Assembly (NCBI GenBank): GCA_028823415.1
Contig: JAPKBL010000002.1
Location: 1-64,000, forward strand
DNA from: Mariniblastus sp.
GTDB taxonomy: Bacteria; Planctomycetota; Planctomycetia; Pirellulales; Pirellulaceae
Length of the DNA stretch: 64,000 nucleotides
Reading direction: 5' to 3'
How positions within the stretch are numbered: position 1 is the stretch's first letter; every line of letters starts with the position of its first letter. Positions 1 to 64,000 of this stretch are shown here, piece after piece. A model generated the notes under the pieces. It did no database searches and was not told the origin of the DNA. It saw nothing but the letters and a program-made list of their open reading frames with translations. Both the position numbers and the translations under genes were made by a program.

Positions 1-39
1 CCGATTCAATCGTCCGATTCAATCGTCCGATTCAACTCG
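1..39. repeat. 13-bp tandem repeat, about three copies
   Basis: The unit ccgattcaatcgt occurs twice exactly, followed by a third degenerate copy beginning ccgattcaa. The array may extend left of the window. It lies about 60 bases upstream of the first gene. No function can be assigned. Confidence 0.8.
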
Positions 40-100
40 CGATGAACGATGAAATTCTGTATGTTCACTTTTTTCCACGTTATTCGAACGGTTTGTAATC

Positions 101-1459
101 ATGGTTTTTTTTAAAACAGTTCCCAATTTGCCCGACATGGACAAGGCGAGAATTGAACACGCCCTTCAGCGTTTAGCAGAGTGTCTGGGCATTGAGAAGT
201 TTCTCCTGCCTTACCAGGGCCTTCATTCGATGGTGGGTGTTTTTCAAACTCCCGAACAGGTCGTGGAATTTGTTGGCGGTCATTTGTCGCTTGACGTTTC
301 CGGCATTCGGGTTCTAACCGAACCTCAAGCCCTTGAAACTTCTGGTGGTGGAGGCTGAGGCGGAGGGACTTGTGAAGGTCTCGGCAGTTTGCCGGGCGAA
401 TATCATCCTGAGAAACGCCAGATTACAGTAACGACGCAGTTACGAGATGAGCCCGTACTGACCGTTGCTGCTATCGTACATCACGTGGTTCGAGATTTTC
501 TATGTCAACGGAAATTTGAATATAATCACCTGCCCGAATTTGTTGATTTGGCAGTCGTAGGGGTTGGCCTTGGTTTGCCTCTGAGTCAAATCAACTTGGT
601 CAATGAGAAAGGGCTGTTTTGGGATACAACGGAGTGGGAGACTTTCCCGCGTCCTTTCCTTGATCAACAAGACCTGGCTTACGCATTCGCTTTGTCAGCA
701 TGGGTCCGGGGGGAGACGTCGGTTCGATGGTTGGACGACGTGCCGTCGGTTATCAAAAAACCTACGCAGAAATCGTTGAAGTACCTTTCGAAAGTAAACG
801 ACTCGTTTTTTCAACCCCAGACAGGCAACGTCGAAAAACTGAAGCAGGATCAGAATGCCTGGCTTGAGACAATCTCTCAAAATTCAATCAGTGAGCAAAT
901 CATTGGGCTCCGCTATTTGCAGGTAACTAGCGACAATGACACAAGGCAGTTATCCGTTCTGCTCGACAAACTTTGCTCTGATAATCCGGCTGTTCTCTTG
1001 AATGCCATTGATACTGCCGGAGCCATGAAGACTGCGAATGTGGCGGTCGTTGATGAGTTGAATCTATTACTCGAAAACCGGAACGACCAGATTCGATCCA
1101 AGGCGATGTTCGCTCTTGCCAGATTGGCGGCGGTCGATGAAGGGGCGATTAAATTTGCGATTAAGATGCTCGAGAGCCATACTAAGTTTGTGATTTACGC
1201 TGGATTGTTGGGTCTTTCTTCTGTCAGTGCTGTCCCAGATTCGGTATTTCCTGCGGTCAATCGAGCGTTTATCCGGTCGCTTCAAATATGTGATTACGAA
1301 TTCATTGGCCTATTTGTAGGAGCTTTTCACCAGTGGGTTGATGACCCTGAGCTCTATCTGAAGAATCTATTGCAGGAGGATAGTCCAGAGTATTTTGAAA
1401 TCGCTATGGAGGCCCTAACGAGTGCACGCGAGCGACTGGTCGAGTTGGGTGCTGATTGA
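101..1459 (+). CDS. Candidate selenoprotein: glycine-loop / HEAT-repeat protein with in-frame TGA (Sec86)
   Basis: The reading frame from the ATG at 101 runs to a TGA at 356-358 and continues in the same frame, without another stop, to 1459, giving 452 residues if the TGA is read. The codons around it encode SGGGG-U-GGGTCEGLG, so the TGA sits in a glycine loop five residues before Cys91 (U-x4-C). Residues 105-190 resemble a degenerate zincin-like helix region (IVHHVVRDFL), and residues 255-400 are helical HEAT-type repeats (for example IRSKAMFALARLAAVDEGA). Without readthrough an 85-residue peptide and an unstarted 356-residue product would result. A 7-bp hairpin with a GTT loop lies 28 nt after the TGA. 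Function is unknown; a metal- or redox-active loop is an inference. The alternative is a pseudogene with a GGA-to-TGA change. Confidence 0.7.
380..396 (+). promoter_or_regulatory. SECIS-like hairpin downstream of in-frame TGA
   Basis: CTCGGCA (380-386) pairs with TGCCGGG (390-396), including one T-G wobble, leaving a three-base loop GTT. The loop begins 28 nt after the TGA at 356-358. Bacterial SECIS elements are described as a stem with G in the first two loop bases about 16-37 nt past the UGA, and this fits. Whether SelB would bind it cannot be judged from sequence alone. Confidence 0.55.
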
Positions 1460-1512
1460 ATTGGAGGGAAGTCGTCAGCAGACGAGATTCTCAATGATTT
1501 CTCTGAAAATTG

Positions 1513-2868
1513 TTAGCGTCGTCGCGACAGCGAAACTCCTTTTTCTGTTCCCTTTAGTTGGGCTTTAACCGATTCTATTCGCTGTCTGACAAATGGTTTG
1601 ATCGCCAGGGTTGGACGTTCGACGGCTAGGTTTCGCCCGCTGTCGTCGCCTTCGATTCCCATTTCAAATGAATCAAGTGCTTTGTTTCCCAGTTTCTGGA
1701 TCACCGGCGTTAGCGCATTTTTAAATTCATCGATTTGTGAAAAAATCTGTTTTTCGGTAAACGCTTTTTCCATTAAATCGATGAGGGCGATGCGATAGAG
1801 TTTGGGGAATTGCTCTGTCTCAAAAAGTCGCTCTAACAACTTTCGACGCGCGATCCAGGGGCGATTGATTTCCCAGTTGGCAAGTTGCTTTGCCGGTCTA
1901 CCGAGAGTGAAGGTGCCAAATGCTTCATTGACATCCCAAGGTAGTAGTTTCAATTTGTCTTGGGGGTTGTTGAGCAATAGGTAGTAGTTGTGAGGCATGC
2001 CAATGTAGCTGTCGATATTGGCGAGTAAACTTGTGGCAGCCAGATATCCGGCGAAGTTTTCCAGATCAACATAGTCTTGGATTTTTTCAGCAAACTCTCG
2101 GTCAGAAGCGGTTTGAATTAACCTCATGGTTTCCATGAAGCGTTGGATTGTTGGTGTATTTGTTTTTCCAATTTTCAGGTTGTACCGTTGGTAGGCATCG
2201 GGGTTCTTTCCTAGATATTCCCAGTCGTCAAGCGATTCCGGTTTAGCCAAAATGCTTTGTTGTGGATCACCCTTGAGGTTTTCTTTTAAGTAACGTTCGT
2301 CCATCTGCTCAATGACGACGTAAATGCCAAGCGGCTTTTTTTCGGCAATTCCTTCGACCGACAGCACGACATTGGCCCACCCGGTTTGAGGTGATGGCAG
2401 ACCGGCGGCCCGATACAATTCGTAGGCTAGTTTTTCTTTCATGAAAGCCGAGTCGAGAAATGCATTGGAGAGATTTAGTTTGGTTCGACCGTGCAGTTTT
2501 TGTCCTTTGATAAATCGATTCGTATCAATTTTAAAAGGCTTTTTTAAACTGCCCCGCGAGAATCGATAGGACGAGTTTCCTTTGAATCTCAGTCCCGCGT
2601 CGGGAAAGGGTTGTCCATCTATTGTGATTTCGACCTTGGCGTAATTGAATTCATTGGCGAAATCCAGTCGCTCGTTCTCGCGAGCATTTTTGCCGCGTTG
2701 GGGTTGCATGGAGTCCCACGATTCGCGTGAGACTTTCATTTCTATTTGTAAGACGTGATTGTCTTCGTAAACTGATTTCCAAAACGCATCATTGTCGTCG
2801 GCGAAAGTTGGAATGGTCGGTGCGATTACCGAAAAAAATAGTGATGCAATGATGGTGTAAGCGTTCAC
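1513..2868 (-). CDS. CotH-family secreted protein
   Basis: A 451-residue protein with an N-terminal signal peptide (cleavage expected after PTFA). The body matches the CotH kinase-like family: an N-terminal beta region with HVLQIEMKVSRESWDSM and the conserved RFKGNSSYRF, then KKPFKIDTNRF, LNLSNAFLDSAFMKEKLAYE and YVVIEQMDERYLKE, and the active-site-like LLPWDVNEAFG. CotH proteins are atypical kinases; in Bacillus CotH phosphorylates spore-coat proteins. In planctomycetes secreted members are common and their substrate is unknown. It is transcribed alone, convergent with the HEAT protein and divergent from the ThuA gene. Confidence 0.85.
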   Translation of the reverse strand: MNAYTIIASLFFSVIAPTIPTFADDNDAFWKSVYEDNHVLQIEMKVSRESWDSMQPQRGKNARENERLDFANEFNYAKVEITIDGQPFPDAGLRFKGNSSYRFSRGSLKKPFKIDTNRFIKGQKLHGRTKLNLSNAFLDSAFMKEKLAYELYRAAGLPSPQTGWANVVLSVEGIAEKKPLGIYVVIEQMDERYLKENLKGDPQQSILAKPESLDDWEYLGKNPDAYQRYNLKIGKTNTPTIQRFMETMRLIQTASDREFAEKIQDYVDLENFAGYLAATSLLANIDSYIGMPHNYYLLLNNPQDKLKLLPWDVNEAFGTFTLGRPAKQLANWEINRPWIARRKLLERLFETEQFPKLYRIALIDLMEKAFTEKQIFSQIDEFKNALTPVIQKLGNKALDSFEMGIEGDDSGRNLAVERPTLAIKPFVRQRIESVKAQLKGTEKGVSLSRRR

Positions 2869-3241
2869 ATTGGTTCCTGTAGGCGTGCGAGTCGAATTAA
2901 GGGGAGATAGGATTGGGTAAATCGAGAGGGAAGTATGTTATCTGCGGCCAAGAACCAAAGCTATGTAGAACGAAGTTCTAATTCTACTGGGACGCTGGAA
3001 CTAAGTTGATGGCCAGCAAGTTTGTTGTCAATGAGTAATTTGAAGACTAGTTGTTTGGATTAGATTGCGTGTGTCTTTGGACTGTAACATAACAAAGTTT
3101 CCGTTGGTTGGGGGATTTCTCGTTTGGTCATTCGGTCCCAATTTCAATTCTTGAAAAGGTCTCCCATCGAGGGTGCTGGAAGGTTAAGATGGGGGTCAGG
3201 AATTCAATAACAGAGTTTGATTTACCCTAGTGAGAGTCATT
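2869..3241. other. Intergenic region between divergent genes
   Basis: This 373-base stretch must hold the promoters of the CotH and ThuA genes. A short inverted repeat, TAGAAC-GAA-GTTCTA, lies at 2966-2980 and might be an operator, but nothing else supports that. No coding signal was seen. Confidence 0.4.
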
Positions 3242-4489
3242 ATGAATCACGTTTGCATACGGTCTTTTTTTGGTGGCGCTGTGGCGCTGTTATTGTTCTT
3301 TAGCGCTGGTGTTGGCTTTGCCCAGTTGTTTGAAGTTAAACCGGCGGTTGTTGAGAAAATAGAAAAAGCATTGCCAAAATCATCACCGGCAAAACCTAAA
3401 AAACCTCGGAAGGTATTGGTTTTTTCTAAAACCAGCGGCTTTCGTCACGGTTCGATTCCAGTCGGCGCCAAATCCATTGTGATGTTGGGTGAAAAGACAG
3501 GTGCCTTTGAAGCGGTGCATAGTGAAGATGATTCAATGTTTGAACCAGAATCACTGAATCAATTTGATGCCGTGATCATGTTAAATACAACAGGAAAGTT
3601 GTTTCTTCCCAAACCGATGCCCAAGGATCCTGCGGAAAAAGCCAAGGCGCTCGAGCGGGAAAAACGATTGAAGAAGAGCTTGGTTGATTTCGTGAAGGGT
3701 GGCAAAGGTCTTGCCGGGACCCATTCCGCGACAGACACTTACAAGAATTGGAAAGAATACAACGACATGATGGGGGGCGCTTTCGATGGCCATCCATGGC
3801 ACGAACCTGTTCCCGTTCGTCTGCTCGATGCGAGCCACCCTTTAAATAAGGTATTTAAAGGCGAGGGATTCACAATTACTGACGAGATCTATCAGTTTAG
3901 AGAAGACACAGCCAAACCATCGGATCGCCGGTTGTTATTGACGCTCGACCCGGGTTTCAAGAAATTAAACAAAGGCAAAAGGAAGGATCGTAATTATCCG
4001 ATTAGTTGGATCGACAAGTATGGCGAGGGGCGAATTTTTTATTGTTCGCTCGGGCATCGCGACGAAATTTATTACAACCCTGTGATCCTGGAACACTATC
4101 TGGCTGGATTCCAATATGCGATTGGAGACCTCGATGCAGACGCTACACCGCTATCGACTTCCGACGAAGCTGTCGATATCTCGGGTGAATGGGACGTTTC
4201 CGCTGAAACGGGACAGGGCGACATGGAGTCTATTTGGGAATTTAAAAAAACGGATGACGGGATTTCCGGAGCGACGATTTCCGATGGTGCACGCAAGCCT
4301 CTTGCCAATTTAAACCTAAGCGGAAAAGAATTGCAATTCGATATGAATGTCGAATTGCAGGGCATGTCAATTACTATCGAAGTCAAAGCCGAATTTGAAA
4401 GTGACAAAGCAGCGGGCTCATGGGTGGCCTTTAACGATGCCGGAGAAGAGCTTGCCAATGGCACTCTCTCAGCGACGAAATCCAAATAG
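3242..4489 (+). CDS. ThuA-domain secreted protein
   Basis: About 415 residues. The start at 3242 is preferred over the upstream GTG at 3230 because a GAGAG ribosome-binding sequence precedes it and the signal peptide then begins correctly, ending near VGFAQ. Residues 45-290 are a ThuA (trehalose-utilisation-like, glutamine-amidotransferase fold) domain: KVLVFSKTSGFRHGSIPVG, GLAGTHSATDTY, DEIYQF and a terminal GRIFYCSLGHRDEI. A C-terminal beta domain of about 110 residues (ISGEWDVSAETGQGDMESIW) resembles small lipocalin-like add-ons seen on planctomycete secreted enzymes. ThuA proteins are linked to carbohydrate use, but the catalytic role is not established. A second, unrelated-looking ThuA gene is at 25.7 kb. 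Confidence 0.87.
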   Translation: MNHVCIRSFFGGAVALLLFFSAGVGFAQLFEVKPAVVEKIEKALPKSSPAKPKKPRKVLVFSKTSGFRHGSIPVGAKSIVMLGEKTGAFEAVHSEDDSMFEPESLNQFDAVIMLNTTGKLFLPKPMPKDPAEKAKALEREKRLKKSLVDFVKGGKGLAGTHSATDTYKNWKEYNDMMGGAFDGHPWHEPVPVRLLDASHPLNKVFKGEGFTITDEIYQFREDTAKPSDRRLLLTLDPGFKKLNKGKRKDRNYPISWIDKYGEGRIFYCSLGHRDEIYYNPVILEHYLAGFQYAIGDLDADATPLSTSDEAVDISGEWDVSAETGQGDMESIWEFKKTDDGISGATISDGARKPLANLNLSGKELQFDMNVELQGMSITIEVKAEFESDKAAGSWVAFNDAGEELANGTLSATKSK

Positions 4490-4500
4490 CTTTATACGGT

Positions 4501-4917
4501 GTTCTTGAAGAAAATTACTTATCTATTGAGAACGGTCCGAGTTGCTCGGACGCCAATCACCTAAAAAGTCGCCCAGAATCCAGCGACCGACTGGGGGTGT
4601 GCATTGCCGCCTTCCCGTCGTTGCATTTTTCTCATGTGATTATTCTGGTGTGGTATTTTCGATTTTCGAATTTTCCTTTCACCGTGTCTGTTTTGTTTAT
4701 TTTAGTCACAGGGTTGAGTGCCATCTATTTTACATGGCACTATTGCGTCGATTTGTTCGGCGGAATTGCTGTGCCCCGCACGATTTTTTTTCGCATTAAT
4801 GGATTGGAGCCCAATCCTAGATTCTTTGTCGAGAACCATGCGTCTTTTTTGAACGCGCAGGGTGAGTTTTTTTTGATGAAGAGTGAGGGCCAGTTCAGTT
4901 GGTATTGGGCCCAATGA
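4501..4917 (+). pseudogene. Decayed PAP2-like (phosphatidic acid phosphatase / Aur1-type) remnant
   Basis: The frame through 4597-4800 encodes VCIAAFPSLHFSHVII, a hydrophobic segment, then GLSAIYFTWHYCVDLFGGIAV. These match the FPSLH and Y-x-x-WHY-x-x-D motifs that form the active site of PAP2 / inositolphosphotransferase-like membrane enzymes. The N-terminal half of such a protein (several membrane helices) is absent; the frame is open upstream only to about 4490, where the ThuA gene ends. The tail after position 4800 has no family resemblance. I read it as the 3' remnant of a lost gene, not a functional one. Confidence 0.55.
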
Positions 4918-5119
4918 AGATCCTAACCAAATGGAAATTAGGGTTCCACGGATACCGATTTTGATTCGAATAAAAGGTTCCGAAGCTGAGTCTGCGAAAG
5001 GGATTTAGTTTTCGGGGATTTGTTTTTCATATACTTCGTGTCCGCTTCCCCCTCGCGGATATGGTGGAATTCAGGCAAGTTACTCTGAGGACCGTGAAGC
5101 CCCTGCCCCTCTCAGGGAT

Positions 5120-5569
5120 TTGGACACCGAGACGGAATCAAGTCACGTACGGTTACCGGGGGCCATTGAATTTAGTTTTGCTGAGGATTGCGGCTTTAAC
5201 GAATCCAGTTTTGAGAATTTTGGTGGCGGAGCGATCTATTTCGGAAGGCAGACTAATGATTGTTTTCTCAAATCATCGCATGTCGAGGATGTTGGAGGCT
5301 GTGGTGTCATGATTGGTGAAACGTTAACGCGGCTTGACCCTGAGGCTAATTCGCTCGTGGCCCAGGGGAATATAATCTCGGACACGCAATGCAGTTCAAT
5401 GCGGTTTCATTTGGCGGGAGAAAACACACTGAAACCAAATCAGTGCTTTCACAAATCGAACGTTGAGCCCTTGGAATTCAACAACACGCCAGAGGGAAAT
5501 ATCAAAAATCTCGATAACGTTTTTGTGGTTGAGGATCGCTCCAGTGATCAACTTGAGGCCGGTCGTTAA
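5120..5569 (+). pseudogene. Right-handed beta-helix protein fragment
   Basis: About 150 codons encode a piece typical of planctomycete parallel beta-helix proteins: LPGAIEFSFAEDCGF, ENFGGGAIYFG, DVGGCGVMIGE and NIISDTQC, with the regular turn spacing and repeated G-x-G-V/I cores of that fold. Whole proteins of the family are several hundred residues with a signal peptide, and both are missing here. The last third has lost the repeat pattern. There is no convincing start; the first in-frame candidate is a TTG. It lies just after the PAP2 remnant, so 4.5-5.6 kb appears to be decaying sequence. Confidence 0.5.
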
Positions 5570-5601
5570 ACGCCTGTTGTTCAACGAGACACAAAAAAAT
5601 A

Positions 5602-5629
5602 CGCCGGGACTCACCAAGCGAGCCCGACG
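5602..5629 (-). terminator. Rho-independent terminator of subtilase 1
   Basis: On the minus strand CGTCGGGCTC pairs with GAGTCCCGGCG (one bulged base) around a 7-base loop, followed directly by TATTTTTTT. It lies 20 bases beyond the stop of the minus-strand subtilase gene. Confidence 0.8.
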
Positions 5630-5649
5630 TAGATTGTACTGACGTGCGT

Positions 5650-8600
5650 CTAACTCAATTGTGCCGCAAATGCGTCGTCAACGATTTTGAATAAACCACT
5701 GAATTCCGCTCGGTTATTGCCGTCGACTGTTTTTCCAGTTTCCGAATCTTCTTTTCCGCTGAACAGATCATCACTTAAAGTACCCTCCCAGAAACGATCC
5801 AGCGGCTCGGAATTCAACCGATGAGCATTGGCAAGACTATTGATGTTCTTGCCGGAGTTCGACGATTCCTGAGAGAACAATGGTGTCTTGGCGGTAGTGA
5901 AGGATGGCTGGAACGATTTCGAAAATCCGTCGACGTTACTTCCAAGCAATGGCGTGAAGTTACCGGACATGAACGCTGAAGTTCCGACCGGTTGAGTACT
6001 GAAGAACATTTGGTCAATGCTCACCGTGTCTCGAACGGAATTGCCAGATGTAGCGGGGTCGGTGTCAACGACTTTCACAATGATATCGCCCGAGATGGCT
6101 GAATTAAGGTTTACCGAATAGGTTGCAAATTGTCCGCTGTTTACCACCACTAGGTCGTTCCAGCTAGTTCCGCCATCTTCCGAGTAAGAGAATGCAAAGT
6201 CATCCCCTTCGGTGTTATTACTTCGTGCGGCGTCCACATGGAAACTGACGGCTCCGCCGACACCATTGAACGTCCAGCGGTGATCCATCAGGGTTACCTT
6301 ATTACGGCCCTTACCCTCTCGTTTTTCTTCAATTGTTTCAACGACATTGTCATCCCCCGAGGTTTGAAGGAAACTGTTTTGAATGATCGTTCCCTTGAGG
6401 GTGTTTTCCGAGCTTGCATAAGTGTAAGGCGGAATGTCGTCATCCGAAATGGTGACTGTTGCAGCGTCGCTTGAGCCGACCTGATAGTCATAGGATGCAT
6501 CTTCAATCAAGGTGAGAACAACCGTTTCCGCTCCCTCCGAAGCCGTATCGTCAATCGGGTTTACCGTGATGGAGATGGAGTTAGAGCCCGCAGGTATTAC
6601 AGCGGTTCCCGACAGTGGTGAGTAATCGGCACCGGAGGTTGCTGACCCTCCAACACTGTAAAAGACCGTCATGTCACTTGTCGTGGTCTCTCTTGATATG
6701 GTGAATTCTCCAGAGTTTCCTACGTTCTCTACCGCATTGGGATCAGTTGCGATTACTGAAACTGTTTCTCGTAGATCTGACGGTGCGGTCTCAAAATACA
6801 TAAGATCGATTACGATTGAATCGAGATTGGGACTTGATTTTCTATTGGCCGGTGTGCGGTCAGTGTCAATGACACGAACAAGCACATCCCCCGTGATCGA
6901 TAGATTTTCGGCGGTAATGGTTTGATAGGGGGATGTTTGGCTGATGGTTCCTAGCGAGGTCCAATTACTGCCATTATCAATGGAATACTCAAAATTGAAA
7001 TTGTCATCGGCATTATTCGATTGATAGGCATCAACGCTAAATGCATTGGCACCGTCGAGGCCCGGAAACGACCAGCGGTACTCAAGGGCACTTCCGAGTT
7101 TAGTTTTTCTACCGGGGTCGACGTCAATTTCTACTTCAGAGAGCGTCTGTTGGCCCGCGTCACTTTGGTGTGTGTCAACAATCGAACCATCGATGGTAGC
7201 GCCGACGATGAGACCACCAGTGTAGTTGATGTCAGCGTAGGCCCGAACAATGGCCGGTATGACCGCTACGGTTACCGTTGCTAGGTCTGTTGCTCCGTCG
7301 TTGTCACCGACGAGATAGGTAAATGAATCGGAACCATTGTAACTCGGATTGGGAGTGTAAATAACTTGATCGCCATCGATCGTTGCAGTGCCGTTTGTTG
7401 GAATGGATACCTCAATAATCGACAGGACATCTCCTGCATCAACATCGGAATCGTTGGCCAGTACGCCAATCGTCGTTGGAATGCCAGTCGAAGTCGAGCC
7501 ACCGTCATCAGCGGCAACAGGCGCGTCATTCACAGGAGTTACCACTATGGACACGGTCGCTGTATCAGTGCCGTTTTTGCCATCGCTAATCGAGTATGTA
7601 AATGATTCGGTTCCATTGAAGTTGAGCAGTGGCGTATACGTAATGTCGGTCCCGTTGTTGATTACGACTCCCGAGCCTCCGTATGCGACCGCCGTGATTG
7701 TCAATGAATCCCCGTCGCCGTCGGTGTCATTTCCGAGGACGTTAAAGGTCATTGCCCCCGGATCTTCCGAAACCGTTTCGTTGTCGTCATTGGCAACCGG
7801 ACTCAGGTTCACTTCATTAACGGTGACCGTTACCATTGCCGAATCGGTTAAATCACCATCGCTCGCCGTGTAACTGAACGAATCGCCTCCAACGAATCCA
7901 GTGGTCGGGGTATAGGTAACCGTTCCGTCACCATTGTCAACGACGGCGCCATTGGCGGGTTGGTTAACAGAATCGACGGTCAATGAATCCCCATCGACGT
8001 CGCTGTCATTTGAAATCACATTAATTAAGACGGCAGTGTCTTGGTTGGTGACCGAGGCGTCATCGGCAGCTACGGGATTATCGTTTACCGCATTGACCGT
8101 GATGGCAACTGAGGCGGTGTCGGTGTTTCCGTTTCCATCATTGATGGTGTAATTGAATGAATCGCTACCGTTAAAGTTAGCATCGGGTGTATAGGTCAAA
8201 ACACCGTTGTTGGCCGATACCGATCCGTTGGATGGGTTGGTGAAAGACTGAACCGAGAGCGTGTCATTCTCAGGGTCGGTATCATTCTGAAGCACGTTTA
8301 TCGCAACGAATGAATCCTCGTCGACGGTTGCCGTATCATTCGCGGCTACCGGAGGGGAGTTCGTTGAACTGGTGATCGCCGTCATCGCGAGTCCCAAGTC
8401 AAGCACACCATTGGTCACAAGATTGAGATGGTCTGCCCGCGTGTTATTGAGAATTGCGTCTTTGATTTCGAGATAAGACATGTCGGGCCGCTCAGCCCAC
8501 AGCAAAGCGGCGGCGCCGGCAACATGTGGCGAAGCCATTGATGTTCCCGAAAGGTAAACGTAGCCGTCGTTCGTATAGGTACTCGCAATTGAGGTTCCCG

Positions 8601-9756
8601 GTGCAGCAATTTGAACCGATTCATCTCCCCAGTGTGAGTAAGTGGCGAATGCTCCGCCTTCGTCGATTGCTGCGACGGTGATTACATTGTCGTGTACTTT
8701 ACTATACTCAGCCGGCCAGGAATTAAAGCTCCCGTCCATGTCGGAAGCTGGAATTCCGGTTCGCGAATTACCCGCGGCAACAATATAAAGCACACCAGCA
8801 TCCTTGGCGCGGCCAATCGCCGCGGACATGACACTGCTGCCTCCGACATTGGTTCCCGCATAGCCGTAACTATTGTTGGTGATCTTCGCCCCGTTGTCCG
8901 TTGCGTAATCAATCGCTCGTGCGACATCGGCGTTGCTGCCATTTCCAATGACTTTGAGCGACATTAGGCTCGCATCCCAGCCAACTCCGGCGACACCAAT
9001 TGAGTTATTTCCTTGAGCTCCAATGGTTCCCGCGACGTGGGTTCCGTGCCCATTGTCGTCCATGGGATCACTGTCGTCGTTGTCGAAGTCGTAGCCGTAG
9101 AAGTCATCGACGTAGCCGTTGTTGTCGTCGTCGATGCCGTTGCCAGCGATCTCACCGCTGTTCGTCCAGATGTTGGGTTGGAGATCAGGGTGGTCATACT
9201 GAACGCCACTGTCGATCACGCCAACAATGATCGAAGAACTGTCAGTTCTTGTATCCCAGGCCGATTCGGCGTTGATGTTCGGCGGCCCCCACTGAACCCC
9301 CCCGTAGTACTGGTCATTGGGAACGGCGGTGGATTCCATTAAGTAGTTTGGTTCGGCAAAATCGACGGCGTCGAGTGAGTTGTAGTAATCAATGAGATCC
9401 GGAATGCTTTGGCCTGCGATGACTGGAATCTCAAAGAGCTGACCGTCAGCACGAAATCCTTCCCCGAGCGATGCTGAGAGAATCGCATTGTGATTCATCA
9501 TTTCGACGTAGTTCGTTTTTTGAAGCTCGTCAACGGAGACATCGTCTTGGAAACGGACGAGGATTTCGGTGCTCGAATAATCGGACGGCGCGAGTTGGCT
9601 AAAATCGACAGTGTAGGTCGCCAGTAAATTTCTTTGTTCTAAAATCTCGTAGGCGTCACCAACTGAAAGTTTTGAATTGCCCTGCCGTTTACGCTTAAAG
9701 GTTTGCTTAGAAAAACTACGGCGAGGCTTGCCGGATGAGCGAGATTTTTTTTTCAT
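5650..9756 (-). CDS. Giant secreted subtilase (S8) with cadherin-like and Calx-beta repeats
   Basis: About 1368 residues from the ATG at 9756, chosen because it opens with the basic MKKKSRSSGKPRR leader; a further in-frame ATG is at 9798. A basic N-terminus leads to YEILEQRNLLATY, a variant of the LE.R.LLA motif found at the start of large planctomycete extracellular proteins. A peptidase S8 domain follows with D182 (VIDSGVQ), H237 (GHGTHVAG) and S406 (SGTSMASPH), preceded by an inhibitor-like propeptide. Next come about four Ig/cadherin-like repeats of the VDEDSFVAINVLQNDTD type, a jelly-roll-like stretch, and a Calx-beta domain (GGSATSGADYSPLSGTAVI). It probably degrades extracellular protein. 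The 5' 1.8 kb is apparently identical to the paralogue at 10.9-14.5 kb. Confidence 0.9.
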   Translation of the reverse strand: MKKKSRSSGKPRRSFSKQTFKRKRQGNSKLSVGDAYEILEQRNLLATYTVDFSQLAPSDYSSTEILVRFQDDVSVDELQKTNYVEMMNHNAILSASLGEGFRADGQLFEIPVIAGQSIPDLIDYYNSLDAVDFAEPNYLMESTAVPNDQYYGGVQWGPPNINAESAWDTRTDSSSIIVGVIDSGVQYDHPDLQPNIWTNSGEIAGNGIDDDNNGYVDDFYGYDFDNDDSDPMDDNGHGTHVAGTIGAQGNNSIGVAGVGWDASLMSLKVIGNGSNADVARAIDYATDNGAKITNNSYGYAGTNVGGSSVMSAAIGRAKDAGVLYIVAAGNSRTGIPASDMDGSFNSWPAEYSKVHDNVITVAAIDEGGAFATYSHWGDESVQIAAPGTSIASTYTNDGYVYLSGTSMASPHVAGAAALLWAERPDMSYLEIKDAILNNTRADHLNLVTNGVLDLGLAMTAITSSTNSPPVAANDTATVDEDSFVAINVLQNDTDPENDTLSVQSFTNPSNGSVSANNGVLTYTPDANFNGSDSFNYTINDGNGNTDTASVAITVNAVNDNPVAADDASVTNQDTAVLINVISNDSDVDGDSLTVDSVNQPANGAVVDNGDGTVTYTPTTGFVGGDSFSYTASDGDLTDSAMVTVTVNEVNLSPVANDDNETVSEDPGAMTFNVLGNDTDGDGDSLTITAVAYGGSGVVINNGTDITYTPLLNFNGTESFTYSISDGKNGTDTATVSIVVTPVNDAPVAADDGGSTSTGIPTTIGVLANDSDVDAGDVLSIIEVSIPTNGTATIDGDQVIYTPNPSYNGSDSFTYLVGDNDGATDLATVTVAVIPAIVRAYADINYTGGLIVGATIDGSIVDTHQSDAGQQTLSEVEIDVDPGRKTKLGSALEYRWSFPGLDGANAFSVDAYQSNNADDNFNFEYSIDNGSNWTSLGTISQTSPYQTITAENLSITGDVLVRVIDTDRTPANRKSSPNLDSIVIDLMYFETAPSDLRETVSVIATDPNAVENVGNSGEFTISRETTTSDMTVFYSVGGSATSGADYSPLSGTAVIPAGSNSISITVNPIDDTASEGAETVVLTLIEDASYDYQVGSSDAATVTISDDDIPPYTYASSENTLKGTIIQNSFLQTSGDDNVVETIEEKREGKGRNKVTLMDHRWTFNGVGGAVSFHVDAARSNNTEGDDFAFSYSEDGGTSWNDLVVVNSGQFATYSVNLNSAISGDIIVKVVDTDPATSGNSVRDTVSIDQMFFSTQPVGTSAFMSGNFTPLLGSNVDGFSKSFQPSFTTAKTPLFSQESSNSGKNINSLANAHRLNSEPLDRFWEGTLSDDLFSGKEDSETGKTVDGNNRAEFSGLFKIVDDAFAAQLS
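7905..9684. repeat. Direct repeat copy A (1.78 kb), inside subtilase 1
   Basis: From 7905 to 9684 the sequence matches 12700-14479 at a constant offset of 4795 bases, with no difference seen wherever I compared it. Similarity continues at lower identity to about 7840. The block covers the conserved N-terminal motif, the whole S8 domain and the first two cadherin-like repeats of both proteins. It breaks sharply at the shared codons for KQGNSKL. Confidence 0.92.
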
Positions 9757-10049
9757 TGAGATTCCAAGAGTTGTGGAAAAGGCTAAACGTTGGACCATGT
9801 TTAGCGAGGGTCTACCAAACTAGCGACAAGGAAATCTGAATTCAAGCGAAAATCAGAATAAAGCACGCTTAATCCAGAATAGGGATCAGTGGGGAATGAA
9901 ATCAACGCTGAAATGTCGTTTTTGTCGACATCGTGAATGATCTTCCGTTTCGTCTGCGATTAATCATCCCTCGCGAATGAGTGATTAAAGTAGGATTCGC
10001 ACGGCGAATTCAGATTAAAAACCTTCGACGGGCGTTCCTTCGTCCGTAC

Positions 10050-10760
10050 CTACCGATCGCCAAAAATCTGCTCAGCCCGTTGAAATAGAATCCAAGAGGT
10101 CACGATGTACTTGTCTTCGGTTTCCGGGACAGAGCCTTTGTGAGTATGGGTGAACCCAGCTGGTGCGATTACCATTGTGCCTTTTTTCGGTTTGATTTTC
10201 GCATCCTGATAAAAGAACTCCGTTTCACCACCTCGCTCGACATCGTTTAAAAAAAACATAAACAGAAGAACCCGGTGGAGTGTTTCGCAGTTATTTTCCC
10301 GAGGGTAGATTTCGGAATGCCAGTGATGGTAGCCCCCTTTTCCCTGATGGTATTTCTGGAGATTTAGAAAGCCGGGTCGGTACAAATTCAGTATGATCCC
10401 GGTGAGTTGCTCTTCGGGAATACGATCAAGGTTATCGGGGGCAACCTCGATGATGTCTCCATTTTTTAGACGGATCGTGGGCGCGAGCGCACCGCAAACC
10501 AGATGCGGGTACTGTGTGACATACTGTGTTAGATATTTCAATGTCGCATTAAAAAGCTGTTGATTGATTTCATTCCATTCTTGATATTCTGAAATGCAGC
10601 AATCAACACTGTCTTTTTTTTCAACGTTGACGCCCGTCCCGATCTTTCCGGTCACGTGACTTTTGGGAGATGTTTCAAACTTATTGATGATTTGATCGCA
10701 AAAATCAGAGCTTAACGCAGCCTCGTAGGTTGAGATGAAATTTCCGTGGTTATTCGTCAT
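10050..10760 (-). CDS. 2-oxoglutarate/Fe(II)-dependent oxygenase (prolyl-4-hydroxylase-like)
   Basis: A 236-residue cytoplasmic protein without a signal peptide. The double-stranded beta-helix core shows YHHWHSE (iron ligands H-x-E/D type), FLNDVERGGETEFF, the conserved GTMVIAPAGFTHTHKGSVP with the distal His, and KYIVTSWILF carrying the 2-oxoglutarate-binding region. This is the pattern of the P4Hc / 2OG-FeII_Oxy_3 group, which hydroxylates proline or other side chains using O2 and 2-oxoglutarate. Its substrate is unknown. It sits between two near-duplicate subtilase genes on the same strand, and a terminator separates it from the upstream one, so it likely has its own promoter. Confidence 0.85.
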   Translation of the reverse strand: MTNNHGNFISTYEAALSSDFCDQIINKFETSPKSHVTGKIGTGVNVEKKDSVDCCISEYQEWNEINQQLFNATLKYLTQYVTQYPHLVCGALAPTIRLKNGDIIEVAPDNLDRIPEEQLTGIILNLYRPGFLNLQKYHQGKGGYHHWHSEIYPRENNCETLHRVLLFMFFLNDVERGGETEFFYQDAKIKPKKGTMVIAPAGFTHTHKGSVPETEDKYIVTSWILFQRAEQIFGDR

Positions 10761-10776
10761 CGTAGGTCCCTAAAAA

Positions 10777-10803
10777 AACACCGGACAGGAATTGTCCGGT
10801 GTT
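10777..10803 (-). terminator. Rho-independent terminator of subtilase 2
   Basis: AACACCGGACA (10777-10787) pairs perfectly with TGTCCGGTGTT (10793-10803) around a 5-base loop. On the minus strand the stem is followed by a T run. It lies about 50 bases past the stop of the minus-strand subtilase and just ahead of the oxygenase start. Confidence 0.88.
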
Positions 10804-10852
10804 AGTTTTATCAGAATTGGAAAAGAGTTGCGGTAGCAATCTTTCGTTTAGC

Positions 10853-13800
10853 TTAAATTCCCCATGTGCCTGTGGGGCTGAGGCGCCCCAGTTCGGCAAA
10901 GAATTTATCGGCAGTTGAAAGTTTGTCATTTCCTTCGGAGCTTTCTTGTCCGGCGGTCAAGATCTCTCCGAGATCATCTGATCCATTAAGAAATTCGTAG
11001 GCCGTATTTTCGGTAGCGTAACCCGTAGGTGTTGCTGAGTTCCATTTTTGAGAATTGGTATCTTCAACTCGCGTCAACGCTGAATTGGATGACACTGAAT
11101 CGCCCGACACTTGATACGACGTGAAATGAAAAGCATCCAGTCCTGCTCCGGCAAGCTGTTGAGCGTAGGTTGGACTGCTGGCGAGTCCCGACATCGAGCC
11201 ACTCGCTTGACCAGCCATGAAGGACGGCGTGTTGGCGACTAGAACTCCAGCCTCCATTGCCAATACGCCTGCGATTTCAGTGGTGTGGTTCAGTTCGTTG
11301 TCTTTGGACTTCTCTTCTTCAACCCAAACGGTGACGCTGGTGCTAGTTTGAGACCGATGTCTCAGCGAAGCTGCGTCACCGCCATCACGCGTTTGCATGT
11401 CTGACAAAATAACAGGGGCGGCTGCGCCACCAATGTCTCCAAAATTGACGGTGGTATTTTGGTGGGTGACCGTATTGCCAGTGACGACCGCATTGAGAGT
11501 TGTATCGCCAGAAACCGCAGCTCCCTGATCAATAGCGATATAGCCGACTGTTTCGGTTCCGTGAACACCATCGGCAATTTCTTCTTCGTTGAATTGAATC
11601 TTGAAATTCGAATTGGTTACCGAGCGAATCCGTTCGACAACCGCAGCTTCATCGTTGTTAGTCATGGCCTGAGCGATGATTAACGGGGTTCCAGTGAAAC
11701 TGTCACCAAACGAAATGGTTTTGGTTGCTTCGTTGGTGAGCGTGGTTGTGCCGGCGACGAGTTGAGTGCCATCGGTTAATGTATGAGTGCCAGCTTCGAC
11801 GACCATGTAGCCCATGTTTTCGGTCGTGTGATTTCCATCTCGATAATCCCACTCCTGGAATCGAATTTGGAAACTGTTGGAGGTGACGTTTCGCACTCGA
11901 ACAATTCCTTGGTGCCCGCCATCGCGAGTTGAGCCACCGGCAACCACTACTGGGTTGGTAAAGCTAACCGGTAGATTGATGGTTTTCCAAACGTGGGTCA
12001 CATCAATCGCGGTGCCGGAGAATCCGATTTCTGTCGTGCCTCCGCCGACCTCGTTGACCGTGATCTGAACGGTTGCCGAATCGGTCAATGAACCATCAGT
12101 GACATCATAGGTAAACGAATCACTTCCAAAGAATCCTGCATCTGGAGCGTAGGTGATGGTTCCATCGCCATTGTCCGTGACTAGGCCGTTGGCAGGCTGG
12201 GTTACCGAATCAATGGTCAGCGTATCTCCATCGATGTCGGAGTCATTGCTGACGAGATCTACAATGACGGGAACGTCTTGGTCGGTAGAACCGGCATCGT
12301 TGTTCGCGATCGGGTTGTCATTAACTGCATTGATCGTGACAAAGACGGTTGCGGTGTCGGTGTTGCCATTGCCGTCATTGATCGTGTAGTTGAATGAATC
12401 GGTTCCATTAAAGTTGGCATCGGGTGTGTAGATCAAAATATCATTGTTTTGAGTGACCGTGCCGTTGGAGGCTTGACCGAAAGAGTCAATCGCGAGTGTG
12501 TCGCCGTTGACATCGTCATCATTGTCAAGCACCGGAACGCTGACTTGTGAGTCTTCATTGACAGTCGCGTTGTCGTTGTTAGCAACCGGTGGGTCATCTT
12601 CTACCACTTCATTGACCGTGACCGAAACATTTGCAGAATCGGTTAAATCACCATCGCTCGCCGTGTAACTGAACGAATCGACTCCAAAAAATCCAGCGCT
12701 CGGGGTATAGGTAACCGTTCCGTCACCATTGTCAACGACGGCGCCATTGGCGGGTTGGTTAACAGAATCGACGGTCAATGAATCCCCATCGACGTCGCTG
12801 TCATTTGAAATCACATTAATTAAGACGGCAGTGTCTTGGTTGGTGACCGAGGCGTCATCGGCAGCTACGGGATTATCGTTTACCGCATTGACCGTGATGG
12901 CAACTGAGGCGGTGTCGGTGTTTCCGTTTCCATCATTGATGGTGTAATTGAATGAATCGCTACCGTTAAAGTTAGCATCGGGTGTATAGGTCAAAACACC
13001 GTTGTTGGCCGATACCGATCCGTTGGATGGGTTGGTGAAAGACTGAACCGAGAGCGTGTCATTCTCAGGGTCGGTATCATTCTGAAGCACGTTTATCGCA
13101 ACGAATGAATCCTCGTCGACGGTTGCCGTATCATTCGCGGCTACCGGAGGGGAGTTCGTTGAACTGGTGATCGCCGTCATCGCGAGTCCCAAGTCAAGCA
13201 CACCATTGGTCACAAGATTGAGATGGTCTGCCCGCGTGTTATTGAGAATTGCGTCTTTGATTTCGAGATAAGACATGTCGGGCCGCTCAGCCCACAGCAA
13301 AGCGGCGGCGCCGGCAACATGTGGCGAAGCCATTGATGTTCCCGAAAGGTAAACGTAGCCGTCGTTCGTATAGGTACTCGCAATTGAGGTTCCCGGTGCA
13401 GCAATTTGAACCGATTCATCTCCCCAGTGTGAGTAAGTGGCGAATGCTCCGCCTTCGTCGATTGCTGCGACGGTGATTACATTGTCGTGTACTTTACTAT
13501 ACTCAGCCGGCCAGGAATTAAAGCTCCCGTCCATGTCGGAAGCTGGAATTCCGGTTCGCGAATTACCCGCGGCAACAATATAAAGCACACCAGCATCCTT
13601 GGCGCGGCCAATCGCCGCGGACATGACACTGCTGCCTCCGACATTGGTTCCCGCATAGCCGTAACTATTGTTGGTGATCTTCGCCCCGTTGTCCGTTGCG
13701 TAATCAATCGCTCGTGCGACATCGGCGTTGCTGCCATTTCCAATGACTTTGAGCGACATTAGGCTCGCATCCCAGCCAACTCCGGCGACACCAATTGAGT

Positions 13801-14512
13801 TATTTCCTTGAGCTCCAATGGTTCCCGCGACGTGGGTTCCGTGCCCATTGTCGTCCATGGGATCACTGTCGTCGTTGTCGAAGTCGTAGCCGTAGAAGTC
13901 ATCGACGTAGCCGTTGTTGTCGTCGTCGATGCCGTTGCCAGCGATCTCACCGCTGTTCGTCCAGATGTTGGGTTGGAGATCAGGGTGGTCATACTGAACG
14001 CCACTGTCGATCACGCCAACAATGATCGAAGAACTGTCAGTTCTTGTATCCCAGGCCGATTCGGCGTTGATGTTCGGCGGCCCCCACTGAACCCCCCCGT
14101 AGTACTGGTCATTGGGAACGGCGGTGGATTCCATTAAGTAGTTTGGTTCGGCAAAATCGACGGCGTCGAGTGAGTTGTAGTAATCAATGAGATCCGGAAT
14201 GCTTTGGCCTGCGATGACTGGAATCTCAAAGAGCTGACCGTCAGCACGAAATCCTTCCCCGAGCGATGCTGAGAGAATCGCATTGTGATTCATCATTTCG
14301 ACGTAGTTCGTTTTTTGAAGCTCGTCAACGGAGACATCGTCTTGGAAACGGACGAGGATTTCGGTGCTCGAATAATCGGACGGCGCGAGTTGGCTAAAAT
14401 CGACAGTGTAGGTCGCCAGTAAATTTCTTTGTTCTAAAATCTCGTAGGCGTCACCAACTGAAAGTTTTGAATTGCCCTGTTTACGTCGGTTCAGTCGTTT
14501 GCCTAGCTTCAT
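10853..14512 (-). CDS. Giant secreted subtilase (S8) with cadherin-like and H-type-lectin-like repeats
   Basis: A 1219-residue paralogue of the protein at 5.6-9.8 kb. The N-terminus MKLGKRLNRRKQGNS differs, then the two are the same through the LEQRNLLA motif, the S8 domain (catalytic D169, H224, S393) and two cadherin-like repeats. Two further repeats diverge. The C-terminal part is different: three copies of a domain with VRNVTSNSFQIRFQEW, HTTENMGYMVVEAGTH and similar strings, resembling H-type lectin-like modules found in marine bacterial secreted proteins, then a tail with a SPTGTWGI end. The shared catalytic part with exchanged C-terminal binding modules suggests two proteases aimed at different surfaces; this is inference. 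Confidence 0.9.
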   Translation of the reverse strand: MKLGKRLNRRKQGNSKLSVGDAYEILEQRNLLATYTVDFSQLAPSDYSSTEILVRFQDDVSVDELQKTNYVEMMNHNAILSASLGEGFRADGQLFEIPVIAGQSIPDLIDYYNSLDAVDFAEPNYLMESTAVPNDQYYGGVQWGPPNINAESAWDTRTDSSSIIVGVIDSGVQYDHPDLQPNIWTNSGEIAGNGIDDDNNGYVDDFYGYDFDNDDSDPMDDNGHGTHVAGTIGAQGNNSIGVAGVGWDASLMSLKVIGNGSNADVARAIDYATDNGAKITNNSYGYAGTNVGGSSVMSAAIGRAKDAGVLYIVAAGNSRTGIPASDMDGSFNSWPAEYSKVHDNVITVAAIDEGGAFATYSHWGDESVQIAAPGTSIASTYTNDGYVYLSGTSMASPHVAGAAALLWAERPDMSYLEIKDAILNNTRADHLNLVTNGVLDLGLAMTAITSSTNSPPVAANDTATVDEDSFVAINVLQNDTDPENDTLSVQSFTNPSNGSVSANNGVLTYTPDANFNGSDSFNYTINDGNGNTDTASVAITVNAVNDNPVAADDASVTNQDTAVLINVISNDSDVDGDSLTVDSVNQPANGAVVDNGDGTVTYTPSAGFFGVDSFSYTASDGDLTDSANVSVTVNEVVEDDPPVANNDNATVNEDSQVSVPVLDNDDDVNGDTLAIDSFGQASNGTVTQNNDILIYTPDANFNGTDSFNYTINDGNGNTDTATVFVTINAVNDNPIANNDAGSTDQDVPVIVDLVSNDSDIDGDTLTIDSVTQPANGLVTDNGDGTITYAPDAGFFGSDSFTYDVTDGSLTDSATVQITVNEVGGGTTEIGFSGTAIDVTHVWKTINLPVSFTNPVVVAGGSTRDGGHQGIVRVRNVTSNSFQIRFQEWDYRDGNHTTENMGYMVVEAGTHTLTDGTQLVAGTTTLTNEATKTISFGDSFTGTPLIIAQAMTNNDEAAVVERIRSVTNSNFKIQFNEEEIADGVHGTETVGYIAIDQGAAVSGDTTLNAVVTGNTVTHQNTTVNFGDIGGAAAPVILSDMQTRDGGDAASLRHRSQTSTSVTVWVEEEKSKDNELNHTTEIAGVLAMEAGVLVANTPSFMAGQASGSMSGLASSPTYAQQLAGAGLDAFHFTSYQVSGDSVSSNSALTRVEDTNSQKWNSATPTGYATENTAYEFLNGSDDLGEILTAGQESSEGNDKLSTADKFFAELGRLSPTGTWGI
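12700..14479. repeat. Direct repeat copy B (1.78 kb), inside subtilase 2
   Basis: Partner of 7905-9684, in the same orientation with a 4795-base offset. The absence of visible synonymous differences over 1.78 kb points to very recent duplication or ongoing gene conversion. Recombination between the copies would delete the 2OG oxygenase. Confidence 0.92.
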
Positions 14513-15016
14513 ATTCGTTACTCCAATAATTCAAGATGCGTTTCAAAACTTTCCCCAGCAGTGATTTAAACTTGGCGTTAATTTCGTGAGTGTCAAGAAA
14601 AACACAAAACAAATTTTTCGGGTTAAGCTAAATCGTGCAAAAACTCCTGTTGTCGATCAAGTCTCCGAGTACCCCCAATTGGAGGGTTGCCTGAATTTCG
14701 CCCGAAATGTCGTGTTTTTTTCCGGAGCATTAAGCCGAGTTTTTTGATTGGCGTGAGTCGACAGTTGGTAATTTGTTTTTTTGGGATGGACGAATTTTTT
14801 TAAGATACGATTATTTGAATTCCCCAACGATAACGCACCTCCGCGTACCGGACATTTGGTTGGAAGGCGGGAGTCCGCCATCGGGAGAGAGTCGCCTCGG
14901 CGCATCGAGCGAGGTTGCTGGATCGGAGACTGCGCTTGGCGGTCTTTCCGACTGGGACGTGTTAGGCGAGGATACTGTCAATAAATTTCGTTGGGACTTT
15001 TGTGAGGAGGGGTATT
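14513..15016. other. Intergenic region upstream of subtilase 2 and ankyrin gene
   Basis: About 500 bases between divergently transcribed genes. The part near 14580-14640 is AT-rich and likely carries the subtilase promoter. Short open frames exist on both strands, but their translations show no domain-like pattern. I see no RNA gene or repeat. Confidence 0.5.
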
Positions 15017-15532
15017 TTGGTCGAGAGTCAATCGTTGATCGGCCAGTTAATTCAAGCGGTAGTAAACGATCGTGCTGAGGCCTGTCGGCTACTGCAGGCG
15101 CACCCCGAGTTGTTTACCACCCCGTGGGATCTGGGACAAAATGCATTGCATTTTTTAACACTCGAGGGGACTCCCTCGGATGTTGAATTCTTACTTTACC
15201 AGGGGTTCGACCCGGAACGGCGAAACGACTTTGGGGACACTCCGTTGCTCGATGCATGCGTTTTAGAAAAAACAGAAACTGCGAAGGTGTTGTTGGCTTA
15301 TGGCGCTGATCCCAATGTTGGCAGTGAGGTGCGTTTTAATGCGATTCACTGTTGCGTGTACGATGGCAATGCAGACTTAATTGATGCCTTGATTTCAGCA
15401 GGGGCAGACCCAGTATATACAACTCCATTCGGAGAAACTATTTTTGATCAATGGCCAGATTGCCCGAGGCAGCAACAGGCAATGAAAGAATTGGTTAGAC
15501 GGCACCAAATCGAACGTCCTGAACCCGAGTGA
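15017..15532 (+). CDS. Ankyrin-repeat protein
   Basis: About 171 residues. The TTG at 15017 is chosen because GAGGAGGGG (15004-15012) is well placed as its ribosome-binding site; a GTG at 15002 is an alternative. Four to five ankyrin repeats are visible: GQNALHFLTLEGTPSDVEFL, GFDPERRNDFGDTPLLDAC, TAKVLLAYGADPNVGSEV and ADLIDALISAGADPVYTTPF. There is no signal peptide, so it should be a cytoplasmic protein-binding scaffold. Partner unknown; neighbours give no clue. Confidence 0.82.
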   Translation: MVESQSLIGQLIQAVVNDRAEACRLLQAHPELFTTPWDLGQNALHFLTLEGTPSDVEFLLYQGFDPERRNDFGDTPLLDACVLEKTETAKVLLAYGADPNVGSEVRFNAIHCCVYDGNADLIDALISAGADPVYTTPFGETIFDQWPDCPRQQQAMKELVRRHQIERPEPE

Positions 15533-15920
15533 ATAACTCCGTCGGTTATCACTGTTCGTGATTAGGCAGATTCATTTGCCCGCGGCTGACCGGTTGTGTG
15601 ACCTCGCGGGGAATCTTTCCAGGCACAAATCAAAATAGTGTTAATGGTTTTCATAGTTTTGCTCCTTGCGAAACTGTCTCAGTAAAACTCCCAAATTTTC
15701 AAGATGAGGGCGGTTTTTCTGTCCCGTTTGAGCGCCAGGTTTCGCGAGCAGACTGTCCGTCAGTCAGTCTGCGGTTCTTGCAAAGGACGTTAGGGGACGT
15801 TTGGGTGCGTTTGGGGGCGTACAGTGCAGAGGAGGATTCAGCTGTATTAGCCACACAGATGGAGCTAGGCTGGTTACTTCTTCCTTTTGTATTTCATCAA
15901 AGTGCGGGGGGGGAACTGGT
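15533..15920. other. Intergenic region between convergent genes
   Basis: About 390 bases. It contains G-rich runs near 15785-15815 but no convincing coding frame, terminator with a T run, or RNA gene. A plus-strand open frame from 15598 overlaps the EF-hand gene antisense and looks spurious. Confidence 0.4.
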
Positions 15921-16790
15921 TTATTTTTTCACGGGTGAAAATTCCAAAATGCTCAATTTGCCGTCTTGGTTTTTGTCTTTTCGTTTGAATTGGTTTTCGG
16001 CAGGGGTGCGTTTGTCTTTTGGGCGTGGATTTATGAACTCCTTTAGTGAAACCGACCCGTCTCCGTTTTTGTCGTAAATCTGAAATCGTTTTTCTACTGT
16101 TGGCGCTTGAGGCAGAGTGATCTTATTTGGAGGCAGGGTCTTTTTCTTGGTTTGCCAAGCCGGATTTAAATCGGCCTCCCAGATTTTGATACTATCGATT
16201 TCAGAATGAACGCCTGCCATGGGAAAGCCGAAATTTGTTTTCGGCCGGCCAATCTTTTCGTGGGAGCCAAAGGCGAGCGGTCCCTCATCGACTCGGGCTA
16301 CGAAATTGTTGCCTGCGACTTCGATCTGCATGGTGTGCCATTCTCCCGCGGGAAAAGTTTGTTGAACTTGGCCCACGGTCACAGCTCGATCATTTGAATC
16401 ACTTTTGACTTTCTCTCCCTTGAGGGTGTAGCCTTCGGGGGTAAGCGTTGCCCGACAGATATGTCCTTTCCCGTTAAATGAGCAGTGAATTGTGTTTCCA
16501 CCGTTGAATCGAAATTTAAACTGGATGATAAAGTTAGTTGGGAAAACCATGTCTTTCCGGATGACAGCGGAATGTTTATCGGCCGATAATTCGCTCCCTC
16601 TGAGGGCTTGTTCGATGATGGACCATTCTCCTTTGGGAGTGGTCCAATGTTCATTGAGAGTCGGGCTGGAAAATGATTCTTCAAAGATCAGTTTTCCTTG
16701 GAGGCACAGTAGTGGGTCTGCTGCGAAGGCGGGCCCTTGTGCGGCAAGCGCGAAGGCAAAGGTCAGGATTGACAAACGAGCGATAAACAT
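15921..16790 (-). CDS. Secreted LamG/DUF1080-like protein with EF-hand pair
   Basis: A 289-residue protein with a signal peptide (ending near GPAFAA). Residues 30-205 form a concanavalin/LamG-like jelly roll (LIFEESFSSPTLNEHW, GEWSIIEQALRGSE, GEWHTMQIEVAGNNFVARVD), as in DUF1080 3-keto-disaccharide hydrolase-like proteins. The C-terminus has two EF-hand loops, DKNGDGSVSLKEF and DKNQDGKLSILEF, which should bind calcium. The combination is typical for planctomycete extracellular proteins. Catalytic activity cannot be assigned. Confidence 0.82.
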   Translation of the reverse strand: MFIARLSILTFAFALAAQGPAFAADPLLCLQGKLIFEESFSSPTLNEHWTTPKGEWSIIEQALRGSELSADKHSAVIRKDMVFPTNFIIQFKFRFNGGNTIHCSFNGKGHICRATLTPEGYTLKGEKVKSDSNDRAVTVGQVQQTFPAGEWHTMQIEVAGNNFVARVDEGPLAFGSHEKIGRPKTNFGFPMAGVHSEIDSIKIWEADLNPAWQTKKKTLPPNKITLPQAPTVEKRFQIYDKNGDGSVSLKEFINPRPKDKRTPAENQFKRKDKNQDGKLSILEFSPVKK

Positions 16791-16950
16791 ACGTTGAGTC
16801 TTTCTGTAATCAAAGTTTGAGACGGGTTCGCTTCAATAAAGATTCGTGGCGCCGCTGGATTAGTGAGAATATTTTAAAATTTATTCCAGTGAGTAAAGTC
16901 ACTACCTAGCGAGTCTGCGGCCCAATTCGAACCTAAGCCCCGAGGGCTTT

Positions 16951-17754
16951 CTAGCTTGTTTTTGGGGATTGGACGGGGGGGCGAAAAACTGACCCTGATT
17001 GGATGCGATATTTATGAGGCGTAACGCCTACATGTTTGTGGAAGTGCTGGGTAAATGCACTTTGGTCGCAGAACCCGACATCCATCGAAATCTCTAAGAT
17101 TGATTTTTGGCTGTTGAGAAGCGATTCACAGGCAGACTGGATTCTTGTTTTAATCAAGAATTGTTGAGCGTTGATTCCGAAAACGCTAATGAATCGTCGG
17201 TTGAGTTGCCGGGGGGAAATGTTTGACAGCGCCGCGAGGTCAGGCACTTTGATTCTTTGGGCATAATTTTCGCGAATGTAATCAACCGCTTCGACTACCT
17301 CGAGATACGGAACGATCGATTTCTTGTTGGTTTCGTAGCTTTGGACCGTCCCCATGACGCCAATGATTTGTCCGTTAGCACCATAGACAGGATGTTTTTG
17401 GGTTACGAACATGTCGAGAAGCCGTTGCTCGTTATACCAGAGTTCGAGATGATTGATGAGCGAGGTGCCGGTGGAAATGACATGTTGATCGTCGAGTACA
17501 AAACGATCGGCGACATGTTTGGGGAAATGGTCGTAGTCAGTTGTGCCGATGAGCGCTTCTTGACTCTCCAGGCCCAGTCGCACTAAGAGGGATTGACTCC
17601 CAAAAATCATTCGGCTTTCGGTGTCTTTTACGAAGAAATAAATTCCGGGAATGTTGTCGAAAAGTAGATGGAACTGGTGAAGCAATCCCATCTTCCGAAT
17701 GAACGTACTTCGGATTTTTTCTCGATCTAATTCGGTCGCATCAGTTTTTGTCAT
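16951..17754 (-). CDS. AraC-family regulator with PAS sensor domain
   Basis: A 267-residue cytoplasmic regulator. Residues 25-145 are a PAS domain (LLFDNIPGIYFFVKDTESRM, GTTDYDHFP, PVYGANGQIIGVMGTV). Residues 155-255 are the double helix-turn-helix of AraC/XylS proteins (VPDLAALSNISPRQLNRRF and ILEISMDVGFCDQSAFTQHF, then GVTPHKYR). PAS-AraC proteins of this type are common in planctomycetes and likely respond to a small ligand. Target genes are unknown; the adjacent EF-hand/LamG gene downstream on the same strand is a candidate. Confidence 0.88.
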   Translation of the reverse strand: MTKTDATELDREKIRSTFIRKMGLLHQFHLLFDNIPGIYFFVKDTESRMIFGSQSLLVRLGLESQEALIGTTDYDHFPKHVADRFVLDDQHVISTGTSLINHLELWYNEQRLLDMFVTQKHPVYGANGQIIGVMGTVQSYETNKKSIVPYLEVVEAVDYIRENYAQRIKVPDLAALSNISPRQLNRRFISVFGINAQQFLIKTRIQSACESLLNSQKSILEISMDVGFCDQSAFTQHFHKHVGVTPHKYRIQSGSVFRPPVQSPKTS

Positions 17755-17956
17755 TGGCGCAAATAATCGAAATGAGGGTTGTGAGTTTGGTCGACCCTGG
17801 TTCCCCGATCCTCTTGGGGATAGGTGCGTTAGCGATCCAACTCATTAGATAAGTTGCGAGTCGCGTGGACGAGTTCTTTGCTCATTAATTGCGTCATAGT
17901 CAGAAACCTGAATTCGCGTTGTAACGAATTTTTCGGCTAGACAACTGTCTGGTTTC

Positions 17957-19870
17957 TTAATCCCCCCGAGATGTCCCAAAAAGGGGAGCGTCGAGGCTGC
18001 ATAAGAGTTCTCTTAATTTGGGAATCAATTCACGAGTCGTTGCTTTTCCGATCTCTGCCATCTCGTCGGCGCGTGTAAATTCAGTAATCTTAAATTCAGA
18101 AATGTCGGGTTGGATTACAAAGTCTGCAGGGGCAACCCCCACGGAGTTCAGGTTGACGTTTTGGACGACATAGGTTCTTAAAATGGTGCTGATTGTGGAA
18201 GCGTGCTTCATTTTCTTGGTAGGCGTTGCCGCATGATTGGAGGCAAATTCGGGCCTGATACTTGCGCTCACGCTGGCCGCGATTACAAAATTACACCCAC
18301 TGTTGACGAGAACGTCAGCCGGGACGTTGTTGACGATTCCTCCATCGACGAGCGCTTGACCATTGCGGTTAATCGGACGTGAGAGGACTGGCAAATTGAT
18401 GCTTTCGGTGATCGCGTGAACGGCGTCTCCCTCACTGCGAATGACGGGTTGGCCGCTGATTAGATCGACGGTGACTGATTTGACCGGAATGGTTAATTGT
18501 TCAAGTCGACTGTCCTTAAGATATTTTCGAAGCATCGGGTCGAATTGTCCGAAGCGGTATTTCCATAAAAGGTACCAGTATCCGCCATTGGGAAGGATGC
18601 GGAATATCCACGGTGGCATCAGGTCTTTGATAAATCGTTCGACGTTATCGTCGGGCTCCATTCCCGAGCAGTAGAGGACGCCCGTCATCGCGCCAACGCT
18701 TGTTCCGGCAATCATGTCAACCACGATTCCGTTTTCTTCGAGGGCTTTGAGAATGCCCAAGTGAGCCATACCCCTGGCCGCCCCGCCACCGAGTGCAAGA
18801 CCAATCCGGACTCCCCGAAGTTGGTGGATGACCCGTTCGAAACCGTTGACCAGTCCCTGGCTTTGTTTTGCCGGAGGCGTTTCGAAAGATAGTTTGAAAT
18901 TCCGTCTTACCGGTTGATTCAATTCAGGAGCGAGAGGCGCGATCCGGCAATCACCCGGCAAGATCCAGACGACATTGATTTTGTTTTCCCAGCCAGACGC
19001 AGTTTCCAAAATGTGCTGAAACGCGGCGACGGATTGCTGCCAGTTTTCCAGGGTTACACACCAGAGTACTTTGTCTGCAAATTCCAGGATGGCGCTCATC
19101 GACTGGGTACTGATTTTGTTGTCGATGTCAATAAGCAATCGTTCAGCTTCTGACCAGTCTACGAGCTTCTGTTGAATGGCTGCGAGGTTGGCTGCGGTGT
19201 CTCCGTTGGCGGAGATTACGAAGTCCGGCACGCCCTCGAATGCTTTCCAATTGATGTCATCGGTCATGACATGGGGCTGTTCTTCGAGTTCTGTCAGACG
19301 CGTAACGAGACGCTTTGTCAGAATGCGGGATTCGGGCGATTGGTGGAAGACAACGACGTTTCTGGGGATATGATGTTCGCGTCCTTTCATGGCCAATTTA
19401 AGCACTGTATTGGCAATCATGATTGAAAAATTATGTTGAAATCCTGGGTGCTTCTGATTCAAGCCTAGGCAGGTGCGATAGTCAATCCTAAGCATCGTCG
19501 ATGGTTCTTCCGCAACCAATTCCATGGGTGCTGGTTCCCCCATCGCCGCGGCGAGTGCCCCAAATTGTTCACCTGCGACCTGAAATCGCTCGGCAACAAT
19601 ACGTCCCTGGAAATCATACAACGTTTGACGCATTCTTCCGTGGATCATTAAATAGACAGAATGAAACGCTTGATTGACTTGTTGCGGAGTCTCACCCGGA
19701 GCACATTGAATGACCTCACATTGACTTGCAATTTCGGTTACCAGTTCATTGCTCAAGTTTTTGGAGCAGGGGTGACGTTTAAGAAGTAAAAATTTGTCGT
19801 TCGTCAAAGAAAGTCGCTCCGGCGATGAAATTAATGAGTCGGGGTAGTATCGTTGATCGGATCGTATCAT
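17957..19870 (-). CDS. Patatin-like phospholipase with cyclic-nucleotide-binding domain (NTE-like)
   Basis: A 637-residue protein. Residues 30-150 are a CNB-type beta barrel (GRMRQTLYDFQGRIVAERF). The middle (residues 170-330) resembles a diverged Rossmann-like region. Residues 350-540 are the patatin domain with the oxyanion loop ALGGGAARG, the nucleophile S391 in AGTSVGA, and D509 in VDGGIVNNVP, forming the Ser-Asp dyad. This is the architecture of neuropathy-target-esterase-type lysophospholipases. It probably hydrolyses membrane lysophospholipids at the inner face, perhaps under nucleotide control. Confidence 0.88.
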   Translation of the reverse strand: MIRSDQRYYPDSLISSPERLSLTNDKFLLLKRHPCSKNLSNELVTEIASQCEVIQCAPGETPQQVNQAFHSVYLMIHGRMRQTLYDFQGRIVAERFQVAGEQFGALAAAMGEPAPMELVAEEPSTMLRIDYRTCLGLNQKHPGFQHNFSIMIANTVLKLAMKGREHHIPRNVVVFHQSPESRILTKRLVTRLTELEEQPHVMTDDINWKAFEGVPDFVISANGDTAANLAAIQQKLVDWSEAERLLIDIDNKISTQSMSAILEFADKVLWCVTLENWQQSVAAFQHILETASGWENKINVVWILPGDCRIAPLAPELNQPVRRNFKLSFETPPAKQSQGLVNGFERVIHQLRGVRIGLALGGGAARGMAHLGILKALEENGIVVDMIAGTSVGAMTGVLYCSGMEPDDNVERFIKDLMPPWIFRILPNGGYWYLLWKYRFGQFDPMLRKYLKDSRLEQLTIPVKSVTVDLISGQPVIRSEGDAVHAITESINLPVLSRPINRNGQALVDGGIVNNVPADVLVNSGCNFVIAASVSASIRPEFASNHAATPTKKMKHASTISTILRTYVVQNVNLNSVGVAPADFVIQPDISEFKITEFTRADEMAEIGKATTRELIPKLRELLCSLDAPLFGTSRGD

Positions 19871-19981
19871 AAGATAGATCGAGATGACCCAAAATGGAAT
19901 TTCTTAATTTGGTTTCAGTGGATTTTGCTGTCGTGGGTTTGGTTAAACATGATGACCTGAATTGACTTAACGGAACTAGCT

Positions 19982-21643
19982 ATGCATCTGATTCGAAGTA
20001 TCGGGGAACTGAAAAATTCAATTTCCCGACGATCTAAGTTCATGCGGGCTCTGATGTGGCTGTTGTTCATCTTGGCATCGATTGCATTCGCAGGTTTAGC
20101 AATCGAATGTTTTCGTTTCGCCGGAATAATGACCGATCGCGGGCTGGCATTTCGATTCGGACGCATTGTTTTCTTGGTGGGCTTAAATGTATTGCTGACA
20201 ACCGCGGTCGCAATTGTCCTGTTGTTGGTGATTTGGGTAAAAACCGCAAAGTCACTGCCGGAGCTTAGGGGGTGGCATTTGGAAATGCCAGAGTCTGAAT
20301 TTCGAGCAATGGACGCAGACAAGAATTATAGCTTGGATGATTATCTTGTTCAGGAGCAACGGGTTTTCGATGAGTTGGACAATTTCATCGATGTTCGCTG
20401 GGAATCCCAAGTTAAGGGTGCATTTAGCCGTTACAGTCGCGATTCGGTTTGTAATCCGGAAAAAGTAGTTGATCGAAACTGGAATCGAACACGAATTTTA
20501 GAAGCAGAGAATCCGATCGGCGGAGCGCTGCTGATTCACGGGTTGAGTGATTCTCCCTATTCTTTGCGTGAGATCGGGTTGCGACTGCATCGAGAAGGGT
20601 ACACCGTTGTCTGGCTGAGGGTGCCCGGCCACGGTACCTGCCCATGTGCATTGGCCAATGTGGAATGGCCTGATTGGACGGCGGCCGTGGAAGTTGCGGC
20701 CCGTGGATTGAAGCAAAGATTGCCCGAAAATAGACCGCTCGTCATTGCGGGGTATTCCAACGGCGGCGCGCTGGCGGTTAATTACACGCTCGCGGCAATG
20801 GTCGATACCACGCTTCCAAAAATTGAGGCCATTCTTTTGTTTTCTCCTATGATAGGGATCAATCCTTTGGCTCGCCTTTTCCGGATCTATCATACGGTGG
20901 CCCTTGTTTCCCGAACGGTAAAAGCGCTCTGGACGAATATCGATGCTGAGGTGGATCCGTTTAAATATAGTTCTTGGCCTACCAATGCGAGCATCCAGGC
21001 TTGGGACATGACTCAGGAGGTTGAGCGACGACTGGGGATGCTCGAAAACCAAGGGCGTTTGAAAGAGATGCCGCCCATTCTCGCAATGCAATCAGTTGTC
21101 GATTCTACCGTGAAGGTGCCCAAGTTAATTTCCTCACTGTTTGAAAGATTGCAGGATGATTCAAGTGAATTGTTTTTGTTCGACATTGATCGTTTTGATA
21201 AAATCGCAAATCTGTTCAATCTGTCATTCGAAGATAAAATTTTTCCAAATTTGAAACGCGAGGATTTGCCGTTTCAGTTAACAATGTTGAGAAATGCTAA
21301 ATCGGATTCACGGAAAGTCATGTTGGAATCGAGAGTCGGTAACCAGTTGTCTGAGGAAGTTTTGGAGCTGGAATGGCCGGAGGGAATTGTTTCTCTCTCG
21401 CATATTGCAATTCCTTTTTCAGCGGGTGACCGGTTATATGGAAACCGAGAGGCAACGGCGGAGACGGGGATTAATTTCGGGTCCATCAGCCTCCGCGGGG
21501 AGTCCAGTGCATTGTTGCTTTCGGATTCACTCTTTGTTCGATGTCGTTACAACCCATTCTACGAATTGATGGAAAATCGAATGATCCGCTGGTTGAATAA
21601 TGCCGTGGAACCAGAGGCCGCTAATGCGTCCCAGAAAACGTAA
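19982..21643 (+). CDS. Membrane-anchored alpha/beta hydrolase
   Basis: A 553-residue protein with two N-terminal membrane helices (about residues 22-45 and 57-85), then an alpha/beta-hydrolase domain: ALLIHGLSDSPYSLREIG, the nucleophile elbow AGYSNGG (Ser259), and VPGHGTCP upstream of it. The C-terminal His region lies near VSLSHIAIPFS. The pattern resembles carboxylesterase/monoglyceride-lipase-like proteins. Substrate unknown. It is divergent from the patatin gene with about 110 bases between. Confidence 0.8.
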   Translation: MHLIRSIGELKNSISRRSKFMRALMWLLFILASIAFAGLAIECFRFAGIMTDRGLAFRFGRIVFLVGLNVLLTTAVAIVLLLVIWVKTAKSLPELRGWHLEMPESEFRAMDADKNYSLDDYLVQEQRVFDELDNFIDVRWESQVKGAFSRYSRDSVCNPEKVVDRNWNRTRILEAENPIGGALLIHGLSDSPYSLREIGLRLHREGYTVVWLRVPGHGTCPCALANVEWPDWTAAVEVAARGLKQRLPENRPLVIAGYSNGGALAVNYTLAAMVDTTLPKIEAILLFSPMIGINPLARLFRIYHTVALVSRTVKALWTNIDAEVDPFKYSSWPTNASIQAWDMTQEVERRLGMLENQGRLKEMPPILAMQSVVDSTVKVPKLISSLFERLQDDSSELFLFDIDRFDKIANLFNLSFEDKIFPNLKREDLPFQLTMLRNAKSDSRKVMLESRVGNQLSEEVLELEWPEGIVSLSHIAIPFSAGDRLYGNREATAETGINFGSISLRGESSALLLSDSLFVRCRYNPFYELMENRMIRWLNNAVEPEAANASQKT

Positions 21644-21825
21644 ACAGAATTCATCAGTTTTGGCGGGATTGGCCGTGCTTTGATCGCTAGGTCGTTTTTC
21701 AAGTCCTCGGTTTTATCGGCGGTGTTTTCGAGAATGCAGGGACGTTGATGGTGGCACTGAGGGGAATCCTCTACAATAAGCGATGGATTTTCCAGACGAA
21801 GATTGCCTATGGTGAGAGAGAAAAC

Positions 21826-23901
21826 GTGACCGAATTGACCTGTTTGAAGATTATTAATCGTTTGTCGAGCGTTGTTTTTATCGTTTGCTTGCTGAGTGCG
21901 ACGGCGCTGGCACAGCGAAGATCGACCCCCTCGACGAGCGCTCCGGGGGTGGTTTCAAAAGTTCAATGGAATGAAAATTCGGTGGATTATTCATCGGCTG
22001 GAAAGCGTTATCGATTTGAATTTTCGACGAGGCTCAAGTCCGAGATTGACGTTCCAAAGGCCGCCGAAGGAACGCCGTCGGATGGCGCGAGGTCATGGTC
22101 CCAACGCCGCCCAAAAGAACAGGGAGCCAGTACTGGAAAGTATCTTGGGCGACCGTTGCGAGGTAGGCAGTATACCGAAGTTGAATCGCCCAGCGGTGAG
22201 TGGAGAGCCAAGTACAGAAACTGGAATCTTGTTCTTGAGAATTTAAAAACAAAAGAGGTAGTGGAGGTTACTACTGATGGAGACGAGGACGTTCATTATG
22301 GAACGGCCAGTTGGGTATATGGGGAGGAGTTGGGCCAAAAGAAAGCGATGTGGTGGACTCCTGATTCAAGTAAGATTATCTATTACAAATTTGACGATAC
22401 CCTTGTCGAGAAGTTTTATCTTCTTCGCGGTTGGTCCAAAATCAACACATCGCTTTACCCCGAGTATTATGCCAAGGCCGGTGCGAAAAATCCGATTTCC
22501 GAGTTGTTTGTTTACGATTTGAAATCCAAAAAAACAACGCGTATTGATGTCGGTGGTTCAGGGGACGAATACATTTACGGGATTCGAATGTCGCCTCTGG
22601 GCGATCGGGTGTTACTGAATTGGACCGATCGTTTACAGCAGCATTTAAAGGTAATGACGGTCGATCTTGAGTCGGGAGTCTGTCAGACGATTATCGAGGA
22701 GCGTCAACAGACTTGGCAAACAAATTCCCCGCCAATGCGATTCCTGAAGGATAAAAAGCGTTTTTTGTGGCCGACGGATAAAACAGGGTTTACGCATTAC
22801 GAAATCAGGGACTTGGATGGAAATGTTTTTCAAACGGTAACGCAGGGCGAATTTCAAATCGGCTCTTTGGAGATGTTTGAAGATGAAAATCTTGTCAGCT
22901 TCGTGGCCAATAGTTCGATCGTAAACCCCTATTACATGCAGTATCACTTGGTCGGCTTGGATGGAAAAAAACAGCGGCGCGTGACGACGTTGGACTATCA
23001 CCATTCAAATTTCCAACTTTCCCCGGATCGTAAATGGTTGATTGCGCAATACGAGTCGGTCAACCGGCCCCCTTCGACAGCGCTTTATCGAACTGACGGT
23101 AAGTTCATTGCAAACCTCGCCGAGCAAAGTCCATCGGAAGCTGCCAATCTTGCGGAGATGTTCAAGTTTCGATCGGATGATGATAAGTTTGACATCTACG
23201 GAATACTTTACAAACCGACTGATTTTGATCCGGCTAAAAAATATCCAGTTATCAATGCGTTGTATGGTGGTCCGGGATCTCGTGAAATCAGCGCGAGTTA
23301 TGTCTCACGTCCTCGCAGCGAATGCGGTCAAGGCTATTTAGTGGTGAAGGTAAACAATCGAGGTACAGGGGGGAGAGGGAAGCCTTTTCTCGGTGCCGCG
23401 TATCTCAAGCTTGGCGATGTTGACATTCAGGATCATGCCGACGCTATTCGCATGCTCCGAAAACGCCCCTACATCGATGGAGATCGCGTGGGTATTGTCG
23501 GGCATTCTTACGGTGGATTCATGGCAGCGATGGGGATTTTTAAGCATCCGGATGTTTATGCAGCGGCGGTTGATCGGGCCGGTCCAACCGACTGGCAAAA
23601 CTATGATACGATCTATACTGAACGTTACATGAGCACGCCACAGTTAAACCCAGACGGTTACAAGATGGGGGCTGCGATGACCCATGTAAAAAAACTGAAG
23701 GGCAAGATCCTGATTATGCATGGGATGGTAGATGACAATGTCCACCCGAATAACGCGTTTCAATTAATTGACGCATTAGATCGAGCGGGTTTGTCGTATG
23801 AGAGTCGATTTTGGCCCAACGGGGGACATGGCTTGGGGCGTGGCGTCGAAACGACTCAAGCTGATTTTTTCAAGAGAACGCTGCAACCTGCGAAGGATTA
23901 G
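21826..23901 (+). CDS. Secreted S9 family peptidase (dipeptidyl-peptidase IV type)
   Basis: About 691 residues from the GTG at 21826, chosen because the signal peptide (VVFIVCLLSATALAQ) then starts close to the N-terminus; an in-frame ATG at 21745 would add 27 odd residues. Residues 110-480 form the DPP IV beta-propeller (ESPSGEWRAKYRNWNLVL, WWTPDSSKIIYYKFDD). The catalytic domain has Ser561 (GHSYGGFMAA), Asp636 (HGMVDDNVHP) and His668 (NGGHGLG). It should cleave X-Pro dipeptides from peptide N-termini in the periplasm. Confidence 0.92.
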   Translation: MTELTCLKIINRLSSVVFIVCLLSATALAQRRSTPSTSAPGVVSKVQWNENSVDYSSAGKRYRFEFSTRLKSEIDVPKAAEGTPSDGARSWSQRRPKEQGASTGKYLGRPLRGRQYTEVESPSGEWRAKYRNWNLVLENLKTKEVVEVTTDGDEDVHYGTASWVYGEELGQKKAMWWTPDSSKIIYYKFDDTLVEKFYLLRGWSKINTSLYPEYYAKAGAKNPISELFVYDLKSKKTTRIDVGGSGDEYIYGIRMSPLGDRVLLNWTDRLQQHLKVMTVDLESGVCQTIIEERQQTWQTNSPPMRFLKDKKRFLWPTDKTGFTHYEIRDLDGNVFQTVTQGEFQIGSLEMFEDENLVSFVANSSIVNPYYMQYHLVGLDGKKQRRVTTLDYHHSNFQLSPDRKWLIAQYESVNRPPSTALYRTDGKFIANLAEQSPSEAANLAEMFKFRSDDDKFDIYGILYKPTDFDPAKKYPVINALYGGPGSREISASYVSRPRSECGQGYLVVKVNNRGTGGRGKPFLGAAYLKLGDVDIQDHADAIRMLRKRPYIDGDRVGIVGHSYGGFMAAMGIFKHPDVYAAAVDRAGPTDWQNYDTIYTERYMSTPQLNPDGYKMGAAMTHVKKLKGKILIMHGMVDDNVHPNNAFQLIDALDRAGLSYESRFWPNGGHGLGRGVETTQADFFKRTLQPAKD

Positions 23902-24016
23902 TTTTCCCCTTTGTGGGGTGGTTGACCTCCGGGCGGCGTTGAATCGAAAAGACAGTCGTCCGTTTTGCTTACTTGAATCTATTTAATTATCGTTTGTGGA
24001 CGTAGGTTTTAGCGTT

Positions 24017-25663
24017 ATGAAAAAATGGTTTTTCCGTTATTACGATTCATTTTCTTTTATCGGGCTTGTCTTTGCGATCTTGTTTTTTTCCGCATCGGTG
24101 ACCCCTTCGTTGTTGCCTCGTAATTTTCTCTTTCAGGGGTTGCTGTCTGGGCTCGCGCTTGCCGCTGGATACGGCGTCGGGGTCGGTTTTTTAAAACTTT
24201 ATCAGTTTTTAGAATTGCCCAAGCCTTCCGCAGCGTTGGAACGTACTTCGAAGATTGTTACTTCTGTTGTGGTTGCCGTGGTCTTCGTATTCTATTTGAA
24301 GCAGATGACGTTTTGGCAAAACTCGATTCGCGAGCTAATGGAGATGCCGCCTTTGGAAAGTGCTCATCCCTATGCGACCGCAATCATTGCCCTGCTCTCC
24401 GCTTGTTGTCTGATCGGCGTGGTCCGGTTGCTGGGGTGGATGTGCGGGTGCGTGTCGGGTCAACTTAACCGTTTTCTTCCGCGTCGTGTGGCGACGACGC
24501 TTGGCGTAACGTTCATTGGACTGTTGGCGATTTTTGTTGCCAACGGGGTGATCGCCCGAGGTTTAATGAGTGCTGCTGATTCGTTTTTTTCGAAGGCAGA
24601 TGCTTTGATCGACGAGGGGGTCGCTCAGCCGGAAATCGCGATCGCATCGGGTAGTCCAGATTCGTCGATCGAGTGGGATTCGATTGGCCGACGCGGAAAA
24701 AACTTTATCGTAGAGGGACCCCAAGAATCAGATTTAACCAGATTTTGGGGCCGCGAGTGTCAGCAACCGGTGCGCGTTTACGTTGGCCTGCGTTCACGAT
24801 CCACCCTCGAAGAACGGGCTAAGTTGGCATTGAAGGAATTGATCCGAGTCGACGGATTCAAGCGGTCCACGTTAATTGTTGCGACACCAACGGGAACCGG
24901 TTGGTTAGATCCGGCAGCGGTCGACTCCATTGAGTACTTACTCGGCGGCGACACGGCGATTGTCAGTATGCAGTATAGCTATCTACCAAGTTGGCTGACG
25001 ATTATTGTTGACCCAACACGTTCGATCGTTGCCTCTCAAGTTCTCTTTGATGAGATTTACGATTACTGGATTACACTTCCCAGAGATGATCGTCCCAAAT
25101 TGTATCTGTTCGGATTGAGTTTGGGGGCGTTCGGTTCCGAGGTGTCGGCGGATTTGTACAAAATTTTCGACAACCCGATACAAGGTGCGGTCTGGAGCGG
25201 GCCGCCCTTTCCAAGCACTCAGTGGCAAGAATTAACGCGCGAGCGGAATGGTGATTCTCCTGCATGGTTGCCGCGTTTTCGAAATAGTTCAATGGTGCGT
25301 TTTACCTCGCAGAAAAACACTTTGGAGTCGGGGGAGCCATGGGGAGGAATGAGGAATGTCTATGTGCAACATGCCAGTGATCCAATGGTTTTTTTCTCGC
25401 CGGACTTGGCGTTTCAAAAACCTGCATGGTTAGACGGGCAGCGGGGGCCGGATGTGTCGCCTCATTTGAAGTGGTATCCCGTTATCACGTTTTTACAAAT
25501 CGCATTCGACTTGCCGATGGCGACGAGTGTGCCCAACGGATACGGGCACAATTATTCGCCCTCGAGTTATATTGATGCCTGGATCGCGGTGACCAACTCC
25601 GAAGACATTCCCGCGGAATCAGTCGAACGATTAAAAAAGAAATTGTTCATCCCGCCATTTTAA
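24017..25663 (+). CDS. Abhydrolase_9 (DUF2305-like) membrane protein
   Basis: About 548 residues from the ATG at 24017. Four to five membrane helices occupy residues 10-190, including the family signature VTPSLLPR near residue 25. The C-terminal half is an alpha/beta-hydrolase domain with FGLSLGAFGSE as the nucleophile elbow and GHNYSPSSYIDAWIAV near the end, where the catalytic His lies. This matches the alpha/beta-hydrolase family of membrane proteins named Abhydrolase_9; no substrate is established for it. Confidence 0.85.
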   Translation: MKKWFFRYYDSFSFIGLVFAILFFSASVTPSLLPRNFLFQGLLSGLALAAGYGVGVGFLKLYQFLELPKPSAALERTSKIVTSVVVAVVFVFYLKQMTFWQNSIRELMEMPPLESAHPYATAIIALLSACCLIGVVRLLGWMCGCVSGQLNRFLPRRVATTLGVTFIGLLAIFVANGVIARGLMSAADSFFSKADALIDEGVAQPEIAIASGSPDSSIEWDSIGRRGKNFIVEGPQESDLTRFWGRECQQPVRVYVGLRSRSTLEERAKLALKELIRVDGFKRSTLIVATPTGTGWLDPAAVDSIEYLLGGDTAIVSMQYSYLPSWLTIIVDPTRSIVASQVLFDEIYDYWITLPRDDRPKLYLFGLSLGAFGSEVSADLYKIFDNPIQGAVWSGPPFPSTQWQELTRERNGDSPAWLPRFRNSSMVRFTSQKNTLESGEPWGGMRNVYVQHASDPMVFFSPDLAFQKPAWLDGQRGPDVSPHLKWYPVITFLQIAFDLPMATSVPNGYGHNYSPSSYIDAWIAVTNSEDIPAESVERLKKKLFIPPF

Positions 25664-25691
25664 GCATCGCAAGGATTCGCTCAGCGACGGT

Positions 25692-26753
25692 TTAAGGGGA
25701 TCGATATTCAGCAGGCATTTTCGGTGTGACTCCCAGCTTCTCATAATTAAATCCACTCGGCAGTGGCGCGTAGGGGGCTACGTAATTGACATCGGATTGT
25801 TTGGGAATTTGATCCTCTAGCTGAGTGCACCAGTAGCATGCGTTCACGATGCATCGCCTGAAACCTTCGTTTTCAAAGTCCTTTCCGCTGCCCATTGTGG
25901 AATGGAAAACCCTCGCCAATTTTCCATTGCTGGTTTTCCAAGGTTTAATCCAGATGATGGGAAGTGGAATTTTATTTGGGTTGGATGCGTCTCCCTGTTC
26001 GCGGCCCATTAGCGGTTGTCCATCAACCAAGGCGGTGCAATCTTCGGGCAGTCCACCGTTTTCGGGAAAGGTCCGATAAACGTCTGAAGGGCCCCAGATA
26101 TTCTCAACGCCTTGAAGGATGGGATGCTTTTTCATTTCTTCGACAATATCACCCCGGGTGGAATCACGATGCCAGTTGCCGTGATGGCCCCGGAAAGTGC
26201 CTCCCAGGACTTGCGCACCAAACTGGACTTGTTGACCATTAATTTTATAGGGCAGACGCCCGCGGAATCCATGATTGGCTGTTCTTAATGCGATGAGAGG
26301 TTTGCCAGAATCGATGTAGGCAACAATCTGTTTTTGTTGTGCTAACGGGAGAGTCAGGAGTCGGGAAAAAAAGATGACGAGGTCGGCATCTTTTAGTTGG
26401 TCGAGTCCTGGGATGTTGTGGATCTGAAATTCATCCTCTTTTCCTTTTTCTGGATAAACGGGCATGGTCGGGTCGACTTGTCCCTGCGGGTTAACAGCAA
26501 AAAGAACGGTGCAGTCGAATCCGTGATGAGACGACAGGATTTTAGCCAGCATGGGCATCGACTGCTCACTGCGGTACTCCTGTTCTGCCGCGATCAGAAC
26601 GATTTTTTTCCCGATTCGTTTTTCCGGAGGCGACTGAAATGTCAGCCCCGCGGATGAATCGGCGGCTTGCTCCTGTCCGTAGGTGGTATGGCAAGGTAGG
26701 CCGATGATCAAAGAGTAAGCGATCAGTAGGAGCAGAGTTTTATTGAAGTACAT
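25692..26753 (-). CDS. ThuA-domain secreted protein
   Basis: A 353-residue protein with a signal peptide (ending near TTYGQ). The ThuA/GATase-like domain covers residues 50-320: KIVLIAAEQEYRSEQSMPML, DLVIFFSRLLTLP, ALRTANHGF, HGNWHRDSTRG and ARVFHSTMGSGKDFENEGFR. It belongs to a different ThuA subgroup from the gene at 3.2 kb (no C-terminal beta domain). It is convergent with the Abhydrolase_9 gene, with only 28 bases between them. Confidence 0.85.
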   Translation of the reverse strand: MYFNKTLLLLIAYSLIIGLPCHTTYGQEQAADSSAGLTFQSPPEKRIGKKIVLIAAEQEYRSEQSMPMLAKILSSHHGFDCTVLFAVNPQGQVDPTMPVYPEKGKEDEFQIHNIPGLDQLKDADLVIFFSRLLTLPLAQQKQIVAYIDSGKPLIALRTANHGFRGRLPYKINGQQVQFGAQVLGGTFRGHHGNWHRDSTRGDIVEEMKKHPILQGVENIWGPSDVYRTFPENGGLPEDCTALVDGQPLMGREQGDASNPNKIPLPIIWIKPWKTSNGKLARVFHSTMGSGKDFENEGFRRCIVNACYWCTQLEDQIPKQSDVNYVAPYAPLPSGFNYEKLGVTPKMPAEYRSP

Positions 26754-27183
26754 GGAGTAGGCCTATGGAATTTGAAAGGTAAACCGGTGCCATGGGTGAG
26801 ATAGACATCTTCTTTGACGCATCGGTTTTGCCTGATGTTCTCGCAAGTTGAGGATACCGCATGTCGCGGCGGCAATCCATGCTGCCGTCTATTCAAATTT
26901 CGTTATCTGCGATCAAAGCGGGGTCGCGAGGAATCATTCTGCTTGAATGAGGGTTGTTTTTCAGAAGATTTTAGGATGGAGCTTGGGGCGAGGTTGTTTT
27001 AATCCACCTCGGTGGTGGCCTCGCAAATGGCCTCGCAAATGGCCGGGAACGGGTGTGTTGGGCAGCGTTTACTTCCGAGGCATGCGCTGAGGGACTCGAA
27101 TTCCAATGAACAAGTTGATAAATTGTAGAGGCTGTATTTGGCAGGGGGTGATCGACCCTCTCAAAAAATTTGGAGGGGATTCG
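26754..27183. other. Intergenic region with a 12-bp tandem duplication
   Basis: About 430 bases upstream of the methyltransferase. At 27017-27040 the unit ggcctcgcaaat occurs twice in tandem. I looked here for the missing 5' half of the galactokinase and did not find it in any frame. No RNA gene is visible. Confidence 0.4.
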
Positions 27184-28935
27184 TTGGCCGCAACATTAGC
27201 AAAATTCTTAGGTAAAATTCACCCAGGTGACTGTGTTGCGGGTCTCAAAAAGGTACCCTCCGAGTCGATCGATCTAGCCTTTGCCGATCCCCCTTTTAAT
27301 ATCGGATTTAAATACGACAAATACGATGATCAACTGGGAGATGATCAGTACCTGGCGTGGTCTCGCGAGTGGATGGCCGAGGTTCACCGGGTATTGAAAA
27401 AAGAGGGCACGTTTTGGTTGGCGATCGGAGACGAGTATGCTGCGGAGTTGAAAATTGAGGCTCAAAAGTTAGGGTTTCATTGTCGCAGTTGGGTTATCTG
27501 GTATTACACATTTGGCGTGAACTGCAAGAAGAAATTTACGCGCTCACACGCTCATCTATTTCATTTTGTTAAAGATGAAAAGAACTTTCTGTTCAATCAT
27601 GACGACATGGATTTGCGAGTTCCCTCGGCCCGAAGGCTGGTTTACAACGACGCCAGAGCGAATCCCAACGGTCGAATGCCAGACGACACTTGGATCCTCA
27701 GGCCTCAGGAATTGGTCGATGGTTTTCAGCCGGACGAAGACACCTGGTACTTTCCCCGGGTTGCAGGAACGTTTAAGGAGCGGGCTGGATTTCATGGTTG
27801 TCAAATGCCTGAGCAGTTGCTGGGAAGAGTCGTTCGGTCAAGTTCGAATGTGGGCGATGTCGTAATCGATCCGTTTTCAGGTAGTTCGACGACGCTCGCT
27901 GTGGCTAAAAAATTAGGGCGTGAATTTTTCGGTTTTGAATTGTCGAAAGATTACGTCCGTCTTGGGACGGAGCGGCTCGACCGGATTTCTTCCGGTGATC
28001 GTCTCAACGGCAGTGAAGAACCGAGCATGAGTGAATATTCCAAACGCGATGCTCAGAAAGCGAAAGGATTGGAGAAAGTCCAGCGAGCTTTATTTGCGGA
28101 TGATGCGGACATCCATGAATCGCTAGTTTCCGAAATAGCTCAGATCATTGAAGCGTTTTCAAAGACCAACCGCGGGTACTCGGTTGATCGGTTGATCGCC
28201 GATCCAATTTTGAATGAAGATTTTCAATTGGCTTGTCAACGACTCTCGGTGCCCGGCACTCCGGCGGAGCGAAACCGGTTTTTGTTTCGCATAAGAAAAG
28301 CTGGGAAACTGAAGGCGGCTTCTGTCGATACTACCGTGAGAACAAAAATTGGCTGGAGCGAAGTCAGCCCCTTTTTGTTTGCCAGCGAAATAGCGTGGCG
28401 TCAGATCAGTAATAAGTATTGCATGAGTCTCGACGAAATCTTTTGTGATCCGAGGCTCGGCGTCCAATTCGATGCCATTGCGTCGGGGTTTGCCCCGGGG
28501 TATCAACCGCTCGATTACCGCTGGGCGGCGCTTAAATTGCGTAAAGAGGGGAGTAATGCAAAGCACCGCGCGACGTTGCGCACCCCGAAACAACTGGGGA
28601 TTTCAGCATTAAGCAAGAAAAAGCTCAAGTCGATACAGGGATCGCTGGTCACGGAGTTGGATTTCGACGTGATCCCCGAAGGTCCGGGAGTTTATGTAAT
28701 CCGTGAACTCGGAGGCGATGCACTCTATGCGGGTGAAACGGGGCAACTTGCCTCTCGGATTGCAACGACGTTTAGCGACGCGGGGCCACGCGAGCTTTGG
28801 TTGAAACAATTCAACGATCTTGAGTTGTTGGTTCATCCGGTTCCCACCGTCACGGATCATCGATTTGCGAGGCAAAGTGTTTTGTTGAAGTGGCATCGCC
28901 CGGCATGGAACACCGTAAAGGAACTTGCCGGATAA
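27184..28935 (+). CDS. DNA methyltransferase (beta-class) fused to a GIY-YIG domain
   Basis: About 583 residues from the TTG at 27184, which has GGAGGGG five bases upstream and aligns with the usual start of this family; an ATG at 27106 would add 26 residues. Motif IV is DPPFN (35-39) and motif I is DPFSGSSTT (from 229), in the IV-before-I order of beta-class N6-adenine/N4-cytosine methyltransferases. A helical linker follows (300-480), then a GIY-YIG-like domain (GVYVIRELGGDALYAGETG, about 502-580). The position normally holding the catalytic Glu appears to be Gln564 (ARQSVLLKWHRPAWN), so the nuclease may be inactive or may only bind DNA. No restriction partner is adjacent. Confidence 0.85.
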   Translation: MAATLAKFLGKIHPGDCVAGLKKVPSESIDLAFADPPFNIGFKYDKYDDQLGDDQYLAWSREWMAEVHRVLKKEGTFWLAIGDEYAAELKIEAQKLGFHCRSWVIWYYTFGVNCKKKFTRSHAHLFHFVKDEKNFLFNHDDMDLRVPSARRLVYNDARANPNGRMPDDTWILRPQELVDGFQPDEDTWYFPRVAGTFKERAGFHGCQMPEQLLGRVVRSSSNVGDVVIDPFSGSSTTLAVAKKLGREFFGFELSKDYVRLGTERLDRISSGDRLNGSEEPSMSEYSKRDAQKAKGLEKVQRALFADDADIHESLVSEIAQIIEAFSKTNRGYSVDRLIADPILNEDFQLACQRLSVPGTPAERNRFLFRIRKAGKLKAASVDTTVRTKIGWSEVSPFLFASEIAWRQISNKYCMSLDEIFCDPRLGVQFDAIASGFAPGYQPLDYRWAALKLRKEGSNAKHRATLRTPKQLGISALSKKKLKSIQGSLVTELDFDVIPEGPGVYVIRELGGDALYAGETGQLASRIATTFSDAGPRELWLKQFNDLELLVHPVPTVTDHRFARQSVLLKWHRPAWNTVKELAG

Positions 28936-29568
28936 GTGGGGCGCGGTCGCATGTTATTGCTTGACTGCTGGGATAAATCCATCGAGCAAGTTGCGTTTGA
29001 GCATGTCAATCTTGCCTTGGTATTAATGAATAGCCATAGGCGGCATGAATTGTCTGAAGGTGAATATGCAATGCGACGCCGTCGGTGTGAATCGGTGTCG
29101 ACAGTATTGGGGCTTAAGAGCCTTCGAGATCTCACTTGGAGTGCCCTTGATGAATCGCGAGGGCACCTCGATGAGCTGAGTTTTCTGCGGGTGGAGCATG
29201 TGGTGCGAGAAAACGAGCGAACGATCAAGTTTGTCCGCCACATGAGAAACGGCGACTGGTTGCAAGCCGGTGAAATGTGATACCAAAGTCACGCTTCGGT
29301 GCGTGAGAAGTTTCAGAGAAGTTGTATTGAGCTAGATCCTCTGGTCGTTGCCACCCGAAAGATCGGCGTTGAGGGGGGCTTTGGCGCTCGCTTGAGGGGG
29401 GCGGGATTCGGCGGGAGCATGATCGCGTTGGTGGAGCGTGAAAAAGCGTCTGATGTGGTTGCCAGAATTGTCGAGGATTACAACAAAGTTGGAGCGGCGT
29501 TATCCCGCCCGATGGCAAATGGATTTGTAGCGGAGGGAGCCCGAGTGCTCCAAGTCGCGACTGGTTGA
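28936..29568 (+). pseudogene. galK: Galactokinase C-terminal remnant with in-frame TGA
   Basis: The frame begins directly after the methyltransferase stop and encodes the C-terminal half of galactokinase: MLLLDCWDKS, VLMNSHRRHELSEGEYAMR, then GEM-stop-YQSHASVREKF and LRGAGFGGSMIALV (the family GGGFGG loop). The first 160 or so residues, including the substrate and ATP motifs, are missing. A TGA at 29278-29280 falls where E. coli GalK has Met in GELMAESHAS. A stem (29289-29306) follows but its loop begins TT at only 14 nt, so a selenocysteine reading is not supported. Truncation plus stop marks it as dead. Confidence 0.85.
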
Positions 29569-29702
29569 GTTTTTTTCTTTTTCCAAACCTTCGCAACCCG
29601 GCTTTGGATTCGCTAGAATCCAAGTCCGCTCAGGGGTCTGTGTTCCTGACGGAATCTACTGGTTTCAAATGTTGGTTAGGCTATTGTCTTTAGGAGCTGT
29701 TA

Positions 29703-32084
29703 ATGACACGGTTTTTTTTAGTTTTCATCGTCTCTTTGGGGCTGTGGGCTTCGGTTGATATTCCGGTGCAGGCGCAAGAATACACATCGGCCGAGGATCG
29801 TTTGGCTTGGTATCAAAAGCATACCGAGATGAAGGAAAGCTCTCCCTATAAGAACTTGAAGTGGCAGTTTTTGGGGCCAACGAATATAAGCGGTCGGGTT
29901 ACGGATGTAGCCGTGACGACACCGAGAGCAAATACTTATTCAATTTATGCAGCCACTGCTTCGGGTGGTGTGTGGAAAACTGAGAATGAGGGGACGACTT
30001 GGAAACCGGTTTTTGAACACGGTGTCTCAACGTCGGTTGGCGATGTCACGATTGCCCCTTCGAATCAGGATATCGTCTGGATCGGTTTGGGTGAGGCGAA
30101 TGTGTTTCGGTCCTCGATGGCAGGGGCCGGTGTTTATAAGTCAATCGATGCGGGCAAGACCTGGAAACACATGGGTTTGGCAACGGCTCATACGATCCCT
30201 CGAATTATTATTCATCCGACCAATCCGGATATCGTCTACGTCGCTGACTCGGGACATGAGTGGACTGAAAACCCGGAGCGTGGCCTTTATAAAACTATCA
30301 ATGGTGGCGAGACGTGGGAAAAAGTTCTGGAGCTCGATGAGCAAACCGGAGTGATTGACCTGATGATGGATCCCCGTAGCCCGGAGACACTTTATGCGGC
30401 TACCTGGCAGCGGACTAGAAAACGCTGGAATGATCCTCGTAATGAACCCCATTATTCAGGGAGCGGTATCCATAAGACGACCGATGGTGGAAAGACTTGG
30501 CAGCCGATCAATCAAGGTTTACCGGCGGCGAAGTTTCGCGGACGGATCGGGATTGATTTGTGCCTAACGAAGCCGGATGTATTGTATGCATTTGTTGATA
30601 ACTACGGCTTGTCAGAAAAACAGCCGAGGGGTGATTCTTTAGATTCGTACGGGCGACCGCGCACGAAAACGATTAAAGGGGCGGAAGTTTATCGCTCCGA
30701 TGATGCCGGAAAAAATTGGCGAAAGGTCAGCCAGGCGAACGACTATATGCGGGGGTTGAGCTCCACTTATGGATGGGTGTTTGGCCAGATCCGTGTTGAC
30801 CCGAATGATACCGAAACGATTTATGTGATGGGGTTAGCGCTCAATGTGTCCAATGATGGCGGCAAGACTTTTCGTCGACTGAGAGGGATGCATGGTGATC
30901 ATCACGCACTTTGGATTAATCCGGATGATTCCAATTATTTGATCAATGGAAATGATGGCGGCATTAACATGTCGTACGACGCTGGAGAAAACTGGAGGTT
31001 GTTTACCAAACAGATCCCGGCCGTCCAGTTTTTCAATGTCATGCATGACATGGATTCGCCATTTAATATTTACGGCTCGATTCAAGATCATGGCAGCATG
31101 CGAGGGGTGGTAAATATCCGTGAAAATCGAGATGGCAGTCGTCAAATGAAACCCGTCGAATGGGAGTGGGCTCCCGGGGGTGAAGGCAGCAGTCACGCCA
31201 TTGATCCGACGGACGCCAATACTGTTTATTCGGCAGGATTCTACGGTCAAATTTCTCGAACGGAACTTGATCAAGGGATGCGTGGGAAACGGCTTTTGCC
31301 TCCATTAGAGTCTGGTGCGGATCCGATTCGGGGTCAGTGGATTGCACCGTTTATTATCTCTCCGCACAATCCTCACGTGCTTTATCACGGCATGAATTTT
31401 CTTTACCGGTCGATGAATCGCGGCGACGATATGAAAAAAATCAGTCCTGACCTGACGAACAACAATCTCGCGGAAATTGGCGATATCTCCTATCAAACCC
31501 TTTCTACCATTTCCGAATCCCCATTTAAGTTTGGGATGCTTTACGTCGGTACCGATGACGGAAATGTCTACATGAGCCCTGACGGTGGAGGGCAATGGAT
31601 CAAGAAGGATAAGGGGATCGCTCCCCGCCGTTGGATCTCGCAAATTGTGGCCTCCCAGCATCGGGATGGTACGGTTTTCATGTCGCAAAACGGAAAACGA
31701 AATGATGACATGAAGCCCTATTTATGGAAGTCGGACGATGCGGGAAATACTTGGGTGAGCATTGTGGCGAACATCCCATCTGGCCCGATTAATGTCATTC
31801 GTGAAGATCCAAAGAACAAAGACGTGTTGTATGTCGGCACTGATTTAGGTGTCTACGTTTCCACTAACGGAGGAGCTGAGTGGAACGTTTTGGCGAATCA
31901 ACTTCCGACGACGTTTGTGTCGGATTTAGTCATCCATCCCCGAGATGATATCATGGTGATTTCCACACACGGTCGAGGAATGTGGGCGATGGATATCCGC
32001 AGTATTCAAGACCCTGAAGGTAAGCTGAAAAAGGAGCCTGCCGAACCGGCTCCCGATCGACGAGGGCGAAGAGGTGGTTTTTAG
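29703..32084 (+). CDS. Secreted BNR/Asp-box beta-propeller (sortilin/VPS10-like) protein
   Basis: A 793-residue protein with a signal peptide (ending VQAQ). Repeated Asp-box motifs run through the protein: GGVWKTENEGTTWKP, GVYKSIDAGKTWKH, GLYKTINGGETWEK, GIHKTTDGGKTWQP and GVYVSTNGGAEWN. These build two beta-propellers as in VPS10/sortilin-type and xyloglucanase-like proteins. The Arg/Gly-rich tail (PDRRGRRGGF) is unusual. Proteins of this type are often annotated as glycosyl hydrolases, but catalytic residues cannot be identified here. Confidence 0.87.
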   Translation: MTRFFLVFIVSLGLWASVDIPVQAQEYTSAEDRLAWYQKHTEMKESSPYKNLKWQFLGPTNISGRVTDVAVTTPRANTYSIYAATASGGVWKTENEGTTWKPVFEHGVSTSVGDVTIAPSNQDIVWIGLGEANVFRSSMAGAGVYKSIDAGKTWKHMGLATAHTIPRIIIHPTNPDIVYVADSGHEWTENPERGLYKTINGGETWEKVLELDEQTGVIDLMMDPRSPETLYAATWQRTRKRWNDPRNEPHYSGSGIHKTTDGGKTWQPINQGLPAAKFRGRIGIDLCLTKPDVLYAFVDNYGLSEKQPRGDSLDSYGRPRTKTIKGAEVYRSDDAGKNWRKVSQANDYMRGLSSTYGWVFGQIRVDPNDTETIYVMGLALNVSNDGGKTFRRLRGMHGDHHALWINPDDSNYLINGNDGGINMSYDAGENWRLFTKQIPAVQFFNVMHDMDSPFNIYGSIQDHGSMRGVVNIRENRDGSRQMKPVEWEWAPGGEGSSHAIDPTDANTVYSAGFYGQISRTELDQGMRGKRLLPPLESGADPIRGQWIAPFIISPHNPHVLYHGMNFLYRSMNRGDDMKKISPDLTNNNLAEIGDISYQTLSTISESPFKFGMLYVGTDDGNVYMSPDGGGQWIKKDKGIAPRRWISQIVASQHRDGTVFMSQNGKRNDDMKPYLWKSDDAGNTWVSIVANIPSGPINVIREDPKNKDVLYVGTDLGVYVSTNGGAEWNVLANQLPTTFVSDLVIHPRDDIMVISTHGRGMWAMDIRSIQDPEGKLKKEPAEPAPDRRGRRGGF

Positions 32085-32177
32085 AGTTTGGTTAGACCAT
32101 GGGCGGGGCGTTGATTTTCTTTCCGATGAAGTTGGCCGCTATATTTTAGGGCATATCAAAAAGATCGTGAGTTCGAA

Positions 32178-33695
32178 ATGAATTTCTATACAATGCGTCG
32201 TGCGGTAGTTCTGGCGGCGATTTTTCTGTCGGCTCAAGCTGGATTTCTGGTAACCGCTAATCCTTGTGACGCCGATGGTTTGAAAGGAAAGCGCCCCAAT
32301 ATCATTCTCGTCATGACAGATGACCAAGGGATGGGAGATCTCTCCTGCATGGGAAACAAGGTTTTAAGAACGCCCAATCTTGATCGACTTCACGCAATGT
32401 CCACGCGATTTACAGATTTTCATGTAAGTCCCACCTGTGCTCCTTCTCGATCTTCGATTTTTAGCGGTCGTCACGAATTTCGAAATGGCGTGACTCACAC
32501 CATCAAAGAACGTGAGCGAATGGCCTTAAGCACCACGACTTTTCCTGAGTTGTTGCATCAATCAGGTTACGCAACCGGTATTTTTGGTAAGTGGCATCTC
32601 GGGGACGAAGAACCTTATCAACCGGGGAGTCGCGGTTTTAGCGAAGTGTTTACCCATGGTGCTGGTGGGATCGGGCAGGCCTATCGAGGAAGCTGCGCAG
32701 ATTATCCGCCTAACCGTGAGAAAGAGGGTCTTTACTTTGATAACGTCATTCGGCACAACGATACGCTAGTGAAGACAAGTGGATTTTGCACGGATGTCTT
32801 TTTTCAAGCTGCGTTGGGATGGACAAAAGCCCAGCACGAAGCCGGCCGACCATTTTTTACGTACATCACCACCAACGCGCCTCACGGTCCCATGTTGGCA
32901 CCGGAAAAAAATAAGAAGCGGTTTTTGGATTTGGGATGGGATGAAAACACCGCGGGCCGTTACGGCATGATTGAGAACATCGACGAAAATATGGGAACCC
33001 TGATTCAAAAGATGGATGATTGGAATCTGTGGGATAATACTTTGTTGATTTTTATGACTGACAACGGGCAAGCGGGAAGACGAGGAAAGTTAAACGGCAA
33101 AGCGACTCCGATATTTACAGCGGGTTTTAAATCGGGCAAGGGGTCGGCCTATGAGGGCGGCACTCATGTCCCAGCTTTTTGGTGCTGGAAAGGTGTTCTC
33201 GGAGCGGGTGTGGATGCTCCAGCCTTAGCGGCTCACATCGACATGTACAAAACGTTTTGTGAATTGGCCGGAATTGAGATTCCAGATACGGTTCAAGCAA
33301 TAGATGGACGCTCACTGGTTCCAATTTTAGAAAACACGGAAGTCGATTGGCCGGACAGGGAGTTGTTTGTTCACGTCGGCCGTTGGGAAAAAGGGGCCGA
33401 TCCAAATTTGAGCAAGTTTAAGAAATGTGCTGTTCGAACAGCCCGATGGCGGATGGTAAATAATACCGAGTTGTACGATATTTCTATCGATCCATTTGAA
33501 AAAACTGACGTTGCCGGTGATCACCCGAAAGTCATGGCGCGACTTCGAAAAGACTATGATCAATGGTGGGTAGAGTCGCTTCCGTTGATGGTCAACGAAA
33601 ATGTCCCCTATGCAAAATCGCACCCCGCGACTGAAATGTACGAAGCTCAGCTAAAAGAAAACGGAATTCCCGATTGGGTGGTTCCTCGATTCTGA
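32178..33695 (+). CDS. Secreted sulfatase (arylsulfatase A type)
   Basis: A 505-residue protein with a signal peptide. The metal-binding start is NIILVMTDDQGMGDLSC, and the signature is SPTCAPSRSSIFSGRHEFR, in which the Cys of C-x-P-S-R would be converted to formylglycine. Further sulfatase motifs are GIFGKWHLGDEEPYQPGSRG and LLIFMTDNGQAGRRG. It probably removes sulfate from algal or animal polysaccharides in the periplasm. A formylglycine-generating or anaerobic maturase is not in the window. Confidence 0.92.
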   Translation: MNFYTMRRAVVLAAIFLSAQAGFLVTANPCDADGLKGKRPNIILVMTDDQGMGDLSCMGNKVLRTPNLDRLHAMSTRFTDFHVSPTCAPSRSSIFSGRHEFRNGVTHTIKERERMALSTTTFPELLHQSGYATGIFGKWHLGDEEPYQPGSRGFSEVFTHGAGGIGQAYRGSCADYPPNREKEGLYFDNVIRHNDTLVKTSGFCTDVFFQAALGWTKAQHEAGRPFFTYITTNAPHGPMLAPEKNKKRFLDLGWDENTAGRYGMIENIDENMGTLIQKMDDWNLWDNTLLIFMTDNGQAGRRGKLNGKATPIFTAGFKSGKGSAYEGGTHVPAFWCWKGVLGAGVDAPALAAHIDMYKTFCELAGIEIPDTVQAIDGRSLVPILENTEVDWPDRELFVHVGRWEKGADPNLSKFKKCAVRTARWRMVNNTELYDISIDPFEKTDVAGDHPKVMARLRKDYDQWWVESLPLMVNENVPYAKSHPATEMYEAQLKENGIPDWVVPRF

Positions 33696-33966
33696 GTGCC
33701 GGGTTTGATTCTGATCGTTCATTGGAGCGACGTGGCAGATGCCTCGTTTCGCTTTGTCCCCTGCCCTTCTCGTGGTTTGGGGTCGAGAAACGCGTGAATT
33801 GCGGTGTTTTCTGGGTTTGCTGTCGTATTCTCATTCCTCTATGATCCCGCGTTCGAAATAGTTGAGATTCAGGCTCCGTCCGAGGCATGGTTGTCGATGC
33901 GATTGGATTGGCCTTAGCGAAACCAAATTGGTTGTTCATCTCAACAGCGATTGGAGGAGAGATTCA

Positions 33967-35289
33967 GTGTCACGATGGAATTTACATTTAAATTTCAGGG
34001 GAACGAGTTTTTCAGTTTTGAGATTGGTTCTTCTGATTTCAGTGCTATCCGCTGTGGGTTGCATGACGGCAAGCCGTCCATCACGAGAATTAATGCCGAC
34101 ACCTCTGGCGCTTTCTTTAGGGCTCTCGCATCCGGGAAGCAATTGTTTGGAGTCGTTAACAGAATCGCTAGTTCCTGTATTTGTGATTAGCGGTCGCAAC
34201 GTGGAAGCCGAATCCGGTGCGTTAGATCCATTCGGGAGTAAGCGGAGCCATTCGCCAACCTTGGGAATCGCAAGGGTGCAAATTGGTAAAGGGCTAACCA
34301 AGGAGGAGTTGTATGAGGAGACCGTTAAAGCGTGCAACAAAAAAAAGGCATTGGTCGAATTTGAACGAATCGAACTTGACGAAACGCCCATCGAGATTGA
34401 CCCATGGCACGTGAAGGATGATTTGGTAAGGCACCGAGAAAACCCTTGGGTGCAGGCACTCAATCGGCAGTTAAGTGAGAGCCAGCAGCGAAATGTTTGC
34501 ATTTTTGTTCATGGATATAACACGAGTTTCATAGACAACACTCTGTTGGCGGCAGAGATTTTTCATTATTCCGGCCGGCAAGGCGCGATGATTTCGTTTG
34601 AATGGCCTTCGGAATCCAGTGTGCTGGGTTATCTTGCGGATAAGGGAAACGCGACATTCAGTACCCGCCATTTTCGTCGATTGATTACCAATTTGGCGAA
34701 AGAGTGTGACATTGATTCGGTTACCATCATTGGACATAGCGCTGGAACGCCCATAGTGGTCAATGCGATGCGGGAACTTCGGTTGTTGGAAAACGATTTG
34801 ACGCCTGAGCAGGTGCAGGCAAAATACCAAATAGATCGAGTCGTGCTGGCGGCTCCCGACATGGATTTAATGGCCTTTGTCAACGCGATCCATGACCGCT
34901 TTTTTGAACTTGCTAACGGTGTGGCTGTTTATGCTTCCCCTAACGATAAGGCGCTGGGGTTATCTCAATTGCTGTACAGCGAGAAAAGGCTTGGGCGGTC
35001 GGTTGGCGGTCTTGAGGAATGGGAACGACAAGTCTTAATGAAAGTTGAGAGCATCGAGATGATTGATGCTTCGCGAATGGATAAGGACGCCAATAGTTTT
35101 CTTGGCCATAGCTATTTCCACAGAGACCCCTGGGTCAGCTCCGACATCGGATCGTTTATTCTTGGCGTGTCACCAGAAGACCGAAAGTTAGTTCGGGAAG
35201 GTGACAATGTGTTTTGGGCGTTTCCCGAGGACTACCCTGAGCGTCTCTTAAAGGACCTCCCCGAGGTAGTTTCGGTTGTGAAAAAGTGA
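33967..35289 (+). CDS. DUF900 alpha/beta hydrolase lipoprotein
   Basis: About 440 residues from the GTG at 33967, preceded by GGAGGAGAG; that start gives a clean lipoprotein signal ending LSAVGC. The hydrolase domain shows CIFVHGYNTSFID, the nucleophile elbow IIGHSAGTPIV and VVLAAPDMDLMAF, the pattern of the DUF900 family. The His expected near the C-terminus is likely in FLGHSYFHRDPWV. It would sit in the membrane facing the periplasm. Substrate unknown. Confidence 0.85.
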   Translation: MSRWNLHLNFRGTSFSVLRLVLLISVLSAVGCMTASRPSRELMPTPLALSLGLSHPGSNCLESLTESLVPVFVISGRNVEAESGALDPFGSKRSHSPTLGIARVQIGKGLTKEELYEETVKACNKKKALVEFERIELDETPIEIDPWHVKDDLVRHRENPWVQALNRQLSESQQRNVCIFVHGYNTSFIDNTLLAAEIFHYSGRQGAMISFEWPSESSVLGYLADKGNATFSTRHFRRLITNLAKECDIDSVTIIGHSAGTPIVVNAMRELRLLENDLTPEQVQAKYQIDRVVLAAPDMDLMAFVNAIHDRFFELANGVAVYASPNDKALGLSQLLYSEKRLGRSVGGLEEWERQVLMKVESIEMIDASRMDKDANSFLGHSYFHRDPWVSSDIGSFILGVSPEDRKLVREGDNVFWAFPEDYPERLLKDLPEVVSVVKK

Positions 35290-35426
35290 TTGCAGCGGCA
35301 GTTTGGTCCCGCTAAGTCGGACGGAATTGAGTTTTCTGTCTCGGATCGCACAAATTGTTTCGTTGAGAGAATGATTTATGAAGCGCCACGCATTAAGATT
35401 GGGTTTAAAACAACCCGAGGCGAATT

Positions 35427-38400
35427 ATGAAATACATTCTGTTTGTTATCGCTTTCTTACTCTTTCCTTGCCTTGGGCTTGCCCAGCAATGGCAGACATT
35501 TCGGGCTGATAATGCGAGATCGGGAAGTACCGATGTCGTTTTTAAGCCGGACTCTTTGGAGCTGAGTTGGCAGTGGAAATCACCGTCTCCTCCGACACCC
35601 GCATGGGATGGGCCTGCCCGCTGGGATGCGTTTAGCCAAATTCGCGACTTGCCGGCGATGCGTCAATACGACGCTTGTTTTCATCCGGTTAGCGATGGTG
35701 AGACTCTTTATTTTGGTTCCTCCAGTCAGGATTTGTTGAGGGCGGTTGACCTGTCCAGCGGCGAATTGAAATGGAATTATGTTGCCGGCGGGCCGATTCG
35801 ATTGGCCCCGACAATCGACGATAACCGCATCTTGTTCGGAAGTGATGACGGTTACGTTTACTGCCTCAACCGAAATTCAGGGGAGTTGATCTGGAAATTT
35901 AATCCGTCGATTCACATTGGCGATGAACAGCGACGGTTGATCAATAATGATCGATTGATTAGTTACTTTCCTATTCGGACTGGAATTGTTGTTCGTGATG
36001 AGGTCGCTTATTTCGGCGCTTCGTTATTGCCTTGGCGAGATTCATTTATTTGCGCCGTCGATGTGGCAACCGGGGAAATCAAAGATCCAAAAAATCATTA
36101 TGTGGTGGCTCATGCCAAATCGACTTTGGAAGGAAATTTATTGGTTGCTGAGGGACGGTTAATCGTACCTCAAGGGCGAGTCGCCCCCAGGTTATTTGAA
36201 CGAACCAGCGGCAAGGATCTGGGAGTTCTTCCAGGTGGTGGGGGCGTGACCATTGTGCTCACCGATACCGGGAAAATTGTACGCACCGAAGGCGGGCGTG
36301 CTTCTCGCCCTGGACAGGTTGGTGTTTTTGAAGGAAAAGAAAGAGTGGCTTCCTTTCCAAGGGGACGATCGATTGTCGTCTCAGGGGATAATTTCTATGT
36401 GATCGATGGACAAAAGTTATTTGCAGCGGCGCGGATGACGAATGAGTTGAAGTGGTCATGTGAAGTAGACGAACCACTGGAATTGGTGATGGCAGGAGAG
36501 ACGTTGTTTGTTGGGGGTCGCGATCATGTGACGGCAGTTCGTGCGAGTGACGGTCAGGTTCTTTGGTCGTCGGAAACCGATGGCCGAGTATTTGGGATGG
36601 CGTTGGCGGGCGGACGTTTGATTGCGTCAACGGATGCCGGCGCGATTCATGTTTTTGCCCAAACTGCGGATCCTGAGGTTCGCCAACAATCGGTGGTTGG
36701 CCTGGTCGCAGATTCGCCTTCAGTGAGTCCGGTCCGAGATAAGAACTTGGTTCATCGCTGGGTTTTCCATCGATCGGCGATGTCGAACCAAGCGGGTAAG
36801 CCGGTCAAGACTGAGTCGCTCAGTCAGGTGGTGGTTCGAGATCAAGCGTCCAGCGCCCCGTTAAATCTTGACGGAACCGGACGGGTTGCCTCAATTGAGG
36901 GAACCGATCGGTTTGAGGCAATCGAGTTGGACGGAGCAAGGTTTCTAATCGATGAAGAAAACGCTGCAAACCTCCCGACCGAAGCGATTGCGATTGAGGC
37001 TTGGGTTCGTGTGGATCAAAGTCAGCAATGGGGTGGGATTGCCGGTTGCATTCAGGATGACGGGGCGACCGAACACGGTTGGTTATTGGGTTACAATGAC
37101 GACCATTTTTGTTTGGCGATTGCCGGCGGCGGGAATGGTTTGACCTACCTTAAGGCGCCGCGTGCATTTACGTTGAAATCTTGGAATCACGTCGTGGGCA
37201 CTTACAACGGTCGTGAAATGAGGTTGTATGTCAACGGATCGCTGGCAGCTTCGAGTGAGCTGGAAAAAGGCCCGATCAGCTATGCCCAAAAACGATATTT
37301 TTCGGTGGGTGTTTATCGGGATGCCAACGAATCGTTCCCACTCAAGGGAGCCTTACACGAAGTCCGGATCTATTCCACAGCAATTGACGCGCCAACCATT
37401 TCACGGCTGTTTCAATCTGCTCAGGCTGATTTCCCCGATGAAGTCATTCCGGATATTCAAGTTCCCCAATTTATTTCCCACGGCCCCTATGTGCGATACG
37501 TTGCTCCGAGAGAAGTCGAAGTAACTTACGGAACGGACCAGAAGTGTCCAACCGTTGTCGACTTGATTACCGAAGACGGTGTCAAGCGAATGAGTTCCGG
37601 CGAGTTGACCCGTAATCATACGACGCGTTTTAAGGATTTGCCGTACCGAAGGATTTTGCAGTATCAAATCCGAACCGGAGGCAGTGAAGATGCCGAAGTG
37701 TCTGAGAGTTTTTCACTTGATACGCATTTTGACTGGACTGCGGATGATCGTCAGAAGCCCTCGGCTTGGGCGGCGGATTTGATTGCCGAAAGTCCGAATC
37801 CAAGAGGCCTCGTGTTTGTTGTGGGAAGCAAAAATATTGAGAAAGCAAAAAAACTCTCATCGGAAAGTCAATTTAACGTTGTGTTAGTCGTTGATAGCGA
37901 AGCCGACGCTGTCGCGAGTCGTCGGCAGCTTGTCGAAGATCCCGAAGTTGTTTACGGACAGGGGTTAAGTGTTTCTGATATTCCAATTCAGTTTCTTCCA
38001 GCCGCGAGTGCTTCGGTGGTTATTGGAGATGCGAAGAGTGAGCAGATGCGTCGATTGGTGCGACCTCAAGGTGGTGTTTTTCATGATGGTGAACGTGTCG
38101 TCTGGAAGCGGCGTGCTTTGAAGGGATCGGGAGTTTGGAGTCATATGTATGGGCAAGCGGACAACAGTGCGTTTGGCGGCGAAGAACTCTCCAACGCTTC
38201 GGATCGGGCGGACTTAGTCACTCAGTGGATTGGCCGTCCAGGGCCGCGTTACCAGACGGATCGCCAGAATCGTAAACCGGCCCCTTTGGCGGCGGGTGGG
38301 CGTTTGTTTCTTCAGGGGCAGCAGCGGATGATTGCGCTCGACAGCTACAGCGGTGTTGTTCTGTGGAGCGTCGAATCTCCCTCCGTCATGCGTTGGAACG

Positions 38401-39473
38401 TTCCGCATGACTGTTCGAATTGGTGTGCAGATGAAAGCGGTGTTTTTGTTGCGAGTGAACATCAGGCTTGGTTTGTCGACGGTAAAACTGGCAAGGTAGC
38501 CCGCCGGTTTAATATCCCTAGCCATGCAAATAAAGAAACCTCCCAACTGACTGGGCGAAGTTGGGGGTTTATCAGTCGCTATAATGATCAATTAATTGGA
38601 ACCGAAGTTAGTTCTTCGGCGATATACAAAAAGTGGTGGGGCAGCAGCCAGTGGTTTGACTCCACCGGTGGCGCGGACACCCATGTCGTTGCCGGCGATA
38701 GTATTTTCTCTATGAACCCCGAAAGTGGGGAGTTGCAATGGCAATACCCCGGGCTGGTATTGCACCCGACAATTACGATCATGGACGACCGAATTTTCTT
38801 TGTGGAGGATAAAACTCCGGATCACATCGCATCGGACAAACGGAGGATTTCCCTCGATCAGTCCCAATCCTATGAGTTGGTGTGCCTGAATGCCAGTGAC
38901 GGTCAACTCCAGTGGAGGCAGCCGATTGATCCATTTGCGGGGCATTTGGCAAGTTTCTATCTTGCTGGCGGTGGTGATGAAGACAACCGCTGCCTTGTCA
39001 CGGTGGCCTCGGAGTCAACTAAAAAACAGTTTTCCGTCGTCGCGTTTGATCGGGATAATGGTCAGAAAAAATGGAGCAAAGCGGTGGTCTGGGAATCTAA
39101 CCATCACGGAAAACATATCTCGCGGCCAGCCATTCAAGGAGAGCTAATGTATCTTCGTCCGGAGGTTCTTTCTTTGGCCGACGGTTCGACTATTCAACGC
39201 GGATTTCCCGGGGGGCATGGGTGCGCCAGTTACACACTGACGACCAATGGGATGTTCTCCCGGTTAGGTGAGACAACTTGGTGGGATGTGCGGACGCAAA
39301 AGGTAAACCGATTTGACCGCATCCGGACAGATTGTTGGATTAGTGTTGTACCCGCTCAGGGAATGTTACTTTCGGCCGAGGGCGGAGGAGGATGTTCTTG
39401 TGGGTCCTGGCTCGAAACGTCTTTGGGATTCTTACCTCGAAGTGTTGATGAAAGCTTGCCCGAAGAAGAATAA
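35427..39473 (+). CDS. Giant secreted PQQ-like beta-propeller / LamG protein
   Basis: A 1348-residue protein with a signal peptide (LGLAQ). Residues 25-420 are PQQ-like propeller blades (LLRAVDLSSGELKWNYVAGG, YVYCLNRNSGELIWKF). Residues 480-660 are a LamG/concanavalin domain (VRVDQSQQWGGIAGCI, LYVNGSLAASSELEKG). Residues 690-790 look like a fibronectin-type or metallophosphatase-N-like beta domain. Residues 800-900 look like a relict Rossmann/methyltransferase fold (NVVLVVDSEADAVASRRQL). Residues 930-1330 form a second propeller ending in a CSCGSWLETSLGF Cys cluster. Substrate and binding partners are unknown. It is followed 14 bases later by the Cys-motif membrane protein, suggesting one transcript. 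Confidence 0.87.
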   Translation: MKYILFVIAFLLFPCLGLAQQWQTFRADNARSGSTDVVFKPDSLELSWQWKSPSPPTPAWDGPARWDAFSQIRDLPAMRQYDACFHPVSDGETLYFGSSSQDLLRAVDLSSGELKWNYVAGGPIRLAPTIDDNRILFGSDDGYVYCLNRNSGELIWKFNPSIHIGDEQRRLINNDRLISYFPIRTGIVVRDEVAYFGASLLPWRDSFICAVDVATGEIKDPKNHYVVAHAKSTLEGNLLVAEGRLIVPQGRVAPRLFERTSGKDLGVLPGGGGVTIVLTDTGKIVRTEGGRASRPGQVGVFEGKERVASFPRGRSIVVSGDNFYVIDGQKLFAAARMTNELKWSCEVDEPLELVMAGETLFVGGRDHVTAVRASDGQVLWSSETDGRVFGMALAGGRLIASTDAGAIHVFAQTADPEVRQQSVVGLVADSPSVSPVRDKNLVHRWVFHRSAMSNQAGKPVKTESLSQVVVRDQASSAPLNLDGTGRVASIEGTDRFEAIELDGARFLIDEENAANLPTEAIAIEAWVRVDQSQQWGGIAGCIQDDGATEHGWLLGYNDDHFCLAIAGGGNGLTYLKAPRAFTLKSWNHVVGTYNGREMRLYVNGSLAASSELEKGPISYAQKRYFSVGVYRDANESFPLKGALHEVRIYSTAIDAPTISRLFQSAQADFPDEVIPDIQVPQFISHGPYVRYVAPREVEVTYGTDQKCPTVVDLITEDGVKRMSSGELTRNHTTRFKDLPYRRILQYQIRTGGSEDAEVSESFSLDTHFDWTADDRQKPSAWAADLIAESPNPRGLVFVVGSKNIEKAKKLSSESQFNVVLVVDSEADAVASRRQLVEDPEVVYGQGLSVSDIPIQFLPAASASVVIGDAKSEQMRRLVRPQGGVFHDGERVVWKRRALKGSGVWSHMYGQADNSAFGGEELSNASDRADLVTQWIGRPGPRYQTDRQNRKPAPLAAGGRLFLQGQQRMIALDSYSGVVLWSVESPSVMRWNVPHDCSNWCADESGVFVASEHQAWFVDGKTGKVARRFNIPSHANKETSQLTGRSWGFISRYNDQLIGTEVSSSAIYKKWWGSSQWFDSTGGADTHVVAGDSIFSMNPESGELQWQYPGLVLHPTITIMDDRIFFVEDKTPDHIASDKRRISLDQSQSYELVCLNASDGQLQWRQPIDPFAGHLASFYLAGGGDEDNRCLVTVASESTKKQFSVVAFDRDNGQKKWSKAVVWESNHHGKHISRPAIQGELMYLRPEVLSLADGSTIQRGFPGGHGCASYTLTTNGMFSRLGETTWWDVRTQKVNRFDRIRTDCWISVVPAQGMLLSAEGGGGCSCGSWLETSLGFLPRSVDESLPEEE

Positions 39474-39487
39474 TCCTGGATATCGTA

Positions 39488-40777
39488 ATGCACGCAAACC
39501 AATATTTTAAGACAGCACGAGTTGCACCCGTAGTGGAGAGGGTGGGCGAGTGGATTTCATGGCTGCCAAGGTCGTTTTTGTTGATGGCAGTCGGGATCGG
39601 ATATCTGTTTTTGCTAAGCATAAATGTTCAGGTTGTCGCGGAAGAATCGGCACGTTGCAAATACAGCGTGCGCGACGTTGCGTTTGTGAATGTGCACGGG
39701 AAATCTTGGCAATTGCGATTGGTAAAGCCCTCTGCGGTTGCGCCGGAAAGATTCGAGAAATGGAATCTAGCATTGCGGAATCAGTTAGCTGATTCCAATG
39801 TAGGATACGCCTGGTACGATTCAGCTTCGGATATTGGAAAACAAATTCAGTTGGCGAACCCTAACGCTACTCAGGCGCCACTGATGGATTTGGTTCGATT
39901 GAGCGACGTCGATAGATCTATTTCTGTATCTTCCCCGATTCGGTTGGAAGACCGACTGAAGTCGCTGATCCATTCCCCCGCTCGGAATGAGATTTTTTCT
40001 GAATTGGTCGATGCTTTATGTGTCTTCGTGCTCGTCCAGTCGGGAGATGAATCTCAAGACGCGGTGGCGGAGGCAGCGGTCAATGCGGCAGTCAAACGTG
40101 TCAACGATCAAATGTGGACGCTTGAAAAACCGACCGATTCTGGGCCGGCCATTATCATTGTGCCACAGTCACGTCGTTCGGAAGAAAGATGGTTACTGTC
40201 TTCGTTGGGGATCACGGACGAGCAACGACCTGCGGTTGCGGTGCTTTACGGTCAGGGACGGCTTTTAGGTGAGGTGCTTTTTGGAGAGGAGATTGCGGTC
40301 GATCCGATTGTCACTCGGGCAAGTATTTGCGGGCAGGATTGCGAGTGCTCACTAGACCGAAACTGGCTGTATGGAGTTCAGGTGTTACACCGGTGGGATA
40401 AGACGCTGGAGCGAAGAGCGGAAGCGAGCTTAGATTTTGATCCCAATTCTGTCTTCGTTATTGCGGAGGTGGCCCAGATTTTGCAGAAAAATGCAGGACA
40501 GAACAATCAGGCTCCACCGGTGATACTGGGCGGAGGCTTAGTGATCCATGAGCTTGACGATTTGGAGGCGGGCGAAAATTTGGAGGCGGATGTTAGTTCT
40601 ACAGATGCCGCTGTAGCGAGTTCCACAGACGATACCGAGGAGAATCAACCGGTCGAATTGAGCGACGCGTTGTCGGTTAATCCTCCGGAGTCGGCAATTA
40701 CAGTGCCCTGGACAATTTTGGTTCTCTTTTCCGGTATTGTTTTGCTGATCGTTTTCTTCATCGTCGCAAAATCGTAG
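39488..40777 (+). CDS. Conserved-looking membrane protein with Cys motif, function unknown
   Basis: A 429-residue protein with an N-terminal membrane helix (near FLLMAVGIGYLFLLSINVQ) and a C-terminal one (ITVPWTILVLFSGIVLLIVF). The periplasmic part has ARCKYSVRDVAFVNVHGKSW early and a compact cysteine motif ICGQDCECSLDRNWLYG around residue 280, then an acidic low-complexity linker before the last helix. I do not recognise the family. The Cys-x3-Cys-x-Cys string suggests metal or redox chemistry. It is just downstream of the PQQ protein and upstream, past one reversed gene, of the ABC cluster whose permease also has a Cys pair. Confidence 0.75.
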   Translation: MHANQYFKTARVAPVVERVGEWISWLPRSFLLMAVGIGYLFLLSINVQVVAEESARCKYSVRDVAFVNVHGKSWQLRLVKPSAVAPERFEKWNLALRNQLADSNVGYAWYDSASDIGKQIQLANPNATQAPLMDLVRLSDVDRSISVSSPIRLEDRLKSLIHSPARNEIFSELVDALCVFVLVQSGDESQDAVAEAAVNAAVKRVNDQMWTLEKPTDSGPAIIIVPQSRRSEERWLLSSLGITDEQRPAVAVLYGQGRLLGEVLFGEEIAVDPIVTRASICGQDCECSLDRNWLYGVQVLHRWDKTLERRAEASLDFDPNSVFVIAEVAQILQKNAGQNNQAPPVILGGGLVIHELDDLEAGENLEADVSSTDAAVASSTDDTEENQPVELSDALSVNPPESAITVPWTILVLFSGIVLLIVFFIVAKS

Positions 40778-40786
40778 CGGTTAAGC

Positions 40787-42250
40787 TCACCGTTTCCGAC
40801 GTAGAAGCGCTAGCGAAAAACAGCCCAGGATTACCATGCTGGAGGGCTCCGGAACACTGACAATAAAATTGTTTCCCCCTGAGCCGAGGGAAATATCGTG
40901 GCGATAAGACCTTCCTTGGTAGTCGACTATGATCTCGTATTCACCGAGAAATCCTCGGGTGCCAAATTCGCCATCGAAATTCGATAGTCCATTTTCTTCT
41001 GTCCACCACTGATTGAAGACCAGGTCGAGGTACTCTTCTCCGTTAAGATTGGGATTAAAATCGATATCGAATAAAGCAGCTTCGGCGTGATTTATTTTTC
41101 CTTCCCAGAATCCCCATAGAATAAATGCCTCGACGGATTCGTGGGCAAAAATGGCCGTCATGAAGTCACGGGTGTAGTCGGCTTGAAGCTCTTTATTAGT
41201 GGTGTTGTAATCGAACTCAGTAATGTGAACCGGTAAGTCGTAGTCGTTTGCGAACTCGTCGAGCAATTCCCAGATTTTGGTTGGGCTCGTTGGCAGGCGA
41301 TTGGATTCATTGAAATGAGACTGAAACCCTAGGCCGTCGATAGGCGTATTGGCCGCAGTTAATTCTGTGAGGACGGTGCGATAATTGTTCCGGATAGTAC
41401 TGTCGAGGGTGTCGCCGCCGGCAACGATTCCAAAATCATTAAGAAACATACTCGCTTCGTTGTCTGCCGTTTGAGCAGCGTCAAACCAGCGCTTGCGAAT
41501 GTCGGTTCGGCTGGTGATTGCGGATTGGCCGGAAGGTGTAAATCCGATGAGTTTATCTTCGATATCAAAAGAAGTACGGGGCTCGTTAAGCATGTCCCAT
41601 GAAAATACTTTCCCTTTGACGGCCGAACCGATGTCCGCGATATGGTTGAACGACAGGTCGTAGAGATCCTGAAGGTTTTGTTGGCTTGGACTGCTGATGT
41701 CCAGGAGCGTTCGGACTGAGTCGGGAACACTTTGATAGCGCGGCCACATCATCGCATGGCCGCGAACATCAATTTCGCGATCGCCAAGCCAATCGAGCCC
41801 CGCTTGCGTCACCGATTGATCGAAGCTGTTTCCCCACGCTCCGTCCCAAGCCCGCCATTTTAAGTGGTTTTCAAGTGTGGTGGCGTTGAAAAGGTCTGGG
41901 ACTTTGGCTGCATATCCGGCGTTGTATTGGCTTTGAGATTCGAGGAAGTATCTTGGGTCAACGGCCGACCCGAATTTAAAAGCGTGTTTCTTCATCTGAA
42001 TAGAAACACTCGCGTTCTCGATCTTATTTCCCGCAAGATCCTGTACGGTAATCAACAATTCTGCTTTTCGATTTTGGTCAATTTTTTGTGCCGCCGTCGC
42101 CCGCCAAGGGGCATCGTCTCCACGCCCGGAATACTGTGCTTGGGCTTGTGCGGAAAACAGGAGGCAAAGCACGAATGCTATTGCGGAAACGCAATGGCTA
42201 GAGCGCGTCTTGCGATCAATTCGTTGAGTTTTCATAGGGCTCAATTTCAC
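40787..42250 (-). CDS. GH10 endo-beta-1,4-xylanase with PEP-CTERM anchor
   Basis: A 487-residue protein with a signal peptide (AQAQA). A short beta domain leads into the GH10 barrel: DVRGHAMMWPRYQSVPDSVR, FSWDMLNEPRTSF (acid/base Glu), GLGFQSHFNES and PVHITEFDYN (nucleophile Glu). The C-terminus VPEPSSMVILGCFSLALLRR is a PEP-CTERM sorting signal, to be cut and anchored by an exosortase not seen here. It should hydrolyse xylan at the cell surface. It is reversed relative to both neighbours and splits what would otherwise be a continuous plus-strand run. Confidence 0.92.
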   Translation of the reverse strand: MKLSPMKTQRIDRKTRSSHCVSAIAFVLCLLFSAQAQAQYSGRGDDAPWRATAAQKIDQNRKAELLITVQDLAGNKIENASVSIQMKKHAFKFGSAVDPRYFLESQSQYNAGYAAKVPDLFNATTLENHLKWRAWDGAWGNSFDQSVTQAGLDWLGDREIDVRGHAMMWPRYQSVPDSVRTLLDISSPSQQNLQDLYDLSFNHIADIGSAVKGKVFSWDMLNEPRTSFDIEDKLIGFTPSGQSAITSRTDIRKRWFDAAQTADNEASMFLNDFGIVAGGDTLDSTIRNNYRTVLTELTAANTPIDGLGFQSHFNESNRLPTSPTKIWELLDEFANDYDLPVHITEFDYNTTNKELQADYTRDFMTAIFAHESVEAFILWGFWEGKINHAEAALFDIDFNPNLNGEEYLDLVFNQWWTEENGLSNFDGEFGTRGFLGEYEIIVDYQGRSYRHDISLGSGGNNFIVSVPEPSSMVILGCFSLALLRRKR

Positions 42251-42503
42251 ACGCGGCGTCGAAGAAGGTTAAACTGGGGGTGGGATGTGGCCTTACCATA
42301 ACCAAAATATTAACGAAATTAATACCTAAACCTTTTTGTTGCCCTAAGAATGGTCAATTTGATTCGGATTTCCTTGAATTAGGACCTGCCAGACTCGAAA
42401 AAAATTGGATTAAAACTAGAATGAGCGATCTTCAATCTCGCAGAAACTCTGTGAGGAAATGTGAACTCCTTGCAATGAACCAACGTGCGGAATTTCAGGA
42501 TCT

Positions 42504-43679
42504 ATGAGCCCGATTTATTTAGCCCTCCGAGAATTGAATTACCGTTGGAAAAGCGGTTTGGTTTTCGGTTTGATCGTGGCGGCGGTAACGGGCGTTCTCG
42601 CTTATTTTTCCATCAACGATGCCGGCTTTCAAAAAGAAATCGGGCGCAATGTTCGCGACATCGGTTCCAACGTTGTGATTTTACCATCGGACGTAGATCA
42701 GTACGCTTACCACTTGGCGGGTGGTTACTCAGAAATCACGATGACATCCAATTTAGTTTCGCAGTTGATTGAGCATCGTGCCTCCTTGAATCATTTGATT
42801 CCAATGCTGGAGCGGCGAGCGATGTGTGCGACTGGCGATCACCAGTCGATCGGTCGTGTTGTGGGAATATCGGCATCGATTGCAATGCCGGATCGCCCCA
42901 AATCTCCGATGCAGAGGTCGATTTCCATTGGTGAACTTCAGCTTGGCAGCGAGCTCGCTAGAAAGCTTGGGGTTGCTCGAGACACGAAGGCAGAAGTGAC
43001 GATTGCAGGGGAATCGTTTCAGGTTCAACGCGTGAATCGAGCTTCGGGAACATGGCAGGATTCTGCGGCGTTTATCGATCTGAAGTCAGCTCAGAATCTT
43101 TTTCAGCTGCCTGAGCGAATTAGCCGTATCGAAGCGATAGAATGCACAAGCGAACAGTGCGAAGCATCCGGACTGCAATCTTCTGTAATTCTAAATAATG
43201 AAATTGCAAAGATAACAGACGAGGCTTCTTTTCTTCGAAAGGAAGGAATGGCCGAAGCGCGTCTTAGCGTGCGGTCGGTAAGTCGAGAGAATTTTTTGAT
43301 TTTGCAAAATGTCCTTTGGGTTTTTCTAGCTCTCACGCTGCTTGGTTTAGCGATGTTGAATTCGTTGGGGCGGAAGCCGGAGATTGGTGTTTTACAGGCA
43401 GTAGGTTACGGCCGTTGGCGTGTCGCATCGCTCTTTTTAGTGCGTTCGATGTTGCTCTCTGCGATCGGGGCTGCGGTGGGGATCTCTGTCGGCATGGCGG
43501 CGTCGATTGAGCAAGCAAATCGCTTGTTTGTTATGACCGGCCAAAAAGTTTCGCTCGATTGGAATGCAGCGGCGACCATCGGGGGCGTTGCGTTTATTCT
43601 GGCGGTCTTGGGGAGTTGTGTGCCAGCCTTGTTAGCAGCAGGTGAGGACCCAGCGCATTTAATCGGGAAGGATTCCTGA
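42504..43679 (+). CDS. FtsX/MacB-type ABC transporter permease
   Basis: A 391-residue inner-membrane protein with one N-terminal helix (GLVFGLIVAAVTGVLAYF), a large periplasmic region (residues 45-260), and three C-terminal helices (VLWVFLALTLLGLAMLNSLG and following). This is the FtsX/LolC/MacB topology. The periplasmic domain holds IECTSEQCEAS, a Cys pair. Its stop TGA shares a base with the ATG of the ATPase gene, so the two are translationally coupled. It may act in export or envelope transport rather than uptake, in contrast to the ModB-like permease further down. Confidence 0.85.
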   Translation: MSPIYLALRELNYRWKSGLVFGLIVAAVTGVLAYFSINDAGFQKEIGRNVRDIGSNVVILPSDVDQYAYHLAGGYSEITMTSNLVSQLIEHRASLNHLIPMLERRAMCATGDHQSIGRVVGISASIAMPDRPKSPMQRSISIGELQLGSELARKLGVARDTKAEVTIAGESFQVQRVNRASGTWQDSAAFIDLKSAQNLFQLPERISRIEAIECTSEQCEASGLQSSVILNNEIAKITDEASFLRKEGMAEARLSVRSVSRENFLILQNVLWVFLALTLLGLAMLNSLGRKPEIGVLQAVGYGRWRVASLFLVRSMLLSAIGAAVGISVGMAASIEQANRLFVMTGQKVSLDWNAAATIGGVAFILAVLGSCVPALLAAGEDPAHLIGKDS

Positions 43680-44350
43680 TGGATAAGGTATCACCGTTGT
43701 TAGTGGTTAATAATCTAGGGCATGTTTTTTCGAATCGTGGACGTGAGGTTCGTGTTTTTGAGGGGTGTAGTTTCGAAATTGATCCCGCTCAGTTTGTCGC
43801 AGTCCAAGGCGCCAGCGGAAGTGGGAAAACTACTTTATTGCTTGCCTGTGGGGGAATGCTCGCTCCGAGTCTCGGTGGTATTCGTTTTCAAGGGAGTGAT
43901 TTGTTTTCTCTTTCCTCGACGCAGCGAACCCAGATGAGGGCGATTGCGATCGGCTATCTTTTTCAAACATTGGAGCTTGTTCCGTATTTGGATTTGACCT
44001 CCAACGTGAGAATCGCAACCGGCGTAAGTAAGACTGTGGCCAATCAATGGCTCGGTCGTTTAGGGTTAGGCGATCGCGTCCGCAGTTACCCCGGAGAATT
44101 GAGTCATGGCCAGCGTCAGCGAGTTGCATTGGCAAGGGCGATCGCGCACAAACCAGCGCTGGTGATTGCGGATGAACCGACTGGCAATTTGGACAAGCGT
44201 AATTCAGAGTTGGTCTTTGGTGTCTTGAGGGAATACGCTCAGGATGGTGGCGCCGTCTTGATGGCGACTCACGAGACTTCGGCAGTCACTTTTACTGATC
44301 TGGTAATAGATATTGAAAATCTTGATTTAACGAGGGCGAAAGATCGGTGA
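43679..44350 (+). CDS. ABC transporter ATPase (LolD/MacB type)
   Basis: A 223-residue ATPase with Walker A GASGSGKTT (about residue 45), the Q-loop YLFQTLELVPYLDL, the signature LSHGQRQRVALARAIA, Walker B ALVIADEPTGNLD and the switch His in MATHETSA. The sequence is closest in pattern to LolD/MacB ATPases that pair with FtsX-type permeases, and it overlaps that permease gene by one base. Its GTGA junction overlaps the binding-protein gene by four bases. Confidence 0.92.
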   Translation: MDKVSPLLVVNNLGHVFSNRGREVRVFEGCSFEIDPAQFVAVQGASGSGKTTLLLACGGMLAPSLGGIRFQGSDLFSLSSTQRTQMRAIAIGYLFQTLELVPYLDLTSNVRIATGVSKTVANQWLGRLGLGDRVRSYPGELSHGQRQRVALARAIAHKPALVIADEPTGNLDKRNSELVFGVLREYAQDGGAVLMATHETSAVTFTDLVIDIENLDLTRAKDR

Positions 44351-46005
44351 AATTGGCATCGTCAAGATTAGGTAAACAGAATCTGTCGAACCGTCTTGGA
44401 CGGATTTCGGGATTGCTGACCGCTTGTGTTGCGTCTGGTTTGTCATTGCTGATCCTAGTGTTTCTGGCGGTTCAACTTCGACCGGATGCATTGCGAGAAA
44501 CGAGTCGGCAAACGGTTCGCATCTATTGCGCTGCTGGAATGGCAAGGCCGGTTGAGGATATTGTTAAAGCGTACAATGCGCAGTACGGCACGGATGTAGA
44601 AATCGTGAGGACCGGCGGGTCGGGAGAACTTGCCGGCCAAATTAAAACGGAATTCGAGACTGGTTTATTGGGTGGCGCTGATATCTACATCACTGCCGAC
44701 GATCGACTATTGGACAAAGCCCATCAATCGGGCGTTATTGCCGAGCGATTTTCAGTGGCCGAGCAGCGCCCGGTTATTGCGGTTCCGATTACCAGTGAGA
44801 TTCCGATCGGTGGTCTTGGCGAGATGTTGGCGAACCCTGAAATAAAATTTGGAATAGCCTCGGAACGTGCTGCGGTGGGGAAATTGGTGCGAGGTGTTGC
44901 AGTTGAATTGAATGTTCTCGATGAGCTTGAGGAGCGAAAAGCCACCGATGCTGAAAACGTAATGACACTCGCGCAGGCACTGGTTGCCGGCAGTCTCAAT
45001 GCTGCCGTAATTTGGGACACGACGGTGAGCCAGTTGAATCAATTGGGGCCTGAGCCAGTTTTGAAAATAGCTGCGATGGTGGATGCTACTGACCAAACTA
45101 AGAGCGAAATTGCGTTAGGCGTGGTATCAACGACTAAGTCGCCGACGGCTTGTTTGCAATTTGCACGGTATCTAACTGCAAAGCAGACCGGTCAGCCTTC
45201 ATTTGAGAAGTACGGATTTTCCTTTCTGGCTGGAGACGATTGGGAACAGGTACCTGAAATTCATCTCTATTGTGGTTCGATGTTCACTCCTGTCATCGAA
45301 ACTGCGATTCGGGAGTTTGCATCCCGTGAGGGTGTAAACCTCTACCCTCGCTGGGAGGGTTGCGGGAAATTGGTCGCTGCAATGCGAAGTATCGAGGATG
45401 AGGAGCTCTTTCCGGATGCTTATCTTGCCTGTGACGATTCATTTTTACTTCAGGTTCAGGAGTATTTTCATAATCCTGTCCAAGTTAGTCGCAATGAAAT
45501 TGTATTGGCTGTTTCAAAATCGGTCTCGCAAGTCGTTGAGGCTCCGTTGGACTTGGCGAATACAAATTTGCGAATCGGAATTTGTGATCCCGAGTTTTCC
45601 GCGTTGGGAAGCCTCACCCGCGAATTTCTTAGCGGTTGTCCCGTTCCATTTAATGACAAGTCAAAGATCCTATCTAAAGAGGATAATTTGTATCTATTGA
45701 TCGAACGTCAGGCGGTCGTCAAAGCAGACGTTGGGCCGACATTAATTAGTCAATTGATCGCCGGCGGTCTCGATGTGGCGTTTGTTTATCGTTCGAATCT
45801 TGAAGCAGACCCGAAGACGCTTCAAGCTGTCAATGTATTTTCGATTTCTAATGCAGAGACAGCTGGCGTGGCGAGTCAGCCGTGGGCGATTTCAAAATCG
45901 ACCCGAAACCCCAAATTAATGCAACGGCTTTATGATTGGCTGGTTCGTGCTGAAATAAAAACTCAGTTTAAAAAAAATGGCTTCTTAGATCCCATTGGGG
46001 ACTGA
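44347..46005 (+). CDS. Double ModA-like substrate-binding protein
   Basis: A 552-residue protein starting with GTG inside the stop of the preceding gene (GTGA). An N-terminal membrane anchor or signal (ISGLLTACVASGLSLLILVFL) is followed by two tandem periplasmic binding domains. The first begins RQTVRIYCAAGMARPVEDI and contains VEIVRTGGSGELAGQI and DIYITADDRLLDKAHQSGVI, as in ModA molybdate-binding proteins. The second begins EIHLYCGSMFTPVIETAIRE and ends with KTQFKKNGFLDP, another ModA-like end. Most ModA proteins have one domain of about 230 residues, so this fusion is unusual. The oxyanion could be molybdate, tungstate or another. Confidence 0.85.
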   Translation: MKLASSRLGKQNLSNRLGRISGLLTACVASGLSLLILVFLAVQLRPDALRETSRQTVRIYCAAGMARPVEDIVKAYNAQYGTDVEIVRTGGSGELAGQIKTEFETGLLGGADIYITADDRLLDKAHQSGVIAERFSVAEQRPVIAVPITSEIPIGGLGEMLANPEIKFGIASERAAVGKLVRGVAVELNVLDELEERKATDAENVMTLAQALVAGSLNAAVIWDTTVSQLNQLGPEPVLKIAAMVDATDQTKSEIALGVVSTTKSPTACLQFARYLTAKQTGQPSFEKYGFSFLAGDDWEQVPEIHLYCGSMFTPVIETAIREFASREGVNLYPRWEGCGKLVAAMRSIEDEELFPDAYLACDDSFLLQVQEYFHNPVQVSRNEIVLAVSKSVSQVVEAPLDLANTNLRIGICDPEFSALGSLTREFLSGCPVPFNDKSKILSKEDNLYLLIERQAVVKADVGPTLISQLIAGGLDVAFVYRSNLEADPKTLQAVNVFSISNAETAGVASQPWAISKSTRNPKLMQRLYDWLVRAEIKTQFKKNGFLDPIGD

Positions 46006-46183
46006 ATCAGTGTCTGCCCTTGCGATCTTTTAGGGAGTTGATTTGACTGAAGACGTTAATTGAGTGAGACTGTTCCAAGTGTTTCGTTCAATATTTTTTA
46101 AGTAATGTGTTGATGACGGTGGCATCGGGCCGCTCGGTTCGGATTTCATTGCTCAACGTCATTCTCGGTGCCTTTGAAATTCG

Positions 46184-47119
46184 ATGTCAGAAATTAAGCC
46201 AAAGTCGATTCGTCAATCACGATCTCAGTGGGATGGCTTGTTCTGGACGACGATGTCGTTTTTTGGAGTATTCTACCTTGCGTTGATCATCGCCATGTTG
46301 GTGGCTGACTTTCGATTTACCAATTGGTCGGATATGTCGAGCTTGCTTTCGGATGCTCGGGTTCGATTTTCTATTTGGCTCAGTTTGATTTCCTGTACTA
46401 TTGCAGCGATTCTTTCATTATGGGTAGCGATTCCCACAGGTTTTGTGCTTGCAAGATTAGGCTCGGAGTCGATGACGCAACGGCTCGGGCAGCGATCTCG
46501 TGGCTTCCGCCGTCTTTTTAACGGGGCACGTTATTTCATTGATACGCTTTTAGATATTCCGATCGTGCTTCCACCGTTGGTGGTTGGGATCAGTTTATTG
46601 GTATTGTTTCAAACTCCGGTCGGTCGATGGCTCGATCAGCGAACCGGCGAGGTGTTTGCGTCGCTGGGATACGCTGGAATACGCGGCATTACTTATGAGA
46701 TACCTGCTGTGATTTTGGCGCAATTTACGGTCGCAGCTGCGTTCGCCATCAGGACGATGCGAAATACATTTGAGCAAATAGATGATCGGCCTGAACGCGT
46801 TGCGGTAACCCTTGGTGCAAGTCACTACCAGGCGTTTTCGATGATCGCATTGCCGCAGGCGTGGCGTGGGATTGTGGCGGCTTTTACGCTGGCTTGGGCA
46901 CGATCGTTAGGGGAATTTGGCCCGATTTTAATTTTTGCGGGTACCGCGAGAATGAAGACAGAAGTGCTTTCGACGACGGTGTATCTGAATTTTCAATTCG
47001 GAAATCTCAGAGGCGCTGTTTCGGCATCGTTGATTCTCGTGACGTTGGCGATTGTGGTTCTCATTTTGACGCGATTGATTACTCTTGGGGGAAATTCAAA
47101 GAAAGGAGTAATCGTATGA
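46184..47119 (+). CDS. ModB-like ABC transporter permease
   Basis: A 311-residue inner-membrane protein with about six helices. It shows the ModB/CysT-type EAA loop region in ERVAVTLGASHYQAFSMIALP, then WRGIVAAFTLAWARSLGEFG, the typical end of molybdate permeases. It overlaps the next gene through ATGA (46116-type junction at 47116-47119). A 178-base gap separates it from the binding protein, perhaps with an internal promoter. Confidence 0.88.
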   Translation: MSEIKPKSIRQSRSQWDGLFWTTMSFFGVFYLALIIAMLVADFRFTNWSDMSSLLSDARVRFSIWLSLISCTIAAILSLWVAIPTGFVLARLGSESMTQRLGQRSRGFRRLFNGARYFIDTLLDIPIVLPPLVVGISLLVLFQTPVGRWLDQRTGEVFASLGYAGIRGITYEIPAVILAQFTVAAAFAIRTMRNTFEQIDDRPERVAVTLGASHYQAFSMIALPQAWRGIVAAFTLAWARSLGEFGPILIFAGTARMKTEVLSTTVYLNFQFGNLRGAVSASLILVTLAIVVLILTRLITLGGNSKKGVIV

Positions 47120-47787
47120 TATCGGTTCAACAATTACGCCTCTGCCAGGGCGATTTTGAATTGAGGCAGGTCAGTTTTGAGATACCGTCCAACGCCTACG
47201 CGATCCTGATGGGGCCAACAGGTTGTGGAAAAACGACATTACTGGAATCCATTTGTGGGTTGCGCGCAATTGTGGGAGGAAAGATCTTGGTGGGGGGCGA
47301 TGAGATCACACGAACTCCGCCGGCTCAGAGACAGATTGGCTACGTGCCGCAGGATTCTTCTTTGTTTCCGACGATGAAAGTTTATCGACAAATTGCCTTT
47401 GGAATGGAGGTTCGAGGGTTCAGTAAATCCGAGCGAGATCAGCGGGTTGAGGAACTGGCGTCGAGCCTAGATCTCACCGAAATTCTCGATCGATATCCAC
47501 GGGGCCTTTCCGGTGGCGAGAGGCAGAGGGTAGCTCTCGCCCGGGCGTTATCATTTCGTCCGAGGCTGCTGTGCCTCGATGAACCGCTGAGTGCGCTTGA
47601 TGGCGATACCCGAAATAATCTGACCAAACTGTTGAAAAAAATTCAGCAATCCGAATCGGTAACCGTTTTACATATTACGCACAATGTCGAAGAGGGAGCT
47701 CAATTGGGGACCATTCATTTTCGATTGGAAAAAGGACAAGTGCGGGAGGTTGTTTGTGAAGATTCAGGTGTTAAAAATACAACGTAA
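47116..47787 (+). CDS. ModC-like ABC transporter ATPase
   Basis: A 223-residue ATPase. The ATG at 47116 overlaps the permease stop (ATGA), a much better start than longer in-frame upstream alternatives. Walker A is GPTGCGKTT, the Q-loop is IGYVPQDSSLFPTMKV, the signature is LSGGERQRVALARALS, Walker B is LLCLDEPLSALD and the switch is THNVEEG. It lacks the C-terminal TOBE/MOP regulatory domain of E. coli ModC, so transport may not be feedback-inhibited by bound oxyanion. Confidence 0.9.
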   Translation: MISVQQLRLCQGDFELRQVSFEIPSNAYAILMGPTGCGKTTLLESICGLRAIVGGKILVGGDEITRTPPAQRQIGYVPQDSSLFPTMKVYRQIAFGMEVRGFSKSERDQRVEELASSLDLTEILDRYPRGLSGGERQRVALARALSFRPRLLCLDEPLSALDGDTRNNLTKLLKKIQQSESVTVLHITHNVEEGAQLGTIHFRLEKGQVREVVCEDSGVKNTT

Positions 47788-47843
47788 ATTTTCTTGAGAA
47801 GACACGCGTCTCAAGAGCAATTGCATTCTCTATTGGTTGAAAA

Positions 47844-48611
47844 ATGGAAAACGAACTTCCCAAAAGCCCGGCTCCGTTTTTGACCGAAGTTGAACAGGCG
47901 ACGTATCAATGGCAGATTTGGACGGATGACTTCGGAGAGGAAGGGCAGCGGCGATTGAAAAACAGCACGGTCCTGATATCACGGTGTGGTGGACTTGGGA
48001 GTGTGGTGGCCTATGAATTGGCGGCTGCCGGGGTTGGGAAGCTGATTATCGCTCATGCCGGTAACGTGAAACATTCTGATTTGAACCGGCAGTTGTTAAT
48101 GACACATGATTGGCTTGGGAAGCCCCGAGTCGAGACGATCGAGCGTCGTTTAAAGGAACTAAATCCACGGCTCGAGATTGTCCCGGTTGCTGCGAATCTG
48201 GATGACGCGCTCGCCGAAAAATGGGTGCCGGAAGCCGATTTGTGTGTCGGGGCCGCTCCGATGTTTCAAGAGCGATTTGCAATGAATGATGCCTGCGTTC
48301 GTCATGGCAAGCCGCATGTAAATTGTGCTATGTATGATACTTCAGCGACCATTACAACTTTCCCTGCTGGAGGGAAACCATGTTTGCGTTGTTTAACGCC
48401 TGACGTGCCAGAGCATTGGAAGCGAGAGTTTCCAGTGTTTGGAGCGACCTCGGGAACAGTTGCTTGCCTAGGCGCAATGGAGGCCATCAAAGTACTGGCC
48501 GGTTTTGGTGAGACACTTGAAAAACGGGTGCTCCATTTTGATTTACGACAAATGTCGTTTCACGAGGTAGCGCTCAACCCTCGCGAAGACTGCAAGATTT
48601 GCGGGAAATAG
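47844..48611 (+). CDS. ThiF/MoeB/HesA-type E1-like adenylyltransferase
   Basis: A 255-residue protein with the nucleotide-binding SRCGGLGSVVAYELAAAGVG (the usual first Gly of GxGGLGS replaced), HSDLNRQLLMT with the Arg finger, FPVFGATSGTVACLGAMEAI, and a zinc site formed by CLRC (about 180) and CKIC (252-255). MoeB adenylates MoaD for molybdopterin synthesis and ThiF adenylates ThiS for thiamin. Its position just after a molybdate-like transporter favours the MoeB role, but the family cannot be split by sequence alone. Confidence 0.85.
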   Translation: MENELPKSPAPFLTEVEQATYQWQIWTDDFGEEGQRRLKNSTVLISRCGGLGSVVAYELAAAGVGKLIIAHAGNVKHSDLNRQLLMTHDWLGKPRVETIERRLKELNPRLEIVPVAANLDDALAEKWVPEADLCVGAAPMFQERFAMNDACVRHGKPHVNCAMYDTSATITTFPAGGKPCLRCLTPDVPEHWKREFPVFGATSGTVACLGAMEAIKVLAGFGETLEKRVLHFDLRQMSFHEVALNPREDCKICGK

Positions 48612-48735
48612 TAATTGCAGCAGCGGGCGATTGTGAGTTGCTTCCCAATTCGGTTATTCTTATGAGGCTGAGATTGACTTGAGGGAAATTCAAGCAACAA
48701 TCAGGTCGGGTTAATAAGTAATTTTAGGTTTTGAT

Positions 48736-49425
48736 ATGTCAAAATATTTCACTCTGTTATTGATCGTCAGCGTATGTGCTGGCTGTTTTCCAACAGAGAA
48801 AAATGAGCCGATTGAGCCTGTTACGTTACCGTCAGTTAATTGGGAAGAGGGAAAGACATCGACCGACGGTGCGGCAACAGAGGGGGAGTTTCGAATAAAG
48901 TTTGAAACTACTGCCGGAGATTTCACACTGCTAGTGCATCGGGATTGGGCGCCCTTAGGGGCAGAACGGCTACACCAGCTGGTAAAGAGTAAATTCTATG
49001 ATGGCGTGGTGTTTCATGAGGTGAGCCCCGGGGTGATTCAATTTGGAATTAGTGGAGATCCCAAGGCAACCGCGTATTGGGACCAGCCGCTAGAGGATGA
49101 GCCTGTCAAAGAGAGCAATTATGCGGCAGTGGTTTCATTTGCAAAAAAGGGAGAGAACTCGCGAACTACGCAACTCTGCATAAACATGGTCGCTAATTCC
49201 TACAAGGACGCTATGGGTTGTTCCCCTGTGGCTGAGGTTGAAAGTGGTTGGGCAGTCGTCAAGAGCATTAATCCCGAATATGGAATCAATGCAAATGCAA
49301 AGCGACTTAAGGAGAAAGGGAACGAGTACATTTTTGAGAAGTTCCCCAAGATGGATTACATCATTAAGGCAACGATCGTTCCTGACGGATCCGATGCTGC
49401 CGCTGAATCAGGTACAAAAAAATAG
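48736..49425 (+). CDS. Lipoprotein cyclophilin-type peptidyl-prolyl isomerase
   Basis: A 229-residue protein with a lipoprotein signal (VSVCAGC). The cyclophilin core begins FRIKFETTAGDFTLLVHRDW and shows APLGAERLHQLVKSKFYDG, VFHEVSPGVIQFGISGDP and TTQLCINMVANSYKDAMG. Catalytic Arg and Phe of classical cyclophilins are partly changed (FHEV for FHRV), so activity may be low. It should assist protein folding in the periplasm. Confidence 0.87.
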   Translation: MSKYFTLLLIVSVCAGCFPTEKNEPIEPVTLPSVNWEEGKTSTDGAATEGEFRIKFETTAGDFTLLVHRDWAPLGAERLHQLVKSKFYDGVVFHEVSPGVIQFGISGDPKATAYWDQPLEDEPVKESNYAAVVSFAKKGENSRTTQLCINMVANSYKDAMGCSPVAEVESGWAVVKSINPEYGINANAKRLKEKGNEYIFEKFPKMDYIIKATIVPDGSDAAAESGTKK

Positions 49426-49445
49426 CCGCCTCGGTCGGCGGCTAT
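49422..49445 (-). terminator. Rho-independent terminator of sulfatase gene
   Basis: ATAGCCGCC (49422-49430) pairs perfectly with GGCGGCTAT (49437-49445), loop TCGGTC. On the minus strand the stem runs into TTTTTTTGT. The stem overlaps the stop codon of the convergent cyclophilin gene. Confidence 0.85.
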
Positions 49446-49491
49446 CAGGGTTGATCCATCGGCGTCTTGGGTGATTAGAAAATTGACGCTG

Positions 49492-51048
49492 TTATCGGCT
49501 TCTGCCATCGTCGATAATTTTGTCGAGCTTGGCTTTCAATTGCGCGGCAACCTTTGGGTTTTCTTTCAAGACGTTTTCTTTTTCCCCGGGATCTTTTGCG
49601 AGATTAAAGAGTTGGAATTCATCGACAGCTGTGTTGGCGAGCTGCGCCTCGACGACAACGTTTCTCGCCCGTTTTTTACCATAGCGCTGTAGTTTCCAAT
49701 CTCCCACTCTCAGGCCAAACGAACCGCTCGCACCATTGTCTTGTTGAACAAGGTGGTCGCGACCTGTGGCTCCTGGTTTGCCTAGCAGGGCGTCAATTAC
49801 GTTGTGGCTGTCGACGCAGTCTTCATCGGCAACTGGCTGTCCGGCCAAAGCAGCGAGACTGCTGGGCAGGTCGATTGTGCAGACCATTTCGTCACTAACG
49901 CCCGGTTTAATTCGGGTCGGCCAACGGGTGATAAACGGAGTTCGCGTGCCCCCCTCGTACACACTATATTTACCTCCGGTGTAGGGGCCGGCGGCACGAT
50001 GTTTGCCGATTTTCTCAATCGCACCGTCTTTATAGCCATCGTCAAGAACAGGGCCATTGTCCGAGCAGAAAACGACGAGTGTTTTATCGGTGAGTTTTAA
50101 ACGATCCAGGGTTTTCATGAGTTCTCCAACGCACCAGTCGAGTTGGATGATCGCATCTCCCCGAAATCCTAGATCAGTTTTTCCCTGAAATCTCTCGTGC
50201 GGGATCCGCGGCACGTGGATGTCGTGAGAGGAAAAGAAAAGAAAAAACGGATTGTCTTGATTTGCTTCCATGAATTCATTTGATTTTTCAACCCACTTGT
50301 CCGCAAGATCCTCATCGCGAAAACGAGCGGCGTGTCCCCCGGTGTAAAAACCAATCCGACTGATGCCATTATGAATGGTTGCATTGTGACCATGGGACCA
50401 GTCCATTTTTAACGAGCTTCGATGAGTGATACCTGTTGGATGGTCGTCACTCGGTTTTTTTCTACCGACCCAGAGCGGATCCTTTGGGTCAAGGTTGAGA
50501 ACCCGATGATCCTCGACGTAAACTTGGGGGACGCGGTCATTGGTAGTTGGTAGCAAAAAGCAATGATCGAACCCGATCTCTAAAGGGCCAGGGTTTAACT
50601 CTCCGTTCCAGTCGGGGCCACCAGGGTCTGATTTACTAGCCTCTTTTCCCAATCCCAAATGCCATTTGCCAATGACCGCTGTTTTGTATCCTGCTTTTTG
50701 CAGTAACGAGGCAACAGTTACGACCCCCGGTTTGATAATGGCGGGTGCGGTAGGCGGTGCGATACCGGTACGTTTTGTGCGAAACGCATAATTGCCGGTG
50801 AGCATTGAGTAGCGTGTTGGTGTGCATGTGGAGGCCGAGCAATAACCACTGGTAAATCGCTGCCCCTCGGCGGCAAGTTGATCGATATTGGGGGTTTCTA
50901 ATTCGGTGGCACCATAGCAAGAAACGTCGCCGTAACCCAAGTCATCGGCCATGATCACAATCACGTTCGGTTTGTCTTGGGCGACGAGTGTCGCGGCAAT
51001 CAGTGTCAGGCCAAAAAATACGCAACAGCGGAGATGGGTAAGAGGCAT
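49492..51048 (-). CDS. Secreted sulfatase
   Basis: A 518-residue protein with a signal peptide (ATLVAQ). NVIVIMADDLGYGDVSCYGA supplies metal ligands and SASTCTPTRYSMLTG is the C-x-P-x-R formylglycine signature. Other family motifs are AVIGKWHLGLG, VVFCSDNGPVLDDG, and a C-terminal LFNLAKDPGEKEN. It differs from the sulfatase at 32 kb in the active-site Cys context (CTPTR against CAPSR), suggesting different substrates. Confidence 0.92.
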   Translation of the reverse strand: MPLTHLRCCVFFGLTLIAATLVAQDKPNVIVIMADDLGYGDVSCYGATELETPNIDQLAAEGQRFTSGYCSASTCTPTRYSMLTGNYAFRTKRTGIAPPTAPAIIKPGVVTVASLLQKAGYKTAVIGKWHLGLGKEASKSDPGGPDWNGELNPGPLEIGFDHCFLLPTTNDRVPQVYVEDHRVLNLDPKDPLWVGRKKPSDDHPTGITHRSSLKMDWSHGHNATIHNGISRIGFYTGGHAARFRDEDLADKWVEKSNEFMEANQDNPFFLFFSSHDIHVPRIPHERFQGKTDLGFRGDAIIQLDWCVGELMKTLDRLKLTDKTLVVFCSDNGPVLDDGYKDGAIEKIGKHRAAGPYTGGKYSVYEGGTRTPFITRWPTRIKPGVSDEMVCTIDLPSSLAALAGQPVADEDCVDSHNVIDALLGKPGATGRDHLVQQDNGASGSFGLRVGDWKLQRYGKKRARNVVVEAQLANTAVDEFQLFNLAKDPGEKENVLKENPKVAAQLKAKLDKIIDDGRSR

Positions 51049-51149
51049 GTCTGGCGTCCATGGTTCGAAATAAAAACTCGAAATTCGTGTTTCCCCATTC
51101 TATCCAATGCGAGGCGCTCTGCGGGGTTCTGGTTTAAAAATTTCTAAAT

Positions 51150-52709
51150 TTACCGGCCGACGTTAAGCCGCAATAGCCATCTCAGGACTTTCCGACTCAA
51201 CGGAGTCAGTTTGGTCTTGTTAAACTGGTCACCAAGTTTTCGGATTGCATCGGCATAGGTCGGGTAGGGATGAATGGTTGCTCCGATTTTTGAAAGTCCA
51301 ATTTTATTGGTGATAGCGACTGAGATCTCAGAGATTAAATCGCCGGCATGCTCAGCGACAATGGTCGCTCCTACAATTTGATCGGTACCTTTTCGCGTAT
51401 GAACTTTAACAAATCCCTCTTCAGCGGAGTCGAGGATGGCCCGGTCGACATGTTCAAAGGATTGGGTGAAGTTGTCGATTTCAATTCCCTGAGCTTCCGC
51501 TTCCTGTGGGTAAAGACCGACGTGGGCAATTTCAGGTGAGGTGTAGGTCGCTCGGGGGATGAGCAGCTGGCTGGCTTTTTTTCGCCCGAGGGGGCCGATG
51601 GCGAAGAGAGCATTTTGAATCACAATTCTGGCTTGAAAGTCCGCTGCGTGAGTGAACTTATACTTTGAACAAACATCACCGGCGGCGAAAATCCGCGGAT
51701 TGCTGGTTTGGAGTGAATCATTGACCACAATGCCCTGGGCATTGGAGTTAACGTTTACCGATTTGAGATTTAGATTTTCTATATTGGGGGTGCGCCCAAC
51801 TGCGATCAAAATTTTATCGACAGTTGTTTCAAATGGGGTCGCATTGCCGCCTTTGATTCCGCGAACCAGAATGCCGTTTTCTGACTTTGTGAGCGTTAGA
51901 TTATTTGATTCCAAAAATAAATTAATTCCCTCTTCTTCAAACTGATTCTGTACAACACTCGCTGCCTGCAGATCTTCGCGGCCGAGTATATGCGTTCCTC
52001 GTTCAAAGAGTGTTACGTCACTTCCAAATCTTGCGAAGCATTGAGCGATTTCACTGCCGATCGGGCCTCCGCCGATAACGCCAAACCGAGATGGCAGTTC
52101 CGTGATGGAGAATAGAGTTTCGTTGGTGAGAAAGTCAACTTGATCGAGCCCTTGAATTTTGGGAATTGTCGCGCGGGCTCCCGAAGCAATCACTGCTTTT
52201 TTGAATTTTAAGTGAGTCGCTGATCCGTTTTCGGGGTTCACCGAGATCGTGTTATTATCGGCAAAACTTCCCTTTCCAAAAAAAACATCAACGCCTAATT
52301 TCTGGAAACGCGTGGCTGAGTCCATTGGGCTGATACGCGCTCGCTGTTCCCGCATTCGTTCCATGATTTCTGAGAAGTTGATGCTCCGTTTTTCTGAAAT
52401 CGAGATGCCCAGTTTTTTGCCTCGCTGGCCGTTGGCGGCAAAGCGGGATGCAGCAATCAGACTCTTTGAGGGAACGCATCCTACATTGAGGCAATCGCCT
52501 CCCATTAAATCACTTTCAATCAATGCAACTCGGGCTCCCAGCCCCGCGGCCGCGGCGGCGGTTACCAGACCGGCAGTACCTGCACCAATCACAACTAGGT
52601 GATAGTTGGGGGCGGGCACCGGATTTTTCCAATCCGACGGATGGACGTTGGATTCCAGTAATCGATTGTGTTGATCGAAAGGGAGTAATTGAGGGAGCGG
52701 GCGAACCAT
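51150..52709 (-). CDS. FAD-dependent pyridine-nucleotide disulfide oxidoreductase (mercuric-reductase-like)
   Basis: A 519-residue flavoprotein. The FAD site is VVIGAGTAGLVTAAAAAGLG, the redox-active disulfide is GGDCLNVGCVPSK, the NAD(P) site is RFGVIGGGPIGSEIAQCFAR, and a second FAD motif is RIFAAGDVC. The C-terminal dimerisation domain has IHPYPTYADAIRKLGDQ in place of the His-Pro-T of lipoamide dehydrogenase. There is no N-terminal heavy-metal domain and no C-terminal Cys pair, so mercury reduction is unlikely; a soluble disulfide reductase or dihydrolipoamide-like role is possible. Confidence 0.88.
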   Translation of the reverse strand: MVRPLPQLLPFDQHNRLLESNVHPSDWKNPVPAPNYHLVVIGAGTAGLVTAAAAAGLGARVALIESDLMGGDCLNVGCVPSKSLIAASRFAANGQRGKKLGISISEKRSINFSEIMERMREQRARISPMDSATRFQKLGVDVFFGKGSFADNNTISVNPENGSATHLKFKKAVIASGARATIPKIQGLDQVDFLTNETLFSITELPSRFGVIGGGPIGSEIAQCFARFGSDVTLFERGTHILGREDLQAASVVQNQFEEEGINLFLESNNLTLTKSENGILVRGIKGGNATPFETTVDKILIAVGRTPNIENLNLKSVNVNSNAQGIVVNDSLQTSNPRIFAAGDVCSKYKFTHAADFQARIVIQNALFAIGPLGRKKASQLLIPRATYTSPEIAHVGLYPQEAEAQGIEIDNFTQSFEHVDRAILDSAEEGFVKVHTRKGTDQIVGATIVAEHAGDLISEISVAITNKIGLSKIGATIHPYPTYADAIRKLGDQFNKTKLTPLSRKVLRWLLRLNVGR

Positions 52710-52930
52710 GAATTGACCTTATATAATGGGCGGACTGTTATTTTAACCAGTTTCCAGAGGACGCTACAGCACCGGTTGGGTTTCAACGACCGCCGGCCTT
52801 TCAATCCTCTGGAAGGGACGACGTCTGAGGGTCGAACTTACCGAGGGCGGTTAGAAAATCAAAATCGACTGCTAAAATGTAGGGATCCCCGCCCACGTAT
52901 TGGCTTGCCCATTATCTGAAACCTGGCACT

Positions 52931-54259
52931 ATGATTGAAAAACAGGAATTGCCACGCCAAATTAACGGTCTCGGGGCCGTCATGTTGGGATTGGGGTCAA
53001 TTTTAGGGACGGGTGTATTTGTCAGCATTGGTGTCGCGGCCGGAGTTGCCGGCTCGAATATAATTTGGGCCATTGTGATCGCTGCCGTTGTTGCGATTTG
53101 TAACGGCTTGAGTAGTGCTCAATTGGCAGCCGTCCATCCGGTTAGTGGTGGAACTTACGAATACGGTTACCGATGGCTTTCGCCCCGCATGGGTTTTGCA
53201 GCCGGCTGGTTATTTCTGTGCGCCAAATCAGCGTCGGCTGCGACAGCGGCCCTCGGGTTGTCAGGTTACCTAATGTCTTTGATTGGGCAGCAGCCGATCG
53301 AAGGGGAATGGTGGTCTTATGGCTGCAATGTTGTGGGAGGGACGGTTATTCTTGCCTGCATCACGGTCATTGTGTTAATTGGGATTCGCCGAACTACTAA
53401 CATCAACACGATCATTGTCAGCCTCACCCTCGTTTCTTTGGTGGTGCTGGTGGTGATCGGTTTTTTGGTAAAGGGGGATTTGAGTTTTCCTGAGCCGTCG
53501 GGGTCGATTGAGTTGTTAACGTCAGGTCAACACAGCAATTCATGGCAGTCATTACTGTCCGCTGCAGCACTAATGTTTGTCGCTTATACAGGTTATGGAC
53601 GAATTGCGACGATGGGCGAGGAGGTAGTTAACCCCCGTAAAATAATTCCACGGGCGATGGTTGTAACGCTTGCGATTGCGATGGTGGTTTACATCTGCGT
53701 GGCCTGGGTAGGCATTGCGACCGTTGGAACTGCCGGGCTAAGTGACGCGACTGGGAGATGGGCTGCTCCTCTGTTGAAGGTAGCTGAGTCGACAGGGTTG
53801 CAATGGGTTGTCGTGTTGGTGGGTATGGGTGGGATTACCGCGATGTTAGGCGTGTTGTTAAACCTGATCTTGGGATTGTCTCGTGTGGTTCTCGCGATGT
53901 CCCGTCGTTCCGATTTGCCATCGTCCTTGGCTGTGATTGACCGACGGGGAGTGCCGCTTCGGGCGACTTTGGCGGTGACTGCGCTGATTGGAATACTGGT
54001 CTTGATCGGTGACGTAAAAATAGCTTGGTCGTTTAGTGCGACGGCTGTTTTAATTTACTATGCGCTGACAAATCTCTGCGCCATACGTGTCGATTCCGCC
54101 GAACGGATTTTTCCAGTAGCGTTTGCGTGGTGTGGCCTATTTGGATGTTGCGGACTGGTATTATTTGTCCCCTGGCCGATGCTGGCTGTGGTTGCAGGCT
54201 TGATTGCGGTAGGAATGTCGGTCCGATCGTTGGGGAGATCAATCGCGGCGAATCCATGA
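52931..54259 (+). CDS. APC-superfamily amino-acid permease
   Basis: A 442-residue membrane protein with about twelve helices. It starts with the APC signature GLGAVMLGLGSILGTGVFV and contains HPVSGGTYEYGYRWLSP, both typical of amino-acid/polyamine/organocation transporters. Substrate is unknown. It stands alone, divergent from the flavoprotein gene. Confidence 0.9.
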   Translation: MIEKQELPRQINGLGAVMLGLGSILGTGVFVSIGVAAGVAGSNIIWAIVIAAVVAICNGLSSAQLAAVHPVSGGTYEYGYRWLSPRMGFAAGWLFLCAKSASAATAALGLSGYLMSLIGQQPIEGEWWSYGCNVVGGTVILACITVIVLIGIRRTTNINTIIVSLTLVSLVVLVVIGFLVKGDLSFPEPSGSIELLTSGQHSNSWQSLLSAAALMFVAYTGYGRIATMGEEVVNPRKIIPRAMVVTLAIAMVVYICVAWVGIATVGTAGLSDATGRWAAPLLKVAESTGLQWVVVLVGMGGITAMLGVLLNLILGLSRVVLAMSRRSDLPSSLAVIDRRGVPLRATLAVTALIGILVLIGDVKIAWSFSATAVLIYYALTNLCAIRVDSAERIFPVAFAWCGLFGCCGLVLFVPWPMLAVVAGLIAVGMSVRSLGRSIAANP

Positions 54260-54284
54260 TGTCGGCAACATCAGTGGATTTCAA

Positions 54285-54812
54285 TTATTTTGATGAGTCG
54301 ACTCGTCGCTTGACGATTTCTAAATGGTAACGCACGTGTCCGGCTAATATGAAAAGATTCGCCCGTGCCGAGACAGGATTGTCTGAAGCGATTCCCATGT
54401 TCATCATGGAATTTAGAGGCAAACGATCGCAAAGCAGGCAATTGGCGATTCGTAGATGTTCGAATTCGCTGAGGAGATTGGCCATCGGAATTGGCGTGTA
54501 ATCAATTTCAGAGACGTATTTATTTTGATCGATGCCTGGGATAGGTGTCTGATCACCAACGGCAATTCGATTCAAGCGATTACTGAAAATTCGTTCGCAA
54601 TCAATCAGATGACCGGTCACCTGTTTTAATGTCCAAGTGTAAGGCTCATGAAGGCAGTTGACCTCAGAATCCGAGAGAGAAGACAGGAGCTGTTTTAGCT
54701 CGTTCGGTTGAGTGGCTAGCTCATTGGGCAGCGAATCGGGATCAACGAGTGAGATGTACTTACCGTAAAACGGATGATACTCGTCGGCCGTAGGTGGAGA
54801 GTTAAATTCCAT
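54285..54812 (-). CDS. DinB-family protein
   Basis: A 175-residue four-helix bundle protein. The metal-binding His of the DinB fold are seen in GHLIDCERIFSNRLNRIA (first) and LAGHVRYHLEIVKRR (second and third). DinB-like proteins bind a divalent metal and are linked to thiol chemistry or damage responses; many are bacillithiol-S-transferase-like. The role here is unknown. Confidence 0.82.
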   Translation of the reverse strand: MEFNSPPTADEYHPFYGKYISLVDPDSLPNELATQPNELKQLLSSLSDSEVNCLHEPYTWTLKQVTGHLIDCERIFSNRLNRIAVGDQTPIPGIDQNKYVSEIDYTPIPMANLLSEFEHLRIANCLLCDRLPLNSMMNMGIASDNPVSARANLFILAGHVRYHLEIVKRRVDSSK

Positions 54813-54954
54813 TCATTCATCCAGAAAAAAACGGGTGGTGGGGGACGCCAATAAAGTGAGTTTTGACGTGCGCGAAGGTTGCCCTCGAATCCAACGAGGA
54901 CGAATATTTAATTAACGAAAGGCCCGAGAGAGCATGGCGCTCTCGATTTCAATC

Positions 54955-55878
54955 CTAACCGGGGCACTTGATTTTGGCACATCCAAGTTTCTGCATGATG
55001 CGATCCCGACATTCCAGTAGCGGCTTGAGATATTCGTCACGGTTTGTTTTGAGGCGATAGATCGGCACGCTGATGCTGACGCCAGCGGCTGGTTGACCGT
55101 TTCGATCGAAGATGCAGGTTGCAAAACATTGGATCTCAAGATCGCTTTCCTGGTGAGACGTTGCATAACCATGCTTGCGAATTTTCTCAAATTCGGCGAG
55201 TAAGTCCTGGCGATTGGTGATTGTGAAATCAGTCAGCCTTCGCATGTCCATCGAATCAACGACACGGATTCGCTCTTCTTCTGCTAGGAACGCGATTAAA
55301 CATTTACCGACGGCGCTTGCATGACATGGGACGCGTGCACCGACTGTCGACGCGATCCGCACCGCATGGGGAGTGTCTTTTTTGTAGATATAAACTAGAT
55401 CATTACTACTACGGATCGCGAGGTGTACAGTTTCCTGCGTCTGGGCGCTCAACAGACTCATTTCAGGAGCGGCAATTTTTGCTAAGTCATTTTGTGCCAG
55501 AGCGCGGCCAGCTAATTGTAAAGTCCTCGCACCGACTGCATAGGTTTTATTAGGCCTCAGTTCGACCATGTCCTCGGCGGCGAGTGCTTTTAAAAGACGG
55601 TGGAGCGTGGGACGAGGCAGATTACTTTGGCGAACAAGCATTGAAATGGATGGCGGTTGTTCTGAATCAGCAATCATCTGCAAGATTGCAATGCTCTTGG
55701 AAAATGCTGCCGCGCCTTTGACTGCGTTCGTGGCCAAGCTTGTTTTACGTGGCCCGGTTGCCGCTTTTTCGGGCCAATCGGAGGGCAATTTTGAACCCTC
55801 GTCCCCTTCGGGATTGTGTGAAAATTGACTGATTGCTTCGGCGGGATCGTTTTCTTTAATCTGTGGTGATTGGCTCAT
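54955..55878 (-). CDS. IclR-family transcriptional regulator
   Basis: A 307-residue protein. After a 55-residue polar extension the winged helix-turn-helix is seen (PPSISMLVRQSNLPRPTLHR), followed by the IclR effector domain (AIRSSNDLVYIYKKDTPHAV, PCHASAVGKCLIAF, GVSISVPIYRL) and the C-terminal QKLGCAKIKCPG. The long hydrophilic N-terminal extension is unusual. Targets are not evident from neighbours. Confidence 0.9.
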   Translation of the reverse strand: MSQSPQIKENDPAEAISQFSHNPEGDEGSKLPSDWPEKAATGPRKTSLATNAVKGAAAFSKSIAILQMIADSEQPPSISMLVRQSNLPRPTLHRLLKALAAEDMVELRPNKTYAVGARTLQLAGRALAQNDLAKIAAPEMSLLSAQTQETVHLAIRSSNDLVYIYKKDTPHAVRIASTVGARVPCHASAVGKCLIAFLAEEERIRVVDSMDMRRLTDFTITNRQDLLAEFEKIRKHGYATSHQESDLEIQCFATCIFDRNGQPAAGVSISVPIYRLKTNRDEYLKPLLECRDRIMQKLGCAKIKCPG

Positions 55879-56161
55879 AATTTCACTTCACGAATGTTTA
55901 ATGAAAGATTTTGGAACGTTACATGGGGAAAAGTCACGATTCAACTAGGAAATTTAGTTTACCCCTCCGCCACCATCTGAACAACGGTTCAAATGGTGGA
56001 GTTTTTTAGTTTTTAACCGTTTCAGCTCCTTCGGGGGTGATTTGGTTAGATTTTTGTGTATCTATCGTCCTAAAGGCTTGTTGCGGGGAGGGATACCGTT
56101 GGCGTGGGCGTTACAATCGGTTCCTTTGAGAACCCTGGCCCCTCTTGACGGATACTTAGTC

Positions 56162-57811
56162 ATGCAAGTTTGTAGATTGTTGTTACTGTTTTTGAGTTTT
56201 TTTTCAGCGGATGTTTTTGCGCAGACTGGTGAATCGGTGGCTGACCAACGAGCGGTTCAGCTTCGTGGAACGGTGACTGCTGAGCGGGCGTGGTGGGATC
56301 TTCGGCGTTATGACTTGAAAATTGAAGTTGATCCGGAAGCGAAGACGATTCAAGGCACCAATCAAATTACATTTGTCCCCATGAGACCTGGCAATAAGCT
56401 CCAGATCGATTTGCAGGCGCCGCTTAAAATTGAGTCGGTCAAAGCAGGCGATCAAGACCTAAAATTTGTTCGAGAGGGCAACGCCTATTTTGTTGAATTT
56501 GAGAAAAATTTGGAGGTTGGTACTGCCAAGTCAATTCTCATCAAATACGGCGGAAAACCGATTGTTGCTAAAAATCCCCCATGGAGCGGTGGCGTTTCAT
56601 GGCAAAAAGATGAAAAAGGATGTCACTTTATCGCCACGTCTTGCCAGGGCATTGGCGCAAGTGTTTGGTGGCCTAATAAAGACCATGGTTACGATGAACC
56701 GGATCAGGGAATGTCGATTCAGATAACGGTGCCGGAGGATTTAGTTGCGGTTTCAAACGGTCGACTGAAAAAGAAGTCCCACGATCCTGAGAAACAGAGC
56801 CGTACGTTTTTGTGGGAAGTTACCAATCCTATCAACAGCTACGGTGTAAATATGAATATTGGAAACTATGTGAACTTCTCAGAGACATTTTCTGGTGAGG
56901 GCGGAGACTTGGATATTGATTATTGGGTGCTCGATCATCAACGGGAAACTGCTGAGAAACACTTTAAAGAAGCTCCAAGAACCTTGCAAGCATTTGAACA
57001 CTGGTTTGGAAAGTATCCGTTTTACGAGGATAGTTACAAATTAGTGGTTGTTCCTTATTTGGGAATGGAGCATCAGAGTTCAGTCACCTACGGTAACGGG
57101 TTCAAGAATGGCTATCGTGGACGGGATCTTAGTGGTACCGGAGTCGGGTTGAAGTTTGACTTCATTATTGTTCACGAATCGGGACATGAGTGGTTTGGCA
57201 ATAATATTTCGATGAAGGATGCTGCAGACATGTGGATCCACGAAAGTTTCACAAATTACTCCGAGAATTTATTCGTCGAGTACCACTTCACTGAGAAAGA
57301 GGCGCAGGACTATGTCCTTGGCTGTCGAAAATTAGTGAAGAACGATCGGCCCATTATCGGCGAGTACGATGTCAATGGTCGAGGGGTGTCCGGGGATATG
57401 TATTACAAGGGTGGCAATATGCTGCACTCGATCCGACACACAATTAACGATGACAAAAAATGGCGAAGTATTTTGCGAGGGCTTAACAAAAAGTTTTGGC
57501 ACCAGACCGTGGGGACCGAGGAAATTGAGTCATACATTAGTCAGGAATCCGGAATTGATTTCGGTTTGCTTTTCGACCAATACTTACGAACAACTAAAAT
57601 ACCTGTTTTGAATTACCGAGTCGACGGAAATCGGCTTGACTATCAGTACCAGAATGTCGTGACGGGATATAACTATCCAGTCAGAGTTTTGATCAACGGC
57701 GAGGTCGTTACATTAAAACCGACCGAGGAAATGCAAACTTTGATCAGGGAGGATGCGATTAAAGCGTTCAAGGTCGATCGAAACTTTTACCTCAACTCCG
57801 TCAAGAATTGA
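56162..57811 (+). CDS. Secreted M1-family aminopeptidase
   Basis: About 549 residues from the ATG at 56162, which gives a proper signal peptide (FFSADVFAQ). Longer in-frame starts from 56042 lack a signal-like N-terminus. The beta domain (AWWDLRRYDLKIEVDPEA) is followed by the gluzincin core: HESGHEWFGN at 338-347 is the HExxH zinc site, and the third ligand is in IHESFTNY. The GxMEN-like substrate motif is changed to LGMEHQS. It should remove N-terminal residues from peptides in the periplasm. Confidence 0.9.
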   Translation: MQVCRLLLLFLSFFSADVFAQTGESVADQRAVQLRGTVTAERAWWDLRRYDLKIEVDPEAKTIQGTNQITFVPMRPGNKLQIDLQAPLKIESVKAGDQDLKFVREGNAYFVEFEKNLEVGTAKSILIKYGGKPIVAKNPPWSGGVSWQKDEKGCHFIATSCQGIGASVWWPNKDHGYDEPDQGMSIQITVPEDLVAVSNGRLKKKSHDPEKQSRTFLWEVTNPINSYGVNMNIGNYVNFSETFSGEGGDLDIDYWVLDHQRETAEKHFKEAPRTLQAFEHWFGKYPFYEDSYKLVVVPYLGMEHQSSVTYGNGFKNGYRGRDLSGTGVGLKFDFIIVHESGHEWFGNNISMKDAADMWIHESFTNYSENLFVEYHFTEKEAQDYVLGCRKLVKNDRPIIGEYDVNGRGVSGDMYYKGGNMLHSIRHTINDDKKWRSILRGLNKKFWHQTVGTEEIESYISQESGIDFGLLFDQYLRTTKIPVLNYRVDGNRLDYQYQNVVTGYNYPVRVLINGEVVTLKPTEEMQTLIREDAIKAFKVDRNFYLNSVKN

Positions 57812-57890
57812 GTTGTCTACCGTGAAGCTCAGTGCATCAAAAAGCGTTGCGGGGAATCGCTTGGATTCGTTACTCGCTCTGCGGACAGGA

Positions 57891-58325
57891 TCAGTTGAGA
57901 GATGCGACCGGCGAAGAACTGAAGCCTTTATCAAACGAACTAGCAAAGTCATGAGCGGTCAACTGGTATAGATCGCCGACTTCGCAATAATCCGGTTGCA
58001 GTGTGAATTCTACAAACTGGCCGGTGGAGCCACCGTTCAAAATTAACTCAAACACCACGTTTACGAGAGGATTCCCCGTGGAAATCTGTTCGATTCGACT
58101 GCACATGAGTTGAAGCATGGAGGGACTTTCTAATCGTGAATGCAAGTGGTAAGGCAGGGTGCGGCTCTTTGTTTGCAGACTCTGGTAGCCACGTCAAAAT
58201 GAAGGGAGTTGTTCAGCGAAATGGCTCAATTTAACGTTCGACAGATTGAAGCCTGTTATGCAATAAAAACCACTTCTCTCCAAATAATGGACTAATAACG
58301 GCGAACCGTCAAATGATTGATTCAT
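57891..58325 (-). pseudogene. Unassigned 145-codon frame interrupted by one TGA
   Basis: From the ATG at 58325 the minus strand reads FDGSPLLVHYLERSGFYC and so on, meets a TGA at 58194-58196 (LPSF-stop-RGYQSLQTKS), then stays open to 57891 (for example NVVFELILNGGSTGQFVEF). One stop in 145 codons is far fewer than expected by chance. The translation looks protein-like but I do not recognise it. No good SECIS-like hairpin or Shine-Dalgarno sequence was found, so a broken gene is the simplest reading. A selenocysteine reading is not excluded. Confidence 0.4.
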
Positions 58326-58653
58326 ACGCTGACGGTTTGATACAGTCGGTTACATATTTGGGGACTGATTTGTTTCACATTTTGGTTTTGAGCAGTGCCA
58401 CAATCTGTTGGGGGTCTCAATAGTCAGGGAATTCGATTTTGTTTTGTGTTTCTAATTAGACGTTTTCCCAGCAAAAACAGGAGTCATGACCAGCTGATCT
58501 CGACTAATCTTGTTGCTTCCTTGAGATAGGGGTGGGGCTGGTTTGAAAATTCTAGGGAAGCCAATGCTTTCCCCTGTAAATTGCCCCGGGGTCGGTGTGG
58601 GCTCGCAATTTTTGAGTCTCTAGGTTGAGTGAGTGCTGTCTAAATCGAGCGTC
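58326..58653. other. Intergenic region between two broken genes
   Basis: About 330 bases with no coding frame, RNA gene or clear terminator seen. Confidence 0.4.
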
Positions 58654-59410
58654 TTAAATTTGCTGATGCCTTCCATCCCAAAGGCAAAGGCGAGCTTGTA
58701 ACGCGTCGCGCGCCGCCACCTCGACAAGATGCCAATTGGTTAAACTATCTCCGCAAAGAGACTCCATCACTTGTTCTGCCATTGGTCCGTGATACCCAGC
58801 GTCCAGTTCGATGTGGCGATTCAGGTAGTACCGAAAAATATCGAGTTTTCCATCGTTGTGCGAATTCAGCTGGTCAACAATTTTTTCGAAGACCGAGGGT
58901 AGTAAATCCTCTCTGCCAAATGTGAAAGCGGAGGCAATCCGAATTGATTCTTCCGATTCAATTGTTGCAAAAGTATGACCAATAAAAGTTGGAACGGACG
59001 GAGGCGCGCTCGATTGCACAAGCGAGGTTTGTACCAAGACACCGCCGCAAATCAAATTTAGAAAATCGTTGATTGCTGTTGCGCTCGCTCCACACTCATT
59101 CACGGACCTGATGTACAACTCGAAGTGACTACTAAAGTTGCCGCCTGCCGTTTCTTCGCTTTCTTATTAGAGAACAATCTCATTGATAAGCCGCGCCGCT
59201 ATTCTGTTTGGAGGAGGCAGTCATGGTGCCGCCGATCGGGTAATTTGGATTGGAAGACTTTTGAGCAATGACATGAAATCAGACATGATGCTCCATGAAA
59301 ATTCGAAGTTCTTGAAGCGAATTAATATCGTTGTAGATCGGGTGGTTGACCAAAGCCGATCTGTGGTTTTCCAAACTGGCTCTGACTCTCGTAATCTGGC
59401 AATCAGTCAT
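58654..59410 (-). pseudogene. Broken DUF3050 (heme-oxygenase-like fold) gene
   Basis: Read from an ATG at 59410 the minus strand encodes [20 protein letters not shown] and [13 protein letters not shown]. About 11 bases are then missing and the frame shifts into DFMSLLKSL. It then meets a TGA (59221-59223) where the family usually has Trp, reads LPPPNRIAARLINEIVL, meets TAA-TAA (59164-59169) where the family has Gly-Glu, and continues ESEETAGGNFSSHFELY through HIELDAGYHGP to the normal end ARLCLWDGR. Total span matches a full 250-residue DUF3050 protein. With a frameshift and three stops it is a pseudogene. Only the last 154 codons are open. Confidence 0.88.
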
Positions 59411-59690
59411 CAATTGAATCTAGTTGATGGAGAATCGAATTAACTAAGTTTTAGCCGGAGGTAGTCGGTGATAAATAACACGTGTCTGCGGTCACAGGGG
59501 GCGATGACGCACAACTGGGGCAATTTCTAATGCGCCTGCGTTACCTGTTCAGGACTCTCCCGCTTCTGGGGAAGGCGATGGGGTGGTAATTGAATAAGCG
59601 CTGTTGTTGTGCCACTGGCTGGTTTAGCCTTCGGGGTTTAGCCGCGTTGTAGCGGGCAGGGACTGAATGGTGTAGCGAAGGAAAAGTAAT
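59411..59690. other. Intergenic region
   Basis: About 280 bases ahead of the methyltransferase-like gene. It is GC-rich with scattered short inverted repeats but shows no recognisable RNA or regulatory element. Confidence 0.35.
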
Positions 59691-60335
59691 ATGCAATTTA
59701 ATATTTTCAGAATCGGATATTTCAACGGCTGGCTGGTGGCGATCTATGTTCTGTTAGTGGGAATTTTCCTGTACGGAATTTTGAGACCACGGCGAAAGGT
59801 CGAATGGAAATCTGCAGGAGTCGCGCAGGCGTGGGTGATGGCGCTTTACGCAGAGATGTACGGGATTCCGCTGACCGCATATTTTGCCATGACTTGGCTG
59901 GGGCGGACGCAAGCTGATGCCGAAAATCACTTCAACGGACATCTTTGGCCGATCATTTTCTCAGTTCCCGATGCGTATCTTCGTCAAAGTCAATTTTGGT
60001 TGACGCTGTTAGGGCAACTGCTCATTTTGTCTGGTGGTTTGTTGGCGATTCTGGGTTGGCGTGGGATTCACCGCGCTGTCGCGTCGAACTCGATAGCTCA
60101 ATCCGGGCTTTATCGGTTCATCCGCCACCCGCAGTACACTGGTTTTTATCTTTTCCTCATTGGCAGTGTGATCAATTGGCCGACCATTCTGACGCTTCTA
60201 ACCCTCCCTGCGTTATGCTGGATATACCGAAAATTGGCGATCGCTGAGGAACAGGAAGCTCTGAAGATATTTGGAGATGACTATCAACGCTACATGTTGA
60301 GGACAGGTCGTTTCCTTCCAAGGCTGTTTGGCTAA
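59691..60335 (+). CDS. Isoprenylcysteine/phospholipid methyltransferase-like membrane protein
   Basis: A 214-residue protein with about five membrane helices. The C-terminal catalytic pattern GLYRFIRHPQYTGFYLFLIG, then EEQEALKIFGDDYQRYM, is that of the ICMT/PEMT/NnrU-like membrane methyltransferases that use S-adenosylmethionine. The acceptor is unknown; lipids or quinones are possible. No operon partner is visible. Confidence 0.85.
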   Translation: MQFNIFRIGYFNGWLVAIYVLLVGIFLYGILRPRRKVEWKSAGVAQAWVMALYAEMYGIPLTAYFAMTWLGRTQADAENHFNGHLWPIIFSVPDAYLRQSQFWLTLLGQLLILSGGLLAILGWRGIHRAVASNSIAQSGLYRFIRHPQYTGFYLFLIGSVINWPTILTLLTLPALCWIYRKLAIAEEQEALKIFGDDYQRYMLRTGRFLPRLFG

Positions 60336-60350
60336 TCGTATTCGATTAGT
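60333..60350. terminator. Possible bidirectional terminator hairpin
   Basis: CTAATCG and CGATTAG pair perfectly around TATT, between convergent genes and overlapping the stop of the methyltransferase-like gene. No T run follows on either strand, so confidence is low. Confidence 0.35.
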
Positions 60351-60377
60351 CCTATCTACTGCGTTGGGGTTTTGCGT

Positions 60378-61799
60378 TTATTGGCAGCTTGTAAGGGCTT
60401 CGGTGTTGGTGCGGTCAGCAGCCTGAGGGATACGTGGCTTGATTGCGATTTTGAAATCCTTTGCAGGCCGCAATGAGACTTTGGGAACTAACTTGGTTTT
60501 TTGGATTGAGTCAGGCGGAAGGGTGAGCTGGAATCGAAGAATTACAGACGCGAGGATTTGCGTCATTTGTCGTAACGCAAGGGATTGTCCGATGCATTGA
60601 TGGGGCCCTAAGCCAAACGGAATCCATGTATGCGGAGGTCTGGCGGATTCCATCTTCTGGCAAAATCTTGTCGGATCGAATTCTTCCGGATTTGGATAAA
60701 ACCGTTCATCGTGATGCATGACGATCGGAAGGATTAATAGAAGGCTTCCCCGAGGGATGTGGTAGGGTCCGAGTTCCGTCGCTTCGCTTGCTTCTCTGGC
60801 AAACAATTCCCACGCCGCGGGAAACAATCGCAAGGACTCTTTGACGACCATTTCGGCATAATTTTCTCGGTCGTCAGAATTGGCTGCAGGGCTGTCGGAG
60901 AATTCGACGTTGCTTTGTTCAAAAATCTTCCTCTGAATCTCACTAGACTGTGCGACGAGTGCCAAAAGCCATGCCATTGCGACCGAGGTTGTATGGAAAC
61001 CGGCAATATACATCGTCAGTAATTGGCTCATAATTTCATCCGGCGACGCATGTTCGTGATGCGGACAATTTGAATTCGACTTGGTCGCTGGATAAAGCAG
61101 CATATCTAAATAGTCATCGCGACGATCTTTCGAAGCAATGCGATGGTCGATTATGTTTTTTAGTTTGAGTCTTAAGAGTGTCGTGGCGCGTCGTTTTTGC
61201 CGTTTCTTCGGCGTTGGCAGCCAGTCGGGCAGATTTAAGATGGAACGAGATTCATCATGAAACGAATCGGATAATACTCGAACCGCTTCCGCAACTTCCG
61301 GCTCGGATTCAAGTTGGATTCCAAAGAAGCCATCTCCCATAATGCGTTGCGTTAGCAACGTCATCTCAGACTCAATTTCAATGGTTGAATGAGCTTCCCA
61401 TCGCTCCAGCATCTCGCCGATGTGTCGATCTGCAATGGACGTAAAAAACGACATGCGTTGCGAACGAAAAATTCTTTGTGTGGAAGTGCGTTGTTGGTGC
61501 CAACGTTTGCCTTCGGTAACCAGCAGTCCGTCGCCCGTTGCTTGCCGTAAATGATTCCGGATACGGCTCATTTTTGGAAAATTAGCTGAGTCACTGACCA
61601 GAATCTGATGAATGTATTTGGGGTGGCTTACCAATACGACACGGTGATGGAAAATTCGAAAGAAGACAATGTCGCCGAATTTTTGGGTAAGTTTTTTTGA
61701 AAATCCGATTGGATCGAATCGAAGTCGAAAATAATGCCGGAACGTCAATTGCAAGAACGCAAGGAAATTACTTGGCCCTGGTGGAAGGAGGGAATTCAT
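60378..61799 (-). CDS. Cytochrome P450
   Basis: A 473-residue soluble P450. The I-helix is AGFHTTSVAMAW, the ExxR is KESLRLFP, the PERF-like region is PEEFDPTRF, and the heme-thiolate loop is FGLGPHQCIGQSLA with the ligand Cys402. The N-terminus starts with a proline-rich PPGPSNFLAFLQ without a membrane anchor. Substrate unknown; no ferredoxin or reductase gene is adjacent. It resembles bacterial P450s related to fatty-acid/terpene hydroxylases (CYP4/CYP102-like class) by overall pattern only. Confidence 0.92.
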   Translation of the reverse strand: MNSLLPPGPSNFLAFLQLTFRHYFRLRFDPIGFSKKLTQKFGDIVFFRIFHHRVVLVSHPKYIHQILVSDSANFPKMSRIRNHLRQATGDGLLVTEGKRWHQQRTSTQRIFRSQRMSFFTSIADRHIGEMLERWEAHSTIEIESEMTLLTQRIMGDGFFGIQLESEPEVAEAVRVLSDSFHDESRSILNLPDWLPTPKKRQKRRATTLLRLKLKNIIDHRIASKDRRDDYLDMLLYPATKSNSNCPHHEHASPDEIMSQLLTMYIAGFHTTSVAMAWLLALVAQSSEIQRKIFEQSNVEFSDSPAANSDDRENYAEMVVKESLRLFPAAWELFAREASEATELGPYHIPRGSLLLILPIVMHHDERFYPNPEEFDPTRFCQKMESARPPHTWIPFGLGPHQCIGQSLALRQMTQILASVILRFQLTLPPDSIQKTKLVPKVSLRPAKDFKIAIKPRIPQAADRTNTEALTSCQ

Positions 61800-62141
61800 G
61801 GGACTGTTTTATTGGCACCGGGAGGTAGATAGGAATCGAAACTAAGCTGTTTACTAGTCTTGATCCAAGTTAGGCTAGAGGCACTGTGAACGTTGGCGCC
61901 TGATATAAGAATTCTAGATTTCCCGTCGGTAGTCAGGGGTAAATCCGGTTTTAACACGGGCCCTCGAGGGCGCTCATCGCGTGCGAGCTGGTTTGGCAAG
62001 GTTTCAAGCGTGAAGCCGCACGTTAAAATAAGGCGGGAAGTCATTGGACGGGTAGCATTCTCTATCGATTATTGAGAAAGAGATTCAATTTTGTCGGGTG
62101 AACTTTATTTCTAGGGATGATTAGTAACGAGCGGGAATCAA
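61800..62141. other. Intergenic region between divergent genes
   Basis: About 340 bases. A minus-strand open frame of 82 codons (61796-62044) overlaps the P450 start by four bases, but its translation shows no domain-like pattern and I do not support it as a gene. Promoters of the P450 and cupin genes should lie here. Confidence 0.35.
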
Positions 62142-62588
62142 ATGAAGTATTTAGTTGTTTTTGTTATCGCCTGCTTGGCGGTCGGTCACCATGATGATCC
62201 TGAAATCCTGGACGCCAAGGTCGAAGTTAAGGAGCTGGCCAAATCTACGAAGAGCTGGAATGGAAGGCTTCTTCCCGCCTATCCAGCGGGTCAGCCCGAG
62301 GTCACGATTTTAAAGATAACCGTTCCGCCGAAAACGAAATTGGCGATGCATCGCCATCCCTATATCAACGCGGGCATCCTGCTCAAAGGCGAGCTGACCG
62401 TAATGACAGATGATCATCTGAAGTTGAAGATCAAGGCAGGCGATTCAATTGTTGAAATCGTAAACCAACTGCACTTTGGCGAAAATGAAACAGATCAGCC
62501 GGCGGAGATTGTCGTATTTTATGCTGGTGTAAAAGACAAACCGGTGACCATCCAACAGAGATTTGACGAAGCCGAAAAGAAGCAGTGA
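62142..62588 (+). CDS. Secreted small cupin-domain protein
   Basis: A 148-residue protein with a short signal peptide (VVFVIACLAVG). The single cupin barrel shows AMHRHPYINAGILLKGEL (cupin motif 1, H-x-H ligands) and later INQLHFGENETDQPAEIVVF-like motif 2 with His and Glu. A bound divalent metal is likely. Possible roles are small-molecule binding or dioxygenase-type chemistry; nothing specific can be said. Confidence 0.82.
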   Translation: MKYLVVFVIACLAVGHHDDPEILDAKVEVKELAKSTKSWNGRLLPAYPAGQPEVTILKITVPPKTKLAMHRHPYINAGILLKGELTVMTDDHLKLKIKAGDSIVEIVNQLHFGENETDQPAEIVVFYAGVKDKPVTIQQRFDEAEKKQ

Positions 62589-62975
62589 AAACAAATGGAT
62601 TGTTTGTTTTTTTGCGAGCGCACCGATGAGTAGAGCGCCGAAGATTTTTTCTATGTCACGCGCATGGGCGGTCGAGGGACGCGAATTAAGAGTTCTTCTT
62701 TTTTGAAAGACTTGTTCGCCAACTTGGTTGCCTCGAAAAAATTTGTTTTTTTTATTTGATTCATTGAAGACATGGCGATGCGGAGGCCCGTAATTCTGGG
62801 ATTGCATAAGAAAGCATCGGTATAGATCAGTTTCTCGAAATGGGGCAATCTGGATGGAGATCGCCGTTTGCCTTGGTTGGAAGAGGTGAAATTAGTCGTG
62901 ATTATGTGAGCTGCTGCTATACTATTGATTCTGGAGATACAATTTTAAGGCTGCCCGAAGAGGTTGGAGTTGAAA
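62589..62975. other. Intergenic region upstream of candidate selenoprotein
   Basis: About 390 bases with AT-rich tracts near 62700-62760. No coding frame, RNA gene or repeat was supported. The promoter of the thioredoxin-like gene should be near its 3' end. Confidence 0.35.
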
Positions 62976-64000
62976 ATGAAAACAGTTTGGATACTAAACA
63001 CTTGTGTCGTTGTGATCGCGCTGGTTGGTATGACGGGTTGTGCTGATCCGGAACCAGAAGTGGTTCGCACGTCTGATTCAGCCTTAAGTTCTGAGCGAGA
63101 GCCATCGGCTTCCCGTGAACCCATGCCGCCGGAAACTCGCCCTGCAGTGGTCGAGGACCGAGACTCGCGCGATAGGGAATCGGTTGACCGCGATCGATCA
63201 AACTCAGAATCTGTAGATTCGCGTCGTTCTGAATCGAGGGATTCCCAACCTATGAATCCCGACCGCGGTGCGGGACCGTTGCCTGGCATAAAGCCGCCTG
63301 GCGGAAATAATCTTAATGGTGCTTCGTCGGGGATCGACATGGCGGGTCGAGACAATGCGTCTCGAAATCCGGGTGCCCCCCGTCAACCGGAAGCGAATCG
63401 CCAGCCCCCACCGAGGGAGTACAAGTTAGAGTTCGTTGCAGCCACCGGGGCGAAGGGATTAGAAGTCGGCGATACCATTCCAGAAGTGAGTGGAAAGGAT
63501 CTAGATAATATTAAATTCAAGCTCTCGGATTACCAAGGCAAAGTAGTGATGCTTGATTTCTGGGGGGATTGGTGACCGCCTTGCCGTGCGATGTACGGAC
63601 ACGAGCGGTCGCTCGTCGAGGGGATGACAGGACGTCCTTTTGTTTTGTTGGGGGTCAACAGCGATAAGGAAAAATCAACAGCCCAGGATGCCGTCAAAGA
63701 TAATAATTTGAATTGGCGGAGTTGGTGGGACAAGAGCACGCAAGGTGACATTTCATCTAGTTTTCAAATCCGCGGGTGGCCAACAATATTTTTGATTGAC
63801 CACGAGGGAGTTATTCAGGCTAAAAACTTGCGCGGGGGTCAGTTAGATACGGCAATTGAGCAATTGGTTTCTCGTGCTGAAGGTGACGGAGCCGCGGGAG
63901 GGCCGTTCGTCAGTGAGTGGCGCACGTTTGAAGATTCACAAGGGAAATTTCAGGTTGAGGCTCGGTTGATCGGAATGGACGGTGGCGAGGTAATCCTGTT
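62976..64000 (+). CDS. Candidate selenoprotein: TlpA/thioredoxin-like lipoprotein with Sec200 (UxxC), SHD1 domain; 3' partial
   Basis: From the ATG at 62976 a lipoprotein signal (VIALVGMTGC) leads into an Arg/Ser/Asp-rich linker, then a thioredoxin fold: VGDTIPEVSGKDLDNIKF, VVMLDFWGDW, a TGA at 63573-63575, then PPCRAMYGHERSLVEG. The TGA stands exactly at the first Cys of the W-C-x-x-C active site, giving WUPPC (Sec200, Cys203). The frame then stays open past the window end and encodes the rest of the fold (LLGVNSDKEKSTAQDAVKDN, IRGWPTIFLIDHEGVI) and the start of an SHD1-like domain (RTFEDSQGKFQVEARLIGMD). A GGTC-loop hairpin follows 31 nt after the TGA. Probably a periplasmic disulfide oxidoreductase. 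Stopping at the TGA would remove the catalytic site. Confidence 0.88.
63601..63616 (+). promoter_or_regulatory. SECIS-like hairpin downstream of in-frame TGA
   Basis: ACGAGC (63601-63606) pairs perfectly with GCTCGT (63611-63616) around the loop GGTC, which starts 31 nt after the TGA. A GGUC core in the apical loop is the feature SelB recognises in the E. coli fdhF SECIS element. Confidence 0.75.

Follow-up and report, generated by a model that had tools for sequence, protein, structure and literature searches.

Near the end of the 64,000-nucleotide stretch of Mariniblastus sp. DNA analyzed here (positions 1 to 64,000 of contig JAPKBL010000002.1; hereafter, the window) lies a gene whose otherwise open frame, translated from the window, is interrupted by one in-frame TGA (Table 1). 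The host contig, C147 in our numbering, belongs to a draft genome of 5.45 Mb in 265 contigs that is 92.72% complete, and in the contig the frame is closed by the TAG at 64110-64112, so that the protein has 378 residues and the TGA falls at residue 200. The motif at the TGA is W-U-P-P-C, the codon taking the place of the first Cys. A sequence-only reading of the window had drawn attention to this codon, describing a TGA at the first active-site Cys of a thioredoxin-like protein with DFWGDW before it and PPCR after it, a frame open for more than 140 codons beyond, and a hairpin with a GGTC loop 31 nt downstream; we find the codon in that setting, 141 further codons to the window end, and a loop that starts at 63607, exactly where that reading had it. 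The same reading held that ordinary annotation would cut the gene short of its catalytic site, and a mechanical ORF caller does split it at the TGA, into a 203-residue ORF up to that codon and a 173-residue ORF from the ATG at 63591. Elsewhere in the window, two long minus-strand genes (5650-9798 and 10853-14512) have in common a segment of about 1.6 kb without a single difference (about 7800-9600 and 12600-14400, offset 4795 bases), which points to duplication or gene conversion in the very recent past, or else to an assembly artefact.

Table 1. Features of the predicted selenoprotein gene at the end of the window
Feature	Position	Strand	Basis
Putative TlpA/ResA-like selenoprotein gene (378 aa)	62976..64000, on in contig to 64112, stop TAG	+	translation; Pfam; PDB relatives
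Lipoprotein-type signal sequence (putative), Cys22 in ...LVGMTGC	62976..63041	+	translation; [AT]GC in orthologues
Low-complexity Ser/Arg/Asp/Pro-rich linker, predicted disordered	63042..63422	+	pLDDT
Thioredoxin-fold domain, query for homologue search	63423..63881	+	pLDDT; Foldseek
TGA, predicted Sec200, first residue of U-P-P-C motif	63573..63575	+	translation; homologue alignment
Putative SECIS hairpin ACGAGC-GGTC-GCTCGT	63601..63616, loop 63607-63610	+	sequence; conservation; folding
SHD1-like region, weak	63906..64000, runs past window end	+	profile score below cut-off

The thioredoxin-like fold that had been proposed is recovered by profile, model and structural comparison alike. Residues 164-285 of the read-through protein match the Pfam families AhpC-TSA (2.3e-19) and Redoxin (1.8e-16), both above their curated cut-offs, and an AlphaFold model built from an alignment of 24 rows, with Cys substituted for Sec, gives block pLDDT values of 91-98 for residues 151-300 (whole-protein mean 69.6) and places Sec200 directly before the helix 201-216. 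The top Foldseek match is the ResA-type structure 4nmu (TM-score 0.88 over the target), and the sequence relatives in the PDB include 2lrn (6.6e-18), ResA 1st9 (5.9e-11) and TlpA 1jfu (1.1e-9), together with DsbE types. When 377 of the 378 residues were given to NCBIfam, no model reached its cut-off, the ResA model scoring 70.8 against 170; judged by such scores, the protein is not assigned to ResA, TlpA or DsbE proper, and "TlpA-like" is meant here as a fold class only. Ahead of this domain the linker is modeled as disordered (ten-residue-block mean pLDDT 44-54, residues 21 to 130), and behind it SHD1 scores 21.8 bits against a cut-off of 23.7 in the truncated frame. The signal sequence ends in GMTGC, which by eye we take to be a putative lipobox; [AT]GC at this position is common to the window gene and six orthologues, and the motif suggests that the protein is probably exported and lipid-anchored.

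Homologues were sought by protein, with the hairpin ignored, using a query peptide that contains HERSLV; the search covered 199 genomes from the same family. A match at 1e-15 was obtained in 138 of the 199, and loci were taken from the matches listed, leaving out G160:C124, the partial match G110:C6:3-218 and most lower-scoring non-TGA rows. At all 119 aligned sites in the resulting 110 loci, a count in which some places appear twice in two overlapping loci, the codon for the first Cys of CxxC is TGA (93), TGC (13) or TGT (13), and no other in-frame stop falls within the aligned stretches. With identical copies removed, 84 distinct TGA sites stand beside 26 TGC/TGT sites, so the Cys-bearing relatives anticipated by the sequence-only reading exist; one is a paralogue in the window's own genome (contig C10, L063). 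Sixteen added loci bring the distinct sites to 99 TGA and 26 Cys, a count that is not blind to the hairpin, because these loci were partly picked for carrying it.

The window gene and its six orthologues, 89.5-93.5% identical over the domain and drawn from seven separate genomes, have TGA in every case. Among six of the seven genes (L025 was left out because of Ns), pN/pS is 0.03-0.13 over the 178 codons downstream of the TGA as against 0.17-0.32 upstream, and is lower after the TGA than before it in 15 of 15 pairs: strong purifying selection acts after the TGA. A tree of the family with 188 rows (153 U, 26 C and 9 UU, omitting L156 for its frame breaks and L162 as a chance hit) requires at least nine changes of state; with 87 out of 185 inner branches unresolved, we draw no direction of change between Cys and Sec.

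Downstream of the TGA, the hairpin consists of an uninterrupted 6-bp stem closed by the 4-nt loop GGUC, 31 nt after the TGA. It agrees in these respects with the bacterial SECIS model as set out in the legend to Figure 2A of PMC13188914, namely a loop of 3-9 nt with G in its first two positions and a stem of 4-16 bp lying 16-37 nt from the UGA, with a minimum free energy of -7.5 kcal/mol or lower; the stretch from +24 to +47 (counted from the T of the TGA) reaches -8.5 kcal/mol. By itself this model discriminates poorly, because a stem of at least 4 bp in SECIS position is present at 12 of the 26 Cys sites as well as at all 84 TGA sites. Stricter measures separate the two groups: at least 5 bp in 82 TGA sites versus 4 Cys sites, at least 6 bp in 81 versus 1, a GC-rich stem of at least 6 bp in 79 versus 0, and passage of the energy limit in 79 versus 0.

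As free RNA, the bare 63-nt stretch adopts a different pairing as its minimum-energy fold (z-score -1.60). The window's hairpin belongs to the minimum-energy fold of +3 to +47, +12 to +47, +21 to +47 and +24 to +47, and is absent from that of +15 to +49; among the 84 TGA sites, the hairpin appears in 46 when 0 to +59 is folded and in 74 when folding starts at +15 and runs to +59. With a ribosome at the UGA, the first bases would be occupied, and the hairpin could thereby become free to form. Searched with the window stretch, Rfam had no match up to an E of 5; for six loci it gave three sub-gathering matches elsewhere, none at the hairpin.

What is chiefly new is how the hairpin has been kept. 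Exactly ACGAGCGGTCGCTCGT stands at +28 to +43 in 72 of the 84 distinct TGA sites, and it is found at +28 in none of the 26 distinct Cys sites. Measured against its maximum, codon entropy among the TGA sites falls to 0 for codons +10 to +12, is 0.10 at +9 and 0.04 at +13, and returns to 0.95 at the adjoining Val codon +14, where all four codons are in use. Among TGA sites with the commonest residue, His-Glu-Arg-Ser-Leu at +9 to +13 is written CAC in 81 of 82, GAG in 84 of 84, CGG in 83 of 83, TCG in 77 of 77 and CTC in 83 of 84. The 26 Cys sites have entropies of 0.75-0.87 over the same five codons, with mostly Glu, not Ser, at +12. Such a freeze does not come from recent spread, because the synonymous sites adjoining the hairpin are scrambled: codons -10 to +8 have entropies of 0.73-0.99, except +4 (Arg, 0.36) and +7 (Tyr, 0.44). 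At these two codons there is a milder bias that the hairpin does not explain, Arg being CGG in 61 of 76 and Tyr TAC in 69 of 76.

In the enlarged set the exact 16-mer occurs in 83 of the 99 distinct TGA sites. The 16 that deviate comprise six orthologues with a GGAC loop, one with the loop AGUU (L117), six with one pair lost (L039, L133 and L277-L280), one with a broken pair (L091) and two in which G-U keeps the pairing (L047 and L104). The stem varies too little for a covariation test to be applicable. Selection at the RNA level has kept the hairpin almost unchanged, base for base, in paralogues and in two phyla, and that constraint accounts at least in part for the conservation of the peptide HERSLV.

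How closely the hairpin is tied to the gene family can be seen from its distribution. In the window's genome, the pattern of TGA, 25 arbitrary bases and hairpin has two exact matches and one with a single mismatch (contigs C147, C174 and C2), all of them family members; two three-mismatch matches lie outside the family, one overlapping the C174 hairpin on the opposite strand, and the controls gave 0. Across the 199 genomes the bare 16-mer has 90 matches (6 in the control), and 89 of these exact copies sit 28 nt after the TGA of the motif. A looser pattern, with the outer pair dropped and A or T allowed in the loop, has 95 matches in 43 of the 199 genomes, with at most five copies per genome, whereas its reversed control has 2; in each of the matches listed, inspection by eye found the second active-site codon to be TGC, TGT or TGA. 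The two patterns have 89 places in common, since the six extra matches of the looser one are the GGAC-loop orthologues. The only exact hairpin of the 90 that has no TGA at -28 is at positions 991-1006 of L265 (G044:C10:8990-9005), a decayed UxxU-like copy with two TGAs at other spacing that still shows U...U and WPHERSLV; no thioredoxin frame was found upstream of its hairpin. SelB, at an E of 1e-60, is present in 40 of the 43 genomes with the looser pattern and in 54 of the other 156 (p = 1.3e-12, a value that ignores relatedness); the three pattern genomes in which it was missing at this threshold, G024, G063 and G095, are 78-84% complete.

In a collection of named genomes, the exact 19-base pattern occurs in at least 118 stretches, where about 2 would be expected by chance under equal base frequencies. 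The pattern requires both the TGA and the hairpin, and its matches alone therefore support neither. Eighty-two matches in 80 loci, of those at least 118, were read: 74 are single-Sec members, 7 have a double TGA and 1 is a chance match (L162), so that 81 of the 82 belong to the family. By database label, the 79 family loci among the matches listed comprise 60 from Planctomycetota, 12 from Verrucomicrobiota and 7 from other or unassigned groups, these last perhaps from mislabeled bins; viral contigs had no exact match to the pattern. The contention of the sequence-only reading that a codon and hairpin so placed go beyond chance is upheld by the restriction of 119 sites to TGA, TGC and TGT, by a hairpin nearly without synonymous variation, and by this excess of matches.

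In some members both Cys codons of the CxxC motif are TGA, in the forms U-L-T-U, U-P-T-U and U-L-G-U (L156, L161, L180, L190, L200, L222 and L223, plus L268, L269, L271, L273 and L274). They have a single hairpin, which follows the first TGA by 28 nt and the second by 19 nt, and in the tree nine distinct members group together (SH-aLRT 61). In two UxxU copies, L156 and L269, the frame is broken shortly after the hairpin, by an assembly slip or in a pseudogene.

The sequence-only reading had proposed a search of the genome for the sel genes, and three of the four components were found: SelB (368.9 bits against a cut-off of 242.25), a tRNA-Sec with anticodon TCA (67.4 bits against 47) and SelD (262.9 bits against 125). 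SelA was not found in the window's own assembly, which is 92.7% complete. It is present in 11 of the 13 genomes of the genus (the window's among the 13), and the selA region of G100 with its neighboring genes, in a search run without a positive control, had no match in this assembly; for these reasons we read the missing SelA as probably an assembly gap, and SelA is the weakest link in the machinery. A SelA-free route to Sec-tRNA was considered and dropped, given the ordinary SelA of those 11 genomes. The SelD (L020 96-2318) forms the C-terminal part of a 740-residue protein whose N-terminal part resembles an FAD/NAD oxidoreductase, and by eye it has Cys where many SelD proteins carry Sec; PMC2398784 describes a fusion of Ndh and SelD that has CxxC. 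SelB, tRNA-Sec and SelD in the genome, a conserved TGA and an RNA-constrained hairpin together indicate that the selenocysteine interpretation put forward from the sequence is very probably correct.

Several other accounts of the TGA can be weighed against this one. Because the TGA stands in the orthologues and purifying selection acts after it, we take the gene to be neither a pseudogene nor the product of a sequencing slip. A nonsense mutation in an ordinary Cys-containing TlpA-like gene, followed by an accidental hairpin, would fit a TGA that alone truncates the protein ahead of its active site; yet TGA occupies this position in seven genomes of the genus and in 84 of 110 distinct homologous sites, with no stop elsewhere in the aligned stretches, strong purifying selection downstream and a hairpin frozen at synonymous positions, and a pseudogene is exceedingly improbable. 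A draft as fragmented as this one, at 265 contigs, might harbor a misread TGC or TGT, but with the TGA repeated in seven separate genomes an error of sequencing or assembly is scarcely conceivable. It is also very unlikely that two proteins are made, a truncated lipoprotein ending at the TGA and, by re-initiation at the ATG at 63591, 15 bases on, a domain without the active site. The 173-residue ORF from that ATG to 64112 is indeed called mechanically, and some termination at UGA normally accompanies Sec decoding, for which PMC4513850 gives 30-40% recoding in vivo. However, the sequence flanking the TGA on either side, along with the C of PPC, is conserved as a single domain, the Cys homologues read straight through, and the ATG encodes Met206, inside the fold.

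A changed code or a suppressor, inserting Cys or Trp at UGA, has in its favor only that the UGA appears to be read through. TGA terminates 9 of the 30 open stretches longer than 250 codons in the window (both strands, some of them spurious), the genome holds tRNA-Sec, SelB and SelD, and Trp would be unfit at a position that is otherwise Cys; we regard this explanation as extremely unlikely. There is hardly more reason to believe that the 16-mer, near-palindromic and nearly invariant as it is, is a protein-binding palindrome or mobile repeat in the DNA with no role in decoding. With 89 of 90 exact copies 28 nt after the motif TGA, and the remaining one in the decayed UxxU-like copy, the 16-mer is tied to the TGA codon, as a free DNA element would not be.

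We are thus highly confident, as far as comparison of sequences can take us, that the gene encodes a selenocysteine thiol-disulfide oxidoreductase of the TlpA/ResA type in which Sec replaces the nucleophilic Cys, and that the hairpin is its SECIS. By analogy with the E. coli mechanism, SelB carrying Sec-tRNA-Sec(UCA) would bind the hairpin at 63601-63616, and Sec would be delivered to the UGA at 63573 in place of termination. In the U-P-P-C site, modeled just before the helix, Sec200 would attack and Cys203 resolve. The mature protein would be exported and probably lipid-anchored, and we expect it to act at the cell surface or in the periplasm, where it would reduce small disulfides or the oxidized thiols of proteins. 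More speculatively, we suggest that in Planctomycetota and Verrucomicrobiota one sequence-frozen 16-nt SECIS could serve an expanded family of exported Sec-thioredoxins, as if SelB had specialized on it, unlike the varied SECIS elements reported from bacteria, and that a single hairpin could serve both UGAs, three codons apart, of the UxxU members; this broader proposal is plausible, and we put its chances at somewhat less than even.

ResA, TlpA and DsbE, the oxidoreductases with the closest solved structures, carry CxxC; the present protein has U in place of the first C and, in addition, an SHD1-like region at its C terminus. SECIS elements of the E. coli fdhF type have a GGUC loop and a bulged U in the stem; the apical GGUC is common to both, whereas the hairpin described here has no bulged U and forms an uninterrupted 6-bp helix. 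The domain cd02966 is the TlpA-like domain. A thiol-disulfide isomerase-like UxxC selenoprotein with this domain appears in Table 1 of PMC13188914, and the same family, with 4 sequences, is listed by the Sargasso Sea study (PMC1088965, Table 3); as far as these tables describe it, that family is likewise a computational prediction of the same fold class with Sec first in UxxC. Table 1 of PMC13188914 further names PF00578 with UxxC or UxxU, PF08534 Redoxin with UxxC, and a UGC-containing TlpA. In the accessible portion of the Global Ocean Sampling study (PMC2398784), Trx-like 1 (COG0526; 321 sequences) and Prx-like 1 (pfam00578; 225 sequences), likewise thioredoxin- or peroxiredoxin-like with Sec in UxxC, are among the commonest marine selenoproteins, while UxxU sits in a different family, Prx-like 2; that portion contains no mention of "planctomyc" and nothing on conservation of the hairpin sequence. 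The Porphyra-associated planctomycetes P1 and P2 also possess Sec machinery and selenoprotein genes, of which PMC4807772 discusses fdhA and fmdB, and the candidate list given there may include members of this UxxC family. Sec-containing thioredoxin-like UxxC proteins are already known and this protein adds to them, a further case of a known kind in view of the families in PMC13188914 and PMC2398784.

The gene itself is of less interest than its frozen signal and the overlooked expansion of the family. No SECIS so nearly invariant among paralogues and in two phyla was found in the literature searched, mostly non-subscription, and a near-identical hairpin in dozens of genes of two phyla seems unusual for bacteria, the yardstick being a sentence in a review and not a measured second family. 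Because a mechanical ORF call splits the gene at its active site, this expanded redox group, with as many as five copies of the pattern in a single genome of the 199, is probably largely invisible; the hairpin and TGA can serve as a search pattern for the family. If it is true that SelB reads one fixed hairpin in these organisms, the family would be a good system for the study of SelB-SECIS recognition and of why other bacteria tolerate variety, and its double-Sec members would test whether one SECIS serves two UGAs.
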